From: Cerrena zonata
Taxonomy: Eukaryota; Basidiomycota; Agaricomycetes; Polyporales; Cerrenaceae
Assembly: GCA_038087015.1 (NCBI GenBank)
Contig: JASBNA010000011.1
Location: forward strand, 372,001 to 436,000
Reading direction: 5' to 3'
DNA length: 64,000 bases
The notes below the pieces were generated by a model. It did no database searches and had not been told where the DNA came from. It saw only the letters and a list, made by a program, of their open reading frames with translations. Below, piece after piece: positions 1 to 64,000 of the stretch; positions within the stretch are counted from its first letter, which is position 1; every line of letters starts with the position of its first letter. A program made the translations under genes and the position numbers.

Positions 1-1822
1 GTGTGAAAGGTATGCGCTAGTGGGAGTCGAGCCTGGACGTCCCATTCATAGCGGCGTAGAAGGAGAACAGGAGTCATTTTAGTTCATTTTCTTGGTCATT
101 CCAATGGGAGAGATCCACGTTCGAAGATCGCACGAACTAAAAAGCAAGACATCATCGGGGAGATTTCCATTCTCTGCATGACCGACTACGTCGCTCGACT
201 AGTATGGAAAAAACGAAGTCCAACTCCCGTCATCCCGAGGAGGAAGATCCGCCGGGTGCCTCTTGCCTACCCTACCGCCACCCTTGAGGAGTTTCAGATC
301 TCGAGATTTCCATGATGATCGTTGTTGCCAAGACCCTAATTCCTAATTGTTCCAAAGCGTCCACTTGTAATGGAAGATTGAGAAACGCTCTGTCTCTCCT
401 TTTTTCATTACACCTATTCGGAAAGAAACGGGTGAATATAATAGGAAGAAAGGGAAGCGTGCTTATACTCCCATTTGGGATGTGTCTTATATTTTGGGAT
501 AAAAGGAGTTAAGGGTCCGTGGAGATCTACGGGGATGTCGTAGTTGAGCGTTGAGCGTTGAACAACACAAAAGCTTCGGTGTAGAACCCACCCGAATGAT
601 CGCGGAAAGTTCTGGTAGATAATACAAATTAGCTTCCGTTTCCATGTTGTTTTTTTGTTTTGAAATTGGACAGTGGACCTGTGCCTCTGACGCAGTCATT
701 TCAAGTTATTGTTGTTGACAGCGAGGGGAAATAAAATAGCTCCATGGATTCGAAATATGTCGATGGCAGGGGTCGATTTCGATCAGAAATGACAGATCTC
801 TCGGGCGAGTCTGAGAGACCTGTGGGACAATAGAGAAGAACGGAGCCGTCGGTGGTTTGAAGAACGGCAAGTTGCTCCGATCACTAGATGATTTGAACCA
901 TCGCGGCTCGAGCTGCGTAGACATGATGACGAGGGACACAATTGGAGGTTGGAAACCCGATTTGATTTGCCTGTTGTAACCAATGTGGTCAACTTTGAAG
1001 CGCATTCAACACAAATCTCCTTCGCGTCCTGCAGGTCGCGTCAACTGCATGAGACACTTTACTGACCGGCTCGATTACTCACAATAATCCATGTTAAACA
1101 CGTTCGGAGATGGTTGCCATCAGGTGAAACGAACTGCTCAATACTGACATGCTGGAATAGTCACAACGACAAGTAAAAGAGGGTCTGAAAACACAAGCAC
1201 CAATTGGAGGTCAGCATAGCTATTCTGCCGATTTCTGAAAGCGTACCACCAACGTCTTGCCATATGCTTGCCATCTCTACGACCATAGCCTTCATATGTT
1301 AGGTCGAATTAATCACTATGTATTTGTATTTTACATGCCTCATGTCGTTGTAGGATTGCACTAACCGACCATGTGTAAAACACATGTATTCGGAACAAGT
1401 GCTGAATGGTGAACGTGTACCTCGTTGAGTTTAGTATACAACGTTTTAACGGTCTAGGTACCTGTGTATTTGATGTTAATCAAGATGCAGTGAAAGTAAT
1501 CTGGATCCCATGCTTGAACTTTAATCGGAGGTTGCACTAGTTAGCCACACGCGAGATTGCGTCGGACAGAAAGTCATGAAGCCAATGAACTTGTATGAAA
1601 AAAGCTAGAGCTCCAGATGAAACCAGCGTGCAAAGGTCGAGCCACCAAGGGAATCGGTTAGGATTGCTTTGACCACGAGATACTAAAACACTGTCAACGT
1701 GTATGAAACAAATACTCATTGATCAAGACACGTACCGTAGTGCCATGCTGTACGAAAGGCATGCCGAATGAAGGACCGACGGGATATTAGCCGAATAGTC
1801 GCTGCGCAACGAGTAGAAGCAA
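1..1822. other. Intergenic, no gene recognised
   Basis: Only short overlapping open frames on both strands (up to about 100 codons) are present. None has a recognisable domain, a consistent splice pattern or a continuation in a neighbouring exon. It may hold the flank of a gene lying outside the window. Nothing else is supported. Confidence 0.5.
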
Positions 1823-2483
1823 TCAGAGAAAAGGGGTACTAAAAGTTAGACGAGGACATACGTAGCCAATTATTGACAACATGGCGTTGAAGAGCATGAA
1901 CACTGTTATTGAAAATACGTTGTGCCCAATCGCCGATATGAGGATAGGTGACAGGGCAACCACGTATAATATGAGCCCATATGGGAATAGGATCACGAGG
2001 AGCAACCAAGATGCAAGCGATGCAAGGACTACGTTCATCGGTTCCAGTCAAGTCTTAGGCATAATAGTAGAAGAGCTCACAGATAATAGTCAAACGTATG
2101 CAATAATAGATCACCAAGTGAGACAGGTCGTCATCAAAGAAGCAATCCCAATTTGGGGGATGTTCGCTTTCGTGCAGACCAATATAATACAGCCTGTACT
2201 GTGATTCAGGATAGGGTCGCATGAATCATTTCCAAATGGGAACTTACGCGAGTGTCAACACTACGCCGGCAACCCAATCAATCGTGGTAGGTGCAGCAGA
2301 TTGCCCGAGGTATGTAAGGACTGCCTTGACCATACCAAATGTGAAGATGACAGCCATGTTTAGAAGGCGATAACCTGTTAGTTTAACTTTTGTGACACTC
2401 GGTGAAGAGCGAGTGGTGTCATTGCTTTCCCCTAGAAGGGGGCCGGAAGTGTTATCCAGCTCCTCATCGTACACATCTGGCAT
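1823..2483 (-). CDS. Small multi-pass membrane protein, hypothetical
   Basis: Function is unknown. A three-exon model reads cleanly: exon 1 2483-2248, exon 2 2193-2081, exon 3 2028-1823, with GT-AG introns in phases 2 and 1, giving 184 residues. The first 40 residues are acidic and hydrophilic, starting MPDVYDEELD. At least three hydrophobic stretches follow: one around residues 45-80, covering the AVIFTFGMVKAVLTYLG part, and two in exon 3, the LASWLLLVILFPYGLIL and ITVFMLFNAMLSIIGYV parts. The start was chosen because it is the only ATG in frame and is followed by the acidic head typical of small Agaricomycete membrane proteins I recall; that family link is from memory. Alternatively exon 2 runs on to a stop at 2055-2057, giving a protein of about 125 residues. 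Confidence 0.55.
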
Positions 2484-3199
2484 ATCATTCGATCCTTACA
2501 CAGAATAGTACGACTTGAGAGGGAAAAGGCAAGTTCTTGACCTTATTCTATATTGCTGTATTCCTGATAGTTGACTGACGTTGGCGGTGCTTTGTGTACG
2601 GGTTGTACCGAAGACAACTCATCGCAATCAGGAACTCGTATGGTGGGATAAATTACTGATGTCGGAGTACCTAACTGTGATCATGATGCGTTAGTCAGTA
2701 ACTTCCAGCGTCCGATTACAGTAAACCGGCGGCATAGAAATACTATCTTTCGTGGACTTTCGGCACGAGGCTTTCTGATAGACTATAACTTAGTCAGGAG
2801 AGTTATAATGGCCGAACCACGACTGGTAATTGAAGTAATAATACATTAGGTTAGGGACATCATGAGCACAGAGCGTGTTCGCAGTCAAGCCCAGACAATT
2901 CCGGAGGCCGAGGGAAAAGACCGAAGAAGAATTATATTGAATGAGAATGGCACTCGACATGCAGAAAGAGGGAGAATTGAATGTATTTCAATAATAGCAG
3001 CAAAATGCGGAAAGGTCGAGGAGATGATGGTGGTAAAGAAGAAAGAACATCAGGGCTCCCACGTGTTGGTGGCCGGCTATGTGATCTTCAAGGCTTTCAC
3101 TCCGCGTTCATTGCTCACAACGTTCAGCCCTCTCAGATTTCCGCACAAGCACGCCGCACAAAGTCTATCTCCTGCTGTTTCAGTCTAAATGTATGAATC
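2484..3199. other. Intergenic / 5' region of ERF4
   Basis: This lies between divergent gene starts, so it should hold both promoters. A 108-codon open frame at 2862-3188 is not supported as a gene: it has no domain and ends just before the ERF4 start. Confidence 0.45.
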
Positions 3200-4683
3200 A
3201 TGACAACATCTCCGCCCCTCTTCGTTGTACCGCCCCCTTCCAACTTGGAACTCAAATCAGGTTCGCCTGCTGACCCACCAACACCTTACACCCCAATTTC
3301 TGTGTCGACCTCTTCGGTACACAAGCAAATCGAGATACAAACCCCACCACCATTACCCTCGGAACGGACAGAGTCCGAAATGAAAGTCCAGCCTGGAGAT
3401 AGAGAGTCAGGCGACGAACAAGGGCTGGCAGGTGCGGTGAATGAAGAAAGAGTAGAAGGCGAAGACCACGCAAGCGAGGGTACGACCCAAACGGAGATGA
3501 TCGTCGCTCCGCCAAACGTTCTTCCTCCCAGTCCTCCTCTGACCGAGATCGAGGAGCACGAAACTGCTTCAGGTAACCATGCTGTCGACGGCAAGGAGCC
3601 GGACCAAGCTCATCATCTTGCGGAAGAAGATATTACGGACTGGCGGTCATCCGTGAATGGTAGTTACGAGGAGGACGATCTAGGAGAGGTCACTCCGATT
3701 GATGGTACGGGAGTGTATCTGGGTGCGAGCATGCAACAAGGAGGTGTATCGCAAGATAGACTCTCTGCACCTTCGCCACGCACTGAGCCTACGCACCCCT
3801 TGAGTCTGAATCTGAAGCCACAACCTTACTCTCCGCCTGCATGGGAGCTCATTGAGCCTCCGGAAACAAACAACAGTCATCTGACACCGGTAGACGATAC
3901 GTTTGCAGGAGGTGTCTCGGGCAGGAGTATGCCAAAATCCTTGTAGGTCATTCCTAAACTTTATCCTCATCCCTCACCAACGCTCGAATTGCTAGAAATT
4001 CAAGGCACTTAATTCCTAAATCGAGTTATTATTTTGGACCGCCTCCTATTGATTCTGCGTATGGCACAAACCCTATTGGGCATATTGGTGTACATCACCC
4101 TCGAGAACTCATTCGGATCGAACGGGACTATTCAGGGGGTGAGTTGATACAGTTCTCGCCGGTGTACCCACTGGAGTTGGAAGGTCGGGTGCGTATACAC
4201 GTTACTACCCGCATGGAAGTCGTACCTCTGATAGAAGTTTCCGTAGATAACACCGACACAATTCTTGGAGACGATTAACGCCATAAATGAAGTTCTGATC
4301 TCCGCGCACAGTCTGAAGCATTCGCTGGTGGAAAACGTGTTGTCGTATTTCACATTGCAGCTTTCTAGGCTAGTAGTAGAATCTCATTATGAGAAGGTAC
4401 TACTATTCCGAAACCTTAGGGCCTAGACGTTTCATTAACCATTTGTATAGGAGATGAAACGACTGCGGGACGTCATAGAAGAACACAACACACGGTTATA
4501 TAACCCAGTGGGCTTGAACATTCTTTGGCCAAAAAAGGTCGCCTTCATGTTTGTACGTGTGCTTCTCTAATCACAATTCATCCTCATCTGACGTATGACT
4601 CCAAATTACAGTTTGAAATAGAGTATTATGTGAGTATTTTGGGTCTGCTCATCACACACAGCCTGATACCCTCTTCACAGTGA
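3200..4683 (+). CDS. ERF4: ERF4 / Golgin-A7 family palmitoyltransferase subunit
   Basis: In yeast, Erf4 is the non-catalytic partner of the DHHC enzyme Erf2, which palmitoylates Ras at the ER membrane. Exons are 3200-3942, 3996-4188, 4247-4396, 4451-4552 and 4612-4683. The first 250 residues are a low-complexity Pro/Ser/Glu-rich head. The conserved domain begins with YYFGPPPIDSAYGTNPIG and continues through HHPRELIRIERDYSGGE, YPLELEGR, a second exon with TPTQFLETINAIN, and a C-terminal part with RLYNPVGLNILWPKK and FEIEYY. That series is the family signature. The end is uncertain: reading through gives a stop at 4681-4683, while an optional intron starting at 4631 would extend the tail. All internal exon phases agree and no frame break is seen. 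Confidence 0.9.
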
Positions 4684-5901
4684 TGAACCTTTCCATATAC
4701 CTATCTTTATGCTATACCTCACCTTTTCATGCGCATTTTCTTCTTCCCTCTTCTACCTTAGTTTTCGGCTTTATGACCGACCACGTTCTTTCCTTCGTTT
4801 CCATTTTTACTCCTCTTTTCGCTCCTGGTTCTTGACTGAAGCACGATCCACTACATTTGTATTTAGCGAGCATCACATTTCGTTTTCGGCACCTCATCTA
4901 CATCTCTACTTATCGTCTCATATTCCGCGTCGACATCATATTGTCATATATGTATTGTACTTTTCAGCCTTTACCTTACGATCAATTGGATGGTTCTATT
5001 GTGGTTTTCACTTTCATCTTTGTAATTTGCTTCTGTATACGGGGATTTTTGCGCTGGCGGTGCGCTATAATCTATTTCAGTCAGAATTCCGATGTGTTGA
5101 CTCCGATGATCAATACCTGATGGTTTCGACAGGCCGACAACACCATGACCCTATCTTGTCAGGATAATAACATGTTTGACATTGACGTTTGTGATACCAG
5201 TTATGGGAGCCAACACAAGATGGTTCCTTGCGCCTTCTCAGATTGGTCGATTGTTATGTCCAATAAAACCGGTGAGAACTTCGCAATCGACTATCTGGGA
5301 GCTGTGACGAAACAATGCAGGCTCCGGTGACAAGATGTATAGGGACAGAATGTCTAACCTCCGGTGTCAAATCAGATCAGGGTTGTCGGCAGGGCTCGAA
5401 CTCACCGGTACTCACCTTTGATCATGATCTCCTGCGCCCATCGCTATATCAGCATCGGGGGTGCACCTTATTTATAATAGTTTGTGGTTTTGTTAATAAA
5501 AAACGGCGTACCGTGTACCTCCCTATCCTTTGGGATAACGAGTTACCCTGCTATCATCGAGAGTTAACAGAAGTTTAGAGAGCTGCAGGCCGTGGAGAGC
5601 TTTCTCTTTATAAAGGGCGAGCTTTTCCCTTGCCTGTATTGCACCTTCAATGGCTCTGGGACATCGTAGATTTCTTAAAAATATAAACGGTGTACAATAC
5701 CCTTCAACTTGACGTTATTGATGATATTTGTGATCTTTCTTGCCTTCCACTTTGGGCGAGCGCACACCTCATTGAGATCGCGATCGGTGGATCTACATTT
5801 GATTCGGGACCGGTGGCTGCTTTCGACTCTTACATTTCTGGTCACTTTGGTTTTCCACAGATTGTAATACTAGCCGTCGCAGACATACAAGGATACTATA
5901 G
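4684..5901. other. Intergenic, T-rich then 5' region of GCN20
   Basis: A pyrimidine-rich stretch at about 4690-4960 probably belongs to the ERF4 3' end. Open frames at 4709-5167, 5145-5330 and 5315-5578 overlap each other and show no domain or coherent splicing. A TTCGA-containing stretch near 5375-5440 was examined as a possible tRNA and does not fold as one. Confidence 0.4.
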
Positions 5902-8900
5902 ATGTCTGCCACTGTTGAAGACATTGCGGAAGAAATTCGTTCCTACATCCCAGGAACCGAAGAAATTGTCGTCCAATACGTTGCGGGCTACCTCCTTGAC
6001 CTGGACGATGCTGCCGAGGATGAAGATGTTCTGGAGATCGCTCAGCTTATCCTAGAATCTGCTATTCCATCTACCTCGAAAGATGCATTAAAATCTAAAG
6101 TACAGGTTGACCAATTGGTCAAGAAGCTTGGGGAACTCTTGGAAGAGCCTTTGAGGAAGAGGGCCGAGAAGAATAGGGCTGGCAAGAGCAATGAGCTGGT
6201 TCGATTGGACAAGGTTATGGATTTGAGCAAGACGACTATGAGTAGTACGATTGCTCTCGGTGAAGGTGTGGATCTAGAAAGTATCAATAAGGGAAAGTAA
6301 GTACTTTAGTCTATGTTTTAATTATGCGGTTTGATTTCATATCAATCATAGAGCTTCTCGTGTCGATGTAAAGAAACTGGAGAAACAAGAGGCGAAACTC
6401 AGGGTATGTATATTACTGACTTGGTCGAACAGGTACTGAATGCACTTTACAGGCAAAGATCGAGAAGCGTTCCCGAAGGGATTTGTACGAGGGGTCCAAG
6501 CTATTGGACCAGTACAAGAAACAGGTACTAGCCTGTTTCCTATCTCATATGGTGCATCTATATTTATTTATTTCGGTTTTAGCAATCATACGAAGAAATG
6601 TTTATGAAAATCAATCCTCTCGATGCCGCAGCTGCTGCCAAAAACAAATCGAAAGACATCCACTTACCTTCCATCGATGTCAATTTCGGTTCCAATCGTA
6701 TTTTGTGTGTCTCTTTTTATAGACTACTCTTTGCTCTTACCTGACTATTATCATATAGGTCTGGTGCTTCGCTTACACTTGCTCATGGTCGTCGTTATGG
6801 TCTGATTGGTCGTAACGGTGTTGGAAAGTCGACCCTCCTAAGACATATCGCGATGCGTGAGGTTCCTATTCCCTCACACATAACCATCCTCTTCGTCGAG
6901 CAAGAAGTACGTTCCTTCACTATCGTGCGTCATATTCATTAAATAAGTCATGGCTTAGATTGTCGGAGACGATACCCTCGCACTAGACTCAGTTCTTCAA
7001 GCCGATGTTTGGCGAGACATCTTACTTCGGGAAGAAGTTAGTCTTAACGCGAAACTTACTGAGCTCGAAAAGGAGGGTGACGACAAACGATTCGAAGATG
7101 CTAGAGGGGAGGCAGAGACGAGACTTGCTGAAGTCCATGCGAGATTAGCTGAGATGGAAGCAGAGAGTGGGCCTGCACGAGCTGCTGCTTTGCTTGCAGG
7201 TCTTGGTTTCAGTGAAGCCGATCAATCGAGACCCACAAGATCATTCAGTGGAGGTTGGAGAATGCGGTTGGCACTCGCCAGGGCCCTTTTCGTCAAGGTA
7301 ACTTGTTTCCCTTTCCCTCGTTGATGTTTGTAGTGCTAACTGTGAGAACACAGCCTTCCCTTTTGCTTCTTGATGAGCCTTCCAATCACAGTATGTTCAT
7401 CGTGTTTCTCGAGTCTCTTAAATATGCTCAACATTGTCCGATTGACAGTCGATCTTAACGCCTTGGCATGGCTTGAAGACTATCTTCAAACGTGGTCTGG
7501 TACACTTTTGGTCGTGTAAGTTTTGAACTCAATCGGTAGGCGACAAAAGGACTAACGGTCCCTTTCTAGATCTCACGATCGTGCATTCTTGTAAGAATAA
7601 CTTCTTTGTCCCCGGAAATGGCGACTAATTATTTTCGTATAGAGATGCAGTTGCAACAGATATTATTCATATGCACTCCAGTCGACTTGATTATTACAAA
7701 GGGTATTTCTATACTGAATTCTGTCATTTTAGTGTAATTACTAACCACGTTGACTTATAGAAATTTCACACAGTTCTACTCCACTAAGAGCGAACGTGAT
7801 CGCAATCTTCGGAAGGAGTATGATACTCAGATGGAGTATAGGAAACATTTGCAAGCGTTCATCGACAGGTGGAGGTATAACGCCAACCGCGCTGCTCAAG
7901 CACAGTCCAAAATTAAGATCCTTGAGAAGGTCTGTTTTCACACTCTGCTAACCGTTTCATAGCATTTACCAGCGAGCAGTTACCCGAGTTACATCCCCCA
8001 GAGGCGGAAGAAACAGAAACGTTCAAATTCCCTGAAACCGAAAAGATCTCGCCTCCTATATTGCAGCTGAACGAGGTAACGTTCGGTTATACACCGGACA
8101 AAATCTTGCTCAGGGGTATCAATATCGACGTTGGTTTGGATTCACGGATAGCTATTGTCGGACCTAACGGCGCCGGAAAGTCTACTCTGTATGTAATCTT
8201 CATATCGTCTTCCATCTGCTACTAACCAGTGAAATGGCCTATTCCTAGCATCAAGTTGCTCATTGATGATTTGAAACCTATGGTCGGACATGTCAACCAG
8301 AACGGACGACTGAGAGTGTACGTTACACATCCAGTTCACATTCCATATATTAACTAGCTACAAACAGAGGCTACTTCGCTCAGCACCATGTAGACAACTT
8401 GGACCCAAATATGAATCCAGTACAATTCCTGCAGTCGAAGTTCCCTGGCAAGACGGAACAAGAATATCGTCAACATCTCGGTAATTTCCAGATCAGTGGT
8501 ATGACTGGGTAAGGATACTTCTCCACAGTTTAGATGACTGGCGCGTTCTCAATTACTTTACTAGCTTGCAAATGATCGGAACGCTCAGTGGAGGTCAAAA
8601 ATCCCGTGTTGCTTTCGCAGTATTATCATTACAACGTCCCCATGTTCTTCTTCTTGATGAGGTATGATACTCAATCGATGTTATCTTAGCTACTAACCCT
8701 GATTCGACTTTTCACTTAGCCTACCAATCATCTCGATATTGAGGTAAAGTGACCGCATCGTGTATTAAGTCCATTGCTGACCCTCCCTTAGGGTTTGGAT
8801 GCTCTGATGTCTGCTTTGAGTTCATGGAATGGAGGTGTCATTGTCATCTCTCACGACGAGCGATTCATTACCACCGTTGCTAAAGAGGTTCGTCTCTCGT

Positions 8901-9090
8901 ATTGAAGCATAGCAAAGTGCTAATGAGTTTCCCTAGCTTTGGGTATGCGCCGATGGAACTGTCAACAAATTCAAGGGAGATGTTCAAGCTTACAAGGTAC
9001 GTTTACCTCCTTATAAAAGTTATATATGCCGATTAACTGACGTTTACATTGTAGAGTCTCATTGTCAGCAATATCAAGGCTCGTCCTTAA
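5902..9090 (+). CDS. GCN20: ABC-F ATPase, GCN20/ABCF3 type
   Basis: This is a soluble twin-ABC protein. Yeast Gcn20 works with Gcn1 on ribosomes to activate the kinase Gcn2 when amino acids are short. The gene is broken by many short introns; exon 1 is 5902-6300 and the stop is at 9088-9090. The N-terminal 130 residues form the helical head that binds Gcn1 in the yeast protein. The first ABC domain shows Walker [10 protein letters not shown] (about 6812-6838), signature [17 protein letters not shown] (about 7240) and [11 protein letters not shown] linker with basic and helical residues follows, then the second domain with GPNGAGKST (about 8161), [25 protein letters not shown] and the H-loop SHDERF. 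There is no membrane segment, as expected for ABC-F. The intron before LPELHPPE uses an acceptor at about 7978 to keep frame. Order and spacing are typical for the family, and no frame break was found. Confidence 0.93.
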
Positions 9091-9597
9091 ATATTCTGTT
9101 AAACACGTTAGTTTTGGGGAGGGACCAGATAGCATGTATGATTTATTACCATTCTCGCCATTCAGGAGAGGGTTTGTAACTTGAACGTAATACGATGCTC
9201 GGATTGTGTGGTTTGGTTTACGCACCGTGGAGTCTAAATCCGGCTATATTTTGAATCTTCACGCATGTCCTGTTCGGTTTTTCAACAGACTGACCACGGT
9301 GAGTACTATCTGGTGAGTACCTCATTTGGCTAGCCCTCTCTGGAAAGATCACCTTGAGCTAATATATCGGTCATTGGGACCAGGACTGCTAGATTCTAAA
9401 CGGTGGTGAGTGCAGGCTAATCAGATAGATTACTTAGACACTCAGCCAAAGTCTTCACTTTGCACTTGCAACCCACGAGGGACTCTCTTTGGAACATCCT
9501 ATTGTTCTCCGAGTCCTCTTAATATTCGAGGCCTCTTTTCTCTGGTCAACCGCTCACCCCGCAGACAAAGACTAATATCGATCCTTTCCTTCAAGAT
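9091..9597. other. Intergenic
   Basis: This contains the GCN20 3' end and the FunK1 5' region. The open frame at 9410-9640 has no recognisable content. Confidence 0.4.
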
Positions 9598-11913
9598 ATG
9601 GAAAGATATACGCATATCGTCAACATGGACGAGTGGATAGCTAATGTTCTGGGCGCATCACCCGAGAAGATTGAAGACTGGACTACTACATTCCAAAATC
9701 ACCAGATCTACAAAGATAAGGACATACGTGCGGCGGTGGATCAATTCTTGGATGCCCCTGGAGAGAAACAGATGCACGAACCGTTCTGTCGCTTCGCCAA
9801 TCAGGTTCTCGAACTGGGGAAAAAGTACATCACTTTTGAGGATTCAACAGGATTCCCGGTTCCGGACCTCTTCTTTGTTCGAAACGACCCTGTAGAGCTT
9901 TCCAAGACACATTCTGCGGAAGCTAAACGTAGCCCTGACATCGCGATCACCACTCATGCTACATTGAAGACCTTAACTAACCGCAAGAAGGATCCCGAGA
10001 CGAAGAAGGAAGACCAGAAACCCGTGACGGGTATCGAATGGCGCGATTTCCTCTCCCTCGTTGAGGGGAAGGATTTCACTGGATCCAGGGCGGAGAGGGC
10101 GGAGAAGGTGGAGAAGGTAAAGCGACGTTGGGAGGCTCGGTTCCCCAAGTTGGAAGGTGAAACGCCTCTATCTCTGTTGATGGTATGTAGTGTCAATGCA
10201 TAACCATCTTCTTGGTGGTGATAAATATTTTAGGATGACCCCTCTAATGCTCCTGAATCGCCTATGGATCAGACAACCTCTGGGACTACGAACCCAAAGC
10301 GGAAGACTCCTAACGAGACTGGGAACTCAGGTTCACTACCAAAGAAACTCAAACCGATCCCCGAATATAATCTCGACAAGCACAACACAGCACAGCACAC
10401 TAAGTTGCAACTGGCTTCCTATGCTTTAGAGATACTGTCACGGACTGGGAGGACACAGAGCTCATTCTTTGTATGTCTATTTGTGGGCGACGTCATCGAG
10501 TTCTGGTACTATAGCTCAGTTGGTATTTTCCGTTCGACAAGGATGTCCTGGATTTTGGAGCTCGAAAAGTTTGCTGCAATCCTCGTTGCTATTGCTTCCT
10601 GCGACCACGAACACTTTAGTTCTCACGCCCCCAATCTCAGCCCGCCTGACAACTTCAACCCATCGATCCCTCCGGCGTCACTAATCGGCTATCGTACTAC
10701 CATGCAACATGAAACCAAAGGCACTGTCACTGTCACTCTCAGAACGATGATTTATGACCAATACAGCATCATTGGAAGAAGTACCTGTATCTACGAGGTA
10801 ACAACGAACCCTCAGATCTCGGATGATGCTCTTGTCCTCAAGTTCACGACACAGTTTGTGACACGTACTCCGGAATATGAACCTATCCTTCATGCGCGGA
10901 ATATGAGTGTCGGCGAACATCTCCCCGAGACTCATATGTGGTCAGACCGCCAGTCACCGTCACGGTGGTGCGCCTCGCAGGACATCTGGGGCAAATTCAT
11001 TGAACCACAGAAGGAAGATGGCAAAGAGACATTTGAGGATTGTACTAAAGACTTCCTCGTAATAACGAAGTATGAACGTATCGAGAAGAAGTTGACGCCT
11101 CAGAATATGTTTTATTTATTCAACCAGCTGTTTGACAGTAAGCCCATCCGTCTCCTTTTGCATGCGACGCCGCTGACAAAGATGGTATTTGTAGCGTTGG
11201 ATGATTTGTACTCCAAAGCATGTATTCTGCATGGCGACATCAGTGTCGGGAACGTGATGTGCAAGGTGCTTTTCATCTACAAAGATGAACAGCAGATCGA
11301 GGTGATTAGTTTAATCATCATTGATTTTGATCTTGCGACTCCGAGTCGTGTCGACCAAGGCGACCAACATTTGACCTCGATTCATCGCACTGGGACGACT
11401 CCTTTTATGGCCATAGACCTCATTGATCACCCAAAGTGTCCTCATTATCTCCGCCATGACTTCGAGAGTGTCCTGTATATTGCAATGTGGTTCATGACAC
11501 CCACTACAGGTTGCGGCAGGGATTTATTTTCAATATGGGAATCTACGCCAGATGCCAAAGGTTTACTCTGGTCTTCTACAAGCTGGGCTGAGTTCAGACC
11601 CAAGTACGAGATATGCCCAGCCTTTGTAGCGTACGACAAATGGCTGACTGCGCTGTGGGGGCTTTTCTACGAGGGCCGTCAAGCTCGAGCTAGCTACTTC
11701 AAGAGCCAACTGGAAGCAGCAGAAGCCTCTAATTCAGACGATTCGGAGGACGATTCGGAGGATGATTCCCAAGATGATTCTTCGGCATTGGATTTTGATC
11801 ATTCTACCCTCGGCGGTAAAGTTACACGTAAGAAATTGAAGAGGGCCCTTCGTACAAGTGGTTCATCTTTCAGGAAAGATTGCAAGGATTTCATGCTCGT
11901 CTCTCCCGAGTGA
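9598..11913 (+). CDS. FunK1-type fungal protein kinase
   Basis: This belongs to the fungal-specific FunK1 kinase-like family, which is expanded in Agaricomycetes; substrates are unknown. Two exons (9598-10182 and 10234-11913) give about 755 residues. The N-terminal half carries Lys/Glu-rich linkers and the segment EFWYYSSVGIFRS. The kinase part has the modified catalytic loop HGDISVGNVM in place of HRDxxxxN, and IIDFDLATP in place of DFG. It is followed by RTGTTPFMAIDLI and the family-typical HYLRHDFESVLYIAMWF. The tail holds an acidic Ser/Asp tract (about 11737-11790: DDSEDDSEDDSQDDSS). A second in-frame ATG at 9625 could be the true start. A decayed relative lies at 46.9-47.5 kb. The reading frame is intact, so the gene is probably functional. 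Confidence 0.85.
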
Positions 11914-12316
11914 TCTACTGACTGTCCATCAATGCCTCAAACAGTACCTTCGCTATATCGCCAATACATACAGTGCAGTACTACCTTATGTAATCCTTCA
12001 CAAGCACTTGTCAATGTCTGAATTCCTGTGATATTATCTTGAGTGTTTATTGGACTTGCAAAACGTCGCCGCAAACAGTCTGAATGGACAAAATTATATT
12101 CATCCTATACTGATACGTGGCTATCTGTAAGACTTGAAGCGCTGGTTAATCGTTTGATTGAAGGTTATATATGTAAGTGCTAAGCTAGTAATATTATTGA
12201 TTAGAAACGATCGAGAACATGTCCGAACTTGAGTGAAACTACTGTCACCTTCTCCTCATTTCTTCAAATTGGACCTATAAGACCATTGTAGACAGGCTCA
12301 CATACCTCAAACCGAC
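11914..12316. other. Intergenic
   Basis: AT-rich flank between the FunK1 stop and the GET3 start. Nothing recognisable. Confidence 0.4.
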
Positions 12317-13750
12317 ATGACAGAACTCCTTGAACCTAACTTGCAAAATATTCTTGATCAGAAATCCCTGAAATGGATCTTTTGCGGCATGTCTATCTCT
12401 CCCGCAGTCCCTACAACGTACGCTTAACTCATGTTCAGACTAAACAGGTGGAAAGGGTGGTGTAGGTTAGTACTCGTGCGATAGGCTGCTGCGTTACACG
12501 TCGTTAAGCATTCGATTACAGGCAAGACCACTACTTCGTGCTCGCTGGCCATTCAATTAGCTTCATGCCGTGAATCCGTTCTTCTGATCGTGCGTCATGC
12601 TGGTGCATATAGAGATCTTATCATTGAAACTGTTTCCTTCAGTCGACGGACCCTGCCCACAATCTCTCCGATGCATTTGGTCAAAAGTTCTCCAAAGACG
12701 CGACGAAAGTGAACGGTTTCGACAATCTCTATGCCATGGAGATCGACCCTACTAGTGCAATCCAAGAGATGGTTGAACAGTGTAGGTTATTATTGTACTT
12801 TATTCGTAGTGCTAACTCTCATATTTTACTCTCTTAACTTTAGCCGATTCCAATGGAATGATGGGCAGTATGATGCAAGATCTTGCCTTCGCCATTCCTG
12901 GTGTCGATGAAGCGATGAGTTTTGCGGAAATCATGAAGTATGTAATATCGTTAGTCTCTAAACTCATCTGCTTACGTCTCTGCGATGTAGACATGTGAAG
13001 TCCATGGAATATTCTGTCATTGTTTTCGATACAGCACCCACAGGACATACTCTTCGCTTCCTTTCTTTCCCGACTGTATTGGAGAAGGCTTTGGGCAAGC
13101 TTAGTTCGTTGAGTGGCCGAATCGGGCCTATGTTGAACCAGGTACGTCAATTTAACTATGATAAAGAACTCATTCTAACTCGGAAGTTGTGCTGTTAAGA
13201 TGTCTAGTTTAATGGGCGGACAGGTTGATGCCACCGAAGATATGTTTGCGAAACTTGAGTCGATGCGTGCCGTCATCACCGAAGTCAACACCCAGTTTAA
13301 GGATCCAGTACGTACAATATTGGTGTTCATTTTGAGGTCGTATTAATCTATCCTTTGAACGATGTAGGAAAAGACCACTTTCGTTTGTGTTTGCATCTCC
13401 GAGTTCTTGTCGCTCTACGAAACAGAGCGTCTTGTGCAAGAATTGACAACATACGAAATCGATACCCACAACATTGTCGTCAACCAACTCTTGTTCCCCA
13501 AGAAGAGTACGTTATTTTCCGAAAAAGAAATTACCACAATACTGAACTGTTGCCTACAGACTCTAACTGTGAACACTGCCGAGTCCGGCATAACATGCAA
13601 CAGAAATACCTGAACGAAGCACACGAACTTTACGACGAGTTCTTCCACATCGTTCAACTCCCACTTCTCACCGAGGAAGTTCGTGGTCCCCAGAAGCTGA
13701 AGGAGTTTAGCCAGATGCTTGTGGAACCTTACCAGCCGGATTTGAACTAA
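12317..13750 (+). CDS. GET3: GET3/TRC40 tail-anchored protein targeting ATPase
   Basis: Get3 is the cytosolic ATPase dimer that delivers tail-anchored proteins to the ER receptor Get1/Get2. The sequence shows the deviant P-loop CGGKGGVGKTT, the switch I region [12 protein letters not shown], the switch II region [14 protein letters not shown], the helix [14 protein letters not shown] followed by MSSLMGGQ, and the zinc-binding CxxC of the dimer interface in [12 protein letters not shown]. The C-terminus is [10 protein letters not shown]. Exon 1 is 12317-12386. Two short introns flank an 18-nt exon (12448-12465) that encodes the middle of the P-loop. The first of these introns (12387-12447) begins GCATGT, so it is a GC-AG intron. 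Another intron ends in AAG just before MSSLMGG. Size and motif order match the family and no frame break was seen. Confidence 0.93.
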
Positions 13751-13989
13751 GCCGATTGGTACTAGTTTGGTAGATGACGGTTATTTCTCTTGGAATGTGG
13801 ATGGTCTCAAGAACATTGTACGATGTCGTTGCACTTACAGATATTATGTCTGTGGTAGATCCTGTATTTCATTTCCGTGGTGATCGAATCTGATCGCTGT
13901 CAGCCCTTTTAATATCGAACTGGGAGGAATGGACATTCAAGATACAATCATGATGAAAAGACAGAATCGTAATACATGCAGGGAAAAAA

Positions 13990-16900
13990 TTACAAAGCAA
14001 TCTCGACGTCCAAACGAGCAAGGTAAGAATACACATCAGGCGACATGCGGTACTTGAGAATACCAGCAAAGATCATCAACGATCTTGATTTTTTCTTCAA
14101 GGCTGCCAATGTCTGAAAAAGAAATGGGTCAACATAAGATTTAAAAGCGAGAAGGAATCATAACATACAATTTGTTTATTGGCGTCAGCCACGAATGAGC
14201 CCTTGATCTTTTGGTGTACACCCGCCAAGGCATCCATGGTAAGCGTAAGGAAAGTTTGGAGGTTGCGTTGGAGAGCCTCAGGAAGGTCTCTGAACTCTTC
14301 CCCTCTTCGAGTGATCTTCGACACATCGCCATCCATGGGTATCAGATCAATCGACTCCATGATCTACAAGAGGCGTATAATCAGAAAGAAGAAAAGAAGC
14401 TATAACGCGTCGAGACTTACCTCGAGACAAAGTTCAGCTTGACCAGCATCCTTCGCTTCCATAGCTTCCCTAACCTTCAACAACTTCACAACAGCGTCCC
14501 TCTCCTTCCCGGTAGCCCTGTTCATCCTCTCGTAATGCCTCAAAATCTCACCAGCAGTCTTCTCGATGTTCCTCGCATTTTCATCTGTGTTCGGTAGCGT
14601 GATCGAGTTACCCAACGCACGAGCGAGACATGAGATGACAGTGTTGTAATCTCCTGCAAGGTTAAACAATTTGATCGCTTCTGCAGTACGCGAGTTTTCT
14701 TCAGAGCTTTGAGCAGAACGGATGAGGATTTGGTTATTGTAGTCTTTGAGATCGGACAGTTTGAGTAGGGGGGCGCATTGCTCGATGAAGCCACTCTGCG
14801 GATATTGCGACATGCGTAAGTATACTCTCTAGAAACACGAGAAGAGAACTTACGAATTTGGTTCCGTCAGGTCTGAATCCTCCAACCAACTCCTCCCATG
14901 CAGCACCGGGATTCGCCAACACGATGATCCTGCGCACCAAATCCCAAGCGCTTTCCACTTGTTCTTTACCAACACCGCTTCCTTGGTCTGCACTAAGGCA
15001 GATAGTGGAAACGTATTGGATGGCTTCTTTTGCATCCATCTTGACGAACTGGCGGACATAACGCCAGATAAGAGTCGACAGAGCAAGAGCAGGTGGACCA
15101 TTGGTCGGCAAGGAAACTATAAAGGATTTAGGAAATAAAATACGGTTTACCCACAAATTTAGGATACGCACGAGGTGTAGTATCATTCGTCTCAGCTCGT
15201 GAGGGGACTCTTAGCAAACCATGATAAGCAAGGGCGATCGCTAGATGTACCGCCTCCACTTCTGTCTCGGGATGCTCCCATAGTGCAGCAACAGCCTAGT
15301 TGTACTCACGTCAGTACCATTTACTGAGGGGAAAGGATGAACATTCTTACGCGCTCAAATTGGCCACACATGAGAAGAACGCCAGCCCACACTCCTCTCC
15401 GTGCACCTTTCTGGCCAGGTGTGCCGTCGAAATGTCTCTCACCATATGAAAGAAGGACTTCTGATAGAGCACGAAGACCGCCGCTTTCGCCCTCCTCCAC
15501 CTATTCAATAAAATGAATAATCAAAGCGCTTCGGTAAGAACATCACGCTTACCATTGATAGTTGGAACCAAAGCCAATCTTCAGTAGTAACAGTGACTTG
15601 GGGGACACTCCGCCGTGCAGGGGTCTATCTTACCCATCAACTTGAACAGAGCAAGTTTGAAGGGGTCAGTGGTAGCGGAGTGAAGCATGTGTGCGTTATA
15701 TGTCGTATGTAGTTGGTCCCTGTGCGGCTTCGGTAGCCTGAACAAAGAGTAAATATGTGCAATAAGTCAGAGAATAGGGACAGACGGACCGTCGATCGGG
15801 GGACTCAACCCAAGCCCTAAAGTGACTGATGAAGCTGGCTTCACGGTGTTCAATAGCTTGCTGATTTTTGATAGCTTCGTCCAACGCTTCCTTGGCATGT
15901 CCCGTTCGTACAAGGTAGAACAATTTCGCCCACACCGGCTGACCGGCTACCACTAGCATAGCAGTTGAGCATCGAGAAATAGTCAAACATGAAGAGAAAC
16001 GTACCTCGACCCTATTCTCCCACTCTCCGCCTCTATAATGTCTGACTAGTACGTATGCCCTGATCTTGTTTGAGACACTAGGGTCACCACCCTAGCCTGG
16101 CTTCCGTTGCCCGAGCCTGTAGTGTCCTTTCCACGATGTCCCAATACTGTTCTTCGAGTGCCTCACGAGCACCTTTAGCAATTTGGCGCCTCAAATCCAC
16201 TGCTTCCCGTGATTCTTGGTCTCCCAAGTACACTCTTGCATACTTACGCTCGAAGAGAGGTGTATTTAAGATGTGAGCTGAAGCGTGTTCAAGGGGAGGA
16301 AGTGAAGGTGGCTCGGCGGTAATCTTTGAGAGGATGTGTAGTGTTGGCGCGAAGAGGACTGTAGGTTGTGATGAAGTGGATTGGATTGAGGACGATACGG
16401 TGAGGGATGCTTGAAGAAGGGCATGGGTGATAGGGTACGAGGTTCCACGCAGGCGACAGGTATTTAGTTCGGTGACGACGCGATCGTATGCCATCATTTT
16501 GCTTTGTGTTTGGAGACTTGGCGCAGGACCAACACTCGTCTAGCACATTCAGGTTAATCACAGTTGGCATTGCATAGTATAAGACTCACCGAAAGAATAC
16601 TCTTTCCGTGCATACTTCGCTTCATTTCATTGACAGCTTTATTATCACCTGTCCCAACGCGATCACCCAGCTGTTCGAACACGCGTTTCTTGCGCTCCTC
16701 CCAATCCTCTTGTTCTCGTTCTTCGAGGAAGCGATAGAAACTATCTTGAGTAGCTTTTCGAGCTTCTTCAATAGTAGCAATGATATTCTGTTCATGCGCA
16801 TACCGCACAAATCCAGCAACATCAGTATCTTGCAATGCCTGAAGTGGAGTGAATGTGGTGGCTGTGTTAAGATGAGCGATCGAGCTGCCCAATGCTGGGG

Positions 16901-17146
16901 CATCTACGTGAGCTTGTGCAAGCAGGTAGGTTCTATTTTGGAGGTGAGACGGGTTTATTGAGTTATTGAGCACGTAACGCACGCTCTATCATTATCCGCT
17001 TGTGCTGCAGGTTGTTTCGCCACTAGCTTTCGTGATTGCGCCTCTATCTGGTCAAGTGAGAGATGTACAGAGGGAAGATCCGGTCGTGATAGATGAGAAT
17101 TGAGGGCCTTGGATGCGCGTAGGAGTGACGATAGATCAGCGGCCAT
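13990..17146 (-). CDS. NIC96: Nucleoporin NIC96/Nup93, with apparent frame breaks
   Basis: This is a scaffold nucleoporin of the inner ring of the nuclear pore complex. The start at 17146 gives MAADLSSLLRASKALNSHL. The helical Nic96 body is then recognisable across about ten exons: DTDVAGFVRYAHEQN, a charged segment around FLEEREQEDWEERKKR, GDPSVSNKIRAYVLVRHYRG, GQPVWAKLFYLVRTGHAKEA, NAHMLHSATTDPFKLAL, LALSTLIWRYVRQF, and a C-terminus ending YLARLDVEIAL. The frame breaks at about 16085-16092 (between EARLG and GDPSV) and about 15612-15620 (after GKIDP); in both places one extra base restores the family sequence when ignored. After the first break the exon end at about 16008 is out of phase with the next exon unless a weak donor 4 nt downstream is used. 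The gene is divergent from KU80 with only 213 bp between the starts. Confidence 0.88.
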
Positions 17147-17330
17147 GATGTTATATGTCGAGTACAACGCTTGTGGACTTGTTAGAATTGGACGCGAGGG
17201 CCATCCCAAATTGTTTGCTATTGTTGGTTTCAAAAGCCTTTGCCTTTTATGGACGTCACCTGACTATTTAAACTCCGACAGCTCATGTGATGTTAACGCG
17301 ATCGTGCTTCATCGTCGACGCGGCGGTGCC

Positions 17331-17336
17331 ACGCGT
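17331..17336. promoter_or_regulatory. ACGCGT MluI cell-cycle-box-like motif
   Basis: ACGCGT is a perfect match to the MCB core bound by the fungal MBF complex at G1/S. It lies 24 bp before the KU80 start in the 213-bp divergent NIC96-KU80 promoter, with related ACGCG cores nearby at 17296 and 17318. A six-base motif can occur by chance, so the role is inferred from position and from known G1/S control of DNA-repair genes. Confidence 0.35.
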
Positions 17337-17359
17337 CTGACTCTTTCACAATAACAAGC

Positions 17360-20300
17360 ATGGCGGAACGAGCAGGAGTACGTTTTCCCCTCCTTGAGGT
17401 AGAATTTAATACTAAGAAATGAATCACAGTATACCGTTACGATGTTCCTCATCGACGTTTCGCCCTCGATGGGCAAAATGCGGGAGGAAGAGGTCGTGGA
17501 TGGTCTCACGGGTGATGTACGGACCATTGAGACCACCAACCTGGAATGGTCTCTACAGTTTGTGAAGCTAAAGATTCAAGAAATGGTATGTAGGCTGTGA
17601 TAATGGTCTTTCATGCTCCTTGACCTCGGCATAGATTTACAATGGAAGAAAGACTGACCAATGTGGAGTCATTCTTTTCGGCTCGGAAGGTAAGGCGACT
17701 ATGACATTGCTATGTATAAAGACTAACTTAGAGCAGAGACAAACAACGTTATCAACGATAGTGACGGAGGGTATGAGCATGTTAACGAGTACATTCCCCA
17801 TCGCACAGCCCAACGCCTCCACCTTGGCAAAGTTATCAGCCTTACAGGCTTCTGAGGTGTACGGAGATCGTGAGTAGCATTCCTACTACACTTATCTCTA
17901 CCTACCGACATCCTTGAAGCTGTCGATGCTATCATTGTCGGCATCGAGACCCAGGATAGGTATCTAGCTACCAAGAAAAAGTGGACTCGGAAGATGGTTG
18001 TCCTTACCGATGGCGAAGGCCCTATTGAACTTGAAGACTGGGAAGCTACTGCAGGCAAAGATGAACAATTTGAATGTCGGATTCACAGTCATGTAAGTCT
18101 CTTTGAAGCATTTCTCCTCTTCAGTTGCTTACATCAAATTCTCAGTGGCGTTGACTTCGACGAGATTGACGGCTTCCAAGAGGAGGGAAAGTCCAACATC
18201 AAGGTAGTAGTATCATCCCATTCTACGGACGCTTGTAACTGATAGTCAGCGCAGCGTGTTAATGAAGAATTCTATCACACGTTCGCAAAGGAACTCACCT
18301 AACGGCGTCGTAGGCAACTGCGCCCTTGCACTCGAGGAGATCTCCAAACCAGAAAGCAAACAAGTCAAGTCTGCTCTTCTAGGTACAGAACTACGTATAG
18401 GCGATACCCTAAATCATCCACAGGAGTCGGTAACGATTATGGCCAAAGTGAGCAAAGCAACGGCCATCATGCGTCCAAAGGGTTGGAAGAAGTTCGCTAT
18501 CCGAGAGAAACCTCCTATCCCCGAAGATGTTGATATGGATACGGACCCCGTCGAGGAAGAGGATACTAATCATGTTGACTATGTGCCCCTTGTCATGCGA
18601 ACTCAATACGTTGTGGACCACTCGAAGGATGAAGAGGGTAAAGATAAACTTCCTGAAGCCGAAGACTCTGAAACAGAGGATGAAGACGCAGTAGCTGCCA
18701 AGAAAGACAAGGTGCAGGTGATCGAAAAGGAAGAACTGATTCGAGGTTACAAGTATGGTTCATCGTTTGTACCAGTACCCGAACCATTCCCTCGGTTGCC
18801 CACAAGGAAAGGTATCGACATCTGTGGTTTCTTCCTCAAGAAATACTTCCGCCGAGAATGGCCCATGAGCGAAGTGCAGTACGTCTGGGCAGACCCCGAC
18901 TCCCCAATTCAACAGGTTGCCATGTCTTCGATTGTCCAAGCCATGTATCAAAAGGGGAGTATGGCTATAGCAAGATGGGTGAGCAGGGATGGTATGGATC
19001 CGAAAATGGGTGTTTTGGAGCCTATTGTGTTCGATGGTGTCGACTGCTTTCTCTGGGTTCAGGTATATTTTTATACCATGAAATTATCTATATCACTTAT
19101 CGTCTTTGAAGATGCCTTTTGCAGAGGATGTACGCAAATATACATTCGCTTCACTCGAACGTCTTATCAATAAGAAAGGAGAACCGATCACGAAACATCC
19201 CTATATCCCCACGGATGACCAGTTGACTGCAATGGAAGACTTTGTGGACGCCATGGATCTGATGGATGCTGGCGAGAAAGACGAAGAAGGGTAAGTCCAT
19301 CATTATGTACGGGGGTTTCTAAACCACATTTATCGTTTCAAAGTGATCGACAACCTTGGTATGATACTCGCTACTCTTACAACCCTGCCATTCATCGTAC
19401 GAAGCAAGCACAATTCCACGCTGCCGTAGTTGGCGATCTTGAGGTCCATCCACTCCCACCCCCTCATCCGGAACTCTTGAAGTATTTCGAACCACCCCGT
19501 CGAGTTGTCAAACGTGCACGTGCAGTAGTAGATGAGTGTAAAGAAGCGTTCAAGGTTAAGGAAGTTCCGAAGAGGGTCATCAAGCCACGCCGCAAGGATG
19601 GACACGTCTATGCCTCAGGTGATGATAACGAACCATTGTTGTTGGAAAAGCTTCAGAGAACGAGAACACAAAGCCAACTGAGGAGGAGCCAGTCTCAGTT
19701 TACTCAATCGCAAAGGTTCAACTCGACCTCTCCGAAATCGCAGCGGCGGACGCAAAAGACCATCAATAGTGATGATAGTGCGACCGAAACTGAGGACGAA
19801 GACGATATTCTATTGGATAAAGCCGGACCTAGCACTGTTAAACAAGAGGGCAAGGCGACTACACTGCCGTTGACACCTAAGCGTTCTCAATCTCCAGAAG
19901 TTGACCTTGGACGGGCTCCGGGGCGGATTATTGGCGCAGCTTATCCTCTGACGGACTTCAAGAAGAATATTGTGGATGGTGATCTAGTATCTAAAGCCGT
20001 GGAGGATCTTGGTTGGGTCATCAAGGATATCGTCTCGAAGCCGTTTGCATCAAGACGTTCTGAGGAAATGCTTGATTGTATGAAAGCTTTCCGGCAAGTT
20101 GCACTTCAAGTATGTGTTCTTTTTGCTATACAATGTAATTATTCTAACGGGCGTTGGTCGGGTTTAGGAAGATGAGATTGACGCGTGGAATGAATTCCTC
20201 GAGGATCTGCGCCGTGTGTGCTTGGAAGAGAAGCCTGGAAACAAGTCGTTCTGGGCTCATGTCACCGAGATAGGACGAGATATAAGTTTGATCAGCAAAT

Positions 20301-20428
20301 CTGAGGCGTCAAAACAAGGTGGCAAGTCTGTGATTTCTGACGCAAAGTCTGCTGAGGTGAGCAGAGATGTTGGTGAAGCAATATCGCGAGTTTCTGACTC
20401 TTTTCTATAGTTTATCCGTCCAGTATGA
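17360..20428 (+). CDS. KU80: KU80 (XRCC5), interrupted by three +1 frame breaks
   Basis: Ku80 pairs with Ku70 to bind DNA ends in non-homologous end joining and at telomeres. Seen in order: the vWA-like domain starting TVTMFLIDVSPSMGKM, QCGVILFGSEETNN, DAIIVGIETQDRYLATKK, MVVLTDGEGPIELEDWEAT, and NGVVGNCALALEE. The central beta-barrel/DNA-binding ring follows with KYGSSFVPVPEPFPRLPTRK, VQYVWADPDSP and GSMAIARWVSRDGMDPKMGV, then the helical arm, a Ser/Gln-rich linker and the C-terminal helical domain. The stop is at 20426-20428 after a tiny last exon. Three places need one base skipped to follow the family: CCCC at 17796-17799 (after NEYIP, before IAQPNAS), CAAAG at 18056-18060 (before MNNLNVGFTV), and T18300 (after FAKELT, before NGVVGN). 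The rest, about 2.1 kb, is clean. The gene is therefore either intact with assembly indels or a recent pseudogene. Confidence 0.88.
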
Positions 20429-20760
20429 TGTTTCAGTTTTGTACATACGTGCATTTCTCGTATGCTTATTGACACCTACCTATTCTACATTTACATGTCT
20501 TGTATCAGCTTGTATCCTACCGTCTTACTGAAAATATTATTTCCATTACTCTCAAATGATGTCAGGCCGCATGCGTTCTAGTGCTTGCACTGCCCCAGTC
20601 ACTAATTTCAAGCTCCGCTACTCGGAGTTGTAAGCTTAGTCAGCACGGGTGAGGACATTACCATATTGAGACGACTTTGCTCTTTACCACAACCTCGAGG
20701 ACTTAGCGAAATCCCGAGTTCAGTCACTTTCGCTAGGTACAAAGGTTCCCGAAGCCCAGC
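20429..20760. other. Intergenic
   Basis: Short spacer between the KU80 stop and the STH1 start in tandem orientation. Overlapping short frames only. Confidence 0.4.
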
Positions 20761-23700
20761 ATGGCTGCCGTCATCCCAAATGGGATGCCTCCGAATGCAC
20801 GACAAGGCCCTACGCCCCAGATTACGCGCGAAAAGCTCCAGGCTTTGATAACTGTAAGTCCATTGTTCATGTGTATATGGTCACAACTGGACGCCTATTA
20901 GCGAGCGAATGCTATGAGGCAAAACGGCCTCACACCAGAAACTTCTCCCGAACTGGACAAGATTGTCAAGTTTTTACACATGTGTAGCCAACAGCAACGT
21001 GCGTTTCCTTTCCCTCCCCTACAAGCTTGTACTTGACTTAATACAGGCCCTCAAGCAGATGGTGGGGTGTCCGCTGACCATTCACAAACAAATGGACATG
21101 CTGTCAACGGCATCGGCTCTGTTACTTCTGGCCCCGTCCCCAACGCCCCAATACCCAATTCCACTACCCCTGTATCATTCACTCCCGACCAAATAGATGC
21201 CCTCCGCGCACAAATACAAGCGTTCAAGCTCATTTCGCGTGGTATGGCCGTTCCTGAACACATTCAACAAGCAGCACGGCATCGCTAGTCAAGCGGCACC
21301 CAACATCGAGAAGATGCTACAACCCCAGGACGTCACCACACGCGTCGTGGATAGTGCAGTCAAGGTTCACAAAGGTGTCACTAACGAGCAAGAAGGCAAT
21401 CGTCACAGAAGAAACCTTGAAGGCAGAAGAGCTAGAAGCACTCAAAAACCACCCCGACATGCCAAAAGTATCCTTCTTGGAAGACGACGCCAACTCGGGC
21501 ATCTATCCTTACAACGCGTATCGACACCCGTTTACCCACCTGTCTCGTGATACATCAGGGAACCCTTCCCTCTTTGCTACTCGACTACAACGCACTCTTG
21601 TCCCTTCTCTTATGCCTGCCGGACTAGACCCACACCAAATCATCGCGGAGAGGAATAGATACGTCGATGCACGGATAGAGCAGCGAATATACGAGCTAGA
21701 AGCTCTTCCTGCGACCATGGGAGAGGGAAGTCTCGAACACCCAATGGATGAAGCTGAAGGCAGCAAGTCGGAGAAGGAAAACGACGACTTCATGAAATCA
21801 CTCGTTCACCCTAGTCCAAATACACATGGCAAGCTTCGAGCCCTGATCGAACTCAAGTCGCTTCGAGTGCTCGACAAGCAACGCGCGATGCGTGCCATGG
21901 TCGCTGAACGACTCACCCATGGTACGCTGTTGCCACTCAACCGTACCGAGTTCAGACGAGCGAGGAAGCCCACCGTGCGCGATATTCGAATGACGGAACA
22001 AGCTGAGCGGAGACAACGCGTTGAGCGGGAACGTCGCGCGAAGCAGAAGCACGTCGAACAACTTACCATCATCTGCAAGCACGGCGAAGAAGTTCTCGCT
22101 GCTAACCGTAATGCCCAAGCTCGCATTACTCGGTTGGGTAAAGCTGTCTTGTCATTCCACGCGCACACAGAAAGGGAAGAGCAGAAGCGTATTGAGAGGA
22201 TCTCGAAGGAGCGTCTCAAGGCGTTGAAGGCGGATGATGAAGAGGCGTATATGAAGCTCATCGATACTGCAAAGGATACACGTATCACACACTTGCTCAG
22301 GCAAACAGATGCCTACCTAGACTCCCTTGCGCAAGCTGTCATGGAACAACAAGCGGACGACGGTGGACCCGCACCTTCCTACGTACGAGATGAGGATCCC
22401 ACGAGCGAAGCTACCTTCGGTGCTCAAAAACTAGATCTGGGCGACCAGGACAACTCAAAACTAGACTACTATGCTGTTGCCCATCGTATCAAGGAGAAGG
22501 TCACGAAACAGCCAACCATTCTTGTAGGCGGTACTCTCAAGGACTACCAAATCAAGGGTCTACAGTGGATGGTCAGTTTGTACAACAACAAACTGAACGG
22601 TATTCTTGCCGACGAGATGGGTCTCGGAAAGACTATCCAAACCATTTCGCTCATCACATTCCTCATCGAAACCAAACAGCAACGTGGACCGTATCTTGTC
22701 ATTGTCCCCTTGTCTACTATGACTAACTGGTCGGGAGAGTTCAGTAAGTGGGCACCTAGTGTCAAGATGGTCGCGTACAAGGGCAACCCGGCACAGCGAC
22801 GAGCCTTGCAGTCGGAGCTCCGAGTGGGTAGTTTCCAGGTACTCTTAACGACGTACGAGTATATCATCAAGGATCGACCTGTTCTCAGTCGTATCAAATG
22901 GGTACACATGATCATTGGTAAGTACTGGTTTACGAGCTTATATGCAATATCGACTAATTATTTCGTAGATGAGGGTCATCGTATGAAGAACACGCAGAGT
23001 AAACTCTCTCAGACATTGACAACCTTCTACCATTCCCGCTACCGTCTCATCTTGACGGGTACTCCCCTCCAGAACAATCTCCCCGAACTGTGGTCTCTTC
23101 TCAACTTCGTCCTTCCCAAGATCTTCAACTCTGTAAAATCGTTCGATGAATGGTTCAACACACCGTTCGCCAACTCGGGTACCCCTGATAAGATCGAGTT
23201 AAACGAAGAAGAGGCCCTGCTTATCATTCGACGTCTGCACAAGGTGTTGCGTCCTTTCTTGTTGCGTCGTCTTAAGAAGGATGTAGAGTCGGAATTGCCA
23301 GACAAGGTGGAGAAGGTGATCAAGGTCAGGATGAGTGCACTTCAATCGCAACTCTACAAGCAGATGAAGAAGTACAAGATGATTGCGGATGGAAAAGATG
23401 GCAAAGGGTGAGCGCATCGCTTGATATGCATGAATATACCAGACTAACAATTTCTGTAGCAAACCGGGAGGTATCAAGGGTCTCAGTAACGAACTCATGC
23501 AGCTTCGAAAGATCTGCCAACATCCCTTCCTGTTCGACAGCGTTGAAGATAAGATTAACCCTGGTGGACTGATTGACGACAAGCTCGTTCGTACATCAGG
23601 CAAGATTGAGCTTCTGTCGCGTATTTTGCCCAAGTTCTTTGCCACCGATCACAGGGTATGTTTTATTATGAAATCGGCGCTGAACATTACTGATCCCGTG

Positions 23701-25597
23701 TCTGTGTAGGTTCTCATTTTCTTCCAGATGACGAAAGTCATGGATATTATGGAGGATTTCCTCAAGAGCATGGGCTGGAAGTACTTGCGTTTAGATGGTG
23801 GAACGAAGACAGAGGATCGTGCTGGACATGTACAATTGTTCAACGCAAAGAACTCGGAGTACAAGGTCTTCATTCTGTCTACTCGTGCAGGTGGTCTCGG
23901 TCTCAATTTGCAAACTGCTGACACTGTCGTTATGTGAGTGCTGTCCGAACTACCTTCCTGTTTGTTTGGCTCATGCAATATTTATATAACAGCTTCGACT
24001 CGGACTGGAATCCTCACGCCGATTTGCAAGCTCAAGATCGAGCCCATCGTATTGGTCAAACCAAAGTTGTTCGAATCCTTCGTTTCATCACGGAAAAGAG
24101 TGTCGAGGAAGCCATGTTCGCCCGGGCTCGTTACAAGCTTGATATTGATGACAAGGTCATTCAAGCTGGTCGTTTCGATAACAAGTCAACGCAGGAAGAG
24201 CAAGAAGAGTTCTTGGTAAGTGTTTTTCTATTGTGATACATACTAGCACAGGTCTAACTGTTATTCTTAGCGTTCTATTCTTGAAGCTGATCAAGAGGAA
24301 GAGAACGAGGAGGCTGGCGACATGAACGATGAGGAAATCAACGAGATTATCTCTCGTTCAGATCAAGAGTCAATCATCTTCCGCGAAATGGATATTCAAC
24401 GAGAGCGCGAGGCTGCAGAGAGCTGGAAACAGCTCGGCAACAGGGGTAAACCACCGCCACCTCTGATTCAACTCGAAGAGCTTCCTGAATGTTATCGAAT
24501 GGATGAGCCCTTTACGGTTTCGGACGATTTGGATGAACTTGAGGGTAGAGGTCATCGAAAGAGGACTGTCGTCAACTACAATGACGGTCTTGACGACGAT
24601 ACTTGGGCAATGGTACGTGTCATTCTCATATACTGATAATAGCTACTTATACGAGTTTATTAGGCCCTTGAGGACGGTGAAGACATTCAAGAACTATCCG
24701 AGCGACATCGAGAGAGGAAGGACAGACGAGCCGCGAACAAAGTCGTTCGGGAAGCCGAATCTAGAGACTCCCCAGCAGTAGAGGTTGAAACTCCTCGTGG
24801 CAGTCGAAAACCAAAGAAGGGCAAGGCGAAGGCCGATCCTATATTGGACACTGCACTTGTTAGTGGGAAACGTAAACGCGGCGGTATGAAGTCGATGTCT
24901 GTTACACCCTCCATCAATGACGACGACGACGAAGAACGTGATTCTGTAAGTGTTACTACATATGCTGATGTAGAATCGTTACTAAATCGTTTTGGTAGAA
25001 ACGTCGCAAGACAAAGGCCAGTGAGGTTGTTCCTGCAGTGCGCGAGAAGATGAAGAAAGCCTTCAACGAATGTTACCGTGCTGTCCTCACCTGTGAAGAT
25101 GATACCGGCCGAAAGCGATGTGAACTCTTCAAAGAGTTACCAGACAAGAGAGTACGTGATAATGACGTTTCGTGATGCATTTGGTCCTGACCGATCTCGG
25201 TGGTCTATAGGAATATCCCGATTACTACCAGCTGATCAAGCAGCCTGTCGCTCTTTCCACTCTGAGAAAGCGTCTGTCAAGTAACTATTATAAGAATGTC
25301 TTGGACTTCCGGGAGGACTGGCGACTAATGTTCAACAACGCACGAACGTATAATCAGGAAGGGTCTTGGGTCTACGTGGACGCTGACGAGATGGAAAAGG
25401 TGTTCAATGCCACTTTCGAACGTGCTATCGTCGGTTCAGACTTGCCTGGAGCACCTCCTGGTGCAACTGCTTCATCATCCAACGACGTGGTCATGACCCC
25501 TGCCGAGGACCATCGACCACCACTGCCGAAGGGGAAACATAGCCGGAAGCAAGTCATCAGTGACGACGAGTATCTTACCCCTAGTGATGAGGAATAA
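20761..25597 (+). CDS. STH1: SNF2-family chromatin remodelling ATPase (STH1/SNF2), two N-terminal frame breaks
   Basis: This is the catalytic ATPase of a RSC- or SWI/SNF-type nucleosome remodeller. Exon 1 starts [21 protein letters not shown]-like segment reads [17 protein letters not shown], followed by a charged HSA region rich in [14 protein letters not shown]. The ATPase has the DEMGLGKT Walker A (about 22612) and [10 protein letters not shown], the latter reconstructed across an intron near 22919-22969. [19 protein letters not shown] and helicase-C motifs such as [21 protein letters not shown] follow. After these come the SnAC region, basic tracts and a C-terminal bromodomain with [33 protein letters not shown] and an acidic end. 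Two single-base frame breaks occur at about 21281-21288 (after PEHIQQA) and about 21385-21396 (after VKVHKGVT). Whether it is the Snf2 or Sth1 paralogue cannot be decided here; the moderate length and single bromodomain fit either. Confidence 0.9.
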
Positions 25598-26121
25598 TCG
25601 CCGACGCCCTGTTTGCGCCTATTTATTTGACTTCGTTAGTGTATCGCATTTTCTATATCTTGCATTCGTGATTGGCTGTACTTGTCTGTACCATTATAGT
25701 GATTCTTTTCGAGCAATTGAATGTTATTTCCACCTACGGTTTTCTGTGATGGCCGATTCTTGCCAGAGTACAATCAAGCTTGACATGGGTAATGTTCTCA
25801 TTGCACCTCAGCATGTAGTGATGTCACGCAATCAGCCACAAAGATCTCTTTGCAAACTCAGAGCTACTCTAACTATTTTGGTATTATATAGGTCGGGCCG
25901 TGGCCATATACTCAAGTGGGATTTCTGGACGAAGATAAGAGAAGGAGTACTCATACTTCGCATGAATTGAGCCATGAACCTTCCGGATTGCATGCTCAAA
26001 CCAAGTCATGTTATATATTAATATGATCGGCCGACCTCTCTCACATAAAAGGGACCTGCACAGGTACAGGAGCCTCGCAGAGTGAAAGCACTCACGAACA
26101 TCTTATCTCTAAATCGAAGTC
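25598..26121. other. Intergenic
   Basis: Holds the STH1 3' flank and the promoter of the dioxygenase gene. A TCACATAAAAGG stretch at about 26041-26052 is a plausible TATA-like element about 70 bp upstream of the next start. No gene recognised. Confidence 0.4.
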
Positions 26122-27609
26122 ATGGCCCCATCCGTTGCGGACCTTGCTCAAAGCACCGTCGAACAGGCTACCAATAGCGTAGCAAAGCTTAACTTGAAAG
26201 AAACGAAGCAAGAGAAGGTGGAAGAAGTACGTCCAAGACTTTCTCTTACCATCACACCTTTTACTCACTTACATCTTAGAAGGGGCCGTCGTACCCGTTT
26301 TACTATCCATACTGGGACGTAGACGAGAAGTTCCCTCCAACCGAATTATTCGGTACGTTTGTTCAAGTTCATGCGATGATGTCAGTCACGAACAGGCGAT
26401 AAACAGAACACACCGACCCTGGTTTGCGGGCAGATCCAAAGAAACCAAATCTATTGGGTCCCAACACCAAGGTCCAACACATTAGTCCCTACCTTGGTAC
26501 CGAAATTAGAGGAGTCCAAATCTCGCAACTCAGCGAAGCTGGACTCGACGAACTCGCGCTCTACGCTGCCGAACGCAAACTTCTGGTGTTCCGCGACCAA
26601 GACTTCAAAGACCTTGGCCCTGACAAACAAATTGCACTCACAAAGTAAGTCAATTTCCAACTGACGGCGTATCACTTTGATTTACGTGTTATTGTATTTG
26701 ACAGACGTTATGGTCCAATTCAACGTCATCCAACTTCAGGCAATGTGAAGGGGTATCCTGAGTTCCATGTTGGTGAGATACAAGATGCAACCTCATTGAA
26801 TCGACTTCGACACTGATTACTATGGACAGTTTACCGAGATGCTGACCGAGACCCCTTCAGAGAATACCTGGGGGCAAACCGATTGTTCAAGACAGGCTGG
26901 CACTCTGATGTTGTGAGTCACCTTCAACTCCAGAAATTAACGTCCTCGTGTTAAGGCATAAACTATAGTCCTACGAAAAACAACCCCCAGGCACCACTTT
27001 TTTCTTCATTCTCGACCAACCAGATGTCGGCGGAGACACGCTCTTTGCTTCGCAAGTAGAAGCCTACAACCGACTCTCTCCTGAATTCCAGAAACGTTTG
27101 GAGGGACTCAGAGCGGTTCATTCGGCTGTCGCTCAAGCAGAACATTCTAAACAACGTGGCGGACCTGTTCGTCGTGAGCCTGTTGAGACCGAGGTGAGTA
27201 TCCAACGTTGACGTTTATAACATGTAGTCGCTGTAAACACACTGTGTTCTACAGCACCCCCTTGTACGGAAACATCCTGTGACTGGAGAGAAGGCACTCT
27301 ACATCAACCAAGGTTTCACAAGACGTATCGTTGGATACAAAGACGAGGAATCAGAATGGTTGTTGAAGTTCCTCTTCGACCATATCTCGAAGGGCGCCGA
27401 TTTCATCGTCCGCGCAAGTTACGAGCCAGGAACTGTAGTCGTTTGGGTATGTCATTCAACTAGACAACTCATCCAAATCATTACTTACCGTGATGGGTGA
27501 CCAGGACAACCGAGTTACTGTCCACTCTGCCACTCCTGACTTCGACAAGACTATTCGACGACATGCTGTCCGCTTGACCCCTCAAGCCGAGGTACCCATC
27601 CCGGCATAA
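26122..27609 (+). CDS. TauD/TfdA-family Fe(II)/2-oxoglutarate dioxygenase
   Basis: Enzymes of this family hydroxylate small sulfonates or carboxylates such as taurine, alkylsulfonates or 2,4-D using Fe(II) and 2-oxoglutarate; yeast Jlp1 is an example. About eight exons give roughly 390 residues. Conserved parts are DPGLRADPKKPNLLGP, ISPYLGTEIRGVQIS, RKLLVFRDQDF, YGPIQRHP, and the metal-binding HxD in TGWHSDVSYE. PPGTTFFFILDQPDVGGDT, INQGFTRRIVGY, the distal His in DNRVTVHSA and the 2-oxoglutarate-binding Arg region RRHAVRLTP follow. The start was chosen from the first ATG ahead of a short charged N-terminus; the next exon begins KGPSYPFYYPYWD. All intron phases agree. The actual substrate cannot be told from sequence; a sulfonate scavenging role is the family default. 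Confidence 0.88.
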
Positions 27610-28137
27610 GGATTTGGTTCCCGGCCAAGTAAATGATGTCGAGTGTCTGTATGATATTCTTCTTGAGAAGATTTGTAAATGTAGCTATACATTGTTGTAT
27701 CATTTTTGCGACATAAATGAGAGATATTGAGACGATCTATCACCTCTGGAAATGTCGGAAAACGCGCACTTAGGCGAACGAAATCGTAATCGCACTTATT
27801 TGTGAATGCTCCGTATGGATGGATAGGAATCACAGAGGGTGAGATACGACAGATAGGTTAGTACAGTAGTTCGAAGATGTATCTTGTAACACATGTTAGC
27901 AAGGTTAGGGCTGCATGATAAAAATACAACTTTCAAGTTTATGTGCGTATAGAAGAAAATGTCGGGGATCCATGAAACCAACAAAGCAGGGTCATCATAC
28001 TGAGTTGAGAAAGCAAAAAGGACGCAATTCGAATTCGTAAAATACAAACGTTTCGACGATTCCAACAAGAATGAAGTAGATTGGTATGAAAAAGTAGAGG
28101 AGAGATAAAGAACTAGCACAGGATGTAAGGATATACT
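27610..28137. other. Convergent intergenic region
   Basis: Shared 3' flank between the convergent dioxygenase and copper-fist genes. Short minus-strand frames (27582-28119) overlap each other and show no domain. Confidence 0.4.
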
Positions 28138-29679
28138 TTAGCTCCCTGAACAACACCCTCCATGAACGGGACGACGTGCCGTAGGAGCTAGAATCGGACT
28201 GGTATGAATTTCGTGTGTCTCGGACCCGCAACCGCCGCAAGAACGGTCACAGCCACAGGACCCATCTGGGCAACCACATTTCCCTGCACAACATTGCAAC
28301 TTCGGTACACTGACCAAACCAAATGCAGGTCCACGTTCTTCCAGATGTCTGAGTCCGCCAGCGAAAAGCATCGAAGGGTATACTGTAGTGTCGGTTGGGT
28401 CCAAAGTACCACGTCTCTTCCGCTGAAGAGGAGCAGGAGGTAGGGAAATGGAATCCGCTCGGGCGAAGAATGAGTCTACAAAACTCGCGCCGGAAGAACC
28501 GATCGAAGCTCTTCCAGTTGATACACGTGAGGACAAACGAGAAGGGCCTGCCGTACAATGGTGAGAATGAACAGTTGGGAGTTCCACACCACCTTCGTAA
28601 TCGACGCAAGTACCACAACCATCTGGACAGTCCGCATGATCTTTACTAGCGTACTCGGGACCGCGATGCTCCACACACCCTGGGCAGGTGCAGCGGAAGC
28701 CACAAGAGCAACCAGAGCCTGCCAAAGCGGCGATTGAACTGAGTGGGGGCATTGTAGGGAATTCAGGAACGGCTGTAGGCGAGGCTGGGATTGGGGAAGG
28801 TGAGATAGGGGTGATGTGTGTATGAATTGGAGGAAGCGATGGCCCACGATGTTTGCTTGTTGGGGGAGGTGAGGGGGACGGCGAACTTCGCCCTTTGCGC
28901 TTGGTACTCTGGGTGGGATTCTCAGCAGGCTGGCAGCAACTACGAATTGGCTTGTCCATAATCGATGTATTGGTCGGAGGGAAAGCGGGGGAGACTGCAA
29001 TAGGTAGATCTTGGGTACATAGGGCTGCGGCATTGGCCAGAGCATCCAACCCGCTACATATTGTGGCTGCTGTAGCATCTGTTCGACAGTTGCAACTCCA
29101 AATATCCTTGCAAGTGCAAGGGTTGAGCAATGTGTCGACTGTAGACAACCCGATTAATATCTGAGTTTAGCTATAAATGCTGTACATACCTTTCGCTCGT
29201 GGGTTGGCGATGTACGGTAGGGCCTGGTCGGTTATGGCATCCTTAAGTCCATTGGGGAGGGCAGGAAGGATAGGGATAAACCGTTTCGCTAGTGGTTTTG
29301 CGAATTAGATTCACTCCAGATGATATTAAATGAAAGCGAGGGACTTACAAGCGGCGGTAAGCTGACGAACTTGAGGTTTTTCGGGCTTGGTATGACATTC
29401 GCATCTTGAATGGACTTTCTTCGTTTTGCGGAGATCACGGCATTGTTGACACTGCGAGACAGGTCGGCCTTTCTTCTTTACTTCAAATAGTGGTCTATCG
29501 TTATGAGCGCATGACGAAGAGCGATGTCCCTTTATACAGGATTCGCTGTCGGGATGTAAGACAAATAGGTATATATGAGATCTTTATCCATACCATGCGA
29601 ATTTCTTGTCGTTTACGATCACCTAGAAGAGGGGAGTTAGCTATGGAGCAGGAAGAAATGACTGTTGAATTTTTACCAT
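28138..29679 (-). CDS. Copper-fist transcription factor (Mac1/Ace1/Cuf1 type)
   Basis: This is a copper-sensing DNA-binding regulator of copper uptake or detoxification genes. The ATG at 29677-29679 is alone in its exon; an intron follows and the domain continues VIVNDKKFACESCIKGHRS, then CAHNDRPLFEVKKKGRPVSQC and RDLRKTKKVHSRCEC. These provide the Cys/His zinc site, the R/K-G-R-P minor-groove motif and the CxC of the copper fist. Downstream exons join in phase to TLLNPCTCKDIWSCNC, a long Pro/Ser-rich linker, and a Cys cluster with GSGCSCGFRCTCPGC and ADCPDGCGTC. A final Cys-rich tail has CCAGKCGCPDGSCGC and ends HGGCCSGS. The Cys clusters resemble the copper-regulatory repeats of Mac1/Cuf1 factors, so direct Cu(I) sensing is likely. 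About 430 residues. Confidence 0.92.
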
Positions 29680-30697
29680 GTTCAAAATGCCGGATGCATG
29701 AAAGCACTGTGCTAAGAGTGGTTGAGAGCTATAAGGGAGCCTAATAGTGCAATAGTGCCTCAGAGGACAGCACCAGTTAGACTGAGACGGTACGGGCGTC
29801 AACAGGCTCCGGCGAAAGACACGTGTAGCACCAAAGAGGCACAAATACGCTGCGCACTGGAAAAGGCAGGTGTTTAAGAACAGGCCGTGTGAAAACTGCC
29901 CACAGACAGCAGTGTCCACTTCACAAATTCGAGTTTACTGTCAAGCTGTGGGAAATACAGCGTAGATGGGATGTTCCAGTAGACAGAGGATTTAGGGGAT
30001 AGGTCGGCGATTTGTCGGGTTGGGATTCGTCGAGACAACACTGTGCTAAGTACGTTGGGGGCGATTGATAATTTTGAATCATGATCCCTATATAATATAT
30101 GGCAAAAATCCCTCATGAAGACGTGCGATGCTTACCGCGGGCTGGTTTCTACGGTCACCTAGACTGCATATCAAACTTCGCCAAAGGCAAAATCACCTCG
30201 GTGCCACTTGGTTGTATTCACTGGTAGCCCGGTTGGGTATCAATGACATGCATCATGGAAGTTGTAGGCTCTTCAGTGAGTGGATAGCATCTGCCAGTGG
30301 GAGTCCATGAAGAATGAGGCACTTATGCGTTCCATGGAGACCACACAAGTAAGTTGGTAGCACGGCTAGAAGTCCTCCATTTCGACGCGAGAGCGACCAG
30401 CATGAGAGCAAGTGTCATGGAAGGCAAGTTCAAAGATGACGCAGCGTACTATTGCTGATACATACACTCAGATTCCAAACAGCATCTCAGTTTCCCCGCG
30501 AAAATGCCTCAACCCAGCACGTGGTAAGTCGCACACGTCATAAGATAGACGCCCATGTAACAGGGTTTGGGTGGCGTTTTGAACTTTTAAAGTAGAGGTG
30601 CTGTGACTAACCGGAATGAATATTACTCTCGGCAGTGCTATCAATTGACCAACACTCATAACTTGCATTCTACGCTTTCTCATCAATATCACTCTAG
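29680..30697. other. Intergenic between divergent genes
   Basis: About 1 kb separates the divergent starts of the copper-fist factor and the ABC transporter, so both promoters lie here. The short frames (29874-30116, 30128-30310, 30468-30692) carry nothing recognisable. Confidence 0.4.
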
Positions 30698-33389
30698 ATG
30701 AAACGAAGAGGGAAGTCTCGTGGCGCGACTCGGAGGAAAGGAACCTTCGATCCTGATGACACGACGCGTGTAAAGCACACCCGAGTGGGTGTATGGGATT
30801 TATACGAAGAAATCACTCCAGAACTCCAAAATATACCTGGGGCCTCTAACTATGAACGATTCTTGGAGTGGAAACGCGATCTACCTTATGTATGGCTTAT
30901 GCTCAAAGATATCAGCAGCATACGACGGTGCTGGCCACTCTTTTTCTCGTATTTCTGTGTCGAGTTCGCATTGGCATTGATGCCAGCTATGAACTTATGG
31001 TATATTTCTCAAATTCTTGTGATTCTACGAGGACTCATTAACGCTTCATTTTAGGTTCAAAGGACAACTACTGACAATTGTCCAAAGGGCGGTGGAAACA
31101 CGTACTGTAGACAAAAATCTTCTCATGCAGATTACGCTAGGGGTGATCCTGTGTAAACTGATCATGAGGCTCCTCCGATGGGTGAAGCTTAAGCTGCAAT
31201 GGCCCTTAAGTTCCTCCCTGAAACAGCACTTCACCACACACCTTTTCGAGGCGCGAGCTCGTCTTGATGTACCTACATTTGAGAACGAAGCCATTCAAGC
31301 ACAACTTGAAGCTGCTTCCACAGGCGGAGGTCATTTCAGCATTGCTTGGGGCACATTCACAATGCTACTAGGGGTATTCACTACCGCCGTTCAGTTGATA
31401 TCGCAAGTATCAGTGTTGTGGCACACACTGAGCAGTCAGATGGATGGCCATCTTCTTGCCGCTGTGGGATTATTCCAGTCATTGGCTGAGGTTGTTCAGT
31501 GGAAGAGCAGAGGAAGATTGCGAGACGGTGGTAAGCATACGACCCATCACATTTGTATGAAGCTAACTCTAGCACTAGTGTGGGCAGCAACAACAAAAAA
31601 TCACGACTACATCAAACTACAAGGTCTGAAAAGACTCGTTGCCTTTTCTGAACACAGGAAAGAATTCGTGGCTGGAAATATGGCACAGTACACGCTCGCA
31701 CGTAAGGACTTTCTTTTGGACTTACCCTCTGCATACTAATTGACTCTACTTCAGTGTTCAAGCACCTGGCGACTAAAGTAGGACCAAATGTTGGCGAGTT
31801 TTGGGAAGTCTACGAAAATTTGATCCTACATGGTAGTCCAATCAGTGTGACTTGGATTTTTAATGCTGCCCTTGGAGAGTTGCCACAGGTAATTTCTCTG
31901 TTATCTGAATGCACGCTTATGTTAACCGCATGTCATTCAACCAGATCGTCTTTGCACTTCGTGCGGTACAATACCCATCCTCAATTCCAGTTTCATTAAC
32001 TACACTTCATCTCGTGTCGCAAAGTGTAAACACCTTTTCCCATTCCGTCTGGAGACTTATCGAACAGACTGGATCTATTGCTGACCAGATAGCATCTGTT
32101 CGCAAATTGTATGATGTCATGAAGATCCCCAACCAAGTCGTTGATGGTACGATACCTTTCCCCGAAGATGAACAGAAGATAAGGCACGGCGTCTCGCTCG
32201 AGTTCAGGTAAACACTCGTCATATTGGGGATCCGTCCTTCCGAGCTGATATAATCCCCTTAGACACGTCTCTTTCAAGTATCCCGGCTCCGAAGAATTTG
32301 CCCTACATGATATTTCCTTCAAACTAAAACAAGGGCAACTTTGCGTACGTGTCGAAGCCCTTCATCCTACACATAGGAAGCTAATGTAATACGACAGGTA
32401 ATCGTTGGAGATAACGGATCGGGGAAGAGTACGATATTAAAGCTTATAGTACGACTACACGACCCTACCGAGGGCGAAATTTTCGTAGACGGGAAAGATA
32501 TACGAACTCTAAAGCTTGCCGATCTTCGACAAGCCATTTCAGTTCTATTCCAAGATTATACCCACTTCCCACTCACAGTAAGCTCGAGGTCCTCTCGCCT
32601 TTTCACAATACTAATATGTGTTACCTCCTTCATAGATAAGGGACAACATCGCCTTAGGGGACCCCCAACACGCGGAAGACGAGGACCGTATTCGCTTGGC
32701 CGCTCGTCTCGGTGGGTCCGAAGACTTCATCAATAAACTGCCTGATGGTTTCGACACTTATCTGGACAGACCCGTTAAGGATCTTTATGGTGGCCTTCCG
32801 GAGGGTACCAAGACCTTGTTTGGCAGATCGGTCGATTACTCTGCTGTGAGAGGAGCAGGAGAGATGTCGAGCAAAACTCATGGCCTGAGTGGTGGTCAGA
32901 TGCAAAGACTTGCAGTGTATGTGATTCATTTGAAGCGATGCCTGACATGAAAGTCTTATGGTTTCCTTTTCGGTTTTAGCTCACGGACGTTCATGCGTTC
33001 GGTTGTTTCTGATGATTCTAGAGTGGGATTGTTGCTCTTCGATGAACCGAGTGCATCCCTGGATCCTATAGCGGAACACGGTACGTTAAAGCATGTTCTT
33101 TTTGACTCATTCACCAACTCATGTAACATGTAAGATTTGTTTGCTCGTTTACGTGAACTGCGAGGAAACAAGACTATGTTATTCTCCTCGCATCGATTTG
33201 GTAATCTAACACGACATGCTGATCTTATCCTGTGAGTTACATGTCCTTTCTCAATGACGTTGTCGCTAATACATGCATAGATACATGAGGAGCTCCCATA
33301 TAATAGAGACAGGGACTCATGATGAGCTACTGAAACACCAGGGCGACTATGCACGAATATGGAACCTGCAGGCGCAAGCGTTTCTTTGA
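30698..33389 (+). CDS. ABC half-transporter (membrane domain plus one ATPase domain)
   Basis: This is an exporter-type half transporter that would work as a dimer; the substrate is unknown. The N-terminus is basic (MKRRGKSRGATRRKGTFD), then a degenerate membrane region with hydrophobic helices such as CWPLFFSYFCVEFALALMPA and LQWPLSSSL. A helix-rich part around WGTFTMLLGVFTTAVQLIS follows. The ATPase domain contains EFRHVSFKYPGSEEFALHDI, Walker A VGDNGSGKST (about 32404), Q-loop VLFQDYTHFP, signature LSGGQMQRLAV (about 32886), Walker B LLLFDEPSASLDP (about 33033) and the switch His in FSSHRFG. The C-terminus is ARIWNLQAQAFL. All phases fit across about ten exons. There is an unusual insertion of roughly 30 residues before the signature (around GGLPEGTKTLFGRS). 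Fungal members of this group are usually annotated only as P-loop ATPases. Confidence 0.88.
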
Positions 33390-34813
33390 ACGAACTTAAT
33401 GATTATTGCTAGTCATATAACGATTTTGTATAATGCCCACGATGACTTTAGTAGGACTTCCGAAAGACATCATAGTTGTCTTCGGAGTGATTCGCTGACG
33501 GTCCTCACCAAGTTATAGGATCGCGTGACCCGCAAGATACATGTCAAAGTGTACAAAACCGTGTGGTCATCGTTGCTGCGTTATTGTAGAATCGAATATC
33601 ATTTCCAACGAACAATCAAGACACTGAGGTTGACGTGTGAGCTCTGGTACTTACTCAGCAATCGAATCATTACACAGTATGTCAAGCCTGAGGACGAAAA
33701 TAATATAGATCAAAGGGTTTCAGAGCATCAGCAATTTCATTTCTCTGTGTTGACGGGATGGGACTGTTCCTTCTCTCCCGAAAATTATGTAACGCCTGGT
33801 CTGCCTTGTAGCACTTTCAAGTTTCAACTTGAATAATTACCATAATAGGCCGCTGGACATGATCGATCCGAACAACGCCGCTAATTCTCCCACATTCTTC
33901 AAGTTTATAGACAAGGCTGCCAGCCAACTCATTTTGGCTTCGGACTAGTTTAAGGTGGAGTCATGCACATTGAGGGTGCGTCACCGTCTCGACTTAGAAT
34001 GTGCATCCTGAATTACCGATTAATATATAATTTTAGATCCGTAAGAAAAGGTTAACGTTGACAGTCCGAGATGATTACTCGGTCTCCGCTACATATTGTA
34101 TGGTTACTCAAGGAACCAACAAAAAACAAGCGACGTACGGTGTACCGGCGAAGTACAATTTTATACATCCGTTGCGAGAAGGCGATAATTGTTCGTGGGT
34201 AAGACATGCGCAGTTGTTGGCTTCAGCAAGGCCTTATTGCCAATTCCGATTCAATCTCAAGTTGAGCCGACAGCCGATCAATACAAAGCAGATCTTCGCT
34301 TATGTGCTACCAAGTAACAAGCGGCTAACACAACCATTGCTATCATGACAGTGACTGTTCTCGCATCCAGTGTCAACTTCGTACCTTTACGTTCCGTGCG
34401 CCATCATTTTCAGTCCTGTCAACCACTCGCGCGGACATGAACAGACCTTTCTGTCTATTATGCGAACGTGAACCGGCATTTAAATACAGCTCTAGAGACA
34501 TCTGTGCCGGTCAGCCCGACGGCAAGACTATCAGAAGTCGCATGACGGTTGGGAGATGTCTTCGATTTCCCATATGTATTCACTCTCCCTACGGGTGAAT
34601 AGTCCTGTCAGCCCCTACATCTTCCCCCCGACTGGCTCGCTCATCAGACTATTAACCACTGATGCTTCCCCTACATTAGAACTCATCAACCTACACTCAG
34701 GATCCTAACATTGAGAGGATAATCCGCCTCATCCGTAGTTCAATCTTGAAGAACGCGTAATCCGGTCTCTAAAAGAATCGTTATTTCGAGGCATCTAGAA
34801 CTTGCGACTTGTT
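33390..34813. other. Intergenic, no gene recognised
   Basis: Two open frames (33525-33836 and 34058-34348) lack domains, biased codon use or adjoining exons. The right end holds the promoter of the seven-helix protein gene. Confidence 0.4.
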
Positions 34814-36210
34814 ATGTCTCTCACAAACGGGACTTACTACGGACCTGTTGACGAAAGTCCTTCCGACATCTTCCTTGAGAAGACCTTCCTTGCCAGTGGA
34901 TACCTAACTGGCGTCGGGTATGGTACGAGTTCAACCTATTGCTAACGTAGTTGGAATCGCTGACCTTCGACCAGGAATACAGCTTGTCCTTTGGGCTGCG
35001 TGCGTCAGAAAACTATGGCGGCGTAAACCACGAATACGCTTCACAACCTTTCTCATCTCATACATAACTGTCTTATGTATCATGAATACGATATGGACAG
35101 CAACCTCTGCATATGGATTGCAGATCACGTTTATCGACAATCGAAATTACCCCGGAGGGCCACTGGGATTCTTGGTTGTAGAGTTTTCCCTACCAAGCAA
35201 CGTCCTATCACTGGCCTCGTACATCACGGGCAACATTTTGGCAGATGCTCTATTGGTAAGAATATCTATAGCCCGGGTACATTGGACAGATTCTGACACA
35301 GATTAAAGTTATGGCGGTGCCGAGTAATATGGACAGCTGCTTTTGATGTTTCCGCTCATTTCGTGATGATACTTCCTAGCATCATGCTTCTCGCTTCATT
35401 TGGTAGGTGCATAATGTTGTGTGTCGTTCTAGTAATGTTTTTGCTTATAAGAGCTGCGCTGCAACTATTACAGCTGTTGCAGTTGTGTTTGCCGTACAGA
35501 CTGCTTCTCCCGACGGACTGTTCTCTCAATCCACCACGAATTGGGCACTTCCATACTTCGGAATTTCCCTCTCTCTCAACATTCTTCTTACCATACTGAT
35601 TGTCGGCCGATGTGGTATTACACGCGAGAGGGCCAGGCAGTGTTCGGTAACAGCTATGGGAAGCATTATACGACCATATCCTCCATGTTCGTCGAGAGCG
35701 CGGCTCTTTATGCGATCTGCTCCATCTTGCTTCTTGCCACCTATGCCATTCAACATCCTATCAACCAAATATGGTTCGGACTAAGTCCGTCGGTACAGGT
35801 GAGCCTTCATAACTCTTTCTGTGTAGTAAGCAAATGAAACCTCTGACCTTATTCGGATCACATAGATGATTGCGAACTATCTTATCATTTATCGCGTAGC
35901 GGACGGCCGAGCGTGGTCTTCGGAGATGTTCACCAAGGCTACTGGAACGATATCATCGATAGGCTTCCACACGGACCCTTCATACCATGATGCAGCAATG
36001 ACTGGCAGCTCGGAACCCGCTAGTCCTACAGCAGTGTCACATTCACAACCTAGAGCTGCGGGCGATCCATTTCGGTCACTAGGAAATATTGATGATGGTG
36101 CGTCGTCGAGAAGTAAAGTTGACGAAATCTCCAAATCATTGGAGGGTTCAGGCCAGTCTGATACACAAAATGGCCGAGTGGTATCGTGGGTATCGAAAGA
36201 GACTGTCTGA
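34814..36210 (+). CDS. Seven-helix membrane protein, Agaricomycete family, paralogue 1, one frame break
   Basis: Function is unknown; this belongs to a large Agaricomycete family of plasma-membrane-like seven-helix proteins without a settled name. Exon 1 (34814-34922) encodes MSLTNGTYYGPVDESP and ends inside the first helix. Later exons carry LWAACVRKLWRRKPR, IDNRNYPGGPLGFL, LWRCRVIWTAA, LPYFGISLSLNILLTILIV, YGKHYTTISSMFVESAALY and YLIIYRVADGRAWSSEMF. A Ser-rich cytosolic tail of about 90 residues follows. Compared with the paralogue at 51.7-53.0 kb, the frame slips by one missing base at about 35606-35612 (IVGR to MWYYTREG). Everything else, including the donor choice near 35405, matches the paralogue. 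The slip is either an assembly indel or a disabling mutation. Confidence 0.8.
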
Positions 36211-36726
36211 ATGTTTTATAGAATTTCCCAGATTCAACACACGTTCTTTTCACCTTTCATCTACATGTCTAACACACGTCGCGACTATTGTAGGATATAA
36301 CTGTGCAATCAATCGTATATCGAAGTAAGCCCAAGAACTAGTAAGTACATAGCGAACAAGTAATGATTTAGTAGTATACAAAATTAACATCATTGGTGTT
36401 CGAGCGAGGCTTCCGCCTTTCTGTTCGTACTTCGTCTACTCCTCTCACAGCCCTCATAACCCTCATAGCCATCCCAAAAATCAAGTGCCCACTCATTGGA
36501 AGTGAGGTAAATTCCGCACAAGCTGCTCGTGTTGTTGAATCTTCTCTCTAAATAACTCGACATTTGGGGAGCGGTGAAATCCCGAACGAGGACCCAGGTC
36601 CTGTTGCAATCCCTTGCTTGAACAATACGCTCGAGTGAAGTAAGCACATATCACTACTATGTGATATGAGACACGCTTACATATTTGGCTGCACTACCGC
36701 GTGCAGATCCTCGAGCACCGCTCTAT
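36211..36726. other. Intergenic left of MITE
   Basis: Contains a minus-strand open frame of 85 codons (36390-36647). It may be the remnant of a gene whose upstream side is now occupied by the MITE, but it has no recognisable domain. Confidence 0.35.
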
Positions 36727-36986
36727 TACTGTACTGTCGCGACCATTTGTTCACGTCACGCGTCACAGGCCCCAAAAATGAACGGATTTTGGCCTGGGTC
36801 ACAGGTCACGACGACTTGTGAACTGGGCGCTACTTCAATGGTCACTGTTTGGAGTGCATTATTTACCTTATTTGGGAGTTTAGGCGCGCCCCGAGGAACG
36901 ATGTCACAGGCCATTGTGAATTGTGAACCGAAATCCAGGTGGTCACTGGTCACATTGAGTGAACAAATGGTCGCGACAGTACAGTA
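36727..36986. mobile_element. MITE with perfect 28-bp terminal inverted repeats
   Basis: The left end 36727-36754 (begins TACTGTACTGTCGCGACC) is a perfect reverse complement of the right end 36959-36986. The element is 260 bp and has no coding capacity, so it is a non-autonomous miniature inverted-repeat element. If the outer TA at each end is the target duplication, the element proper is 36729-36984, starting CTGTACTG, which fits TA-targeting Tc1/mariner-type transposition. The interior has further GTCAC/GTGAC words near both ends, suggesting an older longer palindromic structure. Class assignment beyond MITE is inference. Confidence 0.85.
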
Positions 36987-37133
36987 CTCCTAAGACGTTG
37001 CCTATCTTCATCCCTGCACTTTGTTACATTGAGTCTTATGCGATGCAGTTCAGCTCAAAATAAGCGCTCCGGCTTCACCTTCGTTCCGATCGACGTCGAA
37101 TTCGCTGAATCCAACCCATAAATTAGCATCGTA

Positions 37134-37744
37134 ATGCAGACCTCTGAAGATCCCCTCGATCAAGTCTTTACAGAGAATGACCCTTCTAAAGTCCGCGCAC
37201 ACATCGTCATGTTAACAGCAGCCCTGAAATCGGTGAAAATCGGCAACCCCATTTCGGTCAGCGACACCAATCATCTCAAAAGGCTGAAGATATTCTCGAA
37301 TATTTCCATACTTTTGACGGTTGGGACCGACGGGGATCTATGGGCTAACAGAGTAAATGCTGTTGTCGGTCTTGTTGAGAACGATCAGATAACCACTGCG
37401 ATCTTCACCCGGAACACTAATGTTCATGATCCTCAGTCGGATTCCCTCATCATCAAAAGGATAATTGGTGTGGGGAACGGGAAGATGTTACTTGAGCAAT
37501 GGAGCAACCATATGTAAATACCAGTAGCATCACCTCGAAGATTCATGCAAGACTAATCATAATACATGACGCCGTAGTGGTCTTGTTCGTTGGTCTCAAC
37601 ATCTTACTGATCTTGTCTCTATCCTTGAATATTGCTTTCAAGCCAAGGACCGAACGGGTTATCCAGATGGAGGAATCGGATTCATGCATGATTTTAGATG
37701 CTTCATCTACAGCCGTAGCTACACAAAGATTGCTGCTAGGTTGA
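37134..37744 (+). CDS. Hypothetical protein with C-terminal membrane segment
   Basis: Not recognised. Exon 1 (37134-37514) reads MQTSEDPLDQVFTENDPSK and continues as a well-behaved soluble sequence (LKRLKIFSNISILLTVGTDG, RVNAVVGLVENDQITTAIF). A short 38-nt GT-AG intron (37515-37552) would join it in frame to a second exon with a strong hydrophobic stretch, VVVLFVGLNILLILSLSL, and a stop at 37742-37744. The result is about 190 residues with a single C-terminal membrane helix. The second exon overlaps the start of the next gene in another frame, so one of the two boundaries is wrong. Confidence 0.4.
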
Positions 37745-39118
37745 ACGGTGGCATCAGAATGTGGGGCTCCAAGACTCAGTTGCATCCACTGCAACTGATA
37801 CACCAATGGTATCAAAACCCATCTAATTCCCCACCAGAGCCTGTAACCTTCACTGTCCCCCCCGCCTACCTCCGCAGTTATCTATCCAAACATGGTCTTG
37901 TGGCTGACATTGATCAAAATATTCCACTAACAGCAGAAAATGTCCAACAATGGTCTGCTGTTCTGTCCTCTATCTATGATGGAGTCAAATTTCTACACTC
38001 CTTCCAAAGGGGTTCCAATGTACCATCTGCAGATCAAATTGAGATTCTCTGGGTTTATTTCAGAATCCTGCAAAAGCTTATCTCACTTGGGGTAGTTGAA
38101 GCTCTTATCACTCCTGGTCTTGCTACAGAATTGGTTGAGAAGACAAGTACAGCTACTTTCTTATCTCTAAAACATTCTTACTAAAGTATTGATATATAGT
38201 AACTTCAAACATTGATGTTATGGAGGAGGAGGAGGAGGAGGAGGAGGAGGAGGAGGAGGAGGAGGAGGAGGAGAAGGAGGATGGTAAGTTAATCTGGCCT
38301 TTTTTGGTGTTTAGGTATACAATGCCAATATCCCTTTTTGCCTCCAGTTGATATTGCTCAAGAAGAGAAAAAAGATTCTTGCAAATATCTTATAAGATAC
38401 TTGCAGACTCTGACTGCTTGGCATACTGCATCTCGGCATGTGGTGTCCTCTGTTACCTGCTCCACAAAACAATTGCATGTTTTCAAGGTTCAGAGTGGAA
38501 CTCCTAGGCTTGACATATCTGAGAAGGATATATCATGCTTCTGGGATAACTATGCAAGAGTGGCATCACTCTCAGATAAGCAGAAGAGTCAGGTTATGGC
38601 CAACCATCCAATTGTATTGAATGTTGTTGAAACAGCTGCAATTCATCCAGAAGCTGCCTTGATGGCATTGGGATGTAACCCTGATTCAACTCTCTTACAA
38701 GATATTGGAGGCATATTTTTGGTATGGAGAAGCTTTTACATTCACTCTAAGTTACATTACTGACAGTTTCAACTAGGCAGACCAAGTACCTATTGGTACT
38801 AGCAGAAAGTGCTGCTGGTGTTGCTCAACTCTAGAACAACTTCTCAGGGTTGCTGGTGCAACAAGATCAAGATACCTCTTGTCTGGCACTCATGCAACAA
38901 TATTCCCCTGGGCTCCTCCAGCTACTCTATCAGAGGATATATTGAAAGGGTTGAGAAAGAAATTGCTTTCTACCTTCTATGAAGAGGCTCAAAAAAAGGT
39001 GGTCTCCCCTTCATCCTCCCAAAGCTTACCTACCAGTGAGACAAGTGATTCAGACAATGAAGATGATTTTGATTTTCGAATGATGCACTTGGTTGACAAT
39101 ATATCATTAGTTAACTAA
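37684..39118 (+). CDS. OTT_1508-like deaminase-fold protein
   Basis: Four exons join without frame breaks: about 37684-38146, 38200-38283, 38348-38721 and 38777-39118. The protein has a helical N-terminal region (AENVQQWSAVLSSIYDGVKF), a poly-Glu run of 17, and a middle region KYLIRYLQTLTAWHTASRHV. The C-terminal part has IHPEAALMAL and then IGTSRKCCWCC, YLLSGTHATIFPWAPP and an acidic tail. The H-x-E and C-x-x-C pair at this spacing, and the SGTH...PW ending, match the OTT_1508-like deaminase family that is expanded in Agaricomycetes; this call is from memory of the family. Target is unknown. Base composition and codon use are visibly more A/T-rich than neighbouring genes, including introns. 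The start codon is uncertain. Confidence 0.65.
38222..38273 (+). repeat. (GGA)n microsatellite coding poly-Glu
   Basis: An uninterrupted 52-bp GGA/GAG trinucleotide run lies in exon 2 of the deaminase-fold gene, encoding 17 consecutive Glu. Length variation would keep the frame. Confidence 0.95.
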
Positions 39119-39683
39119 TTTTTTTCAGTACTACCAATTGCTCCTTTGTTGTCTCTGAAACACTCTAAATGATTGTACAAATAACAAGCCTGTCAAAGTA
39201 TGTGTCATGGATATGCTTAGGTGTAACATTATGCAACTTGCAAAAATAGTATCTGAATTGTTTGTAAACACAGCCTCTTTTTACTTCATCTTGAAGATAT
39301 ATAAATTTGCAAACAGGAATTTGTCCACTCTCATCTGCAAGAGGCATCTGAGAGGTTCAGACATCTTTCAGTTACAATAAGAACCTTTTTACAGGAAGAA
39401 AGTCAGATTGAAAACTGGTTTCTACAACAATCAGCAATAAGATAGCAATATAAAAAAGATCAGTTAAGAGCAACAAGGTATTCCAGAGCATGAATCACTG
39501 TGGGGGACATTACGAAAGAACAATAAAGTAATGAAGGTCAAATGATAGAAAGGTTCCAATACAACGGTCATGTAATAGTCAGTTTGGTTCCAGGTCATTA
39601 GTGGTGGTCCAATGATCAAATGCAAGTGGTTAGAGGGTATGGTATGGTATAAAAAGCGGAAAGGGTTATGAATAATCAATAAG
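39119..39683. other. Convergent intergenic region
   Basis: A/T-rich 3' flank shared by the deaminase-fold gene and DOT1. Short minus-strand frames only. Confidence 0.4.
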
Positions 39684-41917
39684 TCAACGTCTTGAGCGTG
39701 TACTTCGAACGGAGGACGCCCGAGAACTATGATATTGAGTTCGATCACGAGCGTAGGCATCCCGATTCACTTGGTGGACGTAGTAGAAATCACTACTTCC
39801 GGTCCAAGAGACACTGCCCGAGGGGAATTTCTTCTCCCTCACTTGGAAAATTCGACTAATGTCGTCGACCTAACAGGATAGAGTCAATTTTTGTCCTAAC
39901 GATATGTTTGCCCGAATAACTTACATTACGTGATGTTAGCGACGACTTTGGTTGAGAGAACGGTCTCAGAGAAACCACGAAAGCGCCTTCTTTGAGATCG
40001 AGGAATTTGCCTTTGATAGATTCGTTGACTATACAAAAAAGAGATACGTTAACAAAAAGTAGACGGTCAAGGCGCGCGAAAAACTTACGAGCTTCATCGA
40101 AGACCTTATTGTTTACAAGAACCACATCGGCCTTGCTTAACAACGCATCGACCCGCCTGCTTTTCAGCATGTCATTGTGTTCTAGCTCGACATCGCCCAA
40201 ACTGACACCCCACATTCTACACCGGATTTTGAGCTGTTGTAACTGAGTTTGTGCAACCGCAGCGGGAATATTAAGCAGCTCAACGCCAAAACTTGTACAT
40301 CCCGTCTCAAGACTAGCTTGACAAACGGTATTGCCAACCCCCGAACCGAGGTCGATAAACAGGGACTCCGCATTTAGCTTGGTTTCCTTGATAATACGCG
40401 ACACAAAGGAGGGCATCAATTCACCGTAGGTCTCTGCGGTGAATGCTTGATAGTTCTTTAGAGAGTCCACTTCGGGTCCAACCGCACGTTGATACGTCTC
40501 GTCCACAATACGCATCAACACGGCATAAGGTATGGCCCCCTTAGACTTCGCTGTACTAATAAGCCCATTAGGAGGGGTGTTATCAAAGAGATCCGGAGAT
40601 AGTCGGGGGTATTTGAGAGCGCGGAAGAATGTGTTAATTCCGTCCATGAGTTCGAGAAACTGTGGTCCATTGCGCCTGTTGATGGCACTTTGGAGGCGGC
40701 GAGGGAAATTGAATGTCGGAGACGACGTAGAAGAGGAAGACGAGGGCAAAAAAGACGATAGCAAGGATGATGAGGAAAGCAATGTGGACAACAGATTGTT
40801 GAGTTGTGACTGGTCAAGAGTTTCGGATGGATTGGAATCAGGGGAATCATGGTCGGCATCATCCCAGAGATGCGATAGAGATGTGTTCGGAAGCTGTCCA
40901 AATATAGTTCGTTGTTCCGGGGTTAAGTAGTCTGTGAAAGAGGACGGTAGAATTAAGAAACCAAAGAAACGAAAATGAAATAACATCCACGTACATTCCA
41001 CGATGATATGAACGGTCTTCTGCAAGCATAATATAGGAGCGTAATGATCTTTGTCTTTCGGCTCCAGTAGAACAAATCTTAAGAGATTGTTGAATATATA
41101 TGCGGTCCCTTGTGGAATGTTTGACCTACCGTTCAGACGCGAAACTATTAGGATATTCTAGCTCGGTGATGGGATAATTCGTCGAGTGAGGTTCAAACGA
41201 CGTGTCTTCTGGGTCAGATGGGTTTTTGAAGTCTAGGAGGAGTGTATATGTATTGACGTCAGACAAATTCAATTGAAATTACTCACAAGCCTTGTAAGTC
41301 TTGAGCACATTTCGCACGGTGATCTCACTGCTCAGCAGCTCCGATCCTGGTCGGCCGTGCTCATCTATCCATCGCGCCCCACCACTCAGTGGTGTAGGAG
41401 ATCCAGTTCTCGATGGAGCAACGGAGTCGGTTCGGGTTGAAGGTGCCTCCGAAGGGGCAGCACTCACTGCACGCGACTCAGTGGAGGTAGGAGAAAGTCG
41501 CGGTCTCTTGACCTTGAGTGATTCGGAGGGAGGTTGTGTGGGCGATTTACGTTTTCTACTCGTTTCTGAAGGTGCTACAGACGATGCCCGGGAAGAACAA
41601 GAGGCGGCGGAAGGAGTGGCGTCTCTCGCGACGACCTTTACCGCGCCGGGGAACTGGCGTTTTCTCGACAAAACGCTTCTTGACTACGACATTTGTCGTC
41701 TGTGTGGGTTGTGGTGTGGATGAAGGGCCATTTAGAGAGAAAGACTTTGAAAAAAAGCCGAGATTGGAGGTGGCTTGCCTGCGGGACTGCATGGTGGCGA
41801 GGTCGGAAGAGTAAGATCGACGGCACTGCTTTCTTGCAGTAATGACCGCTTTCCACGCGATCCCCACGTGGCTCCCTCACTGAGGTCATCACTGCCGCCC
41901 TCGAAGAACGACTCCAT
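39684..41917 (-). CDS. DOT1: DOT1 histone H3-K79 methyltransferase
   Basis: Dot1 is a non-SET methyltransferase that methylates H3 Lys79 in chromatin. The start at 41917 reads MESFFEGGSDDLSEGATWGS, then a basic, Ser/Pro-rich N-terminal region that binds nucleosomes in the yeast enzyme. The catalytic region shows YLTPEQRTIFGQLP, a long Ser-rich insertion, TYGELMPSFVSRIIKETKL, the SAM-binding motif IDLGSGVGNTVCQASLETGC, GVELLNIPAA, HNDMLKSRRVDALLSKADVV and VNNKVFDE. The end SVSWTGSSGDFYYVHQVNRD is also typical. In the N-terminal head the frame changes twice. One change is at an A7/T7 run (41750-41756); the other is near 41630-41650, between VVVKKRFVEKTPVPRR and VARDATPSAAS. The catalytic part is intact. 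Confidence 0.9.
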
Positions 41918-43945
41918 ATTCAAAACCCTTCATGCCCCTTGCACTGGAACCTGGGTGTACAGGTATCACACTCATAGACATTCGTGCAATGCTTGCCGTG
42001 ACACTGTTAAACGTCATCTACAAGCAATCGTGGTGAGTCACACCCAGCCATCGGCATTGAATTCGAAACCCGAAGCTTGAAAGTTTGAACTTAGACGGAA
42101 ATAGACGGACAAACGTCTTCCCAGAGCCTCTCGAATTGCCTTGGCTATTCGATGTGAGGTAGGACAGAACAAACTACTAAGTATCTGGTACGACCGCAAA
42201 GCAAACTTAAAGGTGGGTCGCACAATACAGTACTGATCAACCACCCTTACCCCTGGTAGCTTCTATTATAGGAACCAATGGCGGAATCTACCGGACAAAC
42301 TTGCTCTCACTCTACTACTATCCTAGTGCTTCATGGGACAGTGACTCCCATCGGTATCTTATCATATGTCCCTAATGACGCATGTTGCCTGTGTGTCAAT
42401 AGACGCGATCTATCCTTGTGGAGAAATGCATGCGAAGAGTGCCGCTATGGGTACTAAACTGGCATCCGGCTGTCCTGGCAAACCTAACAAGCAGAAGTCT
42501 TGGTTCCAGTCCACCATGCCGCGAGATACTTCCGTCTTACATGCTTTACTTATTATGGTTAAGCAATGTTCCATAGTTCCACAGAGCACTGGGCGAATTT
42601 CTTTATTCGTCTAAACGACAGAAAGCAAGGCGAACCTGGTACACTGTAGAACCTGCCGACTATATGAGCTGGAGCCACGGCCGTATTTCCCTTCCACAGC
42701 TCGACGACGGACCTGCTGTAGCCTGCCAAATAAAAACTATTTCAATAGCACGTATATACATTCAAATACGACGTAAGTGTTAGGACCTGAATTAACTCAA
42801 GACTTACCACCAAACAGACCAATTTCCTTCTAGAAATAACAACAGACAAACTTACAAAACCGCAACTCTCCCGGCCTCATGGGATCTGGGTGACAGAATC
42901 TTCTCTAGAAATTAATCTCAGTCACAAAAACATACTGGTTTACGTTCCCATCGAATCTCTATCGCCCTGGAAGTATTTTGTGCATTTATCTCGCCCCATA
43001 TCTTCATTTTTGACTCCCCACTTCGTGGCTCTTCTTCCAGTCTCAGTCAGGCTCCATATCGCAAGATTTCTATCATGGATCATGGTGAAGACACTATAGT
43101 ACCCAATGTAGCCTTCTAGTCGATCGATAATTGGTCACCGGTTCCTTCAATCAATTGACTTCAACTACGTGTTCGGTTCCGCAAACTCAACGCTCAACCT
43201 CGCCAATCATTTAGCAGTACCAGTGGCCACGTCCAAGAAAATCATAGATGGTTAGAGTTTTTCGAAGGATGCGGATATGAAGTCGTCGATTTCATCATCT
43301 CGAACTTCTACGACACGACTTGTTCTGCGACAATATGCTCACGTTGCTGAACCAATATATATATCCGTTATGGTGGGTTCATTACCCAAGCTCCTGTAGA
43401 TGTGGTAAATGATACGACGGTCCCGATGGTCCAAGTGCCCAATGGAAGTCGCGTGGTCTATAATCAATTCAGTTGGTGTCAAACTGTTTTCCGTCGCTTA
43501 TCCTGCATATAAGCATCATGTCAGAGAACCCCATACCATAGGAGCTTCGTTTCGAGCTCCATGACATAGAACGTATTACGAGCCACTCCATCCGGACCAA
43601 AAAGTGTCTAGTGGCCTCGCGTGTCTTACTCAGAAGCACCTCTTCATCGCCCCAATAACGTGAAGTAGCGGAAGAAGTACTTGAACAATTTCCGTTTTAA
43701 TTGGAGCATCGGATCACATACACTCACTTCAAGTTTGGCTACTGTGACTAGCTCAGAAGAACGGGGCCCGGTTTGATTCAAGTTTAATATTATGTTGGCT
43801 TGCTAAATCACACCCTCTGTGATATACTAACAGTACTAGCGAGACAATATGTATAAAAGGCTCCCCCTCATCGACCACCGAAGTCAGCAACAAGCTTCCC
43901 TTGAAACTTACCGCTCAAACTTCAGATCTCAGATACTAATTCACT
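41918..43945. other. Two-kb gap, no gene recognised, promoter of first secreted protein at right end
   Basis: Open frames at 42366-42614 and 42890-43099 have no recognisable content. I could not assemble any coherent short-exon gene here. The right end has a TATA box (43852-43859) for the secreted protein gene. Confidence 0.4.
43852..43859 (+). promoter_or_regulatory. TATA box of secreted protein gene 1
   Basis: TATAAAAG lies 87 bp before the start codon at 43946, followed by a pyrimidine-rich leader. A strong TATA is usual for highly and conditionally expressed fungal secreted-protein genes. Confidence 0.65.
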
Positions 43946-44290
43946 ATGATCTCTTTCCGCATCGTCTTCGTCGCTGCTATGCTCGTCGTTGGTCAGGCTC
44001 ATGCCGCCGCATTGATTGCTACTGACCCAGGTAAGAGTTCTCATGGACGTATTTTTATTCAAACCAGAACTAAATGTTCTCCTTGTAGTTTCCGCTTGCG
44101 GACCCCCGAACAATGGAAACCACCATCTTGGCTCCAGCTGCAAGTATTACTCTGGACCTTCCGATAGCTCTCCAGTTGTTTCTGGCAGTACGTAGAAGTT
44201 CATTTCAAGACATCTTTACTCGGATACTGATTGCCCTTCATCATAGCTTGCATCAATCAGAATGGGCGTCTCACTTGCGTCCGCGGTTAG
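43946..44290 (+). CDS. Small secreted Cys-rich protein, paralogue 1
   Basis: A predicted 75-residue secreted protein of unknown role, possibly an effector-like or cell-surface peptide. Exons 43946-44030, 44089-44187 and 44247-44290; both introns are phase 1. The signal peptide MISFRIVFVAAMLVVGQAHA is followed by ALIATDP. The mature part holds four Cys: VSACGPPNNGNHHLGSSC, then KYYSGPSDSSPVVSG, and CINQNGRLTCVRG with the stop. It shares this whole architecture, including intron positions, with the genes at 45460 and 48692. No named domain was recognised. Confidence 0.85.
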
Positions 44291-45459
44291 GATGGAATGA
44301 GTACAGTGTATCGTGGCCGTTTCGATGAATGCTAGACCGTATGATGCTAGTATCTTGATAATACATTTGCGTTCAAAGCTCTGGATTTGGTGTATGTCAC
44401 GAAAAATGAAGTCAGAAGGCTTCACCTGAGTCGCTACGTGTAAGATGCAGTATCATTATTATTATTTCAATCTTTCAATATCGCTATACTTATTCGAGTT
44501 CTCCAGAATGTGGAGATGTGTTTGGAGGGTCAGTCTAGTTCGGCAATTGCTTCCTCTTTAAGGCAAACGCTTCTGAACCAAATACATCAAAACAATGTTG
44601 TACCGTGACCGAATGGCAGCTCCTCCTGGCTGCCATGGCACTTTCTGAGGAACTTTCTCTCATCAGTCTATGCTTTGCCAAGCCTGTGTCAAATTGAAGA
44701 GGTTCATGTTATACGAGCATGTTTCATTCCGCAGTTCTTTCAACTCACCTGACGAATTCCACCGAGGCTTTGATGGTTGATATTTCATACGACATAGATT
44801 GCTATGAAGTTGTAAGTCAACAAATGCGTCGTATTCTGATTCACATTTACGCAGTACATACCAACCATTTCGCGTAACCCACTTGAGTTGGGTGTTCCGA
44901 CCCACCGCGTCCAGCGATCCTTGTGGACTACTGCGGATATATCAAAGTAAACTCCGTGACTTCGGAGGTGACGTTTGACGCATAGTGTTGGATTTGACTA
45001 GGATAACGGTAATGTTGTTCATACGTGCTGGTATGTACAAAGTATTCGATATTCACTAAGTCTATAGCACTAACATATAGACAGAGCGCGTTGCTTGTAT
45101 CGTTTCGCCGTTGAACCGGTAATCCGTTTACCAGTAGGACGTGAGAATTAATGTCGAATAATTGTACTTTCTTTACACCATAACCACTGAAGCGTGAGGC
45201 CGTGCAGCAAAGGTATCCTTCGTTACCTGCGTCTCCAAGCGATGCTCGAGCCCAACAGAAGTATGTCCGTTCAGGCGGTGAGAGATCGCTTGCTAAGTAT
45301 GCGTCTGATGGTCTCATAACTATCATAGAAGCATAGAGGTCTCGAGATATATAAGGACTGTAGGTATCGAGTAGAAAGACCATCAAACAGCGACCTTTTC
45401 TTTCTTTTCCTTTTCACAACTAGACCTTCATATTTGACTCTTCTAAACGTTCACTCAAC
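44291..45459. other. Intergenic, promoter of secreted protein 2
   Basis: Two minus-strand frames (44663-44905 and 44928-45386) are the longest here, but no domain is visible. The second overlaps the TATA region of the next gene. Nothing else is supported. Confidence 0.4.
45348..45355 (+). promoter_or_regulatory. TATA box of secreted protein gene 2
   Basis: TATATAAG lies 105 bp upstream of the start at 45460, comparable to the TATA position in the paralogue at 43946. Confidence 0.55.
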
Positions 45460-46570
45460 ATGTTCTCTTTGCGCTTCGTTTCCTTCGCCGTCGCGGCAGC
45501 GATGCTCTTCGGCCAGGCTCAGGCAGCCCCTTTACTTGCAACTGACCCAGGTGCGAATGTTTCCAAGCACCACCCTCTGATATAAGATACTAACGCTCTT
45601 CATATTATAGTTTCCGCTTGCGGACCATCTATCAACGCCAACCCAAATCTCGGTGCTAGTTGCCAATTCTCATCTAATGGATCTCCCATTGCTTCTGGCA
45701 GTGAGTCGAACTCATCAACTGTATTAATGTATTCTAACTCTGACTTTCTTTTCAGCTTGCGTTGACCAGAATGGGAAGCTTACTTGCGTCGCTCCATCGG
45801 CCATTCATATCGTAGTCACTAATCCGTCCCCGCGAGCCTTGAACATCCCTCCTCCATCTAAGGATACTCCGGTTATCCCGCCTCCTCCTTCTCCCCCTAA
45901 GCCAGCACCGCGTGCATTCGACGACCGGTTGAACAACCCACCTCCACCTCAGGATACTCCTATCAACCGTCCTCCTCCTCCTCGACCTGCGCCTCGTGCC
46001 TTCAATGATGCACCTCAACCACCACCACCTAACCCGCCCAAGGATGTTCCCCCTCCCCGTCCTCTCACTCCTGCACCTCGTGCACTGGACATCCCACCAC
46101 CACCTCACAGTGTCCCACCCCCTCCTCCGAAGCCCGCGCCTCGTGCATTGAATGACGCGCCACGCCCGCCTCCACCTAACCCGCCCAAGGACGTTCCTCC
46201 TCCAAGCCCTTTTAGGCCTGCGCCTCGTGCATTGGACATCCCACCTCCTCCCCACAGTGCTCCAATCGACCCTCCTCCTCCCAAGCCGTTTCCTCGTGCC
46301 TTAAATGACGCACCAAACCCTCTACCGCCTGTTAACCCACCTACTCCTCCCCATGATGCTCCCCTCAGCCCGCCTCCTAAACCCTTTCCCCGTGCTTTCA
46401 ACGATGGCTTGAACACCCCACCTCCTAATGCAAACGGTCCTAACAATGCTCCTCCTGTTCCCCCTCCTAACAATCAGAACCCACCTCCTCAGGCTCCTCC
46501 TAACGATAACAACAACCAGCCCCCTAGACAACCACGCAAACGTTTCTTCAGCCCCGCAGAAAGATTGTAA
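45460..46570 (+). CDS. Secreted Cys-rich domain fused to Pro-rich PRA-repeat tail, paralogue 2
   Basis: Three exons (45460-45550, 45611-45700, 45756-46570) give 331 residues. The signal peptide is MFSLRFVSFAVAAAMLFGQ plus AQA. It is followed by the same small four-Cys domain as the neighbours (VSACGPSINANPNLGASC, TCVDQNGKLTCV). Where the paralogues stop after CVRG, this one reads on into about 245 residues that are mostly Pro. The tail holds eight P-R-A-(L/F) units, mostly PAPRAFND/PAPRALND or PAPRALDI, spaced 21-32 residues apart. It ends in a basic QPRKRFFSPAERL. Within it, 45986-46132 and 46133-46285 are a 49/51-residue tandem duplication. The tail could be a wall-associated Pro-rich stalk or a multi-unit peptide precursor. 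The single KR near the end is the only clear dibasic site, which argues against simple kexin-type repeat processing. Confidence 0.85.
45986..46285 (+). repeat. Tandem duplication in Pro-rich tail
   Basis: Two adjacent copies (147 and 153 bp) each encode a PAPRA(F/L)NDAP unit, PPPPNPPKDVPPP, then PAPRALDIPPPPHS. The copies differ by synonymous changes and a few residues, indicating unequal-crossover growth of the tail. Confidence 0.8.
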
Positions 46571-46912
46571 ATTAGTATAGGCTTCCGTGACTCAGATACG
46601 ATAATTGATAGAGTTCTCGAGTAGTACGGGTATTGTGTACAATGTATATAACCTAATTGCAGTATTGTGGCCTTGCAAAGCATGTGCAAAATGTTTTCAA
46701 GCCGATCTTCAGACATGTCCAAAGAGCTTTTGAGTATGGTAGATTCACCTAATTGGTATTAAAGCCTCAAGAGTAAACACTGTGTACTCAGCGATGCGAT
46801 GAGGAATATTCTGAAGAATGAGATTGAAATTTATGTATACAATGATAACATGTTTAGAGAAGATCGGGGATGGCCTCCGCAAACTTGGGCCGAATTTTAA
46901 GTGATGTTTCCT
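46571..46912. other. Intergenic
   Basis: 3' flank of secreted protein 2. Nothing recognised. Confidence 0.4.
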
Positions 46913-47510
46913 TTAAGATATCGTACGTGAATGATCACCTAGCGTTTCCCTGTCAAATTCGGCTATGCATGGCAATAGAGAATGCTGTCCTTCCATGGAT
47001 AGAGTCCATAAGTCGAGGATCCATGGTTCATAAGCTGAGAAATCGTCAAGAAGCTGTGGTGTCCCGTTAATAGTCCGAGGACTTCCACTAGTGCCCCATT
47101 GTTTAGTTTTGGAGTCGAGTGTTCGTGAGATGACAGGGTCCTCCCAGAGAATAAATGTATCCTTCGACTTGATGATCAGATAGAGAGCGACGTAGAACAC
47201 ATTCTCGACGTCGTGTCGAAGATAGGGTGTACTTTCTAGGGTTTTGAGAAGATCAATCGCCATGAAGGGAAGTGTTCTAGTACGGTGTTTGGACCTTTCA
47301 CCTATCTAGGTCGATATCGATGAAGACCAAGCAGAGGACTTTGATATCATCGAGTTCGATCAGCACCTCGCACATCAGGCTGCTCGAACTGGTATCGCGG
47401 CGGAAAATGCGAGCCTTGTAGCGAAGATAGTAAAGAGCTAGATGGAGTCGCAGAGGAGTTTGAGAAGCGTGCCATCAACAAAACTAATCGAACAAAGAAT
47501 ACATGTTCTG
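46913..47510 (-). pseudogene. Decayed FunK1 kinase fragment
   Basis: Pieces in different frames align in order with the FunK1 kinase at 9.6-11.9 kb. There is a degenerate catalytic loop (RRDTSSSSLMCEVLIELDD, where the intact gene has HGDISVGNVMC), and VLCLVFIDIDLD in place of IIDFDLA. RTRTLPFMAIDLL and PYLRHDVENVFYVALYL follow. Stop codons and a frame change separate the pieces, and neither the N-terminal part nor the start is present. It is a relic, not a gene. Confidence 0.75.
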
Positions 47511-48691
47511 CGGAGTAAGAACTTTCTCGAGGGGCCTGATCCAATTCTAAAAATTGACGAAGGATAAAGATATAGTAAGTGAGGTCTTAAATACACTCAT
47601 CCAGTACTTAATGGAGACCTCCTCCCGCCTGAAATGCCGATGAGTCGGTACCGGTCAATATGGTCAGTATCTACTCAGTACTGTGACGTGACACGTTTGG
47701 ATCTTTAATTTGTTGGACATGTCCAACATTAAACGGGCAGTGGAGAGTGATGTCAAAGTTCTGCCATTAGCGAGTAAAGAGTGGATACTGTATAGATGCT
47801 GGCTATATTGGACGAACCTATCTTAATGGGCCAGGCGGTGTACTTAAGTGTAAGTAAGACTCACCCCGATCGAGAACTTGTCGTGCCAAAGGGAGACGCC
47901 AAATTAGGCAAGCACCTCTGGAGTCAATAAAGCAAAACAATCAGCCACTGTGATACCACTACCGTGACCGTTTCAACGCCGAGTCAGACGTTCCGACTCT
48001 CCTCGTCACCATGAATTGCTCGTATACTCATCATAGATGGTCATTGTGTCTCTCTCTCCTGGTCCGGAACTCATCTGAGTACCAAGTACTAGCTCAACCC
48101 CATTACCTCATCCTCCGATTCCGAAACACTCTGATGTCACATTTCACCTTACCCCACTCGGAGTCGAACATTACTGAAATTGTCGCGTATCAAACAACGC
48201 TGCTACTGTGACAGCTGTTATATGAAGGCATATTTGTGATATCTACGATCTCACAAACAGTTGAAAGTCCTGACACGGTTTGCTTATTGCTAGCAACAAC
48301 AGATATAAAACCTCCGTGTACTATGTCGTGGTATGTGCTCTATACTCCTTTCAGTGGCACTGCAACATTACTATCATTCAGCGTAATTCATCGACGGCGA
48401 CTTGCATTATTCAGCTCTGATATGTACTAGAAGTCTGAGGCTAGGTGAAGTACTCTGCTTCTTTCGCGTCTTCCGAGTCGTTGCCCGCCTCGTGTTTCAC
48501 TGTCTAGTGTCGTTTAATGTACACGGGCCCCACTGCGCAGCGATTCCATACCGCTTTAGTACGTCTAATACGCGAATGAGAGACACATAGCCCTCTGCTT
48601 GGGGTCTTTAAATACCTGCTGTTTATGTTCGAAGTGGACACAGACATCTGCTCTGCCCTCTCGACTATCCAATACCCTCTTATCAAACATC
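47511..48691. other. Intergenic, promoter of secreted protein 3
   Basis: No gene recognised. Includes an 18-bp perfect palindrome at 47711-47728 and a weak TATA-like TTTAAATA at 48607-48614, 78 bp before the next start. Confidence 0.4.
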
Positions 48692-49065
48692 ATGCTTGGC
48701 TCTCGTTTCATCTCTGCCTTCGCCGCTGTAGCTTTGCTCTTCGCCGGTCATGCTACAGCTGCTCACATCAACCGTGCGGCCTTGATTGCCACTGATCCAG
48801 GTGAGCGTTGCTACTACATTAGTTCATGGTTGCAGAGACTTGGTGCTAACGAATGAAATGTAGTTTCTGCTTGCAACCCCCCTAACAATGGCAACCATCA
48901 TCTTGGGTCAAGTTGCAAGTACTACTCCGGTCCTTCCGATAGCTCACCTGTAGTTTCCGGCAGTAAGTATTTATTTGCATGGTCTCTATGTCACTTCTAA
49001 TGTCCTCGTGTTCTCCAATAGCTTGTGTCAACCAGGGCGGGAAACTTACATGTGTCCGGGGTTGA
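48692..49065 (+). CDS. Small secreted Cys-rich protein, paralogue 3
   Basis: Exons 48692-48800, 48864-48962 and 49022-49065 give 83 residues. The signal peptide region is MLGSRFISAFAAVALLFAGH plus ATA, then INRAALIATDP. The mature four-Cys part (VSACNPPNNGNHHLGSSC, KYYSGPSDSSPVVSG, CVNQGGKLTCVRG) is almost identical to paralogue 1, so these two are recent duplicates. Intron positions and phases are conserved in all three genes. Start chosen as the first ATG before the hydrophobic signal core. Confidence 0.85.
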
Positions 49066-49558
49066 AATTAGGGTCTTCGAGTATATGTCTGAGTATTAGA
49101 TTGTGGCATCTTTTGTTCTGATCTTACAATACTCTTTCGCAACGTACACTATATATTTCTCGTTTGTTATGCTATGATACAACATTCATACTCAAACAAT
49201 CATCGTTTTCATGGTCGTCATCACTTGTTGAGCAATGAGAACTTCAATTTGTGGGTGGAACCGAGATGTAACTTCATAAGGATGCTCCGTAATATTGGGA
49301 GTAGTATATCGAAGTAGACGACGAATAGCTCAAAGACTCATTGTATGCATGCAGGACGCTTACTAGCTCGGTTGTGAATATTTTGACACTACAAACGCTG
49401 TACAATGATTTTTAACGCATTGTTCCGAAGTTTCTACGACTACTAGGCGCGTGTACCGCCACAACCACCTACAACTTTGCGCCATTGTCCCATCTACTCG
49501 GAGTTCGCTCAATAGTTACTAGCAACGAGGACTCTCGAACAGCTTACCCGAAATCGTG
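49066..49558. other. Intergenic
   Basis: Spacer between secreted protein 3 and the E2 gene. Nothing recognised. Confidence 0.4.
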
Positions 49559-50505
49559 ATGGCTGTCTCTACCAGAAGATTACAGAAAGAACTCACAGAG
49601 ATCACGACAGCGGGAACTCCTTGCGGTAGGTGTTGAACAGTTCTTCTCGTTCGCAATCCGGTGATCCCAATTTGTGGAGATAGGTATTACCCTGCTGAAA
49701 GCGGATGACTTCCAAACCTGGTTCCTAACACTGGAGGTCCTTGGAGAATCCTTATACCAGGCACGTCGTCAAAGACAGAGTCTTCGGTCGTCTGATTGGC
49801 TGATTATCGTATTTTGCGACATACTCAATAGGGTGAAGTTTTCGCTCTTATGTTCAGGTTTGATTCACAGTATCCCATCTCGTCTCCTGCTGTTCAATTC
49901 GTCAATGATGAAACATATCAACCTCCGATACACCCAGTATGTCAAACGTACTATCTCGGTAATTTCCATCGCTGACATTTCCCCGGATGATAGCATGTTT
50001 ACTCTAATGGACATGTAAGTACTTGTTGATGGACTGAAACACAAATTACGACCGGATCTGATTAGAGTTTTTCGAAGATTTGCGCCTCCATCCTAGGTAG
50101 TGAATGGTCGCCGGTTCTAAGTGTTATCGCCGTCTGCATCACCCTGCAAAGTATGCTCGCATCATGCAAGGTTTGTTTTAACTTTCTCCAAGCGACATAA
50201 AAATGATTCCTTTTGTTCCGGATGTAGGATAAGACGCGGTAAGTATTATCCCGTAGCTCACTGATCCTTTTTCTGATAGGTTTGCGTTTCTTCTTTCCCG
50301 ATATTAGACCTCCGGACAACGACCGATATGTCGCTCACGCTCCGGACAATCCCAAGAAAGTTAGTGTTCACGTACTCCATTGTTCGCAGACTTGATAATA
50401 ACACGTTACATTCCCTAGACACGATTTGTGTATCACGGTACGCTAGTTGCATGATAAATAAATTGCTATACTAAATAATAATCGTGCTATGTAGATGACG
50501 AGTAA
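49559..50505 (+). CDS. UBE2W: UBE2W-type ubiquitin-conjugating enzyme E2
   Basis: UBE2W-class E2 enzymes attach ubiquitin to protein N-termini. Nine exons join without a frame break: 49559-49625, 49684-49760, 49832-49936, 49994-50014, 50078-50170, 50228-50238, 50308-50359, 50419-50437 and 50495-50505. They give exactly 151 residues, the length of human UBE2W. Seen: an N-terminal helix with TRRLQKELTEI, GITLLKADDFQTWFLTLEVL, YPISSPAVQFV, IHPHVYSNGH, and the active-site Cys in the following ICASILGSEWSPVLSV. The C-terminal part is RPPDNDRYVAHAPDNPKK and TRFVYHDDE. The intron after exon 2 starts GCACGT, a GC-AG intron. Two exons are only 11 nt and one is 21 nt, so this gene is easily missed. Confidence 0.9.
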
Positions 50506-51666
50506 GTTGTCCGATACAACTAAATTGCCCCAACCTCATGTCTGCTTTCATACAGGGTCTAACCTCGACTCGGACCTGCTTGAAGATTCTAACATATAAC
50601 AATACAAGATACCGTCATGGAGTCGAATATAGTTTCCAGTGGTCTACGACTGAAGTGTATATTTTTGTACAATATATTCAAACTATCTGCCTAGCCGATT
50701 CAAGTCCCTGGTGCCTTCGCTTGTCTCTCGCGATATTTTAGACAATGCTGTGATCACACAAGCTCGAGTGATCTCACACGATCTCTACCAACTCACTTAA
50801 CATCCGCTCGTTCACTCACACCTTCTGATCAGACAGCATAAACCCATACCCTCTTTTCTCCGAAGCGAAGGTTTACGATGTATCTGCATAGCTTCTCGGG
50901 ATGTTGTACCCTTGGAAATTCTGACCATGCAACACCTCTGTCAACGGACGATCATCCATCATCGGTTTACAGGTACCAAGATTCCTCAATTCTCCTGTCG
51001 AACCCGGTTTCAAGTCTCCCATATTGCTATCTCCTACATCTATCTTCGAGAATGAGATGGATGCATGTGTGACGGCATATATCAGCTGGAAATTCGGTGT
51101 TGTGGTTAAGCATGTTCTGGATCTTTCTCACTCAACACCCATGGTTCGCCGGGCGGTGCCTGAACAACTTGGCGTACTGGTACTGCGTATTACGCAAAAA
51201 AGGGATATTTTCTTCCATTCTTCCCCTTCGTGCCTGGACTCCACGGGACGTGGGAGGCGCGGTTTTGACAGTTGCGCCCCTCTGAACTTAGATAGTGATT
51301 TCGTGAAAATAACAACTAGGAACAATTATGAGGTAACACAGAGTATTCTGTCAAAGTTAGTATGTGTGGGTGCCACTAGGTGTCCACTAGTGTGCTAGGG
51401 ACTCTGTATCTCCGTGATCACGGTTGCTTGGCAAAGCTTGAAGAACAGTCTGAATACGATCATAGGTTGTGGAAAGAGAAATCCATAAGCATTGTAAGCT
51501 TGCGTGATATTACATTAGTGTGTCGTGCACAAGACAAAGTGATTACAAGGAAACCGAGCTCTAAAGATGCCTTTATAACACCACTAAGACAAAGAAGGAA
51601 TGTAACATGGGAAAGCGATATAAACTTTTTACCAATAAAGAAATGTCCACAACAACCAAGAACAGC
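50506..51666. other. Convergent intergenic region
   Basis: Frames at 50878-51072 and 51024-51398 show no domain or coherent splicing. Contains the 3' flanks of the E2 and second seven-helix genes. Confidence 0.4.
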
Positions 51667-53012
51667 CTACGCCTCTTCCTTCTTCCACTCCATGCTATCC
51701 TTGTCTCCTCCGTCAGTCTGGGTCTGAATGGTAGTAACGACCTGGACACGGCCGGATTTGGAATCGTTTGGCAGAGAGTGGAGAGGAATAGTGTTTGATG
51801 AAGCGAGAGTGCCGTTGACGCGAGTTGCGGAGTTGCCGTAACCAGAGGAGAAAGCAATGGTAGAGCCTGGATTGCCTGTCTTCGCGAATGTGTCCGTAGA
51901 CCAGGCACGTCCTTGGACAACCCGGTAGATAATGAGGTAACTCGCGATCATCTAGAATACAAATTGAGAGCCTAGACCGGAAACAAGATGGGGTTAGCTT
52001 ACCTGGATGGAAGGAGCAAGGCCGAGCCAGATCTGGTAGATGGGGTGTTGTACGGCGTAGGTTGGCAAAAGCAGGATGGAGACAACGGAGTACATTGCGG
52101 CGGACTCGATGAACATGGTTGAAACGGAGGTGTAGTGCTTGCCGTAGGTGTCACCGAAGATCTCACGGCCACGACGCTTACGACCAAGCATAACAGTGAC
52201 GATCATAACTGTGAGGATAATGTTCAAGGAGAGTGAGATGGCGAAGTACGGAAGGGCGAAGTTGATAGAGCTTTGACTGAAAAGACCAGCTGTGGGAGAT
52301 GCTGTCTCGAAACCGTACAGTGATGCCATGGCTGGAAGAAGAACGTTCAGTTGCCGTGCACAGATGCAGAACTTTATCAGAGTTTAACGCACCGATTGAT
52401 GCAAGAAGCATTATGCCGGGGAAGATCATGAAATAGTTAGCCTTGCGACCCATAGAAGCAGACCAAATAACTTGACAACGCCACAACTGTACATTGGTAC
52501 ACTCAGTAAATGTTAAGAAGATTTGTGGTAACGGTGTACTTACTAGCAATCCATCCGCAAGAATGTTTCCGGCGAGGAATGCGGCCAAAGACAGGACGTT
52601 GGGAGCAAGAGAGAATTCCACGGTCAAGAAACCCAAAATACCTCCGGGGTAGTTTCGGTTGTCAATGTAAGTGAGTTGCAGACCGTAGGCTGAGGTACCC
52701 GTCCAAATAGTGTTCATCGCATTGAGAAGGGAGATGTACACTAATAGGATCCATGTAAAGCGATTGCGTGGTTTACGATCCCACAACGCTTTGAGGCAGG
52801 CCAAATACAAAATGAATTGAGCACCTAAGTAGCCGATGGGTGTGATCGATCAGCGAGTCCTCGACGCGGAAGCGAGCAACACTGAATCACATACCGAAAC
52901 CAACACCGGTGATATAACCAGCAGCCATGAATGTCTTCTCGAGGAAGATCTCGTCTGGGGTTTCACCGACGGGTCCATAGTAGGTGCCATTGGGATTGAC
53001 AGCGTCGGACAT
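51667..53012 (-). CDS. Seven-helix membrane protein, Agaricomycete family, paralogue 2
   Basis: This is a paralogue of the gene at 34.8-36.2 kb, in the opposite orientation. The start at 53012 gives MSDAVNPNGTYYGPVGETP and the first exon again ends in the first helix. Matching segments are IDNRNYPGGILGFLTVEFSL, LLASIG, TASPTAGLFSQSSINFALPY, YGKHYTSVSTMFIESAAMY, YAVQHPIYQIWLGLAPS and YLIIYRVVQGRAWSTDTF. The cytosolic tail of about 80 residues ends DGGDKDSMEWKKEEA. All introns fit in phase and no break is seen, so this copy is intact. Function unknown; it could be a receptor-like or lipid-related membrane protein, but nothing in the sequence decides. Confidence 0.85.
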
Positions 53013-55212
53013 GGCGGGATCAGCTCAGGAACAGTGAGGGGACAAGCTGCAGTTTCAATAGAAGAGCAACAGGTTGTCGGTGGGGGGAGCGTCTGATCAC
53101 AACGGTATACAAATGGCGGACAGGGCTGGGCTTTATATGTGCTAGGGGGATACTGGACCGAGGTACCATTTTCCGTGTCAAAAAAAGATCCCTAATGAGA
53201 GATGAGAAAATAATTCAATAGTGAAGCTAAGCGAGTACAGCGGGGCTGATGTAGGACTTGTGCGAATACGGTTACCAAATGATAACAGTTACCAGCGGCT
53301 TCGACCACATAGCAAGTACCAGGATTGCTCGTGATCCTGTTAGTTCAGCCTGTGGGAAGCTGCATGACTGTCGCGGTTTCCGTAAATTCCCATTCGAACA
53401 TGAGTGAGGCGTGTGCGGGACGCTCGCTAACCAGATGTGGAAACGTGGCATTATTTTCCGACGATAACCCTTGGTAGATCTGAAGGAGTTTGCGAAGAAA
53501 AGTCTTCTTAGAGATGTCAACTCGGAGACGCGAAACAGATCATGTCTGTTCTCAAGACAATTCCTCTTCACGATTGCCGAAAGCAAGAAGTGCCCAAAGT
53601 CATCAGCATTTTCCATCACGCCATCACATCCTGACTGTTTACTGTGGCAATTCAGTCCGGAAATCTGTGTTAAGCTATCTTGCAAGCAAGGAGAGATAAC
53701 GAGTTTTTAGAATGTTTACTATCTGTCGGAGATGCTGAACAAAGGATTGGTGGGTCGTCCGCAAGAGTTTCCAGACATATTTTGAGGTTATGGACTGCGA
53801 AATGAGCATATGGAAGCAATTTTACGGTAGATAGCGAATCGCGGACTCGGTGATCGCCCCTCGATCTCGATCGGGAGGGTGCAAGCCGGGAGCTGTATAG
53901 GCGTAGGTACCCACGATCTTAGGTCATTGCCCTGTTCTGATCCCCTGACCAAATAGCCTGCCGGCACCAGGTGCCCTGGACAGTCACTGCTATGACGCTG
54001 TAATACATCCCCTACGGTCCCCGTAGCGCAGGTACCCAGGTATCCAGCTCAAAACGCTTACATTCGAATAGCGAGTGAGGTGCCTGTGTCATGATCGTAG
54101 GCGGTTTGATCACATACCGCTGCAGACCAAAGATGGCAATTGTAGTATCCGAGTGTGCCTCAGCCTGATGAATACCCAGACGCCCACATTTAATGAGGCG
54201 GAGGCAACTCGATATGACGATGCGTCGGTGCATTGGGCAAAGATGCGGGATCATGAGCGTATACGACATTCCATGGTAGAACGTTTTGTTCCTGGCAGCT
54301 GGCCTGGCTTCAATGAAGGTCTTCCTTAATACCGTGATAGCCCCTTGACATAGACCCTACACGTCGTACACATCCTCTACTGAGTGAATGGCAGAATGTA
54401 ACCAAACTCTCCGCTCTTCAAACGGTGCAGTTTTTATATAGATCAATGGATATTTCGACGGGACCTTGCTGCAGACTAGTCCCGAAGCAGTACCATGTGG
54501 AGGATATTACCGGCGGGATGGATCGCATAATTATTTCCGCCATGACTCCTTTCTTGGGGATGGGCGTAGTACAGGAAGCAATATGACCGCTCCATGAAGG
54601 TGCTGGACATTGCCATATAGCCCAATGAGTACCCATAGTGATTGCGCCTTCTCACATATTTCGGAGTTATGCAGGAGCATGGTGGCTAAGATTATGCACT
54701 CCAGTCGAACCCTGATGCAGGAACTCGAAGGGAGTTCGAGTACCTTGACGTTGTCAAGCGCAAAACTCTACTCGAAAATAAGCAACTGAAGCTTACAACA
54801 ATGATTCTAGAATATTTAACGGAGAAATATAAGTGTAAGTAAATCGATCAGATCATACCTGGGAACTTGCAGTCGGGACTATTGACACGACCACTAGAGA
54901 TGCCGGAGATCTGCCAGAAATAGTCCATAGAGAATCCTAGAGAAGGCACAATACAAGCAAACATAGAGAAGGTTTTCAAGTCAATAATATTAAGCTTCTA
55001 CCTCGTGTTAAGGATTCTTTCTAAGATAAGAACACATCTTATGGCCAGAAAGAAAGCATTGGGTCAGGGGACTAGTGCGAACATGTGCAAGTAATAAGGG
55101 ACCCCATTACTGCTGAACCACGTCAATATTACATGGTCTCGAGTGTCAATTCTACAAAATCGGCCATAAGAATACTTTATCAAGAATGACGTAGATCGTA
55201 CATACCAGGTAT
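53013..55212. other. Two-kb gene-poor region
   Basis: Short frames on both strands (53272-53685, 54012-54329, 54418-54636) carry nothing recognisable. I looked for further short repeat exons like those of the neighbouring precursor gene and did not find any before the stop at 55213. Confidence 0.4.
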
Positions 55213-55893
55213 CTATTTGCCATTTTGAAGGACATCAGTATTGGCTTCGCTGAATAACTCCGCCTCGGCTTTCCCACAGTCAGCACATGCGTGCGAAATA
55301 TAGCAGCTCTGATCACTCACTGAGATCCCTGTCTTGAACTACGTTCGTCTTGGCTTCGGCAAGAATGTCCTCGATGGCTAGCAAATAATTAGACGAAAGG
55401 CTTAGGTCTGCAGGGTCTATACTCACTCAAGGCGCGGGCACCATTCACTACAACGTCCGCCTTGGCCTCTTTGAAAAGCTCTGCAACAGCTGTTGTATGG
55501 GCGAATTTCATAAGTGAATTATTCGATCGATCTGAACTGAGACTCACTCAAGCCATCTCTTTTTCCTGGTAAAAGGCAATATCAGTCAGGTTATTCTAAT
55601 TGCGAGGATATCTATGTCATAATAAAATACGACACTCACTTCCAGCAAGAACAACATTGGCCTTAGCTTCCAGGAATAAATCGGAAGCGGCTATTGTGAT
55701 CGTACACATGAGTAAAGGTATTTATTCCTGTAGTATCAGGAACGTACTCAAACCAGACTTCTTATCTGATCCAGACGCAACCTGTCAATACCGGTCTTCA
55801 AAAAAGAGGAGCGGTCGACATTGACTTGCCTAATGGGGCCGCACCTGCCAAAGCGAAGGCAACGCAGACGACAAGGAAGAGTTTGTGGAACAT
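55213..55893 (-). CDS. Secreted exon-per-repeat peptide precursor candidate
   Basis: Seven tiny exons, all joined by phase-1 GT-AG introns: 55893-55845, 55765-55748, 55690-55640, 55565-55548, 55489-55427, 55377-55321 and 55268-55213 (49, 18, 51, 18, 63, 57 and 56 nt). They give 103 residues. The signal peptide MFHKLFLVVCVAFALA ends with a classic A-x-A site. The rest is four related units, each starting at an exon boundary with Thr: TASDLFLEAKANVVLAG, TVAELFKEAKADVVVNG, TIEDILAEAKTNVVQ and TEAELFSEANTDVLQ. Linkers are DKKSGL, RKRDGL, ARAL and DRDL, and the C-terminus is NGK. KK and RKR are possible kexin sites. There are no Cys. It is divergent from a UstYa-family gene 0.9 kb away. By analogy with dikaritin RiPPs it may be a precursor, but the units look like amphipathic helices rather than known macrocycle cores. 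Confidence 0.7.
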
Positions 55894-56814
55894 GGCTAGT
55901 GATAGGTCAGGGTAAAGGGGTTCGAAATCACCACTCTAGCTTCTTTCCCTGCTTCCTCCTCTTTCCTTTATACATTGGCTATTTCAGGACCTTCTCGCGC
56001 CACGACCGCCGGAAACGGGATGTCAGAAGTCTGATTCATCGCCTCGATCTGCAATTCTGGTGTGCAAGGGGTTTGTCTTGATTCCACACTTGATGAACAC
56101 GAGAAAAGGACGGCTGTGGTGAGGAGAAAGATTCTAATCTAGGTAATGTATGCGGAACGAGAACGAAAGTCTCACCTCAGAGAGGACATCCTTTTGCTCC
56201 AAACAATAGAACTAATGTCAAGGTTTCTATACATGCATCATGTATCATTCAGATCAGGCTTCTGATACGTGAGGGACGCTCAGTGGCATGTGCAATCTTC
56301 AGCATCTTCTTCGCAATTGCATACGACTACCCCTGGGAGTGCGGGGATAATTGATCGCCTGAGAAGGGAATTGCCACAATGGTGAGTTTTAATTATCAAA
56401 CGTGTAAAAGTGTAAATCGTATCCGACGGCATATATCCTTACCTTACCTCGACTTTTTTTGCAGCAGGTCCGTTGTTTGACAAGGGTGCCGAATACCCTC
56501 CATGTCTCAAGTGACAGATCAGACTGTCATCGGTGAACATGAAGGGCGTATGGCCGCCCAAAGGGAACCCATCAGTTGTTGGTCATACGACACCTTCCTA
56601 TCCTGAGTAGATCGGGGTTTTATCACTATCTGTTCTTCGGAGTTGTTGTGTACCAGTGCTTGGCCAGTGCTGTCCCACGATGCACGCCGGTTTTCAAGCC
56701 GGTAATAGGGCCCTGATTGTGTTTGGTAGCAGATAGGACTACCGGAGCGTCCCTGCTTGCGACATCGAAGCTACCTCTTCAACTCTAAGACGAGCTTCTT
56801 GTGCAAACCTTACC
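55894..56814. other. Divergent promoter region of the precursor and UstYa genes
   Basis: About 920 bp between the two start codons. The precursor side has a minus-strand TATA box. A hydrophobic stretch around 56285-56330 (CAIFSIFFAIAYDYPW in one frame) could be a leftover exon, but no start or splice sites support it. Confidence 0.45.
55965..55972 (-). promoter_or_regulatory. TATA box of the repeat precursor gene
   Basis: TATAAAGG on the minus strand, 71 bp before the start codon, with AGCCAAT just upstream (55974-55980). Spacing is right for a strong core promoter. Confidence 0.6.
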
Positions 56815-57499
56815 ATGAAGTTTCTTGCAAGCCATGGTCCCACTCCAACTGTGTTATTCCTTTCGTCTACAGCACTAGTCAATGTCTGTATTCTACTCGC
56901 AACAATTTATAGAACGTACGTACCGGTAAAGCCATATGTCTTCAGTAAGTAACGTCTGTTAGATAAACGTAATATCGCCTAATGAACTTCCTCCAGGTTT
57001 CATTGGCAGAGAAATGCCACTCGAGACACCCACAGGGCCTATCCCCTACGTCGAAATGACCTACCAAGAATCTTCGCGTTTCGAAATCGAAAACTATACA
57101 GCCAGCCAACCGAATTGGGAAACACTCATAAAGAATCAATTCGGTATCGGTTTTCACCACATTGGCCCTTTCCACCATCGTTTTATCTCGGCCGCATACC
57201 ATTCGCTTCACTGCGTTTATACATTCGGGCGAGACATGGAAAAGCCCAACCATCTGAACGAAACAAGTCATCACCTCGTACACTGCATGATGTACATGCG
57301 ACAACTCTTCATGTGTAATGCAGACGCAACACTGGAACCAGGAGACTTCATGGCGAAGAATCTGACGCTGGATAGAATAGGTGTGACGAGGCAATGTAGA
57401 GATTGGAGGGCAGCAGCGGCGTGGGTGGATCAGAACGCTCTCGAATGGGCAGCGTATAACGGAGTTTCAGAAGAAGCATTGAAACAATTCCTAGAGTAA
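56815..57499 (+). CDS. UstYa/DUF3328-family protein
   Basis: UstYa-type proteins are membrane-anchored putative oxidases; in ascomycete dikaritin pathways (ustiloxin, phomopsin, asperipin) they form the side-chain macrocycle of a ribosomal peptide. Exons 56815-56944 and 56997-57499 give about 210 residues. The first exon encodes a single N-terminal membrane helix (TVLFLSSTALVNVCILLATI). The second shows MPLETPTGPIPYVEMTYQES, FHHRFISAAYHSLHCVYTF with the first HxxHC, and HHLVHCMMYMRQLFMC with the second. ADATLEPGDF, TRQCRDWRAAAAWVD and a short tail complete the domain. Both diagnostic HxxHC motifs and the late C-R-D-W are present, so it is probably active. Its neighbour on the opposite strand is a secreted repeat protein. 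No other tailoring enzyme is visible in the window. Confidence 0.92.
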
Positions 57500-58154
57500 A
57501 CCTCCGGTTTAGTATTTTCTCATAGGTTTCATGATTGTATTTTCTAAACCAGACCTTTTTTCTTGTGCCACTTTTACCTCCGTTGGCTCAGACCCCCAGA
57601 GATGACAGCGTGTGATGGCCTGTTGATATTCCAGTAAAGTACGCGCGGAGACTCTGCGACTCTAGCCCACGCCAAGAGGTCATGGCATTTGAACGCTCCA
57701 AACATCGGTGTCAACGTACTCTGATGTGACCGAAAATCCCGGATGCGGCGCTGCGGGTAGAGACGTCAATGGCGTTGCTCGATACAAGGAAAACGCTATT
57801 ATTGGCATAGTGCATATCAGACGGACAACTCACCGTTAGCTTCTCATCGAGATCGACCATCAAGCATCATGTATCATGAATCTCGATGTAACCTAAAGAA
57901 AAGTAAAATACTTTAGGGACCTTCAGAAAAAAACCACCGTAAATACCAAACTGCCTGTTGTGGCGGAATATAGTGCGGAGACAACCAACTGCGGCGTTGC
58001 CTCTCGACGTAAATATATTGTTGTAAAGCGGGGTCGATAGGCGGTCATCGGGACACATATCTTGGAAGGGATCTCGATACAATATCTGTGGAAGCAGTGT
58101 ATACTTACAGGCAGCAGCAGATCACATTGGCACAGATGATCAATAGAACATACA
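57500..58154. other. Convergent intergenic region
   Basis: 3' flanks of the UstYa and SMN genes. Nothing recognised. Confidence 0.4.
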
Positions 58155-59329
58155 CTACCGTTGAGTCGGAACAAAGTCCTCTTCTCCTCCGTCCCCCTCT
58201 TCAACTTCCTCAGCTTCTTCGACTTCTTGTGCCTCATCAGCATCACCCCGTCTATCCGCATGTCTCTGGTACTGTTCCAAAAAATCAGGATCATCAATAC
58301 ATCACGAGTGAATGCACGACAGGAAGACAGATACTATTTACTCACATGATATACAGCTGTCCAGTATCCACCCCAGTACATGGCAGATAAGGCCCTTTGG
58401 AAAGCCTCATCTTGGCCGACCATTGGACCCGGAGGGTTAGGGAGATAGAATTGAGCATAATCCGGTCCTGGAAGTGATGGTGGATGAGGCATCATTGCGG
58501 ATGATCCAGTTGCATGTTGAGCTGATGCAAGAGATGGGTCGTGTGCTGGGACGAATGTGTTGAAGTTTATTGGCGTGGAGTTATCGGCCTCACCATCAGG
58601 GTTTTGAGAAGAGGTTTCATTAGCGGTAGAGTTAGTGATCGAGTTTTGAGCTTTCTTCTTGAGTCTAGAGGGAGAAGGGGGTACATTATACCATCTGTCA
58701 GCAAGAATTGTCGTGAGCTGTGTGTGTACACCTCTAGGAACAAGATCGACGTACAAGGGTGACTTCTTCACTGGATCCTCCTTCCATTTCTTCGATTTAC
58801 CGTGATACGCCTAAGGAATTTGTTTCAGTAACACTTGTGGACAGCCAAACAAGATGAACAAACGTACCTCGTATTCGGCCGTAGCAGAATTCCAAGCATC
58901 AATCAACGCAGAATCGTCCCAAATATCTTCATGTGCCAGTTCCCTACTGTCCTCCTCTTCCTGGTCTTCCTCTTCGGCATACTCCTCCCCTTCTTCATAG
59001 CCATCACCTCCAGCGGCATTCTCATCATACATACTCGCGTCCCCACCGTACGAAGCATCCTCACCACCGGGTTCGTCCCAGTGCTGTACGTGATTCGCGG
59101 GGTGCGAGAAGTACCGAGGTCTATGTTGTGAATGGTTATGTTGGTGATTCGTCGGTTTTTTCTGATGGTTTTGACTATTATGGGACTTCTTGCGCTTTTT
59201 AGTTGGAGGTTGGGGTGTAGTGGAGGGAAGTTGAGGACCTAACTGTACTGGTGCGGTTGAGGGTTCCGTCGTTGGCGTTGGTTGTTGCGGAGCAGTTATA
59301 TCATCATATGATACTACAGGGCGCATCAT
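58155..59329 (-). CDS. SMN1: SMN-like protein (spliceosomal snRNP assembly)
   Basis: Survival motor neuron proteins help load Sm rings on snRNAs together with Gemin2. The start at 59329 reads MMRPVVSYDDITAPQQP. A Pro/Gln and Lys/His-rich linker and a long acidic run follow. Then comes the Gemin2-binding motif DIWDDSALIDAWNSATAEYE, continuing in the next exon as AYHGKSKKWKEDP. There is no clear Tudor domain; this is the situation in fission-yeast Smn1, and the middle is low complexity. The C-terminal YG-box, used for self-association, is AFQRALSAMYWGGYWTAVYH. A last exon adds an acidic tail ending DFVPTQR. All phases agree. An upstream ATG at 59479 is possible but less likely. Confidence 0.85.
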
Positions 59330-59626
59330 GGAGGATGTAGTGAGTCTAGGAGTGTGTGTCGGTAAGCTGGTGATGAACAACCTTGTAGAGGCCAATTCCA
59401 AATACCAGCTCGGGCGACAAGAAGGTCTGTTGTAGGCGCTCGACGAGCCTTTCGGCAACCTTGAGGGATTCACACTCATTCAGGAATCAAAATAACGAGC
59501 AATGTGTATTCAACGCGGAGAGTCATAGGTAATAGCGAGACATAGACAACACGGAACAAAACGAGCTAATCAAGATCCAAAACAGCCATAGAGTCAAAGT
59601 GACCAAGTCATAATCCAAGCAAACGT

Positions 59627-60918
59627 CTACTCCTCTTCTTCCTCGCTATCATCGGCTTCCTCGAGCCACTGTGAGATAAGCCGTTAGCATCGTTACACAC
59701 GAAAACTGGAATAATAGATGGCATACCTTGAGGAAAGGCTCACTAGCCTTACGGACCTTCTTACTCGTCTCTCGGTCAACATACTTCTTGCTAACATGGG
59801 TACCCCATTGCTGGATAATCTCCTCCTCGAGCACGTCAATTTGATAGAAGGCCATGAGGATCTTCGGCACAAGAGAAATGAGGGTAGGGTGTGTAAGACC
59901 AATAACGCGTTCGAGACCGCCCAAAAGCGACTTCTGGTGTTTCTCAGACGTAACCATCTTTATGAAGACGGGGGCATACTTTGTGACCTCGGATAGAATG
60001 TTCTCGGTGAACAGATACTGGCCAATGACTTGCACGGTCTTGTGCTTCTTAGAGATACCGAGCTCTTCTACCTTCTTGAAGAGTTCCACGGGGCCTGCAT
60101 CACGGTTGTCCGCCACCCAATGACTAAGCTGGGAGTAGGGACTGTCTGCATCCTCGTCACTTTCATCTCCTTCGCCGAGGGCAAGACCACCCATAGCAGC
60201 CTCGACAGCTTTAGTACGGGCACGCACAGCCTCAGGGGAGGTATCGGCGGACCAGTCCTCCTGGGTGATGGCAGTCTCGGTGTTGAGTTCGGCAGCCTCT
60301 GCTTTGATACGTCTGGTGAGTTCATCATCATCGCCCTCACCGTCGGCATCATCATTTTCAGCGGCTTCAGGCGGCGGACTATCGCCCGTCGCAGCCTTTT
60401 TGGTGCCCTTGGATTTCTTGGGATTCTTAGGTGGATTTTTGACGATGAAGGTGGTCAACTTGTGACGCATGTCGACGCCAGTACGCTCTCCGCACGCCTT
60501 GCAATCACGGATAATCTCCTCCTGCTTGGTGATGATCAAATCCGTTTCAGGATTCTTGCAGGATTTACAGAGGACAAACTTGTCGATGAAGCCGTCCAAG
60601 AGTTCACGGAGTTTGGTAGCATCGTGAGCGCCATTGACAATGTAACGGTCGTTCTTCTCATCGAAGGATGTTTGAGCTCCGAGCTCACATCCGAAGAACT
60701 TGGTAGGGTAGGTGGGAGGGCGGCTTAGCGCGCGGGCAACGTCTGACATGTTGGGGATGACAGTCTTGATACCATTACCTTTGCCTTCAATCTTGGTAAG
60801 GAGAAGAGGCATACTAGAATAAACGTATGAGCGTCCATGTATATTAGTCCTGACTCTTGACTTACCGGTAACGGTAGAACTTGTCGTCAACATCACGACG
60901 AATGTTTACAACAGCCAT
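59627..60918 (-). CDS. TIF5: Translation initiation factor eIF5
   Basis: eIF5 is the GTPase-activating protein for eIF2 in the 43S/48S complex. The start gives MAVVNIRRDVDDKFYRYR. The N-terminal GAP domain includes this Arg-rich head (Arg15 in the yeast factor) and the IF2B/IF5 zinc-ribbon: CKSCKNPETDLII with CKACGERTGVDMRHKL. A Lys/Pro linker and acidic region follow. The C-terminal HEAT-like W2 domain shows YLFTENILSEVTKYAPVFIK and ends with the acidic-aromatic box WLEEADDSEEEE. Two small introns near the ends are in phase. Size of about 415 residues is normal. Tandem with the SMN and Sec4 genes on the minus strand. Confidence 0.94.
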
Positions 60919-61762
60919 ATTGGAAGTTAAGAGGTCTTAGCGCTACATCTTAGTCTTAGCGCATCGTACGTTGTGAGCAAAAAGCAAAAAGACATACAAA
61001 ACTGGTCGAAGGGTCTGGGTGATACAAATGTTTATGCCGCGGTATAGCGATTGGAGGTCGAAGCATGAATCCTCTGTAGGTACAGAAGATAGCGGATTTG
61101 TTACACGAGTAGGACGGTATCGTGGGCGATGAACTCGAGAGCTTTGTCGAGAGAGGTCAGTTGGTGGTAAGTGGTCAAGTTCCCTGTCCAGCTTGCAAAG
61201 CACCTCTTTCCCTCTCGGCATCTCCCGCGCACCGCTGTCCTTGCCGCTCACGACTTTTCCCGACCAAGTACGACACCGTCGGCAGAGTACATAATATTAC
61301 GAATGGAATGTAGTACAAGGACAGCCAACTACAGCTTATTACGATACGTACATCGTCCGAAAATCATGTTCGTAAGAGGGCGCGATAGCCGAACTCAATT
61401 CACAGCACCTTCCCAAATTAGATATTCAATAAATGACTTCGCCATAGAACAGTCTATAAGAGTTCCAGAAAGATACTCAGACTTGGTCAACATCGACTTT
61501 GGTATGCGCCGCTTCATGGAATACCCAGCATGAACACTGCCGAGTCGTAACCAGTGACACTTTATGAACACTAGATTGCATCACCCAAAATGTTCATGCA
61601 TTACTTTGACAACAATCTTCCGTAAAAGTCCATGATGCGTTTCAATGATAGATAAATGAGAACAAAAACCGACTGACGACCAGCGAGAACGAGCAGGACA
61701 TGTACAAGTTATGGGTGAAACATATGATAAAACACTAACGTGGAATCGATTGTACACTTCCC
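60919..61762. other. Intergenic
   Basis: Contains the eIF5 promoter and Sec4 3' flank. Plus-strand frames at 61122-61533 show no domain. Confidence 0.4.
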
Positions 61763-62684
<922 letters not shown>

Positions 62685-63223
62685 ATCTATTCCAATGGAA
62701 GACAAGGATACAAAGGTTGTCGTTAGGCTTGAACGGATGCTTTAGAATGGTGTATGCTGCGTACCGAACGGTCGTGGGGTAAGGTGCGTGGTGGCTGCTC
62801 CGCCAGTTTGTCACCGGTGCTGTCACCGACTTTGTCACATCGTGACCATGTCACAGACAGAAACAGAGATCATTTCAGCTCTTTCCGCTTTTCTTCAGAA
62901 TCCTCACCGCTCTGCTTCGAACACCACGAATCACGACCGGTTACAACATTTTGCAACTTTTTACAACTAAGTACCACAACGTACACCCAAACCCAACCTT
63001 TTGGAGATATTCTTGCAAATCATTTTGGATCTGCAAAGGATTCATTATTTTTTGGATAAGATATCTCGTACCTCAGATATCGAGGACAGACGCGTCATTC
63101 TCCACGTTTGGCGTGTATGACTTAAGAGCCTGTTGTGCTGCATATATACGACCTTGCTATATATCATCACCTAGTTGATAATTGTGCTTTTCGCATAGCA
63201 CTGTACATAAACCAGAGACCGCG
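62685..63223. other. Intergenic between divergent genes
   Basis: Promoter region of Sec4 and the last gene. It contains repeated GTCAC words around 62810-62855 (GTCACCGGTGCTGTCACC, then TTGTCACATCGTGACCATGTCAC) but no element with clear ends. Confidence 0.4.
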
Positions 63224-64000
63224 ATGATGCCAGACCACTTGTGGTCCGGACGTCTGGAATCTAAACCTACAAATATCCTAAACTTGGATGTCGCTCTCAC
63301 CAAAAAAAGTGACGATTCTTCGATGCAATCCATGCGGACCGGACTGGATCCCGCATTGCTCGACCCTCATACCCTACAGGATGAGGTGATACTTGAAATT
63401 GCCATTGGCAACATCGAAGATCACCTCAGTGATCCTGTGGTCAATAAAGACCACCTGATAGATGAACTGCTTTCTCGCGATAGTCTGTTTGAATTTGTTT
63501 TCTCTAGTAAGTTGGTTTTAGTTGTGATCTTTTTCGGGGTGAACTAACATAAGGCAGGGTTATCATCAAACGGGGCGAATGTTCTCAAGCGGAGACTACT
63601 TGAAACGTTCCCTACTGCCGCTGCTCAGTTTCAAAAGTCCGTGGCATCGAAAGTGCTGGCAAGACTGTCGCTGTATTTCTGGGCACTTTCGTACCCAGCG
63701 GACCATTTGAAAGAATGTCATCGGGCAGTGGATCTTGCTGCTCCAGTGTTGAGTGCGATATCCATGTTGTCGTTCGTAACACCCAGTCCAATCAGTCCGA
63801 TCGAGGACGAGATTCCTGAGGAGTTGGAAGGGCTGATTGTAAGACGAAAGAAACAAGGCACTAGAAAAAATGCAAGACGTGCACCTCGTTCACCTGTCGT
63901 GGACTCGAGACCCTTCCATAACATCGATGTAGATGTGCCTCAAAGCGACGCAGAAGCGCGAGAACTTGCAGTACACCTTCTCGAAGACCAGATGCACATC
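63224..64000 (+). CDS. Unidentified gene, 5' part only
   Basis: Cut by the window edge. The start at 63224 gives MMPDHLWSGRLESKPTN. Exon 1 ends at 63506, a 51-nt intron follows, and exon 2 (from 63558) stays open to the end. Visible sequence is helical and charged: EVILEIAIGNIEDHLSD, LKRRLLETFPTAAAQFQ, SLYFWALSYPADHLKEC, RRKKQGTRKNARRAPRSP. The basic tract could be a nuclear localisation signal. The length and style suggest the N-terminus of a large protein, but no domain starts within the window. Confidence 0.6.

Follow-up and report, generated by a model that had tools for sequence, protein, structure and literature searches.

Ustiloxin-type RiPPs and the other dikaritins derive from secreted precursors with imperfect tandem units, encoded next to a gene for a UstYa protein (PF11807, formerly DUF3328). 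The precursor definition given in PMC9632046 includes tandem repeats no shorter than 10 residues, and the repeats of dikaritin precursors and KEPs are described as separated by the kexin sites KR, RR or KK (PMC9632046, PMC9769878). According to Umemura 2020 (PMC7329392), DUF3328 genes occur near about 30% of the ascomycete Kex2-repeat proteins but near only 6.1% of the basidiomycete ones, and the suggestion made there is that Basidiomycota possibly use another cyclisation factor or scarcely perform cyclisation at all. In Pleurotus the UstYa family is reported to have 16 genes, six of them developmentally expressed (PMC8893723). The preliminary description of the locus studied here called basidiomycete examples little described, which is fair, although the field is not empty, since 103 of the 1680 basidiomycete KEPs counted in PMC7329392 lie near DUF3328 genes. 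With regard to gene structure, a review (PMC9233826) states that the high intron density of amatoxin genes hampers their identification without transcriptomes; the main text of PMC6339444 contains neither the word "exon" nor the word "intron".

A UstYa gene head-to-head with a short-exon peptide gene

The window, a stretch of 64,000 nucleotides, comes from the genome of Cerrena zonata (55.5 Mb, 171 contigs). It had been proposed that a UstYa gene and a secreted repeat-peptide gene stand head-to-head in it, and this two-gene observation was confirmed by gene models and a profile match. The seven-exon peptide gene (55893-55213, minus strand) and the UstYa gene (56815-57499, plus strand) diverge from a stretch of 921 bp between their start codons (55894..56814). 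Exon 1 of the UstYa gene (56815..56944, plus strand; sequence and protein search of the genome) encodes an N-terminal hydrophobic, membrane-anchor-like segment, and exon 2 (56997..57499, plus strand; profile, alignment and tree) carries HSLHC and HLVHC and is of a class termed O1. The 210-aa product scored 48 bits with the PF11807 profile (curated cut-off 25), and the His and Cys columns of the HxxHC motifs were invariant across 21 alignment rows; its designation as a UstYa/DUF3328 protein with both motifs thus holds. Twenty database relatives share 49-91% identity with it, those named coming from Antrodiella citrinella, Panus rudis, Cristinia sonorae, Artomyces pyxidatus, Steccherinum ochraceum and Mycena polygramma. 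A search for solved structures related by sequence returned none (best E 0.94, legumain). By analogy with its family the protein would be expected to oxidise a peptide.

In the tree the window UstYa fell into clade O1 (support 100/99), outside the precursor-linked class P described below. As drawn, the clade comprises twelve relatives together with four of the five O1 genes found in the genome; the UstYa of locus L027 was left out because its match is split, and was assigned to O1 by sequence type and full-protein search. In a search with the full window UstYa protein, identity was 44-60% for the four other O1 genes and at most 34% for the remaining UstYa genes. Five O1 genes is a lower bound. 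The counts of the PF11807 genome search are lower bounds too, because its 45 exon-level matches came from 50 scored candidates. Three of the five (L019, L020, L024) stand tail-to-tail with a second UstYa type, O2. A dense UstYa array was also noted at C11:472-538 kb (G000), part of which is present in near-identical copies on contig C124, probably the second haplotype; at loci L013 and L015, on both C11 and C124, a QAQAAAQP-rich repeat frame lies near O-type UstYa genes.

The peptide gene is read from the minus strand. Exon 1 (55830..55893) encodes the signal peptide MFHKLFLVVCVAFALAGAAPL and ends at a GC-AG donor (gcaagt). It is followed by an 18-nt microexon, (D)KKSGL (exon 2, 55748..55765, acceptor picked by frame), by unit 1, TASDLFLEAKANVVLAG (exon 3, 55640..55690), and by a second 18-nt microexon, RKRDGL (exon 4, 55548..55565), which holds the strongest Kex2-like site in a dibasic-site scan. 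Unit 2, TVAELFKEAKADVVVNGARAL (exon 5, 55427..55489), unit 3, TIEDILAEAKTNVVQDRDL (exon 6, 55321..55377), and unit 4, TEAELFSEANTDVLQNGK, with the stop codon (exon 7, 55213..55268) complete the splice model. All internal junctions are in phase 1 and the introns measure 49-74 nt. The signal peptide was recognised by our own heuristic rather than by SignalP, from a hydrophobic core of 3.34 and an AxA-like site. Upstream of the ATG, TATAAAGG and CCAAT boxes were found (55966..55978, minus strand), the TATA box lying at -79. Weak Pfam matches (renin receptor, Chp1) were under their cut-offs and were discarded.

The 103-residue signal-peptide protein originally described could be reproduced exactly, with exon 1 ending at 55845. 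We infer that the 108-aa form, which uses the GC-AG first intron, is the better model, because the relatives P0001 and P0024 retain PLGK at that donor. It requires one GC-AG intron and two 18-nt exons, as might be expected of a decaying or chance assembly of small open frames. The P0001 relative, the consistent phase-1 introns of 49-74 nt, the TATA box and four sister genes (see below) argue against such an assembly, which we regard as highly improbable.

Repeat units and relatives of the window peptide

The best ungapped BLOSUM scores between pairs of the four units were 52, 51 and 40. In control scans of five 10-kb window pieces the rows shown reached 43, save for a proline-rich stretch at 45.7-46.6 kb, and at the other UstYa loci one unrelated pair (L009, plus strand) scored 51. 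Because of this unrelated pair, a single repeat pair is not decisive but the chain of units is; the case for the window gene rests on the exon chain and the sister genes, not on one score.

With the window protein alone as query, one clear public relative was obtained (P0001, E 8e-11), P0002 and P0003 reaching only E 0.008-0.010. P0024, whose start equals that of P0001, was added by a profile into which pieces of P0001 and P0002 had been entered; since the profile contained these pieces, its E-values are not independent. The database relatives are proteins read through introns. Comparison of the window gene with P0001 by manual count gave 15 of 19 like residues for exon 6 and 16 of 17 for exon 7, whereas the intron between them is less alike, with some likeness near the acceptor (ISH..AD..CGK). 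A search for whole-peptide paralogues elsewhere in the genome matched only the window's own exons (E up to 10).

The peptide had been said to consist of four related units with basic linkers. The units and the linkers KKSGL and RKRDGL are present, so that KK precedes unit 1 and RKR precedes unit 2, but there is no dibasic site ahead of unit 3 (ARAL) or unit 4 (RDL). P0001 has no dibasic site at all. The window peptide contains neither Tyr nor Trp; in three of its four units a Phe follows the leucine (a Tyr in P0001). Set against the definition of dikaritin precursors and KEPs, it has a signal peptide, four tandem units of the length demanded and a DUF3328 gene head-to-head at the distance given above, but the kexin sites (KR, RR, KK) that should separate its repeats are incomplete, those ahead of units 3 and 4 being absent.

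These properties bear on the reading as a classical dikaritin, in which, on the model of ustiloxin or phomopsin, Kex2 would release the four units as cores and UstYa would cross-link them. The signal peptide, the tandem units, the UstYa neighbour, the basic residues before units 1 and 2 and the clear repeat precursors that face UstYa genes elsewhere in this genome are what such a locus would show. The gaps in the series of dibasic sites, both here and in P0001, the want of Tyr and Trp, the position of the window UstYa outside the precursor-linked P clade and the sister genes that carry the unit only once all point the other way, and we consider this reading unlikely. For the same reasons (two units with no dibasic site before them, none in P0001, neither Tyr nor Trp, a UstYa outside the clade tied to classical precursors) we could not uphold the statement that UstYa enzymes act on "just such" precursors as UstA, PhomA and AprA. 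What survives of the dikaritin-like interpretation is the pairing with UstYa, which looks real, while the peptide is not a classical precursor: as far as the sequence goes, the UstYa-peptide pair is real, yet it is no standard dikaritin locus.

Sister peptide genes at O1 loci

The 5' flanks of O-type UstYa genes were filtered for a signal peptide, a TATA box and a short first exon. Candidates were obtained at L019 (three, two of which were modelled), L020, L027 and the window; the remaining flanks scanned gave none, and the signal-peptide gene at L024 appeared only with relaxed criteria. The window unit, TxxELFxEAKxDVV, recurs as a terminal exon on contigs C68, C46 and C5 (twice on the last), so that motif-bearing signal-peptide genes with phase-1 introns are present at four of the five O1 loci (window, L027, L020, L019). 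The models read MIGRKVFFILTLLALTMAAPMALN-DDLAARHL-TADELLAETGADVVPS for L027, ...SPVPAEDKRSHGHG-ATIQIIDTSMLTGGRL-TLDEVLGEARIAVVGN for L020, ...STPISPRASDC-EAMVKRAESTDAMRLAQVGGM-SKDDILKEACGLAVMS for L019a and ...VPLVRRDSASSC-DRKVMSVRGM-SKDEILKEACGSEVTS for L019b, whose 172-nt first intron may hide an exon. In all four sister genes every intron is in phase 1, the terminal exon is exactly 50 nt long, and the unit occurs once, at the C-terminus, where it is the counterpart of the last exon of the window gene, which has three other units of the same form. The peptide genes of L027 and L020 face O1. Both L019 genes face O1's convergent O2 partner instead, which is a point against a pairing of O1 with the peptide.

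The sister exons had first been spotted by eye, and an exhaustive test was built to remove that choice: every possible phase-1 terminal exon 100-600 nt after 16 signal-peptide ATGs was compared with the window units. Random stretches scored as high in 0 of 3000 cases for L027, 1 of 3000 for L020, 3 of 3000 for L019b and 5 of 3000 for L019a; the 11 other signal-peptide genes, including L024, were unremarkable (at least 841 of 3000 random stretches as high). Shuffling of residues gave scores as high in 0 of 20000 cases for the four sister exons and in 15595 of 20000 for L024, whose terminal exon has no match; L024, the fifth O1 locus, was therefore rejected as a motif-bearing member. When a profile of the window and P0001 units was run over 197 kb, the L027 exon ranked first (24.3, versus 21.0 for the highest of 8 nulls), the L020 exon was fifth and both L019 exons were under the listing threshold; the scan thus speaks strongly for L027 and weakly for L020. 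A looser pattern, drawn up with knowledge of the exons, was only mildly enriched, with six matches at a phase-1 acceptor versus about 2.7 expected. Taken as a phase-1 terminal exon of the form [ST]xx[DE][ILV][LF]xE[AT] beside an O1 UstYa or its partner, the O1-linked family is thus found at four of the five loci. A match to the L020 peptide on contig C16 (E 0.012) was dropped, no signal-peptide gene being seen in 3 kb there.

None of the five motif-bearing peptides contains Tyr or Trp, and beyond the signal peptide Phe is missing from the four sisters too. Lacking all three residues there, the sisters cannot form dikaritin-type aromatic cross-links, which excludes a Tyr-type cross-link as the chemistry shared by the family. 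The window gene looks like a member of the sister family in which the terminal exon has been multiplied fourfold. Since the sisters hold one C-terminal unit, the window repeats may be multiplied terminal or recognition elements rather than cores.

The same data must be weighed for a peptide that is a small secreted protein (effector, hormone or structural) left unmodified, the UstYa acting elsewhere and the O1/O2 pairs perhaps serving other pathways. The tail-to-tail O1/O2 arrangement at L019, L020 and L024, the missing motif at L024, the missing Tyr and Trp and the surroundings of the window locus would agree with this. Of ten frames near it (34.9-60.9 kb), many of them cut by introns, none could be identified as a protease, a transporter or a tailoring enzyme; matches were obtained for four (eIF5, SMN motif, DOT1, kinase fragment) and for none of the other six, and a cluster with known tailoring enzymes was rejected. 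Against an unmodified protein it counts that motif and layout are shared by four of the five O1 loci and by 0 of 11 other signal-peptide genes; we hold this explanation to be rather doubtful, if less so than the classical dikaritin. The pairing, originally deduced from adjacency and family knowledge, is strengthened from two sides: the window motif recurs in signal-peptide genes beside other O1 loci, and in the same genome nine of nine class-P precursors are likewise placed start-to-start with a UstYa gene on the opposite strand. Judged by sequence, the window pair belongs to a UstYa-peptide pairing that recurs on a small scale in the Cerrena zonata genome.

Class-P precursors, proposed mechanism and known systems

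Scanning of 20 UstYa loci for self-similar peptide stretches revealed repeat-peptide genes at eight (L016, L017, L021, L022, L023, L025, L026, L028). A ninth precursor, with heterogeneous and partly degenerate units as read by eye, lies at C7:218715 (L022 + 8216 = L023 + 2216) and faces the UstYa gene at C7:217245. The UstYa proteins of these pairs, class P, are of the type RKALRPDYYxDP...DHVSHC...CSSDIR and its variants, have an exon break near profile position 138 and form one clade with support 100/100 (eight of the nine in the tree, C7:217245 left out). Judged from the two genes of each pair alone, all nine precursors run start-to-start with their UstYa gene and are encoded on the other strand. 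Six (L016, L017, L021, L022, L023, L028) were modelled by script, and L025, L026 and C7:218715 were read by eye; the script models lean towards the unit patterns because the splicer was given those patterns, and the weak tail exons of L016, L021, L022 and L028 are excluded from our claims. Nearly every unit is an exon of its own, with phase-0 introns, in L016, L017, L022, L023 and L028; in L021 all units share one exon. KR is rebuilt across the intron at 6 of 6 joins in L023, 6 of 6 in L028 and 3 of 4 in L016, KR or RR occurs at 7 of 15 joins in L017, and 1 of 6 joins in L022 has such a site. The precursors of L023 (C7:216500-226499, 6432-7179, plus strand) and L028 (C12:598600-608599, 6398-7109, plus strand) have one core per 36-45-nt exon, of the RDISVDDYNYGVSK and RGTTVDECNLYK types. 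That of L017 (C46:365900-373130, 3538-1865, minus strand), which faces its UstYa, was modelled with 15 unit exons and 17 cores, mostly of the TDxSFGIYDR type. As modelled, several class-P precursors conform to the KEP definition only after splicing of exons of 36-84 nt, which gene callers may miss.

Gene structures derived by splice logic, the terminal-exon relationship, the UstYa clade and the head-to-head arrangement, all computational results, would fit a two-gene peptide-modification unit composed of an O1 UstYa and an exon-cassette secreted peptide with a multiplied terminal exon, and we think that the locus is probably of this kind. The family cassette would consist of a signal-peptide exon, one or more short variable exons and, at the end, a conserved exon of the form [ST]xx[DE][ILV][LF]xE[AT]xxx[VA], with phase-1 introns between them and four copies of the terminal element in the window gene. 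The peptide would enter the ER by its signal peptide (assigned by heuristics) and meet the membrane-anchored O1 UstYa in the secretory pathway, as family knowledge suggests; the UstYa may act on it by oxidation, Kex2 may cut at RKR and perhaps at KK, and the product would be exported. Both the order of these steps and the residues modified are conjectural.

As the exon preceding it varies and the terminal exon is kept, the latter may serve for docking, with the core in the variable part; alternatively, the terminal units themselves are the product. It is conceivable, although we advance this only tentatively, that the O1 UstYa proteins of Agaricomycetes have a peptide class of their own, with a docking terminal exon and a core in the variable exon before it, the window gene then being a fourfold dock array with very short or relocated cores. 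An amphipathic recognition helix was rejected: the moments of nine units were unremarkable (280-1763 of 2000 shuffles as high), and a simple helix-docking picture thus gets no help from the units. Class-P and O1 units begin alike: [ST] is followed by a V or variable residue and a pair of acidic ones (TVDDL, SVDDY, TVEDIF, TLDEV, TIEDI), possibly a common start for UstYa recognition.

In the titles and beginnings of abstracts searched (subscription papers and preprints lay outside), neither O1-linked short peptides nor one-core-per-exon precursors were found, and the peptide family of the proposed two-gene unit appears undescribed in that literature. In the Cerrena zonata genome alone there are nine class-P pairs, together with five O1-linked peptide genes that bear the motif; as most of these genes have very short exons, part of the gap between ascomycetes and basidiomycetes could be a gene-calling artefact. 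If O1 has its own peptide class, the exon-cassette and class-P precursors would represent a hidden mushroom RiPP store, missed because the exons are only 18-94 nt long. A survey of mushroom genomes becomes directly testable with a simple filter that asks for a signal peptide, a TATA box between positions -40 and -90 and a first exon 60-100 nt long. Applied to 522 kb of strands, chosen mostly around UstYa genes, it returned 15 rows at 13 distinct places, 11 of them UstYa-linked peptide genes, and missed at least four linked genes (the main L023 precursor, L024, L025 and L028).

Compared with the known systems, the window locus shares with the dikaritins the secreted precursor, the imperfect tandem units and the UstYa neighbour. 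It differs in that dibasic sites are not present between all units, Tyr and Trp are absent, each unit has its own phase-1 exon, the sisters have one terminal unit, and the ten nearby frames include no tyrosinase or other tailoring gene. The basidiomycete KEPs (PMC7329392, PMC9769878) are, like the window peptide, small secreted repeat proteins of Agaricomycetes, some of them encoded near DUF3328 genes, but the window gene falls outside their definition, which calls for Kex2 sites between the repeats. The class-P precursors of the same genome are also placed start-to-start with UstYa, have a signal-peptide first exon and, in five of the six modelled, units in exons of their own like the one-unit exons of the window gene. 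In contrast to the window gene, those five have phase-0 introns, class-P units such as RDISVDDYNYGVSK contain aromatic residues, several precursors have KR at exon joins, and the UstYa proteins of class-P pairs belong to a clade other than O1.
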